Assembly (NCBI GenBank): GCA_963930775.1
Contig: OZ005692.1
Span: 5,008,135-5,072,134, forward strand
Source: Cliona cf. orientalis
Lineage: Eukaryota > Porifera > Demospongiae > Clionaida > Clionaidae
DNA: 64,000 bases
Direction of reading: 5' to 3'
Notes under the pieces: generated by a model
Database searches by the model: none
What the model was told of the DNA's origin: nothing
The model's input: the letters and a program-made list of their open reading frames with translations, nothing else
Part shown: positions 1-64,000 of the stretch, piece by piece
Numbering within the stretch: position 1 is the stretch's first letter
How the letters are laid out: every line of letters begins with the position of its first letter
Position numbers and translations under genes: made by a program

Positions 1-454
1 GTGGTTGCGGAGATATGGCTGTTTTAATATTTCTAAACATCACAATTTTTCTGCCAGGCTTGTGTGTACTATTCCAATAGGGGAATGGCACGTAACATGT
101 TGATTGCTTTAGAGGCCTATAACTCAAAACTTACACTACTGATTGACTCCAAACTTGAAATATAGCATGTAAGTACCTCTCTGCTTATTCTACTGATGAA
201 TTTAACATGCATTAATGAATAAAAAAAATTGGTGTGCATACCAGTTTGACTGCTATTGTAGCTAATACTTCACTGCCTCAGAATTCCAGAAGCTAACTTC
301 ATGCATGATTTTTTGAAATTTCTAGTTTAGATGTCCACTCAAACACATACATAAACTCTCACAGTGGTACACACACATGTTCACACATGTACATGCACAT
401 TATGCACATGTTTTTTGAAGTGGAATCTATTCTTAAAGTGTAAGACAAGCCCCG

Positions 455-1312
455 AGTTCCTTAGAAGCAACAAAGAGTTTAAAGTGCGTGCACTTTCTGT
501 GTAGAATATTTTTTGGCAGAAATAGTCTAGCTAGGGGTAGTCTCGTGCCCAGACCCCACCCTCGAGGAGGAAAAGGGTCTGGTGACTTCGGGCAGTTTTC
601 TTGGTTTGGCCGGTTCCGGTCGCGCGTGCCTATACGGGTGCACTTGAACAAAGCTCGGATTTGATTGGCCAGTAAGGCTGCGTAGGCGATTCAAATTTAT
701 ATAGCGGGCAATGGCCCTGCTACATTCCTGCGGCTAGCGAGTCATATGACTGGGCTAAAGCTGCGATCTGATTGGGACGCGCAAATTCCTCCGCGGGTCG
801 TCAACTGGACCAAGCTTTTTGCCCAAAGTCACCAGACCCTTTTCCTCCTCGAGGGGGGGGTCTGGGCACGAGACTAAGCTAGGGGTAGTTTGAGCCAAAA
901 ATTTCATTTTTCATTTTTTCAACGCATTTTCTCATATGTACACATGTTATTTTACACAAAGTAAAATACTGATTGAGCTCTTTTCAACCAAACACTTCAA
1001 AAATGGTTGAAACTACTGAAAAATTTGAAATCAGCACCTTGAAGTACCCCTAGAAGCATAAAATGCCCTGGAAAAATGAGCAGCATGGAGCAAGTTGAAG
1101 TTATCCATTAGCAATATTTGTGTGCCACAGTAGTTAAGTATGTGGTATTTATGGAGTTTTCCTGAAGCCCTGCAATACCGAAAGTGGTTACAACCCAACA
1201 CTTTGGATACTGCAGTGTAGTGCTATCTTTGCTGAAGCCTGTCGTGCAAGTTTGGTGTTCGTAGCACATTGTAGTGAGTAGTTATGATCCCTGAAACTTC
1301 ATAATATTTAAA
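455..1312 (+). repeat. Dispersed repeat, copy 1 (interrupted)
   Basis: This stretch matches the reverse complement of about 20,525-21,018 over most of its length. Shared blocks include the sequence around 470-500 (a 'gtgcgtgcac' motif), the text flanking 'ggggtagtttgag', and the stretch 1,150-1,310 around 'ctgaagccctgcaat'. The only large difference is the 339-bp TIR element at 538-876, which copy 2 lacks. I see no open reading frame with family features. It is an old dispersed repeat of unknown class. Confidence 0.75.
538..876. mobile_element. 339-bp TIR element (MITE) with 9-bp target duplication
   Basis: The element begins TAGTCTCGTGCCCAGACCCC and ends with the reverse complement of the same text. 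The inverted repeats extend about 55 bp with few mismatches (538-594 against 820-876). Both sides carry the direct repeat agctagggg (529-537 and 877-885). The related repeat at 20,911-20,950 keeps a single copy of that site with no element, so it acts as an empty-site control. There is no coding capacity. The TIR and target-duplication length suggest a hAT- or Mutator-like non-autonomous element, but the superfamily is not certain. Confidence 0.88.
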
Positions 1313-2115
1313 TGTGTGCAGGTTTTTTATAGGCATTTTTTTGGGATTCTGACATGCCTAATATTATAATACGAAGTTCATAAATTTTGCTGTTGGGCGA
1401 AGAGAAGTCCGTGCTGCTTCGCACCCCATTGGTCAAAACTGTAGGATCGTGTGCACAAAGATAGGTCACGGCCTTTAGGCCTGTCACGCTACCGTTGTAT
1501 TTACGAGTCGTTCAGATGGCTAGATCTCCAGATCTGGCGATTTTTGTGCTAACGACAGACAACAACAACAACGACAGACAAAACCAATTACATTACCCCT
1601 TGCGCATGCGCGCGGGGTAAATATGTAGGACCGTCTAAGAGCAGAAGAGGCACCCTGAGCCCCCCCCCCCCCCCCCCCCCCCCCCCGGCTACGCCACTGT
1701 TAGAGGCCGCGGCGCGCTAAGCGCCGCGCGTTCGCGGAGAAGCTCACTGTCAGAGCAGGCCACCAAGCCTCAAGCGAGAGGCGAGATCTGTTCTTTGTCA
1801 TACCTATCAATAGTCTGGTAGACTCGTCGTTCGAGCAGAGCGAGAAATTCGCAATTGCATAATTCTTAGTGTTTGAGCACTGAGCTGCTGTGCATGTGAC
1901 ATGCAGTGAGGGGTGTGGCCGTTTGAGCTTCTTCCATCTGCGCATGCGCACTGTACCATTGGGCCTTCTTACATGTACACATGACATTGTAGTGTTAATA
2001 GATGCATCATGAATAATTAATTACCACATTATCCCGTGATTGTGCATGTGACATCAAACATACTATATAGTCTTGTTAATAATTAATATTAATTATCATC
2101 ACTAACAGTTGTCAG
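1313..2115. other. Non-coding, GC-richer patch with poly-C tract
   Basis: No gene is supported here. The stretch holds a CAA/GACAGACA-rich repeat ending 'ttgcgcatgcgcgcggggtaa' (about 1,555-1,621), whose relative occurs at 31,211-31,286. It also holds an uninterrupted C run at about 1,660-1,686 and another TGCGCATGCGCA-type palindrome near 1,939. The open frame on the minus strand through 1,700-1,987 has no recognisable protein features. Confidence 0.5.
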
Positions 2116-2590
2116 GTTGCTTTATGTCGACAAAGGATCTTCTACAATTAACCTTAGGAACATCTCCTCAGCCACTGGACAGCATGCAGGAGGGGCAAGT
2201 GATGTGATTGCAACAATAAGCGGTTTTAACCCATCGAACTCGGCAACCGCTAGCAACCTACTTGCATACCGTCCAAGATATGTTGATCATCACACCAGTG
2301 GACTGGCTGGCCTGTTTGTCAACCTAGAGGGTGTATTTCCTTGTTTAGTTGGAACACCAGAGTATCATCCTGTCTGCAAGCTATTCACCTATGAAGAGGA
2401 TGGGTTCAGGAATGGCCGTGCAGTTATTGATGCAGCAGATATTGGTAACAACTTCAACGTCTTCAGCGGTAGTAATAGAGCTACTTTTGGATTTGCATTC
2501 ACCGGCTGCCCTACTTTCACCAACGACTGCTTTCCCACGTCTACCCAATACAGCATTGTATGTCTGCTCCCAAGAGATAGGTGTGGCTGA
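2116..2590 (+). CDS. Terminal exon of an unidentified protein gene
   Basis: An open frame of about 157 codons runs from a good 3' splice site (ttgtcag before 2,116) to a TGA at 2,588-2,590. There is no ATG at its head, so it is probably the last exon of a gene whose other exons I cannot locate upstream. The composition is protein-like: Gly, Asn, Ser and Thr rich, with five cysteines in the C-terminal part (for example TGCPTF and DRCG near the end) and aromatic-rich patches around residues 50-60. This suggests a secreted or extracellular module, but I do not recognise the family. Nothing nearby indicates a role. Confidence 0.45.
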
Positions 2591-4187
2591 CTATAGTTGA
2601 TCCCAACATTCTACACCATAGTACATTAGACTAGCCTTATAGCTTATATATAGCCATGTATGCACCTTAATTATAATAATTAAGCTTATTATAGTACCCA
2701 AACACGTGCACATTACTAGCTATAGCTATATTACAGAAACAAAGCAACCCTCATGATCGCATTAAAATTTTGATTATGAATACTTTATTGTATTGAAATA
2801 ATATATTATAGAAATTTTCCCATCATATATAGTATTTAATGAGTTTTCTCTAGCTAGCTGATTGATATATAGAGTCACATGATCAGTTGGGATGTGTATG
2901 TGCATTTGTACATTAATTTAACCTTCTTGCCATGCAACCTTTACCCACATGAGAATTGATAGAATAGGTAAAGGTCGTTGGGAAAAGAGGTCTAGTTATG
3001 AGCAGTGAAGCCAGTGACAACTCCTGACTCTATACTACAGTATCAAAACAAAATTTTTTTTAATAATATTATTACAAGATTTTAATCTGCACTGAAAGCA
3101 TTCAACTGTGAGCATTTGGCTGAAATGATATTTGATTAAAACTCATTGAATTCTAATAATAATTGTATTAAGTTGTGAAGAGCTCAGTTTGTTTTCTTCT
3201 TGTTTTCCCCTGGCACTGCTTGTGTGGGTGTAGTCTGTGCAATATCTGCAACAACCCTGGCCCCCTGAGCATACTTGAGCATACCCAACAGCATCACAGT
3301 GTTGCCTGCAGCAAGGAAGTACCCAACATGCAATTACTAGCTGGTACTATTATGGATCTCGTAATTAATTGTTGTAAAAGATTTGTACTTCACAAACTAA
3401 AAAGAATTTTATACAATTATTATCGTGTAGCAGAAAACTTTGGTGATGTTTTAGTTTGGTGATTTGTATAGATTTCCAAACTATAAGTCAATTCAACTTA
3501 ATGCACACACACCTATGGCAGTAAGCATTAAGATCACCAAGTTTAAACTTCCCCAATACGTACCAATGGAGATCCATTATAGAATGTTCACTAAAGTTAC
3601 CCATTATACGATATTATGTGTCAGAAGCAAGCCAGCGTTGGTGCAAACATAACCAATTTCAGAGGAAGAGAGATGCCTATGATGCCCTATCTGACAGGAT
3701 TCTTGTGCAGCTGACCTTCACACTATCGTAGCCTCATCCCTAGGCCCATGCTCAACTATTCAATGACAGTGTTCTCCCCAGGAAAAATTTAAGGCACGAT
3801 AGTAGGGCATAGCTTGGGTGGAGACTGTGGCACATTAATTTAAAGCTTATCGGTTAGCACTATTCCCACATCAAAGGGAATTCTGAACTGAAGGCTTGTT
3901 GGGCCGACATGCCTTAGGTATGCTGGGGAGAACACTGAATGATGCATGCTGAAAAACTGTGAGTGCCCGGGGTCAAGGCCATATGACATTACTATTGATA
4001 TCTTGTACAATTAATCCTATGTGGCCATAGTGAGGAGATACCCAAAAACATAGTGATCGAACTAATGAACTAGTGCTAGCCATTGCTTTTGATGAATTAC
4101 ATGCAGTGTACATACTACATGCATGTACACAGGCTAGCACCACTATGTCCTAAAATTAATTATTAGTATAATTTATTGAGTGTATCA
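2591..4187. other. Intergenic, AT-rich, no gene seen
   Basis: This is AT-rich spacer with short open frames only (for example 3,175-3,462 and 3,464-3,652), none with family features. It probably contains the 3' UTR of the exon ending at 2,590 and the 3' end of the acyltransferase gene. A further small 3' exon of that gene cannot be excluded. Confidence 0.5.
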
Positions 4188-7100
4188 TTATGTACATGTA
4201 CTCTTACCTAGACTGCCTAGCAGTAGCAGTTTGAGGAGAGTACTCCATGAGAGAATCAAGAACACGAAAGTCACAGGAATGATAACCATCATCACAAACC
4301 AGAACAGCATATTGAACCAAAGTAGCCATTTCTTTGTATCTGAAGGTGGCTGTTGAACTTTACCAGGGAACATGCCATTTTGCATGAAATACTCATAAGC
4401 CTCATCCTACAGTAAAAAGGTATACTGTATGTAGCGTATAGTACAAGTGCAGTGAGTTGTTGTGTCATGTGACAATCATGTGACCCATTAACTTACGTAC
4501 CTTGTGTTGGTACAGCTTGATGCAGTATGAATTGAGTTCATCGTGAGTCTCTGGTAACTCGTCCATTGGAATACGCCTGAATAAGAAAAGTAGGCATAGT
4601 AAAGATGGTTTATGCTATAAATAATTATTATACCTAGCTAGCCTTGCACAGCTTCTTCCCATCTTTCAGTGTGCAAACTGAAAAATTGGGGATAAGCCTA
4701 CATTCCAAATTAAAAATATGGGAATGGGCCTTGGGATGAAGCTACATGTACATGTACATGTAGATGCTTACCTCATGTACCAGTAGAGGTTGATTTTGTT
4801 GCCGAGGAACAGGTGAATGAAACTGGGGATGTACTTCTGAGGACAGTTGGGGTAGGCAAAGCCAACGTCATAGAGAGCCTTGAATTTAGCTATAGGAGGT
4901 AGAATGCATAAATTTTACAATGTACATCCACTTAACTCTCTCTCTCACACACACACACACACATGTACAAACTCTCATGGCCCATAATTATAATCAAACC
5001 CACATGCATCAAATCTTGCCCATTATACATAGCAGAGTTCACAGCTGCTGCCTATACGAACCTCTCCCTTAATTAATACGCACGTATAACGTACATACTT
5101 CCAGCCTTGAGATTTTCTGCCAGCGTGGCGAAGCCTTTTGTCCGAGGGAAGAGGTGGTGCTTGAGGACGGGGAGGCCCTTGTTCCTGGCATACTGACACC
5201 CTCTCTCGTACTTCTCTGTCGTGAATCGAGTACCCTCACAGAATATACACACCTGCATATTGGTGTACATGTGTGTGCGTGTATGTGTGTATGCATGTGG
5301 TAGGGAAGAGCATAATTATGAAGTTTAGACATGCATGTAGCTAGTTGATTAGCTTTTTTTAATTACCGGGATGATTTAGCGAACATGGAAAGAAGTACAT
5401 GTAGGTTATATTTCTATACTACACTTGTTCATAGAGGCCTGTACCTAGTACACTCCAACTCACAAGTATGGGGAAGGGATAAGTCTCCCAGATTTTGGAA
5501 AACTTTGTGATGTTTCCTTTGTCCTTGGCATAGTTTCGAGAGAGAAAGGGGCACTCTAGACTCCAGAGCAGCTGCCCAAACCCAGGCACATAGAACACTG
5601 ACCACTTGGGAAGGCTACGAAATCTCTGGGGTGGGATGGATAAGGGTGGCAAAAGACACAGTTTATAAATTAACCTATCGAGCTCCATATGATGGTTTGG
5701 TTATGGGTGTAGTACATGTACATGTTGTATAATTATGAAAGAAAGTTGCAATTTGGATAGGAAGTGTTTTTGTGCAGCTCTAGAAGGCCGTTTGTTCTAT
5801 GTACATGTACATGTATACAGCTGTAATAGAGAGGTGGCTGCTTTCATTAAAGAGGCAGTATATAATAATAATGATTATCATTTACAGCTTGAGCTATTAC
5901 ATGTACATGTAAGTGGCAGGATATGTTACAGTAATAACAGGAGCAGATGCTCCTGCTCATACACAGCGTGGCTCGCCTGGTAATAAGGAGGTTGCCTCAC
6001 ACAGTGACCACTATTAATACATGTACATAGGTCAAATTTCACATAGAGAGTCCCTATGGTTGTTAAATTAATTTTACAAACTTTACTGTAGTACTTAAAC
6101 TTCTATGAACATTGAAATGTTTTGGTCCGTGGACTTTATCAATCAAGATGTTTCAATGTTCATGCATGACGTTTAAGTTTGAGTACAATGATACAGTCAT
6201 TATAGTTCAACAAGTAACTTTAGAGAGTGCCTACTTTGAATTTGAGCCATGCCAAAGGCACGATTGAGTTAGATGCCTATTCTATCATAGATTATATATT
6301 CTCCTATGATTCTATAGAGCCTTGAAAACCTCAAAAGTAAATTATTACTTTCACTGCTTACGTGGAGAAAGCTGTATCTGATTGCAACGATGCATGCTGC
6401 CACCCAGTCCAGGTCGCCACGGTGACTGAGTGTAACTAGACAGAACTCCTTGCCCAAGTTCTTATACGTCTCGTCATCCCCAAACTGTGTGATATTAATC
6501 TCCGCCCACTCAGTTGAGATCCACACTATTTCTGCATTATTCCATACAGCACTAGTAGGGGTGTGTTAACTGGTTTGTATCCCCACTGTTGTAATAGCAC
6601 TACAAGTGCATGTGGTGTCTGAGTCTGACCATTGGGCCAGGTACCTGTAGTAGTCACCTGTACCACAGGGCAATATCCAGTATATTGCCCTGGTGGTACC
6701 TTTGATCTATGTCATAGGTGGGATACAAGAAAAGATTGCAGCACTTGCATGGGTGTAGATAACTTTTTGTAGTGTGTGTGTGTGGGGGGGGGGGGGGGGG
6801 GGCTTGTGTTGCCACACCTAATTTTGTGAACACTCCTACTTATTAGGAGATTGTCACCCTAGCAGTGGTGTTATAAATAAATTAAGTGGCTCGTCCCTTT
6901 TTTGCATTGAAAATGAAAGTATTATCTACACCCTTGACTTGTCGATATTTAAACACTTTCTGAGATAGTTATTATAGTGCAATATTTTCATGGATAAAAC
7001 AAGAAGAGATTAATAATGATAAACTCTTGATGTTAATGCCAGCCAAATTAATAATATTAATTATCATGAAACTGTGTTCATCAATAACACTGTAGATCGT

Positions 7101-7336
7101 ATATTACAATACCACCTACAATGTATGGCCTAGGCATTTGCCCTGGAATTCAAGAGAAACTTACGTGAGAATATTGGCCAGGCCAAGATGGAGGTGAGTG
7201 TTCGGTAGAGGTTTTTGGTGAAGGGCCATATGACGAGCAGCAGAAGAGAGAGGAGGCTGCATGCCAGCCCACTCACAATAAACACATACATCAAGATCGG
7301 AGCAAAGAGAGCTCCCACAATTTGCTTCTTGTTCAT
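4188..7336 (-). CDS. 1-acylglycerol-3-phosphate acyltransferase (AGPAT3/4/5-like), 7 exons
   Basis: This is a membrane acyltransferase that transfers acyl-CoA chains to lysophosphatidic acid or other lysophospholipids, probably at the ER. Exons: 7336-7165, 6531-6362, 5625-5464, 5252-5099, 4889-4772, 4576-4501 and 4406 to about 4188. Every junction is GT-AG and phases agree, giving about 360 residues, close to the 360-380 usual for AGPAT3/4/5. Exon 1 carries a membrane segment (residues ~8-40). Exon 2 has the H-x4-D catalytic motif as SHRGDLDW, with Ser where Asn is common. Exon 4 has CEGTRFT, the substrate-binding EGTR block, followed by KGLPVLKHHLFPRTKGF, typical of this subfamily. The last exon has the NGMFPG motif and a hydrophobic C-terminal anchor. 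A consensus-like donor at 4,207 leaves open an extra 3' exon. It is transcribed divergently from the gene at 7,934. Confidence 0.88.
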
Positions 7337-7933
7337 CTTCAGAGGGCTGCTGTGACAGTGCAGATGCAGTCAGTTAACTTCCCCCACAAGAGTATAGTAC
7401 TGCTGCATTACAGTAAATCGATCGACCCTTTACCAAACCGTATCTTTTAATACGTCGTCATGAGTTTGATGAAGTCATTTCATGGGATATAAATGCAGTC
7501 GAGAATGGTCTCACTAGCAGTATCTTCACGGTAAGCCTCGAAAACGCTGGGTCTGGCTGCGGCCGGCATCGCACGGACCAGTTGGGCGGAGATAGCATGA
7601 GCCTTTGGAGGAGGGGGACGGGAATCTGGCATAGCAATCGGAGGAAGGTATTGACGACCATTACCTATACATGTAGTGCTAGTGGGCGCCCCGGGCGCCT
7701 TTGCGGCGCGCGCATACGCAATAGAAATTAGCACCAGCATAGCATCGCGATCGATCTCGAGACTTCGCCAATCAGAACGGCTAACTAAAAGCTCCCTCTA
7801 AGCCGACTGGAGTAAAAGATTCAAGGTCGGTATCCACTTAGTACTAGTAATAGTCGCGGACAGAGGCTGATAAACTTCTACTGGGATCAGGGTACAGACT
7901 ACGGCGTACACTCAAACTGTCACTGCATTAACT

Positions 7934-8803
7934 ATGGCTGAAATATACACTGTGGAATTCAAAAACGCCTCCGACAAGCCGTGGTATATATCTGTTTATC
8001 AAAACTTTGAAATTCCCAATTATCGCAGATTGGAGAGCTTGGCGTGGCAAGTTGCGACACTTCCTCCACAACTCGTCTACGGTTTACCCAGCAAAAAGAA
8101 AATACGGTGGGAAATCAAGTATGGTGTTTGTCTAGCAAAGTATAACGAGGAAGAACGAAAATTTACTCCAATCCAGGTCACGCCAGCAATACTGGGGAGG
8201 CAGTATGAAGTAGTGAGTGATACCAATGGTGATCCAATGATTTCAAAAATTCCAGCAGTTGAACCAGTAAGATCTGATCTCATAGTATTCAAAAATAACA
8301 CCAGCAACCCTGTACAAACCCTAAACTTGGGGTTTACCATCGATAACAATATTGTAGCTGTTGAGCGAAATGTAGGTGGACAGCTGAAAGTGACATACCC
8401 AGCAAAAAGTACCTACTACATTGCCTGTCACAGCAATATTGCTCCTGGTCAACAAGTTGACAATCGCGCGGTGCTCAAGCCAATGAAATTAAAATTTATT
8501 GAGGAATTTTGCATTGCTAGTATTATAATTTTAAAAGATGTAAAAGGGAACTACCAGCTTCAGTCCCTTGAAAAGGAAACCTTACCACAGGAATCTGTAG
8601 CTGTGAAGATTAAAGAAACAGTCAGCAATGATCCAGAGGATCCGGAAATAAGAGATGTGTCAGTCAGTGAACAGTTATTGCAAGAAGAGGAAACCATTAG
8701 CAGACAAGAAAACAAGGAAGTCATCAGCATCGGACTAGAAAGAGAATTAGAAACAGGCAGCGCACAAGGGACAGTCTCAGATGAACCAGAGACCACAGAC
8801 TAG
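7934..8803 (+). CDS. RhiA-like protein with acidic C-terminal tail (paralogue 1)
   Basis: A single-exon ORF of 289 codons starts at ATG 7,934 (context aactATGgct). Residues 1-215 form the family domain shared with the genes at 11,677 and 14,392. It has two similar halves, each opening with a 'LxNNTS/FKNASDKPW' strand. The first half contains SLAWQV and IRWEIKYGVCLAxY. The second contains LGFTxDNNIVAVERNVGG and TYYIACHSNI-PGQ. From memory, this layout resembles Rhizobium RhiA and its scattered fungal and animal relatives, whose biochemical role is not known to me. Residues 215-289 are Glu-rich and look disordered. There is no signal peptide or membrane segment, so it is probably cytosolic. It lies 600 bp from the divergent acyltransferase gene. 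Confidence 0.72.
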   Translation: MAEIYTVEFKNASDKPWYISVYQNFEIPNYRRLESLAWQVATLPPQLVYGLPSKKKIRWEIKYGVCLAKYNEEERKFTPIQVTPAILGRQYEVVSDTNGDPMISKIPAVEPVRSDLIVFKNNTSNPVQTLNLGFTIDNNIVAVERNVGGQLKVTYPAKSTYYIACHSNIAPGQQVDNRAVLKPMKLKFIEEFCIASIIILKDVKGNYQLQSLEKETLPQESVAVKIKETVSNDPEDPEIRDVSVSEQLLQEEETISRQENKEVISIGLERELETGSAQGTVSDEPETTD

Positions 8804-10399
8804 ATAGCCGAAGTTGCTCATTATGTTTACTAGTTACCGTGGCAAAACGTGTAGAGTCACATCAAGATCAATCGAATATACACTGTACTATAATAATAGT
8901 CATCATGCCACTTTTCATTATCAATATTATTATGATGAGAATGGTATTTATTATGGTAGCTATGAGATATTATTATGTAGATGTATATATCATGCACTCG
9001 TACTACTTCCAGTATATCTACATGCAGAATTTAACTTAAATTCATTGCTTAATATAGCTAGTTAGCTACTGCAGTATTATGGTCTCCTAATCTGGAAGTT
9101 GGACCCACAGTAGTAGCTTTTTATTTTGAAGTATGGCTTCATCATGGTACAGTAGTAAAAATGACAAGGATTTCTGCCACACAATGTGATTAAATTAAAT
9201 GCAAATTATCACATGCTGTATCATAATACATGTACATATAGTATTATTATATGCATGCACAAATACTCCATCATGATGGCCAGTGCCAGTGGTAAATCAT
9301 AATATGGAATCTTGGCTTCGAGGAAAACCATGGTATTAAATTTGTTAATTTTCCGCCATCTTAGCGTGTCAATATGTTTACACTCTGGAATGTGTCACAA
9401 ACGATGTTATTATTATCATTTGTATAACCTGTGTGCCGCACAGACAGTGGTCTGGACTAGCTATATAGGGGGGCTGCATAATATCAGGAGTACATTACAA
9501 GGAGTGTGCAACACACACAGTAGTAGTACCAGATTTGACATCATAACCACCTTTGTACATGGGCCTGAATATCATTAAAAGGTACTTCTGATCAGTTGCA
9601 ACCACTGAGTTAGCTACATTCTGTTTAGCTTTGAACACAGTAGAATTTCCGGGGACATAGCCAAATGCAAAATTATAGACAGGAGAATAATAATATCATG
9701 AGATCTCTTTCCTATTATAACTATTAGCTATAGGATGTGATGACTTGTTTACTCAAGGTAGTGATGCATACGTATTATAATTTATATCAGGAGAGCATTA
9801 TTAGGAGTGCATGCAACACACACAGTAGTAGGTAGTACAACCATCTCTTTCCAGATTTGACGTCACAGAATATTATCACACAACCACTATAATATTATAA
9901 AACCATGAAGCCATGAATGTTGTGTCTGCACTGTCCTATCAGTAGCTAACTAGATGTTTAGAAGTGGTGGGTGCAAGAGGAGGGGGGGGGGGGTGTCAGC
10001 TAGGGCTGTGTCTGGGTGTTGGCTTTATGTATACAGTTGAATGTTTCTACACAGCTTTGGGTCTGTGTTTCAGTTCGCTTGCCCAACCACATGTGGGGCA
10101 TGTATACCTCTAGAGCGCTAATATATAGCTATACAGTTGTTAATTTAGTTCTTGTACTTGTATATTATGGCTATATCAAGCAGATAACTGCATGCTGTGT
10201 TTCTTTTACCATACTCTTGATATTATATATAGCTACTCATGCATGCACCATTCCTGTGGCCCTTGTTTAGAGGACTGTCTGCAGCCGTATAATAATAATA
10301 TCACTAAGTTAATAATTATTATCCCCACATGCAGTGGTCAGATTCTACTAGATCTATGATATAATAGCATGGTGTGGCGGACTAAACTAATTTTTATGC
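8804..10399. other. Intergenic, AT-rich, no gene seen
   Basis: I find no supportable gene. The stretch contains repeated small motifs ('cacacacagtagta' around 9,516-9,530 and again at 9,810-9,830, with flanking 'aggagtgca'), suggesting a local duplication, and a G run near 9,980-9,992. Open frames at 8,814-9,065, 9,312-9,578 and 10,016-10,270 lack protein-like composition. Confidence 0.45.
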
Positions 10400-11520
10400 A
10401 CAAAAACAACAGAATGGGGGAAAGATTACCATGCATGCAATGGCTGCGTGCAACCATACATGCATGCATGCAGATAAATGTATGATTATTATAGTAGTGC
10501 TTTAGAAAATTATTAATTTAGAAGGCGGAAAGTAGTTCAAAGGCTGCTTGCAACCATGCATGCATACACACAGATGTCGTATGATTGTCCTATTGGAATC
10601 ATAATAATGCATGGTACGGTCAAAAGCCTTAAGCGTGCATGCCATATTTTCTATTGTTTCAGAAGGCGGAAAGTATAATTTAAAGGATGTGTGTATGCAG
10701 CAAATACCGTATGATTGTAATCCCATGACCTGGCGGAAAACCTTATTGATTTAGAAGGCGGAAAATAATGTAGTTCAAAGGCTGCTTGCAAACTTCGTGA
10801 TGTATGAAGATAGCTATATCGTACGATTTACTGGAATCACATGGTATGCTGGAAAACCTTGGCAATACTTTAAGCGGAATGTAGTTCAAAGGCTGCTTGC
10901 AATTAATCATTCATCTGTGCAGCAGATAATCGTATGATTCACAGTATAATAATATATGAGCTACTAATCATTTTATGCTGTAATCCCACGGACAAGGTAG
11001 CTATTATTGTAATTATGGTGGGAAACCTTAGGAATTAAATTAAGAGTTCATTTAAAGACTAGACTGCTTGGAGCCCTATACATAATAATAATAATATACA
11101 TGTGCATGCATGTGTATCGTATATATTAAGATAATACTGGAATCCCATGGAATGGTGGAAAACCTTAATCTAAAAGGAAGAAAGGTCATTTAAAGGCTGC
11201 TTGCAGCCCTATACGTATGAACGTACAGTATGACACAGACATAAAAAATATTATGTTTCAAATTTAATTAAGGTAAGACCAGAGTGTAATCACGTCACAT
11301 CTCATGGTAGTGCAGGAAACCTTAATTATTAGTAATTGGTTTTAATTAGTAGGTGGAAAGTTATATTATAATATTGTACAAATGCTGTACATGCATGCAT
11401 CATAGCAATCATGCATTGATACTGCTCTGATTGTACGATTCACTCTAACTTAATTCATCCCTATGGAGGTCAGCGGAAAACTTTGGCATTTTGTACAGTA
11501 TGCACATCATGACAACCATG
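10400..11520 (+). repeat. Diverged tandem array upstream of the RhiA-like gene
   Basis: About seven or eight degenerate units of roughly 90-180 bp follow each other. Each contains, in order, a 'ggcGGAAAg' block, 'ttcAAAGGCTGCTTGCA', a 'CGTATGATT' block, 'GGAATCcCATGG' and 'GGAAAACCTTA'. Clear units begin near 10,520, 10,660, 10,755, 10,870, 11,050, 11,165 and 11,350. The array ends about 150 bp before the promoter of the gene at 11,677. Its blocks are conserved while the linkers are not, which could reflect decayed satellite DNA or repeated regulatory sites. Confidence 0.65.
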
Positions 11521-11590
11521 CATGCATGATCGGCATATACAAACCCTTGAATTGTTAATTTTGCATCTATGTATTCACAGTTACTGTAGC

Positions 11591-11599
11591 TATATATAA
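11591..11599 (+). promoter_or_regulatory. TATA box of RhiA-like paralogue 2
   Basis: TATATATAA lies 86 bp before the ATG at 11,677. Paralogue 3 has a similar TATATATATA run about 80 bp before its own start on the other strand, so position and motif are shared between family members. Confidence 0.5.
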
Positions 11600-11676
11600 G
11601 TCAGCATTCTGAAGAGAGAATCTATAGCATTTGTGGACTACAAGCTTTCCATTCATCTACCGAGTTTTCAACGATC

Positions 11677-12306
11677 ATGGCTGAATCTTACAAATTAATT
11701 CTCAAGAACGCCACTGACCAGCCATGGCACTTTGGTGTGTATCAGAAAAGCCCTACTTCACCTGGGCTGACTAGTGTTGCCTGGCAAGTTCGTGGTATTC
11801 CACCAAAACAAGGTGACACTCCAGCATCTGCCCAAGTCAATTGGACCATGTCCTACGGCCTGTGCATTGCAGATTTTGACCAAGATCAGCGAAGTTTTAC
11901 AGGATCGCAGATGGCATCAGCAAATCTGGGCAACAAATACAAGGTTGAGTCACTGGATGGTATTCCCAGTATTGATACTAAACCAATTGGCACTGGAAGC
12001 CCAGACCAGATTACTCTCAAGAATGCTACCTCTTCACCTGTCACGCCGTTGACCATGGGCTTCACACTTGGTGGCAACATTTTATGTGTTGAAAGAGATG
12101 TCGGAGGAGCACAGGAAACAATCTACCGAGTGCACCCTACCTACTATGTTGCATGCTATCGCAACATCGTTCTTGGTCAAATGGTTGATGAAGGAGTTGT
12201 TATCGGACCAGCGGAGGTGAAGTACGAGGGTGGTGCCAAACAAATGACAGTTGAAGCAAGTAAGGATGCTGCTGGAAACTACCACATCAATGTTTTGCCC
12301 AACTAA
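11677..12306 (+). CDS. RhiA-like protein, short form (paralogue 2)
   Basis: A single-exon ORF of 209 codons starts at ATG 11,677 (context gatcATGgct). It carries only the family domain: first half residues ~5-75 with LKNATDQPW, SVAWQV and VNWTMSYGLCIADF; second half residues ~105-209 with ITLKNATSSPV, LTMGFTLGGNILCVERDVGG and HPTYYVACYRNIVLGQ. It is the most divergent of the intact copies and the closest in length to bacterial RhiA (about 220 residues, from memory), so it may be nearest the ancestral form. It has no signal peptide, membrane span or extra tail. A TATA box and the tandem array at 10.4-11.5 kb precede it. RhiA homology is recalled, not computed. Confidence 0.72.
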   Translation: MAESYKLILKNATDQPWHFGVYQKSPTSPGLTSVAWQVRGIPPKQGDTPASAQVNWTMSYGLCIADFDQDQRSFTGSQMASANLGNKYKVESLDGIPSIDTKPIGTGSPDQITLKNATSSPVTPLTMGFTLGGNILCVERDVGGAQETIYRVHPTYYVACYRNIVLGQMVDEGVVIGPAEVKYEGGAKQMTVEASKDAAGNYHINVLPN

Positions 12307-14391
12307 AATTATTGAACTGGCCAGGCTAGTGAACTCCGAAAATGGCATTAGGCTATTAGCTATTATAGTAGGCTAGGACTCTACATAACTCTCAGTAGAC
12401 TATTATAACTATATAGGTGGTGTACCATGGTACATTGATTTTTGCTATAATTATTGTATAGAATTTCAATTTCAAGTTGGCGGACACTTACTGCATCGAT
12501 CATTGCATGTATGGATGTGATCAAAAGAAGGCAACAAATTATGCACGCATAATGCAAGATTATCCTTTAGCATAGCATTAGCAATAATAATATTATATAC
12601 ATTTAACTCAGATTCAAAATTGCACCTACCTGCTGCTTCAGAAGTACTTATGATTAATAATAATCGATACATTCACACCTGCCTTTAAAGCAAGTAGCTA
12701 ACCGATCTGAGAAGAATCTCTATCAAAATGTATCAGGAGGTATTTTAAATTTAGTATAATAATATTATTATAGGAAGTAGTAAAAGGCATGAGAAGGCCC
12801 AGATGCTAATAAATTTTAATGGTGTGCATTTATCGCTATGAAAAGTATGGGAGGTTAATATGACAATATTATGTACTGGGTGATGAGAGTTAATTTAAAA
12901 TGGTATTTTTAATTGTAATGCCTCTGTATCTGTGCTGATTAAGTAATTTAATGACCTACGTACCTATAGCTCTCTAGATTCTAAAGAAAGTCGACTCAAT
13001 GAGCTTTACAAGATATTATCATTCCTCCACGGTGGGAGTTCAAAAAATATATATAGTTAACTCCCACCCCAGAAATGATTATTATAATAGTATTAATGGA
13101 CCATGCAGTACCAGGTGGCTTACGCTATAATCATGATGGTTGAATGTGTGCAGCGTTTGTATCGTACTAATTTTCCACCTTCTAAAGTAATCATAATCGC
13201 GATGTAGTCTACTCAGTACAAAATTTTCCGTCACACCATAATAAGTTTTATGTCTTGGATATCATCCCCAGCCGCCGTGATCTATTTCAACGCACACGAG
13301 AGAAAAGAGGGGGAGACTGGCGACGAGGCTAGATATAATATCCAACCTTCATGGACATAAGTTACTGTAATAATAACTAGTACCTGCTATTATTATCCAT
13401 TGTCAATGAGAGTTTTAAAATCGATCAATGGTTTTCCACCACCCCATAACCCTCCAGTCACAGTCATGCGGAATTATAAATTTGAACTCGATCAGTGGGG
13501 GATATACCTGCATGGTTGCATGCATATAATACAGTCTATAGTAGGATAATTGTTTTATCTTCTTAGACGTAAACAACCGACCACGACTGTAAAGCATACC
13601 AAGTTTTTCCGCCACGTATGTATGGTCAATAAAACCCTTACAAAGTATTAATTATTAATACTGCAAAAACAAAATTTTAACCGGGTTATAGTTACGCAAG
13701 TCTTCTGAACATACATCAAAGTGTTTAATAAAACCATAATAAAATAATATTATTATCTCAGTTATGCCTAAAATTAATATTTCTTGAGACAGGCAGTTGC
13801 TATAGAGTATCATCAGATAAAGCATTTCTCAGTCTTTGCAATTACCACCCGTGGCTTCACATAGCTAATTATGCTACAGTTACCAATTTACAACCACTTC
13901 ACATAATAATAATTATGTCTTTCGAATTCACCATAATGCTATAGCTACATATTATATTATTATATATAGTCAACATCGTAGTATTACCTATAATTATTAT
14001 TATGTCACAGCCTCGCCTTTGATCTCCAACCAGTATAGCTAGTTGGGAGGATTGAAGGTCACATGCACTGCACTTCAGGAGATATATATTCCTATAATCG
14101 AAACAAGGGCGTGCACGTAGAAAGCCATAATATTATGCACAGCCACAACGTAATAGCAAACAATAAGGGCTGCATGCATGCAGGCCCTTGGACACTCCCA
14201 CAGGCAAAATCTAGATTTTTTAATTGGGCATGCAGTCTCCATTTAGAAAGAATGCTTTAATCTTGATTTGAAGTGGGCATGCATGGGAGTCGCCTGGGGA
14301 CGAGGCTAGGTGAACCTAGTTACAGTACTTTCTGCACCGTCTGGGTAATCACTCCCACAGGTCACGTAGCTACCATTATAAGTCCATAGTA
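12307..14391. other. Intergenic, AT-rich, no gene seen
   Basis: No protein-like open frame was found. There is a small hairpin 'ggtgggagtt...aactcccacc' at about 13,030-13,070. A region near 13,430-13,615 carries fragments ('ttttccacca', 'tttttccgccac') that resemble, on the opposite strand, the blocks of the array at 10.4-11.5 kb. Confidence 0.4.
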
Positions 14392-15324
14392 TCATACTAT
14401 TATTATGAGAAAACAAACAAGTGTAAATAAGTACACTACTAACAAAACCAAAATAACCGTTAGTAGTAAAGCTATCACAAGAATCAAGCCACAAATAAGT
14501 ATTAATGCTAGCAAAAAATGGTCCACCTTTACACTAGAGCAATCATTGGGCCAAAGATTATTTAGTTTCCTAACATCAGGACCTGCTGGTGTTTCATTGC
14601 TTATTAAATTTTGCATATCTGCAAAATCTCGTCCACCGTCTATCTCTTCATCTCTCAGTACTTCAACGGATTCCAATGGCCACATTTCTTTTTCAAGAGA
14701 CTGAAGCTGGTAGTTTCCTTCTGGATCTTTTTGAACTACAATACTATGAGTGTATGATCCTTTGGTAAATTCCAATTTCATTGGCTTGAGCACTGCACAC
14801 TGAGTGTCAACTTGCTGACCAGGAACAATATTGTTGTGACAGGCAATGTAGTAGGTACTTTTTGCTAGGTATGTCACTTTCAACTGTCCACCTACATTTC
14901 GTTCAACGGCTACTATATTATTATCCATGACAAATCCCAAGTTTAGGGTTTGTACAGGGTTGCTAGTGTTATTTTTTAGCACTATGAGATCAGATCTTAC
15001 TGGTTCAACTGGATTCTTTGAAATCATTGGATCACCATTAGTATCACTCACTACTTCATACTGCCTCCCCAGTATTGCTGGCGTGACCTGAATTGGAGTG
15101 AATTTTCGTTCTTCCTCGTTATAATTTGCTAGACAAACACCATACTTGATTTCCCACCGTATTTTCTTTTTGCTGGGTAAATCGTAGACCAGTTGTGGTG
15201 GAAGTGTCACAACTTGCCACGCCAAGCTCTCCAATCTGCGATGATTTAGAAATGCTTGATAAATAGATATGTACCACGGCTTGTCCGAGGCGTTTTTAAA
15301 TTCCATAGTGTATACTTCAGCCAT
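14392..15324 (-). CDS. RhiA-like protein with C-terminal membrane anchor (paralogue 3)
   Basis: A single-exon ORF of 310 codons starts at ATG 15,324. Residues 1-210 are very close to paralogue 1 (opening MAEVYTMEFKNASDKPWYIS; then RLESLAWQV, IRWEIKYGVCLANY, LGFVMDNNIVAVERNVGG and STYYIACHNNI). The C-terminal ~45 residues form a strongly hydrophobic stretch, long enough for one or two membrane spans, so this copy is predicted to be tail-anchored, unlike the acidic-tailed copy at 7.9 kb. The two proteins therefore share a head and differ in their tails. It stands head-to-head with the kinase gene at 16,024 (about 700 bp apart), and this pair is duplicated in damaged form at 19.65-20.52 kb. Confidence 0.75.
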   Translation of the reverse strand: MAEVYTMEFKNASDKPWYISIYQAFLNHRRLESLAWQVVTLPPQLVYDLPSKKKIRWEIKYGVCLANYNEEERKFTPIQVTPAILGRQYEVVSDTNGDPMISKNPVEPVRSDLIVLKNNTSNPVQTLNLGFVMDNNIVAVERNVGGQLKVTYLAKSTYYIACHNNIVPGQQVDTQCAVLKPMKLEFTKGSYTHSIVVQKDPEGNYQLQSLEKEMWPLESVEVLRDEEIDGGRDFADMQNLISNETPAGPDVRKLNNLWPNDCSSVKVDHFLLALILICGLILVIALLLTVILVLLVVYLFTLVCFLIIIV

Positions 15325-15400
15325 TCTTAAAGTTTATTAAACCGAGTGCAGTGGGCACTGAACCTATTCAGTAAGTATGCACAGAGTGAATCTGATTGAA

Positions 15401-15412
15401 CTATATATATAG
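15401..15412 (-). promoter_or_regulatory. TATA-like run for RhiA-like paralogue 3
   Basis: An alternating TA run lies about 80 bp upstream of the ATG at 15,324 on the minus strand, matching the TATA position of paralogue 2. Confidence 0.4.
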
Positions 15413-15879
15413 AGCGCCGATCAGTACGTGATGTGCACGTGCGTGGAATGTGGATCGTGGCAATACTTGCCTCGAGCATGCACAGCTTTGGGTGTGGTCG
15501 AAAATTGCATTCGATAAAACACGCTATCTGCAGCGCTCAATCGTGGCCCTTGTCAAGTGCCTATATATTATCTAGAAGCAAAATAAAGCATTTTTTTTAT
15601 TCTTGGGACACTATTTAATGGCACTTGCAATTCTGAATAATTATTATGACGTCTAGATTAGTCTCACCCTCCAACTTCCGTAGCGCTGGATACGTGAGAG
15701 CGTCCATACGCATGCGCGCGGGGTAATCAGAGAGTCACAATAATCATCCATACACAATAATATAATAATTTGTGCAATTACTTTGATGAGGATTTACACA
15801 ATGATATTATTATTTATAGCGTTTTGTACCAGAGTGAACCTGATGTGTTATCGCCGCAAGCTTCAGTTCTCGATCAATT

Positions 15880-15891
15880 TGCGCATGCGCA
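15880..15891. promoter_or_regulatory. TGCGCATGCGCA palindrome upstream of kinase gene
   Basis: This perfect 12-bp palindrome matches the NRF1/alpha-Pal consensus of animal promoters. It lies 132 bp before the kinase ATG at 16,024. A related site (ttgcgcatgcgta, near 38,209) lies about 240 bp upstream of the start of the kinase pseudogene at 37,973. Function as an NRF1-type site is inference. Confidence 0.5.
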
Positions 15892-16023
15892 GAAGCGTTA
15901 ATCGAGGAAAACCCGGATAATTAAATGATTTCAATTTTGGGACTCGCTCTATAGGCGTAACTATCCACATGAAAAATCAAGCTTGTTTAACCAGCACTTT
16001 GCTTCGAATTTTCGATTTCAGGC

Positions 16024-18307
16024 ATGTATAAATTGTTCCAAAGAAGACCTGTCAGTCAATCTCAAAATCAAGATTCTTCTATTGGAGGAGGAGGATTCAA
16101 GAACATTCAAATTCTAGCGGATCAAATTCTTGGAATTGGATCGTATGGTAAAGTATGTAAAGCAAAGTGTGATGACCTTCTCTGTGCTGCTAAAATCATT
16201 CATCCCACACTCTTTGACCCAATTGCACATCAACAAGTCGAGCCACATAAGGAACACCGGTTGCCAACCATGCGATTTGAACGAGAATGTGAGATATTGC
16301 GTACTCTACAGCATCCAAATATAGTGCTTTTCTTAGGTATGCATGAGGACCCAAACACTCACCTTCCAGTGCTTCTGATGGAGCTTATGGATGAGAGTTT
16401 AACCAACTTTCTAGAGAGCTCCCCACAGCCTATTCCATACCATACTCAAGTGAATATCTGTCATGATGTCACTCGAGCTCTGTCGTTCCTTCATTCCAAC
16501 AAAATAGTGCACAGGGATCTCTCTGGCAACAACGTGCTGCTGATTGGCAATGCCATTGCCAAAGTGACAGACTTTGGGATGGCCAGTCTCAGTCGTCAAG
16601 CTACCAAAGTAACCTTCACAATGTGTCCAGGCACGGATGTATACATGCCTCCAGAAGCTGTGCAAGACAAACCTGTTTATACTGAGAAGATTGACTGTTT
16701 CTCATTCGGTGTAATAGTTGTACAAATTCTTACACGTCAGTTTCCCATGCCTGGAGATCGGAGGAAGACAATCAAAGCGGGAAGTATGCTTGGACTTGAG
16801 CAACGTGTTTCAGAAATAGAGCGACGACAAAATCATATCAGTCAGATCGAACAGGATCACCCTCTACTGCCAGTTGTCCATGATTGCTTAAAAGATAAAG
16901 ATGTTGCCCGGCCATTTGCACACCAGCTCAGTTCAAGAATAGCAGCTCTAAAGAATGGTCCTAAATATGCTGAAAGCGTAACAAGTCAGTTACCCTCCAT
17001 GATCTATGTTCAGATGTTGGCACAGAAAGATGAAATCATAGCTTCTAAAGGAGAAGAAAACAGTGGATTAAAGCAACAATTAAACGAAACGCAAGAAGAG
17101 TTGCGAATTTCAAACCAACGACTAGAAGAGAAAGGGGAACAAATATTACAGTTGGAACGATCACTAGCACAAATGACTGAAGCAAAGGAAACTGTAGAAA
17201 GGGAATATGAAGAAAACTTGAAACTAAATAAAGAGGAAACGAATCGGCAACTAACAGAGAAAGATCAAGTGATAAAGGAAAAAGAGAAACAGAATGCAAT
17301 TGTAAATGATAGGCTGAAAGCATGTGAAAAGTCATTGACCACCATGGAGACACAGTACCGTGAGGCAGAGCGGCAGTTAAAGCAGAAGCAGCAGCATTTA
17401 AAGTCACTACATCCGGAAGCACAACCACTGGAGAAATTAGTTTGGCAAGTAGAGGAAATGAAAGCACTCTGTGAAATGAATGGGCTCCATGATGCCATCA
17501 CAAGCGATGGAGCCATGGTATATTATGAGACAAAGCAATGAGCTTTATGCCTACAATACGCTTAATCAGGAGTGGTCTCGACTTCCAGATTGTCGTTTGA
17601 TTGATTGTGCCCTTGTAGTTATCAAAACACTGCTGACCACTGTTGGTGGATACATCACTAACAAGCTGTTTAGCCTGGCTGGTAAGGACAACAAGATTTG
17701 GAATGAACAATTTCCACCCATGCCAACCCAGCGATGGAGAACAACTGCATTTTGTACAGAAACTGCCCTGGTTGTTGCTGGAGGAATGGGTGAAGGATTA
17801 GACCTACTGATGACAGTTGAAGTGATGAGCACTGGTCTGCATGAATGGTCCACTGCTGCCAGTCTACCTGAGCTACTTGGCTACCAATCGATGGCAGTTT
17901 GTGGTGATCATGTGTACATGTTGGGTGGAGTCGATAAATCGTTCAGACCTACTAATTCAGTATACACATGCTCACTGAATGCACTTATCTCATCCGGTCG
18001 TAAATCATTAGGAGCACGTTTGAGATCACTCTCATCACCGACTACAATATGGAGTAAAGTAGCTGATCTTCCTGTTAAAAGATCTACTTGTGTCTCATTT
18101 CGAGGTCGACTGCTTGTAATTGGTAGAGAGATATCTCATGATGAGCCATCCACAGTCGTCTATGCATATAACCCAATCACAGATTATTGGAAGATTAATA
18201 GCCATGTAACAGTTCCCCGACGTAAATGCTATGCAGTTGAAAATCAGGTGTTGGTTATTGGTGGCACACCATCAGGTGAAACGAATATGGAAATATCTTC
18301 CTCATAG
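16024..18307 (+). CDS. Protein kinase / coiled-coil / kelch gene, frameshifted between modules
   Basis: The first frame (16,024-17,541) encodes a kinase domain. It has a GIGSYGKV glycine loop (residues 37-44), AAK Lys57, HRDLSGNN (163-170), DFG (183-185) and GTDVYMPPEA, so all catalytic residues are present and the type is TKL/Tyr-kinase-like. A long Glu/Gln/Lys coiled coil follows (~310-480). The second frame (17,480-18,307) encodes kelch repeats with VVAGGMGE, EWSTAASLPE, YMLGGVD and WSKVADLP. In the intact paralogue at 28.3 kb these parts form one ORF. Aligning 'DG..VYY' with 'ELYAYNTLNQEWSRLPDC' places a single-base shift at about 17,515-17,540. It is either an assembly error, an allele, or a real break leaving a kinase-only product. 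The sequence ttcag just before the ATG may be a splice acceptor. Confidence 0.8.
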
Positions 18308-18315
18308 TAGTCTAA

Positions 18316-18547
18316 GGGGGCTTGTCCAAAGTCCGTGTGGAAAAATTAACGTCATTATGACATTAACTTTTTACCCCCCTCCCCCCCTCCTCTTAGCGTC
18401 ACAGCAATTCGGTTAGCCACGCCCCTTTTTGCGAGTCCCGGCCACTTTTCTAGCAATGCAATTGCATAACGTCATGGACTAAGACCCCCTCCCCCCCTAA
18501 CGTCATAATGACGCTAATTTTTCCACAAGGACTTTGGACAAGCCCCC
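18316..18547. mobile_element. 232-bp PIF/Harbinger-type MITE
   Basis: Inverted termini GGGGGCTTGTCCAAAGTCC (18,316-18,334) and their reverse complement (18,529-18,547) are flanked by TAA on both sides (18,313-18,315 and 18,548-18,550). A 3-bp TWA duplication with G-rich ends is typical of PIF/Harbinger. The interior repeats 'aacgtcattatgac' in both orientations. It lies directly after the kelch stop codon. Confidence 0.8.
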
Positions 18548-19021
18548 TAAGCGTGTGTACATAAAAACAGATTTTAGCTATCCGTGTGATTATTTCTTAC
18601 TATACCTATGCATTGTAGCTAGCTATTTTATTGTGCTTCTCCACTTGTTTTGACATAACATCCAATGTTGATCTATAATACAGAAAAGCATGATAAAGTT
18701 GTGGTTTTAAACATGGTTTACTGCAGTGGGTAGCTTAAGGAAAACAAAAAGTATTGTTATCTCGCATGCACGTATATATGGTTACAATCTGCAGGTTGCA
18801 ATCACAAATATATTATCATTAATGAAGGAGCACTAACTATTATCCAGAAGGTATTCTGGAGGAAGTTCCAAACAGTCTGGATTGGTTAAACTGTGACTTA
18901 ACTGGCTCTTGTAGACCCTAATAATAATGATATATACCTTTTTTTATTTTATTGATATATGAGTCATACATGATCATTATTGTTGTAGTACAATGATGAA
19001 ACCAAGCCACACTTGGCACGC

Positions 19022-19395
19022 ATACCAGGAGCATATGAGCCGCCCAAAGGGCGGCGAAGGAGCGTCCGACTGCGTGTCAGATGTGTTAGGCGAAGTTCAT
19101 TAGCAATGCTTTACCTTATATGGAGTGGCCAGCTGCAGGGTATTTCCATTGCTTAAGCTCCATAGTGATAGTACCGCCCCGTAGTACACAGTCTACAACC
19201 ACACTACAGACTAAGTGAATTAGCTAGTACAGTGTGGCTTGTACAAAAGTAATCTGCTATGCACCCGGCACCAGCTGCATTTTCCAAATAAGGAAGTGTA
19301 GCCTTAAGGACTTCGCCTAACACATACTACAGCCAATCCTACGGTAGTCGGACGCTCCTTCCCTGCCCTTCGGGCGGCTCATATGCTCCTGGCAT
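19022..19395. mobile_element. 374-bp foldback element
   Basis: The ends (19,022-19,095 and about 19,310-19,395) are inverted copies sharing 'ccaggagcatatgagccgcc', 'aaggagcgtccgact' and 'gtgttaggcgaagt'. Between them is about 210 bp of unrelated sequence. No target duplication was clear and there is no coding capacity. Confidence 0.7.
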
Positions 19396-19649
19396 ACTCA
19401 TCCCATTGTATGTTTGATGTAAAAGTGTTAATTTAACATTTAATTTATTATACATGATGACATGCATGTATACAAGAACTGAAATACAAACAGGAAAAAA
19501 AAATCTCAAGCGTGTATATTGTATAGTGGAACTCAAACATAAAAACAAAGTGTCAAAGGCATTTTGGTTGCCCTCACTCTAGTCCACCCAACAGCTTGAT
19601 AGAATTAGGGTATAGCTAGTTAAATCTTCAAACAACCATTTTTTACAGT

Positions 19650-20172
19650 GCAGGAACAATATTGTTGTGACAGGCAATGTAGTAGGTACTTTTCGCTATA
19701 TAGGTATGTCACTTTCAGCTGTCCACCTACATTTCGTTCAACGGTTACTATAATATTGTTATCCATGACAAATCCCAAGTTTAGGGTTTGTACAGGGTTG
19801 CTAGTGTTATTTTTTAGCACTATGAACCCCGGCAAATCTTACTGGTTCAACTGGATTCTTTGAAATCATTGGATCACCATTAGTATCACTCACTACTTCA
19901 TACTGCCACCCCAGTATTGCTGGTGTGATCTGGATCGGAGTGAATTTTCGTTCTTCCTCGTTATATAGTTTGCTAAACAAACACCATAGCTACTTGATTT
20001 CCCACCGTATTTTCCTTTTGCTGGGTAAACCGTAGACAAGTTGTGGAGGAAGTGTCACAACATTCCACGCCAAGCTCTCCAATCTGCGATGATTCGGAAA
20101 CACTTGATAAACAGATATGTACCACGGCTTGTCCGAGGCGTTTTTAAATGCCATAGCATATACTTCAGCCAT
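19650..20172 (-). pseudogene. Truncated RhiA-like copy
   Basis: It matches paralogue 3 from its ATG (20,172) for about 175 codons and then stops at about 19,650, before the GQQVD segment. Frame breaks are an AGCT insertion at 19,988-19,991, a small insertion near 19,965 and a TATA insertion near 19,693. The start context and upstream text ('tctgcagcgctca', 'gcccttgtcaa', 'agaagcaaaataa') also match paralogue 3, showing that the promoter region was duplicated too. Confidence 0.88.
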
Positions 20173-20269
20173 GCGTATTACTTACTAAAAGCCCAATGGG
20201 CACTGGATGGGTTCAATTTAATCTGCAGCGCTCAGTTGTGGCCCTTGTCAAATCTTACCTAGAAGCAAA

Positions 20270-20516
20270 ATAAGATATAGCGAAGTGTGACGACCTTCTC
20301 TGTGCTGCTAAAATCATTCATTCCACACACTTTGACCCGATTACACAGCAACAAGTCGAGCCACACAAGGAACATAGGTTGCCAACCATACGATTTGAAC
20401 AAGAATGTGAGCTATTGCATACTCTACAGCATCCAAATATAGTGCTAGTTTTGTTACTTGAATAGGTATGTATGAGGATCTAAACACTCATCTTCCAGTG
20501 CTTCTCATGGAGCTTA
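20270..20516 (+). pseudogene. Kinase fragment, damaged copy of 16,160-16,390
   Basis: About 245 bp match the kinase N-lobe of the 16,024 gene (AKCDDLLCAAKII to LLMELM) with small changes, including an extra stretch around 20,448-20,462. It begins abruptly after the duplicated promoter and ends where the dispersed repeat at 20,525 begins. Together with the RhiA-like pseudogene it forms a decayed copy of the head-to-head pair at 14.4-17.5 kb. Confidence 0.85.
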
Positions 20517-20524
20517 AATAGTAT

Positions 20525-21018
20525 TATGAATTTTCAGGGATCATATAGCTAATTACTCACTACAATGCCTAACCATGCACAGGCTTCAGCAAAAATAGCA
20601 CTGCAGCATCCCAAGTGTTGGATTGTGACCACTTCCGGCATTGCAGGGCTTCAGGGAAACTCTAAAATCCCACAGGGTACAACCGTGAACATTGCAATAA
20701 GTAAGTTCAATTTGCTCCATGGTGCTCACTCCTCCAGGGTGTTTTATAAAATTACATTTCTAGGGGTAACTCAAGGTGCTGATTTCAAATTGTAGTCTTA
20801 ACCCGATCGAGGCCTGATTTCTGAAGTATTCGATTAAATCAGGTCAATAAATAAATCATTTTATTTTGGGTAAATGTACATACTATAGAAAATGACATTG
20901 TGAAAAAAGGAATTTTTTTGACTCAAACTAGCTACCCCTAGCTAGACTACTAAATTTTTTGTCAAAAATAATATTATTATGCCACATAGAAAGTGCACGC
21001 ACTTTAAACTCTTTATAC
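20525..21018 (-). repeat. Dispersed repeat, copy 2 (uninterrupted)
   Basis: This is the inverted counterpart of 455-1,312. It lacks the 339-bp TIR element but carries two short insertions absent from copy 1: tagcta at about 20,546-20,551 and gcta at 20,931-20,934. Confidence 0.75.
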
Positions 21019-21831
21019 TACTAGTTACATATAGAGTATTCTTATTCTCCAGTCATATGCATGAGGCAAACCTATACTAGGCGTGAGCGCCACTGAGGAG
21101 GTGAGTTGGTAAGTCAGATTAGCTGTACAGTGCTGTATGTTGCTGGATTAGGTTGAGCATTCAGGCTATTCTCTTAGGCCCTAGTGGTCGCTCACGGCTG
21201 AAGTATGTCAGGATAAGCCGCTTGCCCCGTGCATGTGACTAACACTCTGCGTATACGTATCTAGCTATAGATGTCTAGCTAGTCAAGAACTCTCTCTCTC
21301 TCAGTTTCCTAAAATCAATACTGATAGTGACAAGCTTGGAAAACATAATGGGTTTGTGTTTGGGTTTGGCTTCTGCTGTGAAGGTTAGGATTATAAAAGA
21401 CAATTCCATTATCAGGATTATACTTCACACAGCATTTCACTCTTGACTTGCATGGCTTCTTAACTACCGGCACAGCTGTTACTAGCTATAATTATGACAC
21501 AAGCACTTGTTTTGAAGCAAATTTAATAATCGTGAGATTCAGCTGAATACTTGGAAATCCCCTGGGGATCTCCCTTTCTTTTCATATCTACATAATAGAG
21601 GTGGCTTCTTGCAGCTGCAGGTGTCAGCAATGCATATGTAACATGATGTAACAGTCACACACTTAAAATAGCAAACTAGACAGCACCTGGGTTATGTTCC
21701 ATATTATTATGCCTAGTTTCAGAGTAGCTATGTAGCTCTAATTATTCTATTTTTCAGACTCATAGATTCTCTCTCAATAATCCAGCCTATCTGAGAACTA
21801 CACATGAACTGGTAGCTACCAAGCTAAGTGA
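21019..21831. other. Intergenic, no gene seen
   Basis: I see no repeat structure or coding frame that I can support, apart from a short CT-rich run near 21,290. It presumably includes the promoter of the gene starting at 21,832. Confidence 0.35.
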
Positions 21832-24800
21832 ATGCAAATGAGTATATTCTTCGCTTTACTGATTGTTGCGTTGAGAAGCAGCAGTGGGGATGGAGTGTGC
21901 ATACGGTCCTATGAAGAATTACAAGTGTCTCTCTTTGCTCAGCAGCAAAATATTGACAACCTAAGGAGAGCATTCTTTCCTACCAATCAAGAGCCCAGCA
22001 TTTCAATCGAACTTCACTACTACTTTCATGGCAATTGGACCTTGCAATATCCGCTTGTTTTTCGATGGTCAACCTCTCGGCCGGAGTTAATGCAAGGTCT
22101 TACCCTACACCTATTCAATCGAATAACTCCAGTAGTAGAAATAATTTTGGATCCAATCTGTGATGATTCAAGTCTGCAATCGACTCTGTCAAACTGGGAG
22201 GGCATCTGCACGAATGAGAATGTGGTCCCTCTCACACTCAAATTACTTAACGAGTTCACCGCAAATGTAAGTTAACTGATTTCTTGTTAATAGTAAATTA
22301 GAGCCAGCATGTGCAGTGTGCACTTGAATGCAGGGTACTGTATCCTCTGAATGTGGAATTTCAAGGGTGTCTCCCGAGCTCGCTCAGCCTCACTCCAAAC
22401 ATTAACCCTAGGATATTATGAGAATATACACCCTAGCTGCATAGTGAGAAAACACTCCACTATTAAATGTCTGGTTTGTGGCATAGTATAATTAATATAT
22501 ACATTATGCAAGTCATCTAGCTAGCTATAATAGTATGATGACTTTCTAATTAAAAGTGTATGGTTGTACCTTTCATGTGGCATAATGGAATTCAGCCCTG
22601 AATACACAAGAGACAGGAAGTAGTTTTATATATTATGCACTCAGTAGCAATTACTTTTTGCGGTTATTAGAGTAATTATGATGAAACCTATGGTGTAATC
22701 TATGAGGTAATTATGAGAAAATAATTCAGGGCCTCGATGGAGCCCTTCTGGGACTTGAAATTCAGTGAAATATATAGAGTATCTTGCGCGTGTATCCAGC
22801 AAATACCTTACAAGCAGCGTGTTGCCTTCTCTGACGAGCAGCAATGGCCGAACTTCACGCGTTCTCTAGGCTGACGTAATCCCGTGGATATATATAGATA
22901 GCCCTGTGCTATATATAGCATGCACCATGAGCAGCGTACCGCCAGACCAGTCTAGCTGTACTGCGCTGTTGAGTTCTCAGCTTACATTGAAATTTTCACT
23001 ATCGAGGTCCAGAGACACTCTCATGAGATTCCCGATGATCCGAGGCTAGTCTCCGACTGAGGCGCCGGCATCGTACTGTACAATGAAGTGAACCCATTAT
23101 ATTGACGACCTTTACCACCTACACCATTTCAACTATGCAGCTACTGAGTGCATGGTCAAGTGTTCATTATTATAATAATATTATGTTTGTGGTCACTGGT
23201 AGATCTACTTCCCTGAGTATGAGTATGAAGGTGATTGCATGGACTCATGATGGCCATGAAATATACATAATAATAATATTATATAGACTGGAGTACACTA
23301 TCAACATCATTGGACTACTAGCAGTCTATGATATTTTCACTCTTGTGGTAGCTTCTCAGGCCTATGCTATTACTATAAAGATAATTACTCATAAAATCTG
23401 ACTGAACATACGGTCATGTTAATTATTATTTCCAGGCGCATTCTAATTAGAGTGGTACCAGTATTACCGTATACTTACCGCTGACAATACCTCGATAGTA
23501 CTGAGTATCCCGTACGGAGTACTGGAAGCTATGTTCTCCACACTTTCGCTCTAATTATAACGTGCCTTTCTAAAAGATACCGTATAGCGGGAAATTTTTG
23601 AGGGAGAAAACTTTCGCGGATCAGTAGGAAAGGATCATTTCGCGGAGAAAACTTTCGCGGAATGTTAAAACTGTTCGCATAATGGGCGTGACATGCCTAG
23701 AATTTCGTGGAGAAAACTTTCGCGGATGGCTGAAAAATCGCAAAATTTGTGAAAGTTTTTTCCCTCGAAAGTTTCCCGCTATACGGTACACCACCTGGCC
23801 TGGATCAGAAGGTTAATTCCAGGCTCTAATTATGCGCCACGTAAGATCAGTAATTATTTTTTAGTGGCGCATTAATTAGATCGGATACGGTAGAACTGCC
23901 TGATTGAGCGGTAGTTAATTGGTTCCTGATTAGTGTTAATTAGTGTGTGTGTGTTTCCATGTCCATATAAACAATGTCTACTGCCTATGTACAGTGTAGT
24001 GTGTGCAACCATGGTGCAATCAGTGGCTGATACACATGCAAATATATAGCTAGTAGGTATGATGATGTGACTGCTTGTGTGAACTAAAACAATATGGCCC
24101 TGATTGGTCAAAGTAATAGTCAGAGGGAGGGAAATATAGATCATATTTTCCCTTGTACGTACCCCTCAGGGAGGGAAATATCCTAGTCATACCCGGCTGA
24201 TATAATACTTAGGATATATTAATATAATACACCGCTTCCGGTTTCTTGTGTATTCGAGGCTCACTCAGGCTCACCATGAATAATATTTGTGCATCATCTT
24301 GCATGGCAATAATTCAATGCGCATGCTCAGGCACCATGTGGTAGACCTTACCTTGACAGATAAGGGTCGTCATCAACGCCACAGCAGATCCGTTGGCAGT
24401 GCAGTGTTGCTCAAGCTCAAGGGCTTTAGGCGGATAAAAATCTGCATTGTGGAGTGTGCTGTTGGGTAATTTTTAGCCACATGGCAGTGGCAGTCATTCA
24501 CGGTTGGCACTGTTTTCAGTGGTACTGTAGCTACAGGTTGAGCTTACCTACTATTAAATACCATACCCAATGATGTCAAGAAATTCTGCCATGGCCAAAT
24601 GGCTGCTCCAATTTGGTCATTTGGTTGTACTTGGCCTGCCCTACTAGTGACTTTCTGCGCATACAAAAATGTTGTATCCTGTAAATCCTTACTCCTTTGT
24701 GATGATACATGGGAATGAATTATGTCAAAATTAATTCACCTAATTACAGGGGCTCCTCATTGCGTAAATCATAATAAAACTGCTTGGTGTGTGTCTAGAG

Positions 24801-27800
24801 GATTTATATGCACTTGTTGTTAAAATTTCTATGCAAATAATATGCTTGGTCCTTTGTTATACACATGGGAATGAAGTACGTCAAATTCTTAATAGCTCGA
24901 AGCGCTCTTCTGAGGGGTTCCATAGTATGCCTTTGGGCTTCTTCAGGTGCAAAAACGAACACGAAAATCGTATTCGTGTCATTTTGCACCTGAAGAAGCC
25001 CAAAGGGCGAAACGTTGTGCAGAGTCATCTGTTCTTTGTTAACTGAGGTGATAGGGCTACTAATCATAATCATAAGTCAAATTCACCTAATTACAGAGGC
25101 ACCTCATGGCGTAAATCCTTCCTTAATAATTTTGTTAGATGTGTGTCTATACAGGGGAGGGTTTACGCATTAAATACCAGTCAGATGGGATTTTACTCCT
25201 TAATTAATGAAAAGTACGTATAGCTATCATTCCCATATATACAAGTATAAAAAACAATTGAATAAAATTGAAGAATGAAGTAGGGATGGCAGGATCAAAA
25301 AGTACACAAGAGATAATCATATCTACTATACATCCCTACGCTTGCTTTTCTCGACTATTATGCACCTATTAATGTTGACGTGTTTGTTGAGTGAGGTATG
25401 TGGGAGATGTTCAGGTTGTTCCCTAGTTGTCATAAAGGTTCGAGTTTATCAGTTTTGATTCAATCGTATATTATTACTGATTATTTTTGTAACCCTCAAT
25501 AAGCAAGCGTAGGGATGTATAGTAGAGATACGATTATCTCTTTTTTTGTGTACTTTTTGATCCTGCCATCCCTACTTCATTCTTCAATTTTATTCAATTG
25601 TTTTTTATACTTGTTTCTGTTCTTTTTTTATTGTACTTAGTGTAATTTATCAGTGCCATCTTACCACAACTTCTGTCCAGTGTAATTATAAGTGGAAGCT
25701 TAATGGGAGGTGTCAGAATTCGTAGCCACGCCCCTCATTAACTTGCGCTCATATGCCTATAATAGCATTATTTAAGCGGCCCATGAGACTGCTTAGGGAG
25801 AAAACCGAGTTCTAAGTTTTATTGTTGGCAGCAGCTAGCTCAGTACCAGGCATAATTTTATGATCTGTACGTTTAACCGCTCCTCAGCTCGAGCCGCTTA
25901 TCGGGAACCTTCGTATGATAGTATGATCGATCCAGCGGAGCACTAGCGCTGCACGCGCTAGCAAATAGCTCGCCTATGCCTAGCGCCTTACTGCTCGAGC
26001 CTTGCACCTTCATATCCATGATCAATCCAGCGCACCGCTGAACGCAGTAGTATGTACATACGTAGGTAGCTAGCTAGCTCGCGATCGCCTAGGGCGCGGC
26101 CAGGCGCTGTCACATGACTTCACCATAGCAACACATTCCGAGCATGCGCATTATATCACAAAATGGCGGCGTATCAGACACAGCCAATCGTTAATGCGCT
26201 GTACATACCCTCTATTACATAACTGTCGAGATAACGCCAAACTAGTGTGCCACTGCACTGCATGCTTAATAGAGTGGATTTATATGAGAAGAAAGAATGA
26301 AGAAAGAAAGAATGAGAAATGGCCATTTTTTTGAACATCTGGTTCTGGCATGTACAATTGATTTGATGAATGATCTTGGTCTTGTTAGATAGATAATTAA
26401 TTTTGCTGGAGATTCTGATTTTCACACTTAGAAATTCCACAAAACTACTTATTTTGAGATATTTGGGTATTTGTAATGTATTACATATATGGCATATCCG
26501 GGCCATCCCTACTTATAGAGTCTACCGCCTCTATGATATATAAACTTTTTACTTTCGGGGAGTTTCCACCATTCAAGAGAGACATAAATCCTTCCCATGA
26601 GTGACTCATGGGAAAAGTGACGTAAATCAATCCCATGAGTCACTCATGGCATGAGTGATGATGGGTTTGGTGACGTAAATCGCTCCTTCCCATGAGTCAT
26701 GTAGCTACTCATGGGATTTTCTTCCATTTTTATGCAGTTATTAAAATTTCACCATAATCCTTTGACCTGCTCGTGAATTTTTCGGTTCTAATTGGAGGTA
26801 CCTGCGCTATATCTGTGTATGCTATATATACACGTGCAGGAGTCGTGCATGCGTGTATAGTGGTGAGGGTTCTGCACTCCAATGCATTCATTGTTAAGCT
26901 GCAGGCAGTGCCTTTGATCTCTAGTCCTGATCAGTATTACTACAAGAGACTTTAGCTAGAGTACAATCATTGAATGTCATGTAGTTTGTATATACTAGCA
27001 GCTAGCTGCATGCTTTTTCTTTGACAAGTGCATAATATTATTATTACTCATACACACATGTCATACGTATGCAGATGAAACTTGAGTACCTCAAAAAGCA
27101 TCAGAATATCGTAGTAAACCTGGAAACTTACCGCGGATTTTCCTCATACCTCTTCATGCAGAATAGAACACGTGATAACTGTGTCATTGGACAAGATAAT
27201 GTCTATAAATTTATACGCATAACAATGTTAATTTCAATTATCATCGTGACGGTGTTAATCTTCATTTTCCTACCAATCCCAATAATAAATTTCTGTAAGC
27301 AAGCACACGAAAAGTCTCAACAAAATTCAAAATCAGACTCATTTTATGTCATCAGAGCTGCTGTGATTGAATCCTTCATACTGTGGCTGTCCCTTATAGG
27401 CTACTACATACACGGAATGATCAAACGTGTACCAGAAGCATGTACTGAAGCAGATGTAAAAATCCACTATTCCGTATTTGCTATTCTAGCATTTAGTGCT
27501 TATCCTATAGCTATCTTCTGCTACACAATATTGATGTCTAAGAAAAGTGGACTCAAGGATGAACTCATTACAAGCGGGTGTGGAAGCTCTACCATATCTC
27601 TGATTTACTACTGCTCCGGATTCACAGCTATCACTTGTGTGGCTCAGTTTTTGATATTTCATTCTGTCTACATTGCTATTGCAACAACAATCGTTTCACT
27701 GGTTCAAATAGCATCGTTTATTATCTTCTGTGTTGGAATTGTCACATCGCTTCTTCTTGGTATAACTTACACTTTAAAGACGCTTGATAAGAGGATCTGG

Positions 27801-27998
27801 ACCTGTTCCTTTCAAAACCTTGTTATGTACTTATTATTGAATTTCGTACTCCTCTGCAATTTTATTACCTTCATATACATCAATGAATATGGAAATTTTT
27901 TTATGATGACGCAATCTTTCTCGGTGCTTTCAATTGCTGGTTTCATTGCTAAAGATACAATCAAGCAGATAATCAAATACTTGTTACGGAAAAATTGA
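21832..27998 (+). CDS. Putative signal-peptide, multi-pass (about 7 TM) membrane protein, two exons
   Basis: Exon 1 (21,832-22,266) opens with MQMSIFFALLIVALRSSSG, a clear signal peptide. It then encodes about 125 residues with two Cys pairs (CIRS, ICDD, GICTN) and N-glycosylation sequons, and ends at AAT|GTAAGT in phase 0. Exon 2 (27,075-27,998) follows a gcag acceptor in phase 0 and encodes about 45 extracellular-like residues, then seven or eight hydrophobic spans (starting about TMLISIIIVTVLIF) to a TGA. Joined, this gives 452 residues with a receptor-like topology. I do not recognise the family; a lineage-specific GPCR-like receptor is possible. Joining rests on matched phase and topology only. 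The 4.8-kb intron is filled with mobile elements, and further exons may be hidden in it. Confidence 0.5.
23580..23786. mobile_element. 207-bp Tc1/mariner-type MITE (family GCGGGAAA), copy A
   Basis: The termini CCGTATAGCGGGAAA and TTTCCCGCTATACGG are flanked by TA on each side. The whole element is near-palindromic, with repeated 'gagaaaactttcgcgga' blocks. A second copy at 54,930-55,140 is nested in another MITE and has a proven TA target. Confidence 0.85.
24660..25240 (+). repeat. Dispersed repeat, interrupted copy, left part
   Basis: This matches 34,877-35,290 (shared text 'atgttgtatcctgtaaatcc', 'gatacatgggaatgaatta', 'cacctaattacaggggc' and 'gtgtgtctata'). It is broken by the 187-bp insertion at 24,889-25,075. 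Its continuation appears only at 26,530-26,730 because about 1.3 kb of other repeats lies in between. Confidence 0.75.
24889..25075. mobile_element. 187-bp foldback element with 9-bp target duplication
   Basis: Inserted in the repeat described at 24,660, it is flanked by gtcaaattc on both sides (24,880-24,888 and 25,076-25,084). The copy at 35,130 has one such site and no insert. The core is an imperfect palindrome (24,930-24,966 against 24,971-25,008) reading 'gcacctgaagaagcccaaag'. The right half continues 'ggcgaaacgttgtgc', the stem-loop text often seen at ends of Penelope-like and related animal retroelements (recalled). There is no coding capacity. Confidence 0.8.
25241..25614. mobile_element. 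374-bp foldback element
   Basis: Arms of about 108-114 bp (25,241-25,348 and 25,501-25,614) are inverted copies sharing 'acaagtataaaaaacaattg', 'gaagtagggatggcaggatc' and 'tacatccctacgcttgc'. The spacer is about 150 bp. A degraded relative occurs near 33,715-33,790. No clear target duplication was seen. Confidence 0.75.
26190..26523 (-). repeat. Dispersed repeat, inverted relative to 39,588-39,975
   Basis: Shared text includes 'tagggatggcccagatatgc', 'gtaatacattacaaataccc', 'aatgagaaatggcca', 'ggatttatatgag' and 'cgagataacgccaaactag', in opposite orientation in the two places. The class is unknown and there are no coding features. Confidence 0.75.
26530..26730 (+). repeat. Repeat with tandem TGACGTAAATC and AP-1-like palindromes, copy 1
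   Basis: It contains three 'gacgtaaatc'-type units, alternating with 'cccatgagtcactcatggg' palindromes. The matching copy is 35,300-35,440. One palindrome here is split by an 8-bp tgtagcta at 26,700-26,707. TGAGTCA and TGACGTAA resemble bZIP sites; any regulatory role is inference. Confidence 0.65.
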
Positions 27999-28319
27999 GG
28001 AGATAATATTAAATTATTGCAGAAGTTATTAAGTTCATTAATTTCATTGATGTAATCATTGTCCAAGATGAACAATAATAAATTGTTATATCATTATTAT
28101 ATATGAGCAGAATACCAATAGAAACTTATTCATAGAAACAAACTAAAAAGGAGCTATGGGTATCACAAAGCGTATAGACATAGCTATTATTATTATTATA
28201 ATGGTGCACATGTGCTGTACAATATTAAGCTATTAATATTAATTTTGGTGTAAAAGCTAAGATAATGATAATGATTGAGTTATTATGTACCATAGTACGT
28301 AGCTATACAGTACGCATTA

Positions 28320-30575
28320 TTAGCTATTGATGCTAGCAAACTCGACTGTATCATTTAGAGGACTTCCACCAGTGACGTAACTGCCTACTACCATCAGCTG
28401 ATTGTCAGGGAGAACAGCTGCAAAACAATCGTATCGACCAGTTGTCATGTGACTGACAATCTCCCAGTAATTGGTAGCTGAATTGTACATGTATACATCT
28501 GAGGTTGCTTTCCCATAATCTGCTCTTCCACCAATCACCAGCAGTTGATTGCGAAATGATACACAAGTGGAGCGAGTAAACGGTAAATCAGCAACCGGTC
28601 TCCATACTTTGGCTTTGTATACATGTATTCTCTGAGATTTTGCTTTTAGTGAACTCGAAATGCAAGATTGCAAAAGATCATTCACTGAACATGTGTAAAC
28701 TGACTTGATGTAAGCAGTGTCTTTGTTAACACCACCCAGTATGTAAATTCTTGTTCCACAAATTTTTGCTGATGCTGTGTACATTGGTTCGGGTAGATCA
28801 GCAGCAGTGGACCATTGGTGACTCTCAATATTCATCACTTCAACGATTGACAGTACACCACATGCTCCAGGTCCCATTCCTCCGGCGACAATTAACGAAG
28901 TTTCAGTGCACACTGCAGTTGTATACTTCCTCTTGGTTGGCATGGGTGGGAATTTCTTAACCCATTTCCTATCACTGCCTTCCCCAGTGAGGCTAAACAG
29001 CTCATTGGACACACCACGATGAAACCCCCCAATTGTAGTTATCCAGCCACTAACGATTATGATTGAGCCACCCTCAAGGACGCAGTTTGGTAGCTGAGAC
29101 CAGCTGTCCCTGGTGACATCATAGGAATAAATCCTCAATGAATCACCATCCCTAATATACACTATGTTGCCGTCTGCAACAGCATCACACCATCTCCTCA
29201 TTCTGCAAGGAGCTTTGCTTCCTTCTCTCCAGCTCAGTTTGAGGCTAGTTAGATGAAGTTGGTGTTCAAGTTCAGTAATCCGTTTCTCAAACTGAGCTTC
29301 AACTGAATCATTTGCTTCTAAGTTTACATACCCAAAATTTAATGGCCTCTTTTCTCCATCTCCAACGATATTTTGCTGTAGCTGTATAAACTGCTCTCCT
29401 GGTCCAAAGCATTCTTCTTTTTCCACCAATAATAGTTTCTCTCTTTCTGCGTGCTGTATTTGTCTCAATTGTGGTTGTAATTGATTCTCCTTCTCTTCCA
29501 GTTGAATGTTTGCTCGTTCACTTTGCTCTTGTAGTCGCCTTTTCAGTTGCAGAATTTCTTCTTCTTTCGACCGTATTTTATGTTCGTATTCCTTCATACA
29601 TACCATTTGCAAACGAATAACCTCATCCTTATCCACAGCCATTCCAACATGATCCATGTATTCAGTGTTTGCTTTCAGATCAGCTACTCTCTCGCAAAGT
29701 TGATGAGCTGAAGGACGCTCGTTACTTTTATCCTTCAGACAGTCAAGTGCAATTGGTAGGAGAAAGTGATTTGAAGGAATTTGACTGATTTGATTTTGTC
29801 GACGCTTGACTTCTGGTACTTGTACCAATACTGATCCTGTCGGTAATCCTGGGTGGTCTAACTCTATCTTTTGGAATCGATCACCAGGATTGGGAAATTG
29901 TCGTGTCAAAATTTGGATTATGATGACACCAAATGAGAAGCAGTCAATCTTCTCTGTGTACACTGGTTTATCTTTAACAGCTTCTGGAGGCATGTAGACA
30001 TCAGTACCAGGACACACTGTATTGGTGAAGAGAGTTGCTTGAGGATTGAAATCACCCAATCTTGCCATTCCAAAGTCAGTAACTTTGGCTCTCACGTTAC
30101 CGATCAGCAATATATTATTGCTCGAGAGATCTCTATGGACAATGTTATTGGAATGAAGAAAAGACAGTGCCAGAGCAACATCATGGCAAATGCTAACTTG
30201 AAGATCGTAAGGAATCAGCACTGAGAACCTATCCAGGAAGTGGGTCAAGCTATCATCCATCAGCTCCATTAGCAGCACGGGCATGTGTGTGTCAGTGTCC
30301 CTGAATATGCCCAGGTATTGGACAATATTTGGGTGCCTAATGGCACTCATGAACTCACACTCCTGCTCAAAGCGCCTAATAGGGAGTCTGTGTTCTTTTT
30401 CAGGTGAAACTTGATACAATGTAGTTGAACTGAAAAGAGTTTGGTGGATAATTTTAGCAGCACAGAGGAGGTCATCACATTTTGCTTTACAGACAGCTCC
30501 ATAAGATCCAATGCCAAGAGATTGATCCTTGAAAAGTTGCACATTCTTGAAGTGGTATTTTGGTATTTCAGCCAT
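28320..30575 (-). CDS. Intact protein kinase / coiled-coil / kelch protein
   Basis: One uninterrupted frame encodes about 751 residues if translation starts at ATG 30,575 (MAEIPKYHF, matching the MAGIPKYQF start of the 37,973 copy). An in-frame ATG at 30,608 is less likely. The kinase domain (residues ~10-300) has GIGSYGAV, AAK Lys, HRDLSSNN, DFG and GTDVYMPPEA, so it should be active. It is TKL/tyrosine-kinase-like by sequence. A coiled coil (~340-460) is rich in Glu, Gln and Arg. About five kelch repeats fill the rest (IVAGGMGPG, QWSTAADLPEP, YILGGVN, VWRPVADLP, LLVIGGR and YWEIVSHM). A kelch propeller behind a kinase and coiled coil suggests dimerisation and substrate or partner binding. 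It is the undamaged reference for the copies at 16.0 and 35.4-38.0 kb. Confidence 0.88.
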   Translation of the reverse strand: MAEIPKYHFKNVQLFKDQSLGIGSYGAVCKAKCDDLLCAAKIIHQTLFSSTTLYQVSPEKEHRLPIRRFEQECEFMSAIRHPNIVQYLGIFRDTDTHMPVLLMELMDDSLTHFLDRFSVLIPYDLQVSICHDVALALSFLHSNNIVHRDLSSNNILLIGNVRAKVTDFGMARLGDFNPQATLFTNTVCPGTDVYMPPEAVKDKPVYTEKIDCFSFGVIIIQILTRQFPNPGDRFQKIELDHPGLPTGSVLVQVPEVKRRQNQISQIPSNHFLLPIALDCLKDKSNERPSAHQLCERVADLKANTEYMDHVGMAVDKDEVIRLQMVCMKEYEHKIRSKEEEILQLKRRLQEQSERANIQLEEKENQLQPQLRQIQHAEREKLLLVEKEECFGPGEQFIQLQQNIVGDGEKRPLNFGYVNLEANDSVEAQFEKRITELEHQLHLTSLKLSWREGSKAPCRMRRWCDAVADGNIVYIRDGDSLRIYSYDVTRDSWSQLPNCVLEGGSIIIVSGWITTIGGFHRGVSNELFSLTGEGSDRKWVKKFPPMPTKRKYTTAVCTETSLIVAGGMGPGACGVLSIVEVMNIESHQWSTAADLPEPMYTASAKICGTRIYILGGVNKDTAYIKSVYTCSVNDLLQSCISSSLKAKSQRIHVYKAKVWRPVADLPFTRSTCVSFRNQLLVIGGRADYGKATSDVYMYNSATNYWEIVSHMTTGRYDCFAAVLPDNQLMVVGSYVTGGSPLNDTVEFASINS

Positions 30576-30608
30576 ATTAGATACTAAGGGGAAAATAGTC
30601 AAGTTCAA

Positions 30609-33600
30609 TTGAATAATATACCATCATGAATATTAATTTCGTATCCAAAATATTTTGTGCAATAATTTTCCCGTTTAACAATTTTGGACAAACGACCCAG
30701 TATTATATACTGCATTACCATTAATAGCACACAAAATAATATTATGTGTTTTATAAGCCAGGCTATCTGGAATTATTACTTTAACGTTATGGGAGCTAGC
30801 TACTGGTGGCTATATTACATCCTGAGTCCCAATCAATAAAAAAAACTAAAGCTCTGTACAGCACATACCCCGCGCACTCTGTAGCGTAGTATCTTAGGCA
30901 TAGCTGTTTCATGACTTGATGACCCTTTCCAACACTTGGCTTGAGCATGCACCGTCGCATCAGCATACTATTATGCTAAAAGAGTGGGTGTATGTGGAAG
31001 ATTACCATAAATGGACATTTGCTGCTTGTTTACATGTTTGTTGTGCAATCCTTTATTAGGTATTAGGTCACTTATACTTTGACTTGTGATTTAAGGTACT
31101 AGGTCCTAGGTATCACTTATTATTTTGTACTTGGTCACGTCTTGGAAAACTGCTGAAGTGTATACAATATTTTGTGCCACATCATGCTTAATTTTGTATA
31201 TAAGGTGTACAACGACAACAACAACGATGACAGACAGATAAACTAATTGCTTTACCCCTTGCACATGCAGCATGTATGCGGGTAAATATTCGGCCAACCT
31301 ATGATGAAATTATGATGAAACCTATGAAACAGCCAACTGCTATGAAGGCTGTTTCAAAATATTTAGCTCAAATGAAAGCTTGTTGGGACCCAGAATTCGA
31401 ACCTAGCTAGCATAGAAGAGATCGTGGACTATCGATGATATGATATTATATTATGGCAATTCTCTTGGTTTGGTGAGTTTGTATATACTCTGGGGGATTT
31501 CCCTATTCAGTCTAGCACATGGCAGGTGAAGGTTATGTCCGGGTCAACAGGCTCAAGCCGCGCGCCCCAATACGGAGCATGTGCAGTTTGTCGATGTGCC
31601 ACAGTCGATAATGGGTGGCGTACAGTAGTGCAGTGTAATACTTTTCATGAGAGACAAGGGATATTGTTTTTCATTACAAGTACTTTTGCCTTCAATAATG
31701 GGACCTATGAAGTATTATTCCAGAGGAATATTTTGCATACTACGCTTTAATTTCAAGAGGTAGAAATCTCCAAAGCACTATGAATTACATGTACACACTC
31801 ACTATGGCTACTATGACTATGGCTACTATGACTATAATTCAAAAGATTGATAGACTCTTTCTACATCTTGTATTATCAGTCTATATTTCTTCGTACTACA
31901 GTGCGTGGATGCATCAAAGGCACCGCCTAGTGTTTATCCACCAAGGTATAGGCTAACTGCCAATAAGGGCAGTTATAATTTTGCTTAGTCAGCAAGTGAT
32001 AGTATAATAATAGTTAAACTACAGACTACAGCTGTATATAGTATGTACAAGCCAGCCAAACTACACACTACAGAGGTTATCACACATTGCAAGCACATAC
32101 AGCAGTGGATGGGAAACTATATACCTATGATCCAATTTGTAGTGGCTTTATCTATAACTTGTAGGTCCTCTCCAAGTGGTAATCTATGGCTACAGCACAC
32201 TTCCTTTTTGAAAGCTGATATCAGGCTTTGGTGAATGCACCCATAGAGGTGGGATTAGAGTTTGTACTTCCTTGCACATACCATACAATGTAGTGACAAA
32301 ATCTGTCCACCTGAATCCTGTGATCTTTAATAGGGGAAGTAGCTACTGACCTTTCTTGGCTGGTCCAACCACATGTAAACACGGAACATGTGAAACACGC
32401 AGAATACATGAATACAATGATCATGCACAACACAAGATATGCAAAACACAAGAAATACAATAAATACGCAGAATACACGGAACACAATGAAACACGTAGA
32501 ACATAATGCTGGGTACGAGGCCAATGTGTGATCTGATAGTGTGTTTACTTATTAATTAATCGACGTATGAAATTATAACAAAATTTAATGGTAATTACCC
32601 TGCACGCATACGCTAGGGGTAAAGTGATCGTTTTTCCGCGTGCTTTCTGTTCATACACATAAGCCATTATCGATATCATGCTCAGCGAGCGTTCACTTAA
32701 AGTACATGAGCAATAGCAGGATGCACATGCAACGCATGTGGTGTATGTGCTTTAGTTTAATATAATATAACTGTACTCTATTATATTAAATGACTAGTAG
32801 GGGTAAGGGCTGGCAAAAGAGATAGCAGCATCATAACGTTAATTCATGCAATTTGAGCGTGTTAGATACAAGCACACATGTAGTGAGCATAAAAATAAAT
32901 GCCACATTTACTGTAGCATGCTAATAGCCTATAGTTGCTGTAGGTAATAGTCAGTGATTCACGCAGTGCCACATGGCTCTATGTGCATAAATTATGCTAC
33001 AGCTGGTCTACAGTAAGAATAATGATATTAGCTAAGTTGTGCTCAGGGATCAGATAATATTTATAATATATTATAGCTACTACTGTACATACAGTTAGGT
33101 ATGGCTGACACTGTGTATCAATTTACTTACGTGTCCAGCAGTAGATCTAGAAATGATGACGAATTAAACAATCTGAAGAGCAGATACGCAATTTAACCGT
33201 GACTTGTATCAATATGAGAATGTGACCCTAGTCCGGAGATAATCAGGTGTGGATGTGGATTGGGTAAAGGTCGTCAGCAGATAATTAATAGTCGTTGCGC
33301 ATGCCTATTAAACGAATAACATCAGCACAATCATCTAATACCAGTTCTCAATCAAACTTCAATATTATACAATAATAATTCCCAGTTCTTCATAAACTAA
33401 ACTGTCCTGAAGAGGACGACAAACAGCTGGCAAATAGCTACCCACGTGGCCTTGCGGTTAAATTGGCGCGTCTATGACGTAATGCCTCGTGCATTTTTAA
33501 TGATATTCATGAATTAAAATGTGGTCAGGCGGAGGAAAAACTAGAGGCCTAAGCTAGCATGCTAGGGCTTATGGGGTATAAATAGTATAATCATGCGTAG

Positions 33601-33860
33601 TATAGATGACAAAGAGAAACAAAATTAATAACTCTGATCACTATGGGACATTGCTAATAAAGTATGGGGGGTGGATAGTGTCAAAAGTACAGTCAGTGTT
33701 CTGGAGGAGGGTGACAAGCATAGGGATGTGTAGTGGATGTGATTATCCCTACAAGACAAATCTTGTTCGTGTACTTTTTGGCACTTTTATCTGGTACCAC
33801 AGTAGCAATGTGGTCTGTCACGATAAATTTAGACCCCCCCCCCCCCCCCCCCCCCCCCCC
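30609..33860. other. Intergenic, repeat-poor to low-complexity, no gene seen
   Basis: There is no supported gene. A GACA/CAA-rich repeat ending in 'tttaccccttgcacatgc' (about 31,205-31,286) is a relative of 1,555-1,621. A purine-rich run of degenerate 'acacgnagaatac' units lies at about 32,380-32,500. Text at 33,715-33,790 resembles one arm of the foldback element at 25.2 kb. A C run occupies about 33,833-33,860. Confidence 0.4.
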
Positions 33861-34246
33861 CATAGTTGCCAACAGTCCCGATTTGAGCGGGACAATCACG
33901 ATTTTGAGGCTGTTTTCACTGTCCCGCCCGACAGACACTTTCATCAAAGGAATGTCCCGACAAAGCCCAAAAGTACCACAAAAACATTTGATAGACAATA
34001 TTATCATTACAAACTTGCAGAATAACACTCAATTTTGACATTTTCTAGCCTGTAAAAGTCCCAAACAGACAAGATCTTTCATGATCTTCAGCTCAGTACT
34101 ACTAAACTAACGATCCAAATTTCAACCACACCCATGATTTTCGTTTTATTAGAGAAATTTGAGGTGGGCGTAGGTAGTGATGGGGGTGTGGCACATGTAT
34201 AGAGCAGCATGTCCCGGCAAGCAAACTCAGGAGGTTGGCAACTATG
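33861..34246. mobile_element. 386-bp TIR element inside poly-C
   Basis: The ends CATAGTTGCCAAC (33,861) and GTTGGCAACTATG (34,234-34,246) are inverted repeats. Both sides are bordered directly by long C runs (33,833-33,860 and 34,247-34,274). The interior carries 'agtcccgatttgagcgggac', a short hairpin. It probably inserted into, or duplicated, a C tract. Poly-Pro and poly-Gly frames across it are artefacts of the C runs. Confidence 0.65.
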
Positions 34247-34299
34247 CCCCCCCCCCCCCCCCCCCCCCCCCCCCACCGGTCCATATGTAATATTTGGAT

Positions 34300-34530
34300 C
34301 CCCGGCCCTTATAATATTATGGACCCCCCATGCATATTATCAACTATAGCAGAGATTCAGAAGGGTCAGGGGCTGGGTTCTGGGTGTGAATGGTTAGCAG
34401 GGTTAGTTTCCAGGGTCTATATAGCAGAGTTAGTCTTCAGGGTCTGCAAGGGGGGTCTGAATATTTCGGGGGTCCATATATCACGTGACAGGACACCATC
34501 TGTAACTTTTTCAAACAGTTCATGAAAGGC
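34300..34530 (+). repeat. Dispersed repeat related to 47,640-47,830 (inverted)
   Basis: Shared text includes 'aggggctgggttctgggtgt' here against 'acccagcccctaatccctct' on the other strand there, plus repeated 'agggttagtttccagggtct'-type units. Each copy sits next to a poly-C/poly-G tract. Confidence 0.55.
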
Positions 34531-34876
34531 CGGGCCAAACACTTCTTGAGACAGAGAAATAAATGCAAGACCGACTTTATTCTCTGATTTTTACACCTAG
34601 CTATATTGCATACAAACCCTGGGATATACAGTTGGAAACACATGCATAGTTGTACATGTATGTGCATCTTAGCGAAAATTTTAGTGGAATCAAATTTCAC
34701 AGAAAGCCTATCATCAATTTTCACAGTATAATATTCATGCATGCAGGCAATCATGCCCATTTACACTATACAAAACTTTTGTGGGCTGAATTTTCATGGA
34801 CATAATGTAAGAAGTATGCTTATCTAATTCAATCTATAATTAATTGGCGATCTCCATAATGATTGTATTAGTTTAA

Positions 34877-35440
34877 TGCACTTTCTGCGCATACTAAAAT
34901 GTTGTATCCTGTAAATCCTTGCTCCTTTGTGATGATACATGGGAATGAATTACGTCAACTTCACCTAATTACAGGGGCTCCTCAATGCGTAAATCCTTCC
35001 TTAAAAAAAACTGCTTGGTGTGTGTCTATACATGGGAAGGATTTACGCACTTCTTATTGTGAAAGTTTCTATGCATATGCTTGGAAATCCTTGGTCCTCT
35101 GTTATACACATGGGAATGAATTACGTCAAATTCACCTAATTACAGGGGCACCTCACGGCGTAAATCCTTCCTTAATAATTTGTTAGATGTGTGTCTATAC
35201 ATGGGGAGGATTTACGCATTTCTCGTTAAATACCAGTCAGATGGGGTTTTACTCTTTAATGAAAAGTACGTAAATCATTCCCATGTATATAAACTTTAAA
35301 AGATTATCTTTCGGGGAATTTACGCCATTCAAGAGAGACGTAAATCCTTCCCATGAGTGACTCATGGGAAAAGTGACGTAAATCAATCCCATGAGTCACT
35401 CATGGGTTTGGTGACGTAAATCCTTCCATTTTACATAATT
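34877..35440 (+). repeat. Dispersed repeat, uninterrupted copy
   Basis: This is the continuous version of 24,660-25,240 plus 26,530-26,730. It contains internal direct duplication (two 'gttatacacatgggaatgaa'-type blocks) and the TGACGTAAATC/AP-1-like units. It abuts the broken kelch end of the kinase pseudogene at about 35,445, so its arrival or an associated deletion removed the last kelch repeats. Confidence 0.75.
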
Positions 35441-35448
35441 TTCACCAC

Positions 35449-37973
35449 GACCACCACCAACTGCCAGCAGTCGACCGTGAAAGGACTCACAAGAGGACTG
35501 TGCAACTGGTACGTACATCAGCAACTTGTCTCCATACTCCGGCTTTGTCTTTCAAAAATGATCTCTGAATTTTTGCTTCCAATGAACTTGGAACACAAGA
35601 TTGGAGGAGGGCACTTACTGAACAGGTGTAGCCACTGGCGTAAGAACCAGGGGGGCTGGGGGGGGCAATTGCCCCCCCAGTCATAAGATTGGGGGGGCAG
35701 AGCCCCTCTGATTTTTAGACTGCTATACAAGCCAGGGGGTGGGGCTCACCCTCTGAGGTTTGCACTTTTCTTTTTCATCTGTTGCCACAATCAGGGTTGA
35801 GTTATTCATGATTGTGGTGTATCTTAGCCCCACGGTGTGTAGCTAGATATCAATAATTGTCACATGTGAACACAGATCAGTAGTGACTACTGATCTGTAT
35901 TCACATGTGACAAGCTAAGAGTCCAGAATGTCCTCGAAAATGCACTAGAAAAGCTCTCAGAATGTCTAAAACTCCAAAATTTTCCTGGGGGAGCATGCCC
36001 TCAGGCCCCCCTAGCTTTCGCACGCGTAAAGCGAGTCTTCACCTGCTTACTTTCAGCCCCCCTGCTCAAAAACATCTTCCTACGCCACTGGTAGCTATGT
36101 TGATTTGACAAAATAACAACCCTCAGCTCCACCCAGCATATAAAGTTGATCTCCACAGACTGTTGCTGATGCATAGTACATTGGTTGAGGTAGATCAGAA
36201 GCAGTGGACCACTGGTGAGTCTCAGTATCCATCACTTCAACTGTTAATAGTGTTCTGCCACTTTCTCCCACTCCTCCAGCCACAATTAGTGTAGTTCCAG
36301 TGCACAGTGAGGTTGTCCACTTTCTTTTTGTTGGCATGGGTGGGAATTGCTGAGTTCATCTCCTACCACTGCCTTTCCCAGTGAGGCTCAACAACTCATT
36401 GAAATTATTAGAGTAGGAACATCCCCCAACAATGGTCAGACAGCCATTGATGACTGTCATTGAGCAACTCTCATTAGCACAGTCTGGTAGTTGAGACCAG
36501 CTGTCACTGATGACATTATAGAAATAAATATTTACAGTATTGCTGTTGATAACATACACTGTGTTACCATCCACAACAGTGTCATAATTTCTGTACATTC
36601 TACGTGGTGTCCTCTTTCCCTCCCTCCATGTCAGTTTGGAGCTGGTCAGCTCTTTTTCGCTGCTGCTGGCTTTCGCTTTTTGCTGCTCTCTCTGACTAAG
36701 TTGCTGTTCCAGATCAGCGATTCGTCTCCCAAACTGAGCCACCACTTGTTCAGTCGCTTCTAGCTGCTGGTTTAGCTACACGTCCAAATTGTCTCTCTTT
36801 CTCCTCCATCTGCCTAGATTTTTCTCTCACTGCATGATTTTTTTCTAACTGTAGCTGTCTAAGTTGCTGATTCAATAGTCCAACCTGTCTCTCTTTTTCA
36901 TCTAATTGCTGTCTATTGGTTTGATCTTTTTCTCGTATTTGCTGTCTCAGTTGCTGATTCTCCGCCTCTTTTGATGATATTGTACGATCCTTTTCTTCCA
37001 TACAAGTTGCTTGTGATCGAATGACCTCATCTCTACTATCCTCAATAGCTCTAGCACTGTCTCTGTATTTAGGCATCCCTTTCAGAGCAGCTACTCTCTC
37101 ACAAAGCTGGTGAGCTGAAGGACGTTCGCTGTCTCTGTCCTTCAAACAGTCAAGTGCGATTGGTAGGAGGGAGTGATTTGGATCGACTTGACCGATGTGG
37201 TTTTGCCGACGACTGATTTCTGCCTGGTGGTAATCCTGGATGGTTGAATTCTACCTCCTGTAATCGATCTCCTGGTTTGGGGAACTGTCGTGTCAATGTC
37301 TGGACTATGATGACACCAAATGAGAAGTAGTCTATCTTTTCTGTGTAGCTACATGGGTTTATCTTGAACAGCTTCTGGAGGCATGTAGACATCAGTACCG
37401 GGACACATGGTGCTGGTGAAGCGAGTTACTTGAGGATTAATATCAACCAGCCTTGTCATTCCAAAGTCAGTCACTTTGGCTCTTACATTAGCTACTGATC
37501 AGCAACACATTGTTACTGGAGAGATCTCTGTGGACAATTTTGTTGGAGTAGAGAAACGATAGCGCTAGAGTGACATCGTGACAAATATTGACTTGGATGT
37601 GGTAGGGAATTGGCTGTATGGAGCTTTCCAGGAAGTGGGTCAAGCTGTCGTCCATCAGCTCCATTAGGAGCACGGGCAAGCGTGTGTCGGTGTCTCTGAA
37701 CATGCCCAGGTACTGGACGATGTTGGGGTGTCTTATGGCACTCATGAACTCACACTCCTGCTCAAAGCGTCTAATGGGCAGTCTGTGCTCTCTTTGAGGG
37801 GCAACTTGCTGTAGTGCAGTCGGATCGAATAGAGTAGGGTGGATGATTTTAGCAGCACAGAGGAAGTCATCACATTTTGCTTTACAGACAGCTCCATAAG
37901 ATCCAATGCCAAGGGATTGATCCTTGAGAAGTTGCACGCTCATAAATTGATATTTTGGTATTCCAGCCATCAT
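35449..37973 (-). pseudogene. Kinase / coiled-coil / kelch pseudogene
   Basis: The ATG at 37,973 opens a frame matching the 28.3-kb gene (MAGIPKYQF, GIGSYGAV, HRDLSSNN), but the frame is broken many times. GCTA is inserted at 37,491-37,494, at 37,348-37,351 and at about 36,773-36,776. There is a deletion near 37,225, a shift near 36,345, and the 458-bp element at 35,633-36,090 inside a kelch repeat. Removing the 4-bp insert at 36,773 lets the flanking frames (VNQQLEAT then EQVVAQFGRR) read on continuously. The final kelch repeats are missing at about 35,449. Confidence 0.9.
35633..36090. mobile_element. 458-bp hAT-like non-autonomous element
   Basis: It begins CACTGGCGTAAGAA and ends TCCTACGCCACTG, an imperfect TIR of the CAGTGGCGTA type. 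GTAGC flanks both sides (35,628-35,632 and 36,091-36,095), a 5-bp duplication. It contains a GC-rich palindrome at about 35,660-35,690 and a long perfect-looking hairpin 'cacatgtgaa..agatcagta' with its reverse at 35,862-35,912. The homologous kelch sequence at about 28,690 is uninterrupted, which proves insertion. Confidence 0.85.
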
Positions 37974-38383
37974 CAGAAATCGTCTATACTATAGACGTGC
38001 AAATAGTATATAATAATTTATACGAGATCCGCCCACTACATAGCTACATCTAGACCATTAATATATTACAGCGATCATTTTTCATTTGCTTACATGTTGA
38101 GTCGATGTTGCGAGTGTTTTCCTTAGCGATTAGTAGCGAGATTATAAAGATACTGACTTTCGTCGTTGCCTTTAATAATGAACCACGCCCATCACGTTAA
38201 ATTTGTTTGCGCATGCGTAGTATGGATGACACAGAGAAGCTTTACAAACTTCATTGCTAATAATTACCTAACGATATGATCTAACTACAGTTATAATCTA
38301 TTCTCTTATGAATTAAACTAGAGCACTGATTCTACAATCTCATGGCTTCAATTTATACTGATCTTTGGATTGAAATTGTATTT

Positions 38384-39130
38384 TATATTTTTATTTCCAA
38401 AGCTTTGTGAATTACAGCTATTAGCTAAAGCCTACTCCTCTTCTGTCATTTGTGTCACAGAATCCTATTTAAACTCTGAAATAACAGATGTCGAATTATC
38501 CATACCAGGTTACCACCTAGTACGATTAGATAGAAATTGTAATGGGGGTGGTGTAGTATGTCTCCACTGATCTTCATTGTTCTATGCTACCTAAGTGTGC
38601 CGGTCTGGAATTACTTTCTATTGTTATTTCTAATGATTTCTGTAAAAGTCCGTATTTCTCTTTTCTACGTATAGACCCCCAAGTTCTTCTCTTCATCGCA
38701 ACGGCTCTGTCAGTCTTATTGACCTAATTTTTGTATCAAGTAATATTGACTAATCTTTGTGAAGTGATCCCTCCTTTAGCAAACTCTAATCACAAGGAAA
38801 AAGCAGTGCAAATGGAAACGGACTTCTCGACACAACTGTGCAAATAACTCCAAGGTCCGTGTTGTCTGGTGTTATAATCAAGCTGACTGGGAAAGAGCAA
38901 TGTCATTAATTGATGGTTTTGACTGGTCTTCTCTGCATGCTGTCAAATGATGTGAATAAATCGTTGACAAAATGGTGTGAATAGTTCCTCACAATTATGC
39001 GTGAATGCATCCCTATAAAGATACTACCCAAACGTAAAAACTCTTCCCTGGCTATCAAAAGGTCTAGTTAATTTGATTAAGTGAAGAAATCTCCTATATA
39101 AGCAGGGAAAAGTATTTGGAAATCTATCCA
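38384..39130 (+). mobile_element. Degraded non-LTR retrotransposon fragment (CR1/L2-like)
   Basis: A 66-codon frame (38,370-38,570) contains ELQLLAKAYSSSVICVTESYL and ELSIPGYHLVRLDRN. This is the apurinic endonuclease N-terminal signature of CR1/L2-type LINEs (TE-x-L...PGY-x-x-x-RxDR). Further weak similarity in shifting frames continues to about 39,130. There are multiple stops and no reverse transcriptase core that I can support. Confidence 0.7.
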
Positions 39131-39587
39131 GGTATATAAGCAATAGTAACAGTAGAATAATATATTAGTCCATAAGACACCAATCATCAAATTTTTGCGT
39201 ATACTGAAGTGATAGACACACCTAAGTAGTCATGAACTCACTCACATATTAAATTTTTGTTAAATAAAGGTGGCGATGACAGGTAGCTATATAAATTTCT
39301 ATGCTTAATTATTATAGCAAGACTCGGTGTACTTCAATGACGTTGAGACTGAAACAATATAGTGAGAGCACGAGAAGCTAAAGTATGATTTAGTTGCCTG
39401 AATGGCATGGGCTCATCCAGTCAGTTTACATTCCAGCACACTCCTTAGTCTATATGCTAGATTATGCACTGTAGTAATAATTAATCATGCATCCACATAC
39501 GTCCCACCCACACAGTACTATAATAATTATAGTTATAGCTATGCATGACATTCATCATCACCACCAAGAGCACTATCATAGAGTCGG

Positions 39588-39975
39588 TAGATTCTATAAG
39601 TAGGGATGGCCCAGATATGCCATATATGTAATACATTACAAATACCCAAATATCTCAAAACAGGTAATTTTGTGAAATTTCTAAGTGAGAAAATCAGAAT
39701 CTCCAGCAAACTGTGCATCTAACAAGACCAAGATCATTCATCAAAACAATTATATACGTCAGAACCAGACTCAGTGTTCAAAAAATAGGCCATTTCTCAT
39801 TCTTTCTTCTTTCTTTCTTTCTCATTTCCAGGGCTAACTCAAGACTGTCTGGACCTCTCACCTTGGTTCTCATATAAATCCACTCTATTTTGTAGCGCGC
39901 AGTGCAGTGGCACGCTAGTTTGGCATTATCTCGACAGTTACGTAATAGTGGGTGTGTATGGCGCATTAATCTCCT
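39588..39975 (+). repeat. Dispersed repeat, inverted relative to 26,190-26,523
   Basis: See the partner copy for the shared text. This copy lies about 230 bp left of the large transposon at 40,209. Confidence 0.75.
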
Positions 39976-40208
39976 CATGCCATTATTGTAGCCATAACGA
40001 CGTATACCGCCCGCCTCTCCTTTTGGGGATGAGCCGGCCCTGGAGGTGGGCAGCAGCAGCGGCCTGCATTGCTCTGATTTGCGCCAGGATAGGAGCATGA
40101 TGATATGAGCATTTATTACAGTAGCAACCCCATAATAATTAGCATATCGGAGGCTTTTGGGGGTATACCACTGGGGGCGGAGCCTCCAGGGACTGGCCGG
40201 CTCAGATC

Positions 40209-40311
40209 CACCCGATTCTCGCGAATTTTTCCGGGTAACTACCTATTAGTTGTTACCGTTATCGCGAGGTAATGCCCGTGTCACATGTGAACATATTACC
40301 GTAAATATCCA
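40209..40311 (+). repeat. Left TIR of the KDZ transposon
   Basis: About 103 bp, the inverted counterpart of 49,285-49,387, ending near 'accgtaaatatc'. The transposase ATG follows about 110 bp later. Confidence 0.88.
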
Positions 40312-40418
40312 ATAAAGAGAATTTATAGAAATATTGTCGCTTATGATCAGCGTGCGTACGTACGTACGTACGTAGTCCAGCTGTGGTGTGTGGTTCCAGC
40401 CATCAGCTGATTGCGAGA

Positions 40419-43400
40419 ATGAATCGCTTACGAAGGAAGCGTAAGCCAGACTCAGTGAGGCTAAACCTAGTGACTTCCCGCACACGTCGTGGACAAGGCA
40501 AAATCAAGATCTCTCGTGTATCTGTTCCACTAATATTACCTGAATCATCCCAAGGTGGTCCGAACCCTAATAGTACCACCGCACATCGTGGGGCTGAAGA
40601 ATTGGATTTGCACCTCAGTGACCTACCTGATGAAATGGATTTAAGTTGTTTGCATAATGAACAGGGCACGTTAACTACAGCACAGCGGTACAGCAAAAAG
40701 AGAACCCATGAGGACCGAGAAGAAAAGGCTGCAGAATCATGGGGTAGATTACGAAGGGGATTACTCGCATCATTGATTGAATCATGCTGTCATCCATCAG
40801 AAGTACCATGCTGTATGTGCTCTGCAGAATCATCACAAGTGTATTGCCAAGATTGTGGTGGATACATGTGTATTCAATGTACACAGAAGTTACACACTTA
40901 CATCAACATCTTCCATGTGCCTGTTATGTGGGATCCCATGGTAAATGCTCTTCGATGCATTATTGTGTCAAACTTAAACTTAACTTGTAGGGGGAAGTTT
41001 ACATTTCATACCCCTTGCCAGTGAGTACACTTTCAATGAAAGAACACCAGTGTACTACTTCGTACTTTCGGGACATAATATGCATTGGTGGATTAGGTAA
41101 AGAGTGAACATAATACAATTAAATTTTTATGCTACGATAACTATTTTACATGTAGGCACACAACGTCGAGTCCAGTTTCAGTTTTGTGGCTGCTTCAGTG
41201 AAGCTGAAATTTTAATTAAACTGGGCTACTTTGCTGCTACACCTCAGCGTCCACAACTTGCCTTTCAGTTTCAGCTTCTAGACCTCTTGGAAGCATTACT
41301 TTTAGAGTGTCAGGTATCAGTTAAGGACTTCACTGCTGCTCTAGATTATATATCCAGGTGTCCCCTTCAGGTGACCTAAAAAAGAAAAATTAAACTCACA
41401 TTAATATATACATCTATTAATATTATAGATAAATGAAAAGAAAGATGTGAAGTTTTACAAAGTCATGCTTAACTGCTTTGAGGAGTATAGGTTGTTGTCA
41501 CTGTACATTGCCCTCTCTATTCCATATTGTGTGTGTATAGATATTTGAAGAATGAGCTCCGACATATGCGTGTTGTGTGTCCTGAGCATACTGATGGCAC
41601 CGAGTGTCCAGCGTGTCCCAAGGTATGAGTTTTGGTTCATCCTGTGTTCACCTGCAGTACATTGTATGTTGAGTACCTGTAGCATAATTTTATTCTTTAT
41701 GTATAAAGTGAAGGTACGCTTGTTTTGGCTATTGACGGTCACTTTGGTCTATGCCGGAAAAAAAGTGCCGGAAAGAGTGTAAGACCACCACTTCATGTTG
41801 GTGTATACTTTGAACCTCAAGAGAAGATTGATGAATTTGTGAGTACCTACACCGTGGGAAAGGCAACAGCAGTAAAAGTACTTCCACTATGCAATATACA
41901 TAAGATTGTACAACTGTACATGACCTTTCTTTCATGCAGGAGTGCAATGAATTTCTTGCAGGTAATCTGCTAAGATCAAAGACACGATATAAAGCCTTAG
42001 ATGAGACAGGTGTCATTGGACTCGTGTGTCGTCACGAGTTTCCGTATCGATTATATAATCTCCATCACGGTGAACGGTTAGTGTATATTATACATGTACG
42101 TGTTTATATAGCTATCTTTATGACTGGTTCTATAATATTCTTATAGGATCTCTTATATTGTTTATGCTCTGGAGATGATCAAGGAGCGATCAAACCAACT
42201 CTCTCAAGTGCTACTACTGTATGATGTAGCCTGCCTTCTCAAACGTCATTTACAGGTGTTCACACACATGTAACTATTATTACATGCATTCTAGACACCT
42301 TGATCATAATTATGTAGGGAAAAGGAAAGACCGACCTTCTTAATTTTTTTAGGCTGGCAGTTCCCGTATTTCATGTATATGGGCACAAAGTGGATTGCCA
42401 GGTATTCCACTGATACTGCTGTATAGATGCTACAAAGGATAAATTTTGTAACTTGGACATACAATGTCATGTAGCCACATTGATAATGTAATTGTATGAT
42501 TATTTGGTATTGCTAGATGTTGATGAGTCCACGCAACAAAGATGGATTCGCTTTGTCAGACGGAGAGACATGTGAGAGGCTGTGGTCATTCATGAGAAGG
42601 TTTTCTCGTATGACCAAAGAAATGCGACCTTCTCATCGAATTGATATACTCACAGATGCCCTACTTCACTTTGCCAGGCTCACTGTCGTTAGCCTAAGTA
42701 AGGAAGGATTAGTGGTACATCTTATGAAAGTCAACAGGGTTTCTAGCTAATGATAGTGAGTGACCCCCTCCTTTAACTGCTTCTAGGTTGCTATATTTAC
42801 TGGATTTGCATGGGTGTACACTGGTGTTTAGTGATTTCTGGTATACATGTTGTACATGTAATTGCATACCACATGTAACAATGTGTACATGTAGGGACTT
42901 TGCTTCCTAAACGATTGACAAAAGCTGAAAAAATTGCTGAAGATTCTCAAAGAAAGCTCTCTGAACTCTTCGCTAACTCCCCAGGTCAGAAATTGTTACC
43001 ACAGTTGCATGTACATTGTTTATTGGTGCTACATTATTAAACACTGCACATAATACTGATAATTATTATTAATGAAGTGGACTTTGGAGAAAAGGAAATC
43101 TTAGATTGGCTCGACAGTGAACAAAAAGCACATCATACCAGAGGTTCAACCCTTTTGTGTGTGATGACTACACTAGTCTAGTAACAGTTACTACATACTT
43201 ATAATTAGATTCTGATCAAAGGACAAAAGTTTTTGAAAAGCTAGGAGTTGCAGCCCGAGAACGGTGGTTTATGCTGATACTGAAAGCCAAGTTTGCAGGT
43301 TTTTGTACTACATTAATTTTGTGTGTGCATACTCATCGTGATAACAATAATATTCATAGAGGGACATAGCATGGCTTCTCGTCTTTCACGCGCAATTACA

Positions 43401-44685
43401 ACTGAATCCAAAAGGATGAAATCTCTTCTCCTTGAGTACAACAGCATTGTTCCTGTAGAGGATCAGCTTTCATGGGAAGATGTAACAGATTTGTCCTCAT
43501 CAATCTGGCTTGCTCCTCAGCGGGATGATGACCTACCCGTTCCTAGGTCAGTACGGCTTGCAGCTATTGATGCTCTGATGAAGAAGAAACGAGCAATTGA
43601 GGAACAAGACTTGTTGAAAGTGGAGATGGAAAATGTCGTACGCTTTCACCTTCAGCAACATGCTTTGCTAGGTAGCACTATTTCCCTCCTCCAGTCTGTA
43701 CCATCATTGTTCAACCGGGGGGCTGTGTGTCTTCTCAAGATAAAGCAGCACCAATACAAAACGATGATAAAGGGTTACATTCAGTCATTTCCAAGGTCAC
43801 TAAATATCCCAGAAATCCCTTTTTGTACAGAGGATTGTACAACAGATGTTTCCAGCTCATTACCGTCCACTCAATCCAACATCATCGAATCATCTGACGA
43901 TGAGGAAGATGGAGACTCGCCTTGCTTGAACCACACGAATGATCTTGATAGTTCTAGTGATGACAGTAAGTCCAATGAGAGGTCACTATTACCTGAACAA
44001 GGTAAACTGCCAGTGTATATAATATTATTACAATTATGCAGATGTGTATCTGCTGATCTCCGTACATTAATAATATGCTTTGTCTGCCTGTAAGCAGAAT
44101 CATGTACCACTACACACGCACAGTGACTACAACCACAGTTTCCAGCATCCCTTCTCCATCCGAATCAGATAGTGACAGTGGCAGTGGTAGTGAAGAATTT
44201 AAACAAGCTCGTGATCGAATCAGATATGTGAAGGAGAAATTGGAGAGAGAAGAATTCCTACATGTAGGTCCTATAAACAATCATTCATAAGTATTGATTA
44301 CTTATTGTTTTGTATGTATAGAGCATCAGAATGAAGGAACTCGGAATGAAGGAACTCGAAGATATTGCTGCAGAGGAAAGAAAGGCTACAGCTCATGTGA
44401 TAATTGAGGGAACATCTCGAGATCAAGTGATGCCTATGTCTATAGCTGGTAAGTCATAATAATAGCTGTAACAATGCAGCATAATAATAATAATAAATCC
44501 ACGATCACACAGCTCAAGCCAAGCGGAGTGGAGTTTATTTGCCACCCAAACGGACCATGTATCTGCATCGTAGTAAGGAAGACCGAGAAAGAATAGTTAG
44601 ACTGTCTAGAGAGAACATACAGCGTGAGAAAGTGGCTGAACGTTTAGCAAAGGGACCATACTTTAAGAAAAGTTGTAGCCAATGA
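40419..44685 (+). CDS. KDZ (Kyakuja-Dileera-Zisupton) transposase with CxC2-like N-terminus
   Basis: This is a cut-and-paste transposase acting on the TIRs of this element. About 16-17 exons lie at roughly 40419-40940, 40991-41020, 41156-41368, 41430-41500, 41542-41622, 41709-41839, 41940-42078, 42147-42255, 42318-42401, 42517-42699, 42895-42986, 43079-43140, 43208-43300, 43361-44002, 44124-44263, 44322-44450 and 44512-44685, giving about 950 residues. The N-terminus has paired cysteines (CCMCSAE..CQDCGGYMCIQC), then KLHTYINIFHVP, as in CxC2 clusters attached to KDZ enzymes. The RNase-H-fold acidic residues sit in AIDGHFGLCRKKSAG, LLYDVACLLKRH and DGETCERLWSFMRRF. FHVYGHKVDCQ and TKEMRPSHRIDILTDAL are hallmark blocks. 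The C-terminus is coiled and basic. Small exon edges are approximate. Confidence 0.9.
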
Positions 44686-44766
44686 TGTGTGTCATAATTA
44701 TTATTATTCTGAAAAGGATTGACATCATTATATACAATATTATTATACTATTAATTTCAATACATC

Positions 44767-47605
44767 CTAAGTAAGTGAGTCCACTTTCCAGGCGGTAATA
44801 AGTCCACTCATTAAGTAATCATCGTCGTCATCAAAGGGCCCTTTGAACTGAAGTGGAATTTCAAGTGTTTCATCACACATCTCCTTGATCGAGAGTTTCA
44901 CATATCCATTCGGTATTTCTGTTCCATGTAGTTGTGTGCCTTCCATTACAGAAGCCTTGGCTACTGGCTTTCCTTCGTGGACAATAGTAACGATCGATCC
45001 TGTACTTGGTTTCTTAAAGTTTGGCTTCTTAATCTTATTCAAGGAAGACTTTGGCAAAACTACAGGCGCTGAGTGGAGAAGTGAGTCATAGACATCCTTG
45101 ATGTCTCCAGCAGCAGATAGCATTGTATTTGTGTACACAGCTTTCGGTCTTGGAGGGACTTTTATAGGTTCATTTAGAGGTTTTGAGTACGAGTGTTCAA
45201 TCAAATGTGCTGGCAAGATTGCTGCACCTATATAAAGCACACCATGAGTGGTGAATAATAATATTATTATGATGACTAGTGTCAGAAAGGCAATTTGCAT
45301 ACCAGTAAATGCTATGTCTTCTGCAGCATCCACAATGCGTCTTAGGTTTTCAGTACTAAAAGATGATGGTGGACCAAATTTAAGACCCTTTGGAAAACCC
45401 TTAACACACGAAGGTGAAATAGCAGAGTAAGGAACTCTTGCTTTTGGCTTGCCAACTGCTGCAGCTGTACCATAACATGCATAATAATGATAATAATGTA
45501 TGGGGAGAAGTGCAAACATGTACCACTCACCATACTTCAAATTCAGTATACTTTGAACTGCTTTTCGTAGATTTTCCCATTCCACTCGACCTCTTCCACT
45601 ACTTGCAGCTATGGCCGTCCTTTCTATAGTTTATGCATGTATATTACGTATAATCACTAATTGAGTCTTATGAAGGGTATATAGAAAGGTATTTGCATCA
45701 GAGTTTGCTATGCAGATACATCATGATAGTACAAACATGTGAACTAAGACATACCAGCATTCACAGATAGGAGAAACTCTTCAGGTACACGGGGATGCTG
45801 AACAAAGTACTTCCTTCCCAGGTCGGTACCGCCACAATAGTGGTTTTGTCCATGACACACAACATACATCACCTGAATCTGACACTGCTCAGCCCAGCAA
45901 GCCTACACATTACAATGACAACAATGACAATGTTATGCATTTCATAATGTTACAGTGGAACCCCTCTGCAAGGACGATCGAGTGCATGAACAATGAGGAT
46001 ACTATACTTATACATGTACATATATTATATGCACATGTACGACATATCACATAATATTATATTATACATACACAAAAATTTCTTAATCAAAACACTTCAA
46101 GACTAGTAGTGATGGTGTAGTATCAGGCATACACAGCTAAATGTATATTCTACATATACGTAGCCGGAAAAGAAGTTGCATATTATATATGTTAAAGTGA
46201 AATATACATGTATACCATCCCTGTGTGGGTAAAAAAATTGAAGGACAAAGGACAAACAAGAAGGTGGCACAAGAGAGTAGGTACATGTATGAAGTTACAT
46301 GTATGTACATACATTAGATTCCAAATTTCTAATTATCCGGGAAGCTTCCTTCCAAGATTTCTCTGGTTGACTCCTAATACCATTGGTGCCCTCTTTAGCA
46401 CGTTCATAATAAGGGTCCTTTTCCTCTTCAGACATTTGGCGCCATCTTTCACCAACAATTTTATTCCTCTCTGCATGGGACTGAATCGATCTTCCCTCTA
46501 TCAGACAAAAAAAAAAAACAGTAAGCCAAATACCTTGAGCATAAAAAACCTGCAGCCAAACAATAATTATGTACGATGTCATAATAATTCTAATAATACA
46601 TGTACATTACGCAGTACAGGTGTGGTATATACAGTGGAATCCCTCTATAGTGGCCAACATTAGGAAATGAAGTTCTGGCCATTATTTAAAGGGGTGGCCT
46701 ATCTCAGGGGTTTTCCTGTTATTATGACGAACGTGAGTGGCTGCCATAGATGGGATGGGCGCTCATCAGGGGTGGCCATTAAACTATACTTGTTATCAAC
46801 TATACAGTGTAGTAAATACACAAAAGTGCATAAACATACCCTTTGATTGATAATATTCACCAGTGAAGATGTTGTAAGCATTAGGCTTTGTAACTTTTCG
46901 TGGGGGTTTGATATTCTCCTTTCCTTCACTGTCTGAAAGGAATCTTTTCTTGCCACTACTCCGCTTGTTGCCAATCCAGTTCTGTAGTTACATGTACATA
47001 CATGTACACATGACGTGTATAAGGATTACTAAAATAATATAAGATAGTACAAAGATAGCAGTAACATGTTGCATTACAGGTGAGGTAAGTAGACATGCAT
47101 GCACATGCATGTATACAATGACACATAATTAGTGTTAGCTAAAAAATAAATACTTTCTTGCATGCAATTAATAACTCTATTGAAAATCCAAGGCCTAATC
47201 CGATTGCTATACACCTACATATACACACATGTACACAAAACACCGGGCACACTGTACATGCATTATGCCGTAATGTACGTTTGTACATGATACCACTGTA
47301 CATGTACTTCCTGGTCTCAGCAGTTTGAAGAGGGGGCAGGGAGATCCCCTCAGCCCTATGTAGAAAAAGCCCAAGTACAAAGTGGAGGGTGGACACCCTG
47401 GGTATTCTCATCAACGGCCCAATTTCCCCGCTCCGTGTATGTACTAACATGAGGCACAGGCCAAAGTCTGAATTATATAATAATAATAATTATTATACTC
47501 CTCATTGGTGCCCCCCCCCCCCCCCACAATAATATTATACTTAGTCTTATAACCAGGCCCTGGGTTTGTTACATGTACGCATACATGTACTGTCACGCTG
47601 TCAAC

Positions 47606-47636
<31 letters not shown>

Positions 47637-49215
47637 AGAATAAATTGTGGTCCCCCCGGACTGTCCACTGCGCCGTATTCGGTCCCCCCAGGACAAACCC
47701 TGGCGACTAACACTACCATACAAACCCTTGAGACTAACCCTGATAACCATTTATACCTGAACCCAGCCCCTAATCCCTCTCGTAATTGGCAGGGGGACTA
47801 TGCATAGTTGCTATGGACAGTCCAGGGGGACTGCTTTCAGGGGGGACCACTTATAGTATGACAGTATGCACCTATTTGCCACAATACCACTTGTATACGT
47901 AGTTCAACTTTCATTCTACTCAGATACTAATAGTATAATAGGGAAATGCACAGCATTGTGGGGCGAGCCTGAGCGACAGTGATCATGCACAGGGATTTAT
48001 GTTGTGCCATGCCCTTGAACTACAAACTATAGGCTGTATGATGCACGCTCCTAGACTGGCCTCTTTCTCTTCTGTCCACTCTGTGGCTAGTAAATTCTGT
48101 CTCTTACAGCTTTTGAGCTGAGGCTCTGATTGATAACAAACTCTATTTCGCTCTTGCCACCCTCTGAAGCCTCATTTCTGAGCTTTTCGCTGGTTTATGC
48201 TTTGTTCAGCGTTCATAGCGCGAGCAATCAGATGCAGAGCCTGAATGTAAATTTGCAAGTCGTTGAATTAGAGCAGCATATATACGGAATGATGGACGTT
48301 GGGCGGGGCGTAACTAAGGACCGACGTACCATATATCTCAGTCGCGCAGTGCATTACCGTTTAATTGGGGCTCGCTCAGGCTCGCCCCAATTAAAATTTA
48401 TTAACAGTCATTGAAATGCTATATAGCAGTCTACCTAGCCCTTGCTTAAGACCCTTTCATAATGAAGCCAGTTGAGCGTACATTGTTTTATCTTAAACTG
48501 AAAGTCGAAAAGAAAGTGGCAATGCCAGTTCACAAAGCAACGAAAACCTTTGGGTGTAAGCACAAATTTATTATTGTGATTTATTGACGACAGATGCAAG
48601 AACACAACGCAGAGGAACGCAAGGATAGGGTCCACAAGTGTCAACACAAGGTGATACAACGCAACAATTATTTAGCGACATAATATTATGAATCGGCCTT
48701 AAGGATACAACTGCTAGCTCAGTATGGGTAGACTACCTACCGCTATTATTACCTCACCACCACCATTTCAATTATTTCAATATAGTGGGTCCTTCGATTC
48801 TCCCACCCAGTGGCCTACATGTATAAATTAACACATTGGCATCAACTATAGCCTTCCCTCCAGCATCTCTTTTAGGGTCAAGTGGCATAAACGGCACCCA
48901 AATTTTTGCGTGCTGTTGTGACAGGTTCAGGTCACCGGTATCTTCTATGGCTGAAAAATTTCGCGGTGCCGTTCTTGCCACTTGATCAGCTTGAGTTCAA
49001 TGTATGTGCTATGTATTAAACAGTATATACATACATCCTCTTGTATGGCCCCACCGTACCTTGATCACTGAAACGTCGAGCTGTAGCTCCTCTGCAAGTG
49101 TGCCAATAGCTGCGGAGTTGGCTGCACCAGTTGATACCAAACCATCAGAATACGCAGCTTCCAATGAAGCCCTCTGCTCGGGAGTGAACACTGTCTTCTT
49201 ACGTAGACTGCTCAT
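44767..49215 (-). CDS. Homeodomain plus HMG-box protein carried by the KDZ transposon
   Basis: Seven exons (49215-49060, 46981-46840, 46497-46313, 45902-45755, 45623-45531, 45464-45303, 45227-44767) have GT-AG borders and total 1,347 nt, exactly 449 codons in frame. Residues ~5-65 form a homeodomain (KKTVFTPEQRASLE, then VIK|NWIGNKR across the first splice, with W48, N51 and R53 equivalents kept). It has four extra residues in the helix 1-2 region. Residues ~85-150 form an HMG box (KVTKPNAYNIFTGEYY, GERWRQMSEEEKDPYYERAK). The rest (~160-448) includes a Cys/His segment (CHGQNHYCGG) and an unrecognised conserved-looking C-terminal domain ending ITAWKVDSLT. It is predicted to be nuclear and DNA-binding, perhaps recognising the TIRs or controlling the transposase. 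The first intron is 2.08 kb. Confidence 0.85.
47640..47830 (-). repeat. Dispersed repeat beside poly-C tracts in intron 1
   Basis: Inverted relative of 34,300-34,530, with degenerate 'aaccctggcgactaac' units. C runs lie at about 47,512-47,526 and 47,608-47,636. The antisense poly-Gly frame here is an artefact. Confidence 0.55.
47957..48395. mobile_element. Possible TIR element within intron 1 of the homeodomain/HMG gene
   Basis: GGGGCGAGCCTGAGCGA (about 47,960) and TCGCTCAGGCTCGCCCC (about 48,373-48,390) are inverted repeats about 430 bp apart. Related 'ctcgctcaggctcgcc'-type text occurs near 24,255 and 49,895. No target duplication was identified. Confidence 0.5.
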
Positions 49216-49284
49216 AGCGCTAGCGCGAGTGGCGTCGTACGTCCGATCAGATCCTGCACTGATTCAAAATTTCACCATCGATAT

Positions 49285-49387
49285 ATTAGATATTCGGTAT
49301 TATGTTCACATGTGACACGGGCATTACCTCGCGATAACGGTAACAACTAATAGGTAGTTACCCGGAAAATTTTGCGAGAACCGGGTG
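49285..49387 (-). repeat. Right TIR of the KDZ transposon
   Basis: Inverted counterpart of 40,209-40,311. The ATG of the homeodomain/HMG gene (49,215) lies 172 bp inside this end, so the TIR may carry its promoter. Confidence 0.88.
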
Positions 49388-49644
49388 TCAGATCACGTCT
49401 GTGAAGACGGAGATTGACTGATTGAGAGAGGGAGGGTATAGTGTGGGTGGGAACTTTTTCGTTAGCTGGCAGAGCTTCTTCTTGCAACTTGATGGTGCCA
49501 CGTAAATTGCGCAACTGACGTACCTAGCAGCTTAGCCATCAAGTATCCACGCCCAACAATTATGTCATGCGCATGCGTATCTTTCTGTTCTACGCATGCG
49601 CAGCTGCAGTGCGAACTAGTACTCGTCGATTAACTGCGTTTAAC

Positions 49645-49800
49645 TACCGTAATTTTCAGGTTCGTTGTCAATACGGTGATTCAAATTCCACGCATGCGCT
49701 GTTTTTACAATGTCATGGTACCGTAATTTTCAGGTTTATGGCGCGCTTTTAGTAACATAAAAATACCACTTACAAATTTAGAATGGGCATGCGCATGATT
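49645..49800 (+). promoter_or_regulatory. Shared promoter-like module with TGCGCATGCGCA-type sites
   Basis: The 76 bp at 49,645-49,720 appear base for base at 63,718-63,793, in the centre of the transposase palindrome. The next block (49,736-49,790: 'tatggcgcgctttt', 'gtaacataaaaataccac', 'ggcatgcgca') matches the reverse complement of 61,270-61,352, which lies between two divergent selfish genes. ACGCATGCGC and GCATGCGCAT sites occur at 49,565-49,600, 49,690 and 49,783. It lies about 200 bp before the gene starting at 50,002. Confidence 0.6.
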
Positions 49801-50001
49801 CTGCGCGCGCACCCATAGCTATGCCGCTGCACGTTTTACACGTGGTACGTACGTATTTATTAAATATGCATATGTGTACGTACGAGTTTTCGTGCTCGCT
49901 AGGCTCGCTGTTTCCAGCGTTGTATAGTGCAGTGTTGGCCGCACACAGTTTTAATACACGGTGGCTCTAGTAGCTCTTCTGTAAATCTTCAAAACGTAGG
50001 G

Positions 50002-51790
50002 ATGTCGGATTTGGAAGTGAAATTAAATGAAGTGGAGGAGGAATACAGGGCAGGTAAAATGGCACTTCTTAGTAATAACGCTGTGGAAACTTTCTGGGAT
50101 ATTGTCTTACATAGTTTTATCTTCTACTAGGAGAGCTGACTGAAAGTGGGTACAGAAAGAGAAAGCTCAGATTGGAAAAGGATATTTTGAAAAGGGACTA
50201 TGAAGAGGGTATGATCAGTACACTTTAATACTTGGATAGTTTATCCCAAACCAAAGGCAAATGATGTATTTTACCCCCGAATCTTGTACGCCAGCCCCTC
50301 CTATGCAAAAGGAGACCCTGAAAGAGTCTGGTGAAAAGGGTCACACTACCCAGTCGTTCCTCCAAACCATGTGATGTCATCGTATTGCCATAATAATATA
50401 TGTATACAAAATGCCCATACATTCTACATGCATGCGCTGCTGCTTGCTGTGAGGGCACAAAATAACGGCTGATTTTTATCTGGTGTTTATGATGAAGCTG
50501 CTAGAGCATTAATTGTGCTTACATAATACAAATGCTTATTGATAGAAGTAAGCTTTTGATTATCTCTCGTGCTAAAGAAGGGTCAGTTGAATGGGCAGCT
50601 GCTTTCAGGCACTGTGTGTATGATGGCTCAAGAGGGGATTGTGATGAAGTGGCTGTTTTTTATCCTGCACTATTGACTGCCCAGGATGAAGTTATGTCGG
50701 TAAGCTGGATGTAGCTATTAATCTTGCATTTTAGCCAAAAAGTGGAGTAGTCTACCTTAAAAAACTAGATGACATTATGGATTTTTGTTATTGATTTGTG
50801 CAGATTTGCATTGGAGAACGCTTGACAGGGATAGCTACAAAGAATGAAAAAGTGAGTTGATATTGTTTGTCAATGATTCTGTGGGATGTATATGGGTTTT
50901 GAGTGATGGCTTGTTTCCCACTACGTATTCAGGGAATAAACACTGAGGTAGAATATCATCCTAATTTATGAGGTTTTCGTTACTTATTAAGCTAGTTGTA
51001 ACGTTATTTATAGGGCAATTTAATTACTTAAGCTAGACAAACTCCATAGCAACTACTTCTATTTCAATCCATTTGTGACTCTGACCTTAGTTGCCTCTGA
51101 TTTATGCAGTAAACTGACCGTAGTCTTAAGGCGTAGCCCAAGGACAAGGTTGCCATAAATCAAGGCATTTGGCTATCCTGTATGAAGTCTTAGTGGCTGA
51201 ATAGGTCTTACCTTGGGAGGATTGGTTGTTAATGCGTACAGTGCTTGTAGGATGGTGTCCTATAATTTATGAATATGCAAGTCTTTACCAGCTGCATTGG
51301 TTTTGATGATAATTTTATGTGTGGGAAATTGCATTGTCAAGCCAATGAAGATAATATCTGTATCTGCTGATAATATTATTATTAGGGTGTACATAAGAGT
51401 AGCATAGTTGGATACTTGTAGCCTCGCAGATCCAACTATGCTCATCTTTAAACCATCCCAGCTGTTCATATGGGCCCCCCCCCCTCCCTCTAGAGGGCAC
51501 ATGCACGGGGACCATATGAACGGCTGGGATAGTTTCTATCAGCTGCTGACATTGCCGGCAATAGCTGTGCATGTATTTACTTTGGTACATTATTATGGCA
51601 GTGTCCCAGGTAAGCGCCCATGGGCACTTAAACATAAATCGCAATTTTGGGCCGTACTTACCTTGGCACTTACCTAAATTTCATACGTTTGTATAGAAGT
51701 TGCTACAGTGGCCCCTTGAAATGAGGTACATGGGCGCTTGCCTGGGACACTATGATATATTGTTAGAATTTTTATAATATTATTGTTTTT

Positions 51791-51830
<40 letters not shown>

Positions 51831-54800
51831 GAACACCCAGGCCTCCAAAAGAATTTATACACCTAGCTAGCTAATACTACAAAAATTTATATTATACTAC
51901 CGTTAAGTGACATCTTTCTGCGCGAGTTTTATTTATGAGAATTATGCGAGTCAAGCGGCAATTGCATAAATTTGTATTTGCATAAATATTATCGCGCCAT
52001 ATGTTTGTAATGCATGCAACGTTTAAACACATAAATAAAAATCGCGTAAATTTTTCAAGAGGCCTGTTTTGACCGATTCGCATAATTTATTCACGCGCAG
52101 AAATATGTACCTTTACGGTATTGTGATATGACAGCTATACAATTGTGCAGACATGTGCCATTACCCCATAATTGTGTTGGTGTGGCGTGCATATGTATTT
52201 TTGTGATCCATGGTTTGGAGGAGTGGCTGTACTGTGTCCCTATAAAATCCTATGTGGCCAATCATATCACGGAAGCATAGGCGTAATCACATGACATTCT
52301 TGGGATAAATAAATCTCTTGTCTCAGAGTTGATTATGTGTAGTTCACTTTTATTGTAGGTGACTTAACAGAAGAAGGATACCATAGAAAAATGGCGAGAC
52401 TGGAGGCAGTAGCTCTACCGTCTGAAACAGTACATGGAACTACTTCTAGTCGACAAATTGCTCAAGATTTATCAAATCCAAATGAAAAAGTAAGAGAAAA
52501 GATAAAGGAGTTGTTCGGAAGAAAGCATCCTCCAATGCCGAAACACACAATTAATAAACAAAAGAATCGTGTATCGAAGCCTTTGTCTCTTCACAGAAAA
52601 AAGGTGACTGTTGTGTGTGTAGATGATAAGACGTTCTCCATACCCACCAGAAAAATAAGGGACAAACTGGTTGAAGAAGGAAAGATAAGGGAGATGTATA
52701 TTGGGAAAGCAGAAACCAAATCTGTTATTACAGATAAAATCAAAAAGCTATTCAACACAGCAAGCCACGTTCAGTTTCTTAAAGCCACCAGTGCAAGGGA
52801 CCTCCTCCCAGTAACTTTCTCTGATGAGGATGTTCAAGGAGATTCTATTCTAGAACTTACAGAAGGAAACAATTTATATGTACGAGCCTCTCCACCTGCT
52901 CAACACACTTCACATGCAGGTTCTAGTGCAGTGCAGTCATCACTACCAGTTGAGCATGGTGCAGGACCACTGGTGCCACCACCCACTTTCTCAAATACAG
53001 GACAGCCACCAGGCACTATCCAACAAACGGCGGGCAGGAGTGCCACCCAGCAGTCAGGGTCAGGACGGCCACCAGGCGCTATCCAGCAAACGACAGGCAA
53101 GAGTGTCACCCAGCAGTCAGGCTCAGGACGGCCACCAGGTGCTATCCAGCAAACGACAGGCAAGAGTGTCACCCAGCAGTCAGGCTCAGGACGGCCACCA
53201 GGTGCTATCCAGCAAACGACAGGCAAGAGTGTCACCCAGCAGTCAGGCTCAGGACGGCCACCAGGTGCTATCCAGCAAACGACAGGCAAGAGTGTCACCC
53301 AGCAGTCAGGCTCAGGACGGCCACCAGGTGCTATCCAGCAAACGGCAGGCAGGAATGCCACCCAGCAGTCAGGCTCAGGACGGCCACCAGGTGCTATCCA
53401 GCAAACGACAGGCAAGAGTGTCACCCAGCAGTCAGGCTCAGGACGGCCACCAGGTGCTATCCAGCAAACGGCAGGCAGGAGTGCCACCCAGCAGTTGGGC
53501 TCAGGACGGCCACCAGTCACTGTCCAGCAAACGGCAGGCAAGAGTGCCACCCAGCAGTTGGGCTCAGGACAGCCACCAGACGCTATCCAGCAAACGGACT
53601 CATCTGTTCACCAGCAATTTCTTGTTGGTATAGGCCGAGTACATGCAACAGTGCTACCTACACCAAAGCAGTTCAACAAAGGTATCCACGGTTTTTGTAT
53701 GTATCTAATCAGTCAATACAATAATGATAGCACTTGCTCTAGTGGTATATAAGTTAATGCACACAATTGTCATATGCACATGCATACACCTTTATACTTG
53801 CATATGTAAGCACTGGAAAGCCTTATATATATATTATCTGTGCAACAAATAGGTGTGCTTCAAGACCAACTCTTTGATGAGAGATGGTTCAATTTTCTGA
53901 GGGATCACTCGGCTATGCACCAGAGTCGAACTGCCGAGCTACTAGAGGAGGATCCACCAGTGGTAAAAGTTACTAGCATTTATAATGGACATGTGTACAT
54001 CTTTGCTTTACATAATGCTTTTTGAGGAAACAGCATACGCATAATTATAATTATTGCATGACTTTAGACGGTAGTTTCTCTTTTTATGGGGGCTTCAGTA
54101 TGCTTCGAATCATTTGGCAAGGCCCACAAGAGTCACAAATACTTCATTTTCTTGGCCACGCCTATGGACGCTACCCACTTTGTGCTTTCTGCTCATGCGC
54201 ACCACAATATAATATATTATAGGTAGCTAAAGGTCGTCTGGCACCATGGCACGGCTTGCCATACTAGTCCAAGTTTACTACAGTAGTTCAACACTCACTC
54301 TGACTATAGCTACCCCCTTACCAATTTATAAGGCTTGGGTTCTGATTTAATTCCATGCCTTACTCGGCTGCTGAGTCGATATTTAGCATTTTCATACATA
54401 TCATTACAGTTTCCACCAGCTGATGCTGCTGGGCCATGCATGCTAGCCCAGGATCTACCGTGGTAGCTACAATTTCAGCTGACGGAGATAAGCTTTAAAG
54501 TCTTTAAGAGTCCCCATAAGCATGGTGACTCGGCAACATGGTTGCTGACCTTTATGGAGTTCTGAGACCTACACTAAACGAATAAATTAGCTATACCGTA
54601 TAGCCGGAAAATTTGGCGGGGAATTAAATTTGGCAGTTTGGCGGTCTATATTACAACCGCTAAATTAAAATCCGCCAAAATTTCCTACTCGCATATATAC
54701 GTATGGCGATCCCGTACCGAACCGCCAAATTTAAATCCGCCAATATTCTTGCAATAGCGATTTTGGGCTCAACCGCCAAATTTAATGCCCGCCAATATTT

Positions 54801-56692
54801 CCGGCTATACGGTATTAATTAATATGAAATTATAATAGCTACCGAGGAATGTGGTAATTACCGTATAGCCGGAAATATTGGCGGGAATTAAATTTGGCGG
54901 TTGAGCCCCAAATCGCTATTGCAAGAATACCGTATAGCTAGCGGGAAACTTTCGAGGGAGAAAACTTTCACGAATTTCGCGATTTTCCCGCCATCCGCGA
55001 AAGTTTTCTCCACGAAATTCTAGGCATGCCACACCCATTATGCGACCAGTTTTAACATTCCGCGAAAGTTTTCTCCGCGAAATGCTCCTTTCCTACCGAT
55101 CCGCGAAAGTTTTCTCCCTCGAAAATTTCCCGCTATACGGTATTTAGTGGATTTAAATTTGGCGATCAGAGTCGGTACAGGATCACCACCATACGATGGT
55201 ATATAATATGTGAATAGGAATTAATTTTGACAGATTTTAATTTGGTGGTTATAGTGCCAAACCGCCAAATTTAATTCCCACCAAATTTTCCGGCTATACT
55301 ATGGTGCAAGGGATTGTATCCTGATGTTTACCAATGTACATGTAGCTAGCTACATAGCTATAACTATAATATATTATGCTATGCATAATAGCTAGCTAGC
55401 TATGTACTATATTATTCCCTTCCATCCTTAGTTGAGTAGCTATTATGCTATTCACACCATTGGTGCTGAGGTTTTGTGTTCACTGTGGGTGCAGTAACCC
55501 CTCTACATATAATAAATATTACTAGATTCTAAATACCCAGAGCCGGAGGTTGCAGGGGCACATATTCTAATTAGAGTGCATTTGCAGAGTCAGTAAATAT
55601 AGTACATTGCATATGGTGTGTCAGTGATCATTCCATGAAAATTGTGACCAACAGGCTCCTATACCAGACACCCTAGACACTGCATGTGCATATAGTGTGA
55701 GTGTGAGTGCTTAAGTACCTATAGTTAATAGCTCTGGTATATTGACATTAGCTATACAGTGGAACCCCTCTCAGAAAGCGGACACCATTGGGACCAAAAA
55801 TTTTACCCGTTGTAGTGAGGTGTCCTTAGCTCAGGGGTAAGTGGTTGACCATGCCCCTCCTACAATCGTGGCCAGCTATAATAAAGCATTACTTTGGACG
55901 ACGATGAAGACCGTCGCTATTGATGAGAGATCTGTCTGCGTGGCAACTGACAGCTTCTAAATAAGAATATGAGACATCATATTTAGGCTTTACTGTAGTT
56001 AGTGTCGCTAAACTTGAACCGACCGATTTTAATGGTGGGTGTGGCCTAACTGTCCGTTATGCGAGGTTGTTCACTCTTGCGCAGGCTCGAGCGGGACCAA
56101 AATAGCCACGTAAGTGTCCGTTATACGGAATAGTGGGGTGTCCACTGTTGAGGGGGTTTGAATGTATTGAAGTCTGTGGGAATACAATCCGGACATTCAG
56201 AATTGTTCGTTATATCGCAGGTGTCCACCATTGAGGGGTGTCCGCTAAGCGGGGTTCCACTGTATTATGCAAATGATTATTTCAGTATATATAATTATAC
56301 TCTGTTGTTCTCAGATGGACCAAGAAATGGAGGAAATCAAGTTGAAGGGAGCTACATTACTGCACAATGACTACCAAGTTTATCAGTGGCTGAAGTGGCG
56401 ACAAGAGAGAGGTTTCTCAAGATTAAAGGAACATGGTGATTTCACAGAAGTGACTATGGATGAAATGGACCAGTTTTATTCTTTCAAAAGCACCAACTTC
56501 ACCTCGGGAGATGTTGAGTTGCCTAATAAAGAGCTTCTGGAGTATTATATGAAAACAGAGAAGAAATATTTTCCAGTACATAATAAATATGGCCAAAAGT
56601 TTGTTTCTATGTCAATACATGATGTTGACAATTTTTGCGAATGGATCATTGAATCCCGAATGAAGGGAGAATTCTCCAATAGCTATAATTGA
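50002..56692 (+). CDS. Five-exon gene with DMAP1-binding-like N-terminus and a 63-bp coding repeat array
   Basis: Exons 50002-50053, 50131-50208, 52359-53681, 53853-53962 and 56315-56692 have GT-AG borders and agreeing phases, summing to 1,941 nt (646 residues). Residues 1-60 contain two related helical motifs (YRAGELTESGYRKRKLRLE and YEEGDLTEEGYHRKMARLE). They resemble the DMAP1-binding domain that opens DIP2 proteins (EGDITxKGYEKKRAKLL, recalled) and also SHOCT-like motifs. A globular part (~115-185, VTVVCVDDKTFSIPTRKI onward) is unrecognised. Residues ~215-420 are ten 21-residue Pro/Gln/Ser/Gly repeats, likely disordered. The last exon has WLKWRQERGFSRLKEHGDF. The function is unknown. The promoter resembles those of nearby transposon genes, so it may itself belong to a mobile element. 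Introns 2 and 4 (over 2 kb each) are full of MITEs. Confidence 0.65.
50546..50851 (+). other. Possible orphan exons inside intron 2
   Basis: A protein-like stretch (50,546-50,699, containing GSVEWAAAFRHCVYDGS and FYPALLTAQDEVMS) ends at TCG|GTAAGC. It is followed by 50,804-50,851 (ICIGERLTGIATKNEK) between cag and GTGAGT in the same phase. The entry phase does not fit the upstream exon of the enclosing gene. They may be remnants of another gene or an alternative transcript; no family was recognised. Confidence 0.3.
51600..51751. mobile_element. 152-bp short TIR element
   Basis: AGTGTCCCAGGTAAGCGCCC and its near-perfect inverse lie at the two ends (51,600-51,622 and 51,729-51,751). The interior also repeats 'ttaccttggcacttacc'. 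No clear target duplication was found. It lies in intron 2 of the 50,002 gene. Confidence 0.6.
52993..53603 (+). repeat. Ten-unit 63-bp tandem repeat within coding sequence
   Basis: Units encode variants of SGSGRPPGAIQQTTGKSVTQQ. Four or five central units are nearly identical at the nucleotide level, while the first and the last two diverge, as expected for expansion from the middle. Because 63 is a multiple of three and the unit lacks stops, two other frames also stay open here; those are not genes. Confidence 0.92.
54596..54812. mobile_element. 217-bp Tc1/mariner-type MITE (family GCCGGAAA), intact copy
   Basis: Termini CCGTATAGCCGGAAA and TTTCCGGCTATACGG are flanked by TA. The interior is a series of 'ccgccaaattta' blocks in both orientations. 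It is the undisturbed reference for the interrupted copy at 54,861. Confidence 0.85.
54861..55299. mobile_element. Second GCCGGAAA MITE, interrupted by a nested MITE
   Basis: It starts CCGTATAGCCGG after TA and ends about 55,299 (CCGGCTATAC, with the last GG altered). The body matches the inverted copy of 54,596-54,812 on both sides of the 211-bp insert at 54,930-55,140. Confidence 0.85.
54930..55140. mobile_element. 211-bp GCGGGAAA MITE (copy B), nested, TA target duplication
   Basis: The termini CCGTATAG...CGGGAAA and TTTCCCGCTATACGG are flanked by TA (54,928-54,929 and 55,141-55,142). The host copy reads 'gcaagaata|...|tatttagtggat', whereas the intact host MITE reads 'gcaagaatattggcggat', demonstrating a 2-bp TA duplication. 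The left TIR carries an extra ctag (54,938-54,941) compared with copy A. Confidence 0.9.
55757..56262. mobile_element. 506-bp pogo/mariner-type TIR element
   Basis: CAGTGGAACCCCTCTCAGAA at the left and the inverse of CAGTGGAACCCCGCTTAGCG at the right are flanked by TA on each side (55,755-55,756 and 56,263-56,264). The TIR type and TA target fit the Tc1/mariner/pogo group. The interior repeats 'gtgtccgttatacgg'-like blocks. It sits at the end of intron 4, about 50 bp from the last exon. Solitary related ends occur near 45,953 and 46,633. Confidence 0.8.
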
Positions 56693-58696
56693 CTAATGTT
56701 TCCATATTGTGCACCTCATCACTTGCCAATTCTAGTTGACAGTATCACCCATTCTTGTTTTCTTTTTCAAACTTGTGTGTGTGTGTGTGTGCACTATAGC
56801 TAGCTAATAATATTCATTACCACACTACAGTGTAGCTATAATCGATCCTGTCATGTATAATTATAATATTATGACATTGTGTTCTTGTAGCTAGCTATAT
56901 CCAAATTTAATTTTGTGTACATGTTGAGTGAACATTAATAATGATAGTATAATGTCCCATGGATGTGTGCACATTATGTGAACTGTACAAGCATGCACAT
57001 TCACTGTCAGTAGGCTATAGGTGTTTGGCTCCCAATTGTATAGCTCTGAAGGAAGGCACACCTTGCCACTAAACTCAAGTCGGGGACACAACTAGTAACA
57101 ACTTATGCGAAGGTGCAGTTGAGGTTCAATTGGAGCTTCATGGATCAGAGATGAGAATCCCAAAATGTACCAAAATTAATCTTGAAATGTGTCAAGTTCA
57201 GTCTCACACATTTACTGCATGGATATAATATACAGTAATACATATGCACACCAGGCACCCTCTATGGTGCATTAAAATCGTTCATACTTATATTAGTATG
57301 TATCAAACTTTGTCCAAACCAATCTCAAAAGCTAGCTCAAGTTTGTGAACTGTCATACACAATCATTAATTTTGGTAGCTGCATGTATATAAACTCCATT
57401 TACACTTAGCTTCTCTCGAGACAGCTTAGCACAGCTTATAGGATCGATCTATGCCACGTACTGATGTTGGCATGATCTAAGCCACTGACTCGGCTAAATT
57501 ATGTGGCTCAAGTTATAAGAAATGAGACCTGTAGCAGTATAGTACATTGTACGGATTATAATAATAGTGTTTTGGCTTTTCTACATCTCATGCTAGTGGC
57601 TTAAGCAAGCATGCTTACAGAGCAAATAACCTCTGAGTCATGGATCAGCATAACTAAGCACTACAATAATAATAATACTGTATACTATGCAGGGATTAAT
57701 TGTGACATTACTATTAAATCATCACATTATTGTTATGTCATGGATATATTATTCAGCTTCATCGACATGCATGATCCCCCCTAATGTAATTACTAGGTTC
57801 TGTCATGTTACACCTAATTCCTCTAATGGGGACAAACTGGAAATACGTACGTATGATAGAATGTGAGAACAACATAACCATCTTAAGTTATGGAACTTGC
57901 ATGGTACAAAAACTCAAAGGTCGTTCTCAAGCTCATGTCTGAATTCTATATAGAGTGGTGTAAACAGGTGACATGGTATTGGTGACTTGTGTGTGTGAGA
58001 GCATGAGCATATTATGTGTACTCAGTGGTAATTATATTGGTACTGTAAACCAGGTCAATGCCTTTGTTTCATGGCAATCTCTAGCTATTCACTGGACTGG
58101 AATACTGGACTAGCCTTTGATCCCATAAATAGCACACAAAAGGCTTAGTTTAGCCTCCTGTAGGTAGCTTGGTGGAGCAATTGGAGAGAGGCAAGTGCTA
58201 CTTAATGTTGTGTCGAGCCTGACCTATTTCAGCTATATAGTATACCCTCAGCTGCAGGTGCCTATGCCTATGTCATGTATGTCTGATCGAGTAATCGTAG
58301 ATAGTAGAAGGTTTGGATTTGGTGCAATGGTCTGCATGAGATTAAACACCAAAACTTCAGCCACTATGCTGCTGCTATTAACATTAGTAATTTACTGTTA
58401 AAGTGGTTGTGACAAATCCAGACTGCAGCTGCTATTAAGACAGGATCAATCTAGTCTTAAGGTTATGGGACAATGTTCCGTGAATAATTCGTGACCCTCT
58501 CAGCAAAGATGGGCTTCACATAGTCTACTGGAGTGCCTACATAGATTGCAGCCACAGATTAAGTCCCCCATGCATATAACAGTTATGGTTTTCCCAAAGG
58601 TCATGGAAGAATACTAGCATATTAATAGTGAACAATTTTACTTTGTGCACAATCTATATTGCAGACACACACACACAAGACACTAGCTGTATTATA
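56693..58696. other. Intergenic, AT-rich, no gene seen
   Basis: There is a GT-microsatellite near 56,773 and a CA run near 58,667. No protein-like frame or clear mobile element was found. Confidence 0.4.
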
Positions 58697-61212
58697 CTAA
58701 AGAATTAGTAATTCTTGTAGGACACCCAGTGTCCTCTCGTAAAGATCAATCCCATATGATTCACTTTGGGAGAGCGGATTTACTATCAGTTTAAGAATTT
58801 CTAAGCCATCTTCAGTCAAGTTAATCTCAATAGGTGGTATATCTAGACTATTTTTTGGCAAAACTGCAATATCATCATCATCCTCTTCTGAACCGTAATA
58901 TTCTGATATACTATCAAAATAATCAAATGCAGGTAGGTTTGACTGACGCAAGCGAATCATTTCCTTTGCATACAGTTTCAGTGGTGACTGACCACCAGTC
59001 TTGCTCAGTGTGTGCTTATTCCAACCTTTGATAAACTCATTGAGTGCCTTGTTTATGCGTGGTAAAAATACGAAATGCAAAGCATAAAGATGAACGGAAT
59101 CGAGGGGGTCCAGTAGTCCGATACTTTCCATGTGGTAAAAAAGACGATAATACAATTGGGACACTGCATTAAATACATCACGCCAGAGTCGCTCTATGCG
59201 TTGATTATGTACACTTGCGCCTACAAGAATACTCCCACGATCAAATCCTCGCTCCATCAACATTAACTTGGCTACTTCAACATTTTCTAAGCCTTGGTCA
59301 GTTCGCACTCTAGATGGTAATCCATACTCATTCACTGCTTGTTTGAATAGTGACAGTACTGTTGTTGCTTTGTTGTTACTACAACAGTGTACATACAACA
59401 CCATTCTGGAAAATCCATCAATTGCTCCATGTATTACCATTCTCCATCTCACCAGCTTATGATTTCCATCTATATAAAATATATAAAGGGGATACAAGTA
59501 TGTTTGATGTCACAATCATGGAATAATGTGGCTAATATGCATAAGTTACTTACAGTATTAAAACTCACATAGTCAGAAAATTTAAACAGTATCATCAGGG
59601 GCTGATCCAGGGGGGTGGATGGGGTGGCTAGCCACCCCGCTTCACCAGTTCTTTTATGCAACATAGTAGGAGATGTCCACCATTATTAACCAGCCACCCC
59701 CTTTGCACCAGTATGGGTTACTATGGGCAGCCACCTCCCATGCAAATTTTCTGGATCAGCGCCTGATCATCTCCCTAGCCGTACATACATGTGAGTCAAT
59801 CATTAGTAACAGTGTGCATGTAAGCAGCAGCACAAATTTTGAACTTATTAGTATTACTTCATAGACCACACTCCTCGATGGAGGTCAACAGCAGCTGCTC
59901 GCTGCAATATGGCAACGTTCTCACTCTGTTGAATCTACCACCAGGCTATGACAAAGAACAAACCTGGTCCTTTGCTTCACTCGAGGCTTGGTGGCCTGCT
60001 GAGCAGGCTTCTTGAAACGCACAACGATTTGCACCATTCGAGAATGCATCTAGATCTCTATGGCCTCCCTTGTTTGTGCACACGGCACTGCAACAATCGT
60101 AGGCCTTCTGAACTTATAGAAGAGCGCATCTTTATGCCCTCTAGGTTAGTACATGGACTGTATAAGAAAAATGATCGTCCAAAAATATTTTTTCGTTGTA
60201 TTATAGACATTATAATTATTTATGACAAAAAATTCTCACCAATATGCCATAAAGAGTTTGGTCCTGGTACTGAGTATGGTTTGCGTTTAGTTTTGGAACG
60301 CCATCGAAGAGCAGTACTAATTGGATCCACTTTGTGAATTATTTGACGAACACGATGACGTGGCACTGTTATACCTCGTGAACGTAACGCCCCCATTGTC
60401 ATTCTTTCACCGATCTCTGGCATACTTTCCTTGATATCCAGAATTATGCGTTGAAGGTCAGCATCACTTATGTCAGAAAACCTGCGATTATTGGGTTAGA
60501 CATGACAGCTGATTAAATGCAGGATTACACAGGGAGAGTATAGTTATTGGGGGGGGGGGTGCAAATGCCCACTCCCATTCCCTAAATTAAGCCCTATAAG
60601 ACTGTATGCTAACCTGATAGACCTAATTCAAGACATTCCTTAATTATTGCCATATGCCACAAAGTACCGATTATTATCAGAGATTCCAGCTTGCTTCCGC
60701 TTCCTGTAGAGGGTCATCCTACTGATCCCTAGCATAATAGACACGTCATTCCATGTAAATCCGATTTCTCTTAGATAAATTATTTGCTCTGTATCCACAT
60801 CGAATGGTGGCCTTCCTCTTTGATGGTCATGGTGGATAGTTGAAGGAGTTTCAAATTCACCAATTGATAGTGGAAGTAGGTCCACTTTTTGTTGCCAGTA
60901 TGGTAGCTCAACTGTCAGTAGTTGCTCTTCAAGGGTGCTAAGCTTGTCAATTAAATCACTTGTTGTCTCACACACGGGATTATCACAGAAATAGTCCAGC
61001 ACGGAAGCATACAATCGTCTCACTGTCAAAACAGTATTCTTTAGTTGCTCATATATGTATTCAGCCCTCCCTTGGTTAGCCACCTCTTCTGCATTCCTTT
61101 CACAGTCACACAATAATCGAGAGATTTCTTCAAATAGCTCTTTCCACTCTGTCACCGCGATACTATCTCCTTGGGCAGAAGCATCAGAATCTGAATCAAT
61201 GGTGGGGTCCAT
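58697..61212 (-). CDS. Integrase-type (rve/DDE) transposase, 3 exons
   Basis: Exons 61212-60668, 60481-60240 and 59469-58697 have GT-AG borders and matched phases, totalling 1,560 nt (519 residues). The start at 61,212 ([10 protein letters not shown]) is preferred; an in-frame ATG at 61,296 lies in the promoter-like block. The N-terminal region has [20 protein letters not shown] and [17 protein letters not shown], a helix-turn-helix. Exon 2 has [20 protein letters not shown] and [15 protein letters not shown]. The catalytic core runs D263 in HIDGNHKL, D320 in RTDQGLEN and E355 in [10 protein letters not shown] (DD34E spacing). This matches the integrase-core proteins abundant in sponge, cnidarian and fish genomes. 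The acidic C-terminal tail is variable. It is divergent from the gene at 61,496. Confidence 0.88.
59596..59765. mobile_element. 170-bp hAT-like MITE in intron 2 of the integrase-type gene
   Basis: CAGGGGCTGATCCAG and CTGGATCAGCGCCTG form the ends, with ATCAT on both sides (59,591-59,595 and 59,766-59,770). Internal 'agccacccc' blocks occur in both orientations. It is intronic, so it does not break the coding sequence. The 5-bp duplication matches that of the element at 35,633. Confidence 0.75.
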
Positions 61213-61495
61213 TGTAACGCATAGCGTAATTTCGTCAAGGCCAAGGTTCATTGGTAAGTGATTACTTACTGAGCATGCGTGGCCACGACTGCGCATGCCT
61301 ATTATTTTATTATACAGTGGTATTTTTATGTTACAAAAAGCGCGCCATACAGGTTCGTTGTCCAGAACTTAAAATTCAAACTTTGCGCATGCGTGCAAGG
61401 GTGGGTTATCCCGCGCGCGCGCGCGCTGTGTGGTTTCGTGCATGTACATGCATGTGTACGTCCCCTAGCTCGAAGTTGAAACTTTCGAGGTAGCT
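61213..61495. promoter_or_regulatory. Bidirectional promoter between integrase-type and accessory genes
   Basis: These 283 bp separate two divergent starts. The block contains GAGCATGCGTGG, CTGCGCATGCCT, TTGCGCATGCGTGC and a CG-repeat (cgcgcgcgcgcgc), strongly CpG-rich against an AT-rich background. Its 61,270-61,352 part matches, inverted, the module upstream of the gene at 50,002. Confidence 0.6.
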
Positions 61496-62599
61496 ATGTC
61501 TCAGTCAAGGCTCAGGGCCCAGCCACCTTCTGCGCCTGCTCTTCAAGGCGCTTGTAAAGTCTCGACTGCAATCGTCGGTGTTAACAAAGGAAGGGTAACC
61601 GTGAACAATGAAGCAGATTCTAGGATCCCAGCACGTGTGACTGTGGCACCGGTGCGGCCTGGTGGTGGAACGCGGCAACCTGTTACAATCACTCCGATTT
61701 CTCCCTTTGTACCACCTACTACCCCCAAACCGCCTGTTATTATCCAAAAGGTTCTCCTAAAGGCAGTTTCCAAAGTAGGTAAACAGGTATCAAAGATGTT
61801 TACCCTACGCAATATTGATGTCAATAAAATTGTGTCACGTGACAATTTGATGGGGGAGATACGAGGTCAGCTTCGTGGTGATATTGTGTCAAGTGACTTT
61901 GATGTGGGGTACGTTTGTGGAAACAGTGTCATTAGCATTCGCAATCCGGATGATTTAGCTGAAATTTGGTCGGACATAACTGAGAGGAGAAACAAGATTG
62001 TACTATGGTGTGATGGCTTGAAAATGAAGGACAGTTCTGGTGGTGCAACATCAAGTAGACGAAGGCAAGCCACAGGTTCTGAAAGTGATGAGGAAGAGGA
62101 GATTCAAGCAAAGTCTCAGAAGAAAAAAAAGAAGAAAAGTTCGGCTCAAGAGGATCGAGAGGAAAAGGTGCAAACTACCATGGAACAACTGAAAGAGAAG
62201 CATGGTACTATGTATACTCCAATGCAACTCCGAATATGGAGTGAATCAATTGTAGGTGGCATTCATTCTAGTTTAGAAGAAGCACCAACTTCCTCGATGT
62301 TTGCTAAAGCTGGTAAAGGTCCAACCAAGAAAAAAGAACAAAGCAGTATGTCAGAAGCACTAACCCAGGCTGCTCTTGCTATTTCCACTGCCTTTTCACC
62401 GCGTGCACCACTCCCCTCAAGCTCTTCTAACCAGCCCCTTGGGACTAGTCCGGCAAAGGAGATCGAGTCCCGCTCAAAGTGTTATAAACAGTTGAATGAG
62501 CTGAACCAGCTGAGATCATCTGGTATTATTACAGAGGATGAATATTTTGAGGAGAAAGAATCGGTCATGTGTGTCTTGCGAAAGTTGAAAGGTAACTGA
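61496..62599 (+). CDS. Transposon accessory protein, unknown function
   Basis: A single exon of 367 codons starts with an ATG in ctATGtctc and ends with TGA. Residues 1-85 are Pro/Val/Thr-rich and probably disordered. Residues ~90-180 look globular (KMFTLRNIDVNKIVSRDNL, then ISIRNPDDLAEIWSDI and KIVLWCDGLK), suggestive of a PB1/ubiquitin-like or other small alpha/beta fold. Residues ~205-215 are a Lys-rich nuclear signal (QKKKKKKSS). The C-terminus (LNELNQLRSSGIITEDEYFEEKE) is a SHOCT-like helical motif, reminiscent of the motifs at the start of the 50,002 gene. It shares a bidirectional promoter with the integrase-type transposase and converges on the IS630-type gene 84 bp away. A partner role in transposition is inference. 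Confidence 0.6.
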   Translation: MSQSRLRAQPPSAPALQGACKVSTAIVGVNKGRVTVNNEADSRIPARVTVAPVRPGGGTRQPVTITPISPFVPPTTPKPPVIIQKVLLKAVSKVGKQVSKMFTLRNIDVNKIVSRDNLMGEIRGQLRGDIVSSDFDVGYVCGNSVISIRNPDDLAEIWSDITERRNKIVLWCDGLKMKDSSGGATSSRRRQATGSESDEEEEIQAKSQKKKKKKSSAQEDREEKVQTTMEQLKEKHGTMYTPMQLRIWSESIVGGIHSSLEEAPTSSMFAKAGKGPTKKKEQSSMSEALTQAALAISTAFSPRAPLPSSSSNQPLGTSPAKEIESRSKCYKQLNELNQLRSSGIITEDEYFEEKESVMCVLRKLKGN

Positions 62600-62683
62600 T
62601 ACAGAGACAAATTTAATAATCAATGCACAAACAAACACATAAAATTAATATTGCATCTTGACATTATTGTGTATAAAAGAAAT

Positions 62684-63652
62684 TTAGTAAATGTATCCGC
62701 TGTGGCGTATGTATCCAACACAGTCTTCAGATGTCACCATGCTAAATGCCATTGCTAGTAGTGCCCTTGGGGCTGTGCACACTTGAAAAATCTTATCATT
62801 AGCCTTTAGAATGCTCTTCACTTGGTTGAAAACTTCCTCCAATGGCATTAGATCAGGTGAGTATGGGGGCAAAAAAATTACTTTTGCTTGTGCAACGGTC
62901 TCAATTAGATGTATTACTGGATCCACATGATGGACAGAACAATTGTCCATTATCACAACTGATCGAGGGTTAGTACCGTCAAATGGATTTAGAATTGGCA
63001 TTAAGGTTTCTGAAACAAATTCCTTGAATTTATCTCCATTTACTGATCCTTCAACCAATTGAACATCATGTACACCTTCCATGGACATCACTGTTATTCC
63101 TGAATACCTTACTCCACGAATCAAGAGCCTGTGATCACGAGGTGGTATACCTCGGACACCATATCCACATCTTCTCTGGCTGTTTCGTCTATCGCACCCA
63201 GTTTCATCGATCCAAACAAACATTGTGGGATCGTACATGGATATTTCTGCCATGTATCTAGCTCTGCACTCTTCAGATCTCTGTAGAGCGACATACTGTA
63301 TCTTTTGTCGACTGCATCCCATTATTTTTAGTGTCCTACATATTGTAGGAGCACTTACTTCCACTCCAAAGATGTCAAATAACTTGGTTTGGATTTCTGA
63401 AAGGTAAATACCAGGATGCTCTAGAATCAAACGCAGCAAAATTAATTGCTCATATGAGCCCAACAGTGGATGGGGTCCATACCTCCGCTGTCTTGGAATA
63501 ACATCACCGGTCTGTTGGAATAAATCAACATACCTTGCTACAGTCCGAGAAGATACATTAAATAGTCTACCAGCCTGTTCTGGTGAAACTTGTAAGGTGA
63601 GTACCGCCCACACGATGCGCCAACGAAGATCTGTCGAGTATGGAGGAGCCAT
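62684..63652 (-). CDS. IS630/Tc1-type transposase (DDE_3)
   Basis: A single exon of 322 codons starts at ATG 63,652 (MAPPYSTDLRWRIVWAVLTL). An N-terminal helix-turn-helix pair (residues ~5-110: QAGRLFNVSSRTVARYVDLF, then APTICRTLKIMG) would bind element ends. The catalytic triad is D149 in FVWIDETGCDRR, D236 in VVIMDNCSVHH and E272 in PPYSPDLMPLEEVF, with 35 residues between the last two. YGVRGIPPRDH is also typical. The frame is complete and undamaged, so the enzyme could be functional. It lies head-to-head with an identical copy starting at 63,859, separated by a shared 76-bp module. Simple Tc1-like TIRs with TA targets were not found downstream of its 3' end. Confidence 0.9.
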   Translation of the reverse strand: MAPPYSTDLRWRIVWAVLTLQVSPEQAGRLFNVSSRTVARYVDLFQQTGDVIPRQRRYGPHPLLGSYEQLILLRLILEHPGIYLSEIQTKLFDIFGVEVSAPTICRTLKIMGCSRQKIQYVALQRSEECRARYMAEISMYDPTMFVWIDETGCDRRNSQRRCGYGVRGIPPRDHRLLIRGVRYSGITVMSMEGVHDVQLVEGSVNGDKFKEFVSETLMPILNPFDGTNPRSVVIMDNCSVHHVDPVIHLIETVAQAKVIFLPPYSPDLMPLEEVFNQVKSILKANDKIFQVCTAPRALLAMAFSMVTSEDCVGYIRHSGYIY

Positions 63653-63789
63653 CTAGCATTGTGCGAGCAACAATTCAAATTTCTGCGCGTGCGTAAACGG
63701 TATCAAGTGTCGACCAATACCGTAATTTTCAGGTTCGTTGTCAATACGGTGATTCAAATTCCACGCATGCGCTGTTTTTACAATGTCAT
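63511..63789. repeat. Left arm and centre of a large palindrome
   Basis: Left arm (63,511-63,721 within the compared range, probably longer) and right arm (63,790-64,000) are exact inverted copies as far as the window shows. The unpaired centre is 63,722-63,789. Each arm includes the transposase start and about 140 bp of upstream sequence. The centre plus a few bases (63,718-63,793) is the 76-bp module also found at 49,645-49,720. Confidence 0.9.
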
Positions 63790-63858
63790 GGTATTGGTCG
63801 ACACTTGATACCGTTTACGCACGCGCAGAAATTTGAATTGTTGCTCGCACAATGCTAG

Positions 63859-64000
63859 ATGGCTCCTCCATACTCGACAGATCTTCGTTGGCGCATCGTG
63901 TGGGCGGTACTCACCTTACAAGTTTCACCAGAACAGGCTGGTAGACTATTTAATGTATCTTCTCGGACTGTAGCAAGGTATGTTGATTTATTCCAACAGA
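63859..64000 (+). CDS. IS630/Tc1-type transposase, second copy, cut by window end
   Basis: From ATG 63,859 the sequence is identical to the coding start of the minus-strand gene at 63,652 for all 142 bases available (MAPPYSTDLRW, VSPEQAGRLFNVSSRTVARY). Only the first 47 codons are in view. Whether the rest is intact cannot be judged. It may be a true inverted duplicate or an assembly fold-back. Confidence 0.85.
   Translation, partial: MAPPYSTDLRWRIVWAVLTLQVSPEQAGRLFNVSSRTVARYVDLFQQ

Follow-up and report, generated by a model that had tools for sequence, protein, structure and literature searches.

DNA transposons of the KDZ (Kyakuja-Dileera-Zisupton) superfamily are the closest described systems to the locus reported here. 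Platyfish Zisupton has one large CDS. Basidiomycete KDZ elements reportedly carry TET/JBP and a divergent HMG-domain protein, as Iyer et al. are said to have described in 2014, and we know of no homeodomain or GTF2I repeat described for these elements. The GTF2I-like repeat itself is known mainly from vertebrate TFII-I proteins. The target site duplications (TSDs) of Zisupton and Dileera are reported as 8 bp and two-gene Harbinger elements have a Myb/SANT partner (PMC12730594), and Pristionchus Zisupton has terminal inverted repeats (TIRs) with no TSD detected (PMC9297572). Ectocarpus has many giant DNA transposons (KDZ, EnSpm, and Sola-1) with further genes, whose often pseudogenised transposases are read there as a sign of movement in trans (PMC12477816). 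A CxC7-F-box link is described in fish (PMC12062965), and the transposon link of GTF2IRD2 is a hAT (Charlie8) fusion (PMC10641963).

Here, we analysed a window of 64,000 nucleotides from the sponge Cliona cf. orientalis, in which a sequence-only reading had proposed a defined 9.18-kb KDZ element with two convergent genes. The borders were as follows.

40202..40208, no strand: left TSD, TCAGATC (sequence and joined-flank alignment)
40209..40306, plus strand: left TIR, terminus CACCCG, with gapped homology on to about 106 bp
49290..49387, minus strand: right TIR (arm comparison and genome TIR search)
49388..49394, no strand: right TSD, TCAGATC (sequence and joined-flank alignment)

The inverted arms (40209-40306 and 49290-49387) were 98 nt long and 94% complementary, and the 7-bp TSD of the window copy, TCAGATC, was present at either border. 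When the window flanks were joined with one TCAGATC, they aligned without a break to all four paralogous host-repeat copies fetched (on contigs C2, C17, C18, and C6). These four are empty sites, with the target present once and the whole 9.18 kb absent. Therefore, the borders proposed earlier are exact, and the whole 9.18 kb, including the partner gene, is the insert; the window element is a real mobile DNA element. The host repeat around the insertion occupied about 39980-40208 and 49388-49540 of the window, and the joined flanks gave 41 genome matches. Four GGTAAY sites in alternating orientation were found inside the TIR; they are a lead only, as the best 6-mer equalled this count in 69 of 3000 shuffles.

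The left terminus was then used to search the 149 contigs (217 Mb) of the genome from which the window comes, the check suggested by the sequence-only reading. At least 15 matches were obtained, consisting of six pairs bounding full-length copies of this family (family A) and three single ends on C9, C7, and C13. Thus there were at least six full-length copies, between 9.2 and 11.7 kb in length: the window copy (on C4), C1, C11, C2, and two on C3 (C3a and C3b). The 7-bp duplication was perfect in five of the six (TCAGATC, GCGATTC, GAACATT, TCGAGAG, and GGGAGAA), and five of seven positions matched in C11. Both genes, intact or not, were present in all six, so that neither copies lacking the second gene nor other element ends appeared among the full-length copies; by our exon models, no copy had both genes intact. 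By eye, similarity at the lone left end on C9 (locus 5001-5180) ended after about 180 bp, and this end looks like a fragment or non-autonomous derivative. On C13 (C13:2696046-2696170, locus 5199-5369), a homeodomain exon with 82% identity to that of the window partner lay next to a TIR-like end that shares 72% identity with family A; together they may represent an older, partial relative.

The convergent two-gene content stood up to analysis. The transposase gene on the plus strand was modelled as follows.

40419..44685, plus strand: KDZ transposase gene (16-exon model, Pfam domains)
40419-40986, 41156-41370, 41429-41490, 41541-41622, 41707-41838, 41940-42076, 42147-42255, 42318-42401, plus strand: transposase exons 1-8
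42517-42697, 42895-42984, 43078-43143, 43209-43298, 43360-43965, 44139-44263, 44322-44448, 44513-44685, plus strand: transposase exons 9-16
41705..41706, plus strand: lost splice acceptor of transposase exon 41707-41838 (AA in the window copy and C1, AG in four of the six copies)
43977..43977, no strand: deletion point at which 802 bp of the transposase C-terminal tail are missing relative to C1

A Pfam scan of the first 807 of 948 residues identified PF18758 (KDZ; E 2.2e-36, 126 bits against a cut-off of 26.6) and, N-terminal to this catalytic domain, zinc-chelating clusters (CxC1 1.2e-12 and CxC2 2.6e-7). The PF18758 domain, an N-terminal CxC cluster, and TIRs, which are the marks of the KDZ superfamily, were all present. 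Both genes had been described as undamaged, which does not hold for the transposase. The window model gives 948 aa if splicing at the lost acceptor is assumed; the next AG lies two bases on and places a TGA at the exon start. In addition, the segment of about 800 bp deleted at 43977 was kept in all five other full-length copies, and the frame stays open across the deletion. Transposase models were open in C11, C2, and C3a and frameshifted in C3b. The dN/dS of the window transposase against C11, C2, and C3a was 0.31-0.40, with C3b left out.

The window copy and C1 shared 99.97% identity across the left 3.77 kb and 99.7% across the right 5.4 kb, lay on separate contigs with different TSDs, and had the lost acceptor in common. 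The simplest reading of these three facts is that at least one of the two moved in trans after the acceptor was lost, with transposase supplied by another copy. Gene conversion or leaky splicing could instead be at work.

The partner gene ran convergently on the minus strand from 49215 down to 44767, with seven exons, GT-AG boundaries at all six introns, and 448 aa.

49060..49215, minus strand: exon 1, start codon and homeodomain helices 1 and 2
46840..46981, minus strand: exon 2, helix 3 of the homeodomain (NWIGNKR), then HMG box, part 1
46313..46497, minus strand: exon 3, HMG box, part 2
45755..45902, minus strand: exon 4, middle segment that may resemble the N-terminus of TFII-I proteins
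45531..45623, minus strand: exon 5, GTF2I-like repeat, part 1
45303..45464, minus strand: exon 6, GTF2I-like repeat, part 2
44767..45227, minus strand: exon 7, conserved C-terminal domain

The earlier view of a two-domain protein was correct as to the homeodomain and HMG box and missed the rest. The homeodomain (Pfam E 1.4e-6, 28.4 bits against a cut-off of 22.9) keeps the W, N, and R of helix 3 (NWIGNKR), in line with the motif rule W-x-x-N-x-R, and HMG_box_2 was found with E 1.7e-9 (38.7 bits against 22.4). These are followed by a conserved middle segment, a GTF2I-like repeat (PF02946, E 4e-10, a single matched stretch), and a conserved C-terminal domain. Against PDB sequences, the GTF2I part alone matched a human GTF2IRD1 repeat (9.8e-9) and GTF2I (6.6e-8). 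Protein database searches found relatives of the partner from other sources, at least four with a single-sequence query and at least 17 with an alignment query; 4 of the 17 listed from the latter carried a precomputed PF02946 label.

The partner was intact in the window copy and C1, with identical coding sequences in these two youngest copies. In C11 and C2, codon 103 is a stop codon; C3a has a frameshift late in the gene, and C3b carries an insertion of 1.18 kb. The dN/dS of the window partner against C11, C2, and C3a was 0.34-0.44 (13-15 differences, with C3a cut before the frameshift and C3b left out), suggesting that it is about as constrained as the transposase. Long poly-C runs were observed in partner intron 1 (window 47511-47534 and 47609-47642), near a stretch that varies in length from copy to copy.

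We examined whether the pairing extended beyond family A. In the genome, 14 of 17 GTF2I-repeat matches lay within 10 kb of a KDZ match (0.06 expected), and 15 of 17 were transposon-linked when the C7 copy of family A was counted. Six KDZ families, a minority of the genome's KDZ loci, were read. Four of them, diverged from one another, carry a GTF2I-bearing partner, and in the two others the partner has a weakly homeodomain-like N-terminus, a Ulp1-like protease, and a PHD finger. Elements with the latter type of partner were located at C4:7.54 Mb (9.0 kb) and C2:9.69 Mb (10.05 kb). The partner was convergent with the transposase in all six families and divided along with it in the tree; the transposase cores of families with the same partner architecture were only 50-63% identical. 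The pairing of KDZ with homeodomain-HMG-GTF2I is thus not a one-off, and these results suggest that KDZ families within one genome exchange the C-terminal half of an adaptor.

On balance, we favour a model in which the partner uses its N-terminus to bind DNA of the element itself and its C-terminus as an interchangeable effector. The homeodomain and HMG box would form the DNA-binding half, most likely binding and perhaps bending the element's own termini. The effector half would come in two interchangeable versions, a TFII-I-like module and a SUMO-protease-plus-PHD module, possibly two ways to act on host chromatin or transcription, and by analogy its role could be comparable to that of the TET/JBP genes of fungal KDZ elements. 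The partner might instead be a dedicated transposition cofactor only, which binds the TIRs and recruits the transposase through its C-terminal module, in the manner of the Myb/SANT protein of two-gene Harbinger elements. The consistently convergent pairing and joint division in the tree agree with this, as do the DNA-binding folds of the HMG box and homeodomain and the precedent of Nuwa/Harbinger, whose two genes include one for a Myb/SANT DNA-binding protein (PMC12730594). However, the Ulp1-like protease and PHD finger at the corresponding C-terminal position resemble effectors of chromatin or SUMO more than parts that touch the transposase, and we regard a cofactor role alone as rather unlikely.

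The sequence-only reading had considered a captured host factor, and the domains are indeed of animal type, the partner is broken or interrupted in four of the six full-length copies, and a gene on C17 without KDZ has the same middle segment and GTF2I repeat. A recent capture of a host regulator as a useless passenger is nevertheless disfavoured and quite improbable, because the same partner occurs in diverged KDZ families of this genome; its coding sequence is moreover unchanged between the two youngest copies and constrained about as much as the transposase. Repeats are common here and copy C3b contains further insertions, as chance nesting of two unrelated elements might predict; yet the same two genes lie between the same TIRs in six full-length copies with their own TSDs, and the empty sites lack the whole 9.18 kb. 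Chance nesting is thereby refuted and has a negligible probability.

The adaptor model that we favour for function leaves room for different origins. The C17 gene (about C17:94.6-95.4 kb, within locus C17:88500-102500) consists of the middle segment and a GTF2I-like repeat, and in the 14 kb examined around it, KDZ searches gave no convincing hit (best tblastn E 0.45) and long inverted repeats were absent; it is possibly a domesticated or original host TFII-I-like gene. Compared with human sequences, the middle segment may correspond to the TFII-I N-terminal segment that precedes repeat 1. The partner is not classed as a member of the TFII-I family: it has the GTF2I-like repeat, but in one stretch rather than as several repeats per protein. 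There are hints that TFII-I-type animal regulators and KDZ elements share an ancestor. Tentatively, and with more doubt than confidence, we suggest that the vertebrate TFII-I family descends from the GTF2I-bearing form of a modular adaptor gene carried by animal KDZ elements; GTF2I and GTF2IRD1 of the Williams-Beuren region would then be domesticated accessory genes, and the C17 gene a parallel or early domestication. An ancient capture in the opposite direction is a possibility that we take seriously without leaning towards it. At an early stage of animal evolution, an ancestral KDZ element would have acquired a TFII-I-like gene from its host and kept it as an accessory, with the host gene surviving as the C17 gene and vertebrate TFII-I. 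This reading concerns origin and is compatible with the adaptor function. The C17 locus, free of a convincing KDZ match or long inverted repeat, and the GTF2I repeats of vertebrate host transcription factors (PDB entries) are consistent with it, whereas the domain is mostly transposon-borne in this genome and one genome cannot give the direction. The direction between transposon-borne and host TFII-I genes is unproven. The placement of the GTF2I-like repeat on transposons makes the origin of the TFII-I family testable by phylogeny, and genes annotated as GTF2I in invertebrate genomes may belong to KDZ elements.

In summary, this locus is an element with exact borders that carries a KDZ transposase together with a homeodomain-HMG-GTF2I adaptor. 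The sequence-only reading knew of no described case of its exact pairing. The HMG part is not new, because basidiomycete KDZ elements reportedly also combine a KDZ transposase with accessory genes including an HMG protein. KDZ together with GTF2I was not found in the literature searched, which lay outside subscription journals, and in the KDZ-transposon literature searched for HMG the term occurred only in a reference title. The window element is like the KDZ elements, including platyfish Zisupton and rust-fungus Dileera, in its KDZ domain, CxC clusters, multi-exon transposase, and TIRs (PMC9297572 and PMC12730594). It differs from Zisupton and Dileera in its TSD of 7 bp instead of 8 bp (PMC12730594) and, unlike platyfish Zisupton, has a separate convergent homeodomain-HMG-GTF2I gene. 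Nuwa and related PIF/Harbinger elements also combine a transposase with a separate DNA-binding protein (PMC12730594); they differ in transposase superfamily, in their Myb/SANT partner, and in their 3-bp TSD. With the TFII-I family (GTF2I, GTF2IRD1, and GTF2IRD2), the partner shares the GTF2I-like repeat; the segment before it may correspond to the TFII-I N-terminus. In contrast to that family, the partner has one repeat instead of several, is joined to a homeodomain and an HMG box, and is transposon-borne; the fusion partner of GTF2IRD2 is hAT, a different transposase from KDZ (PMC10641963).
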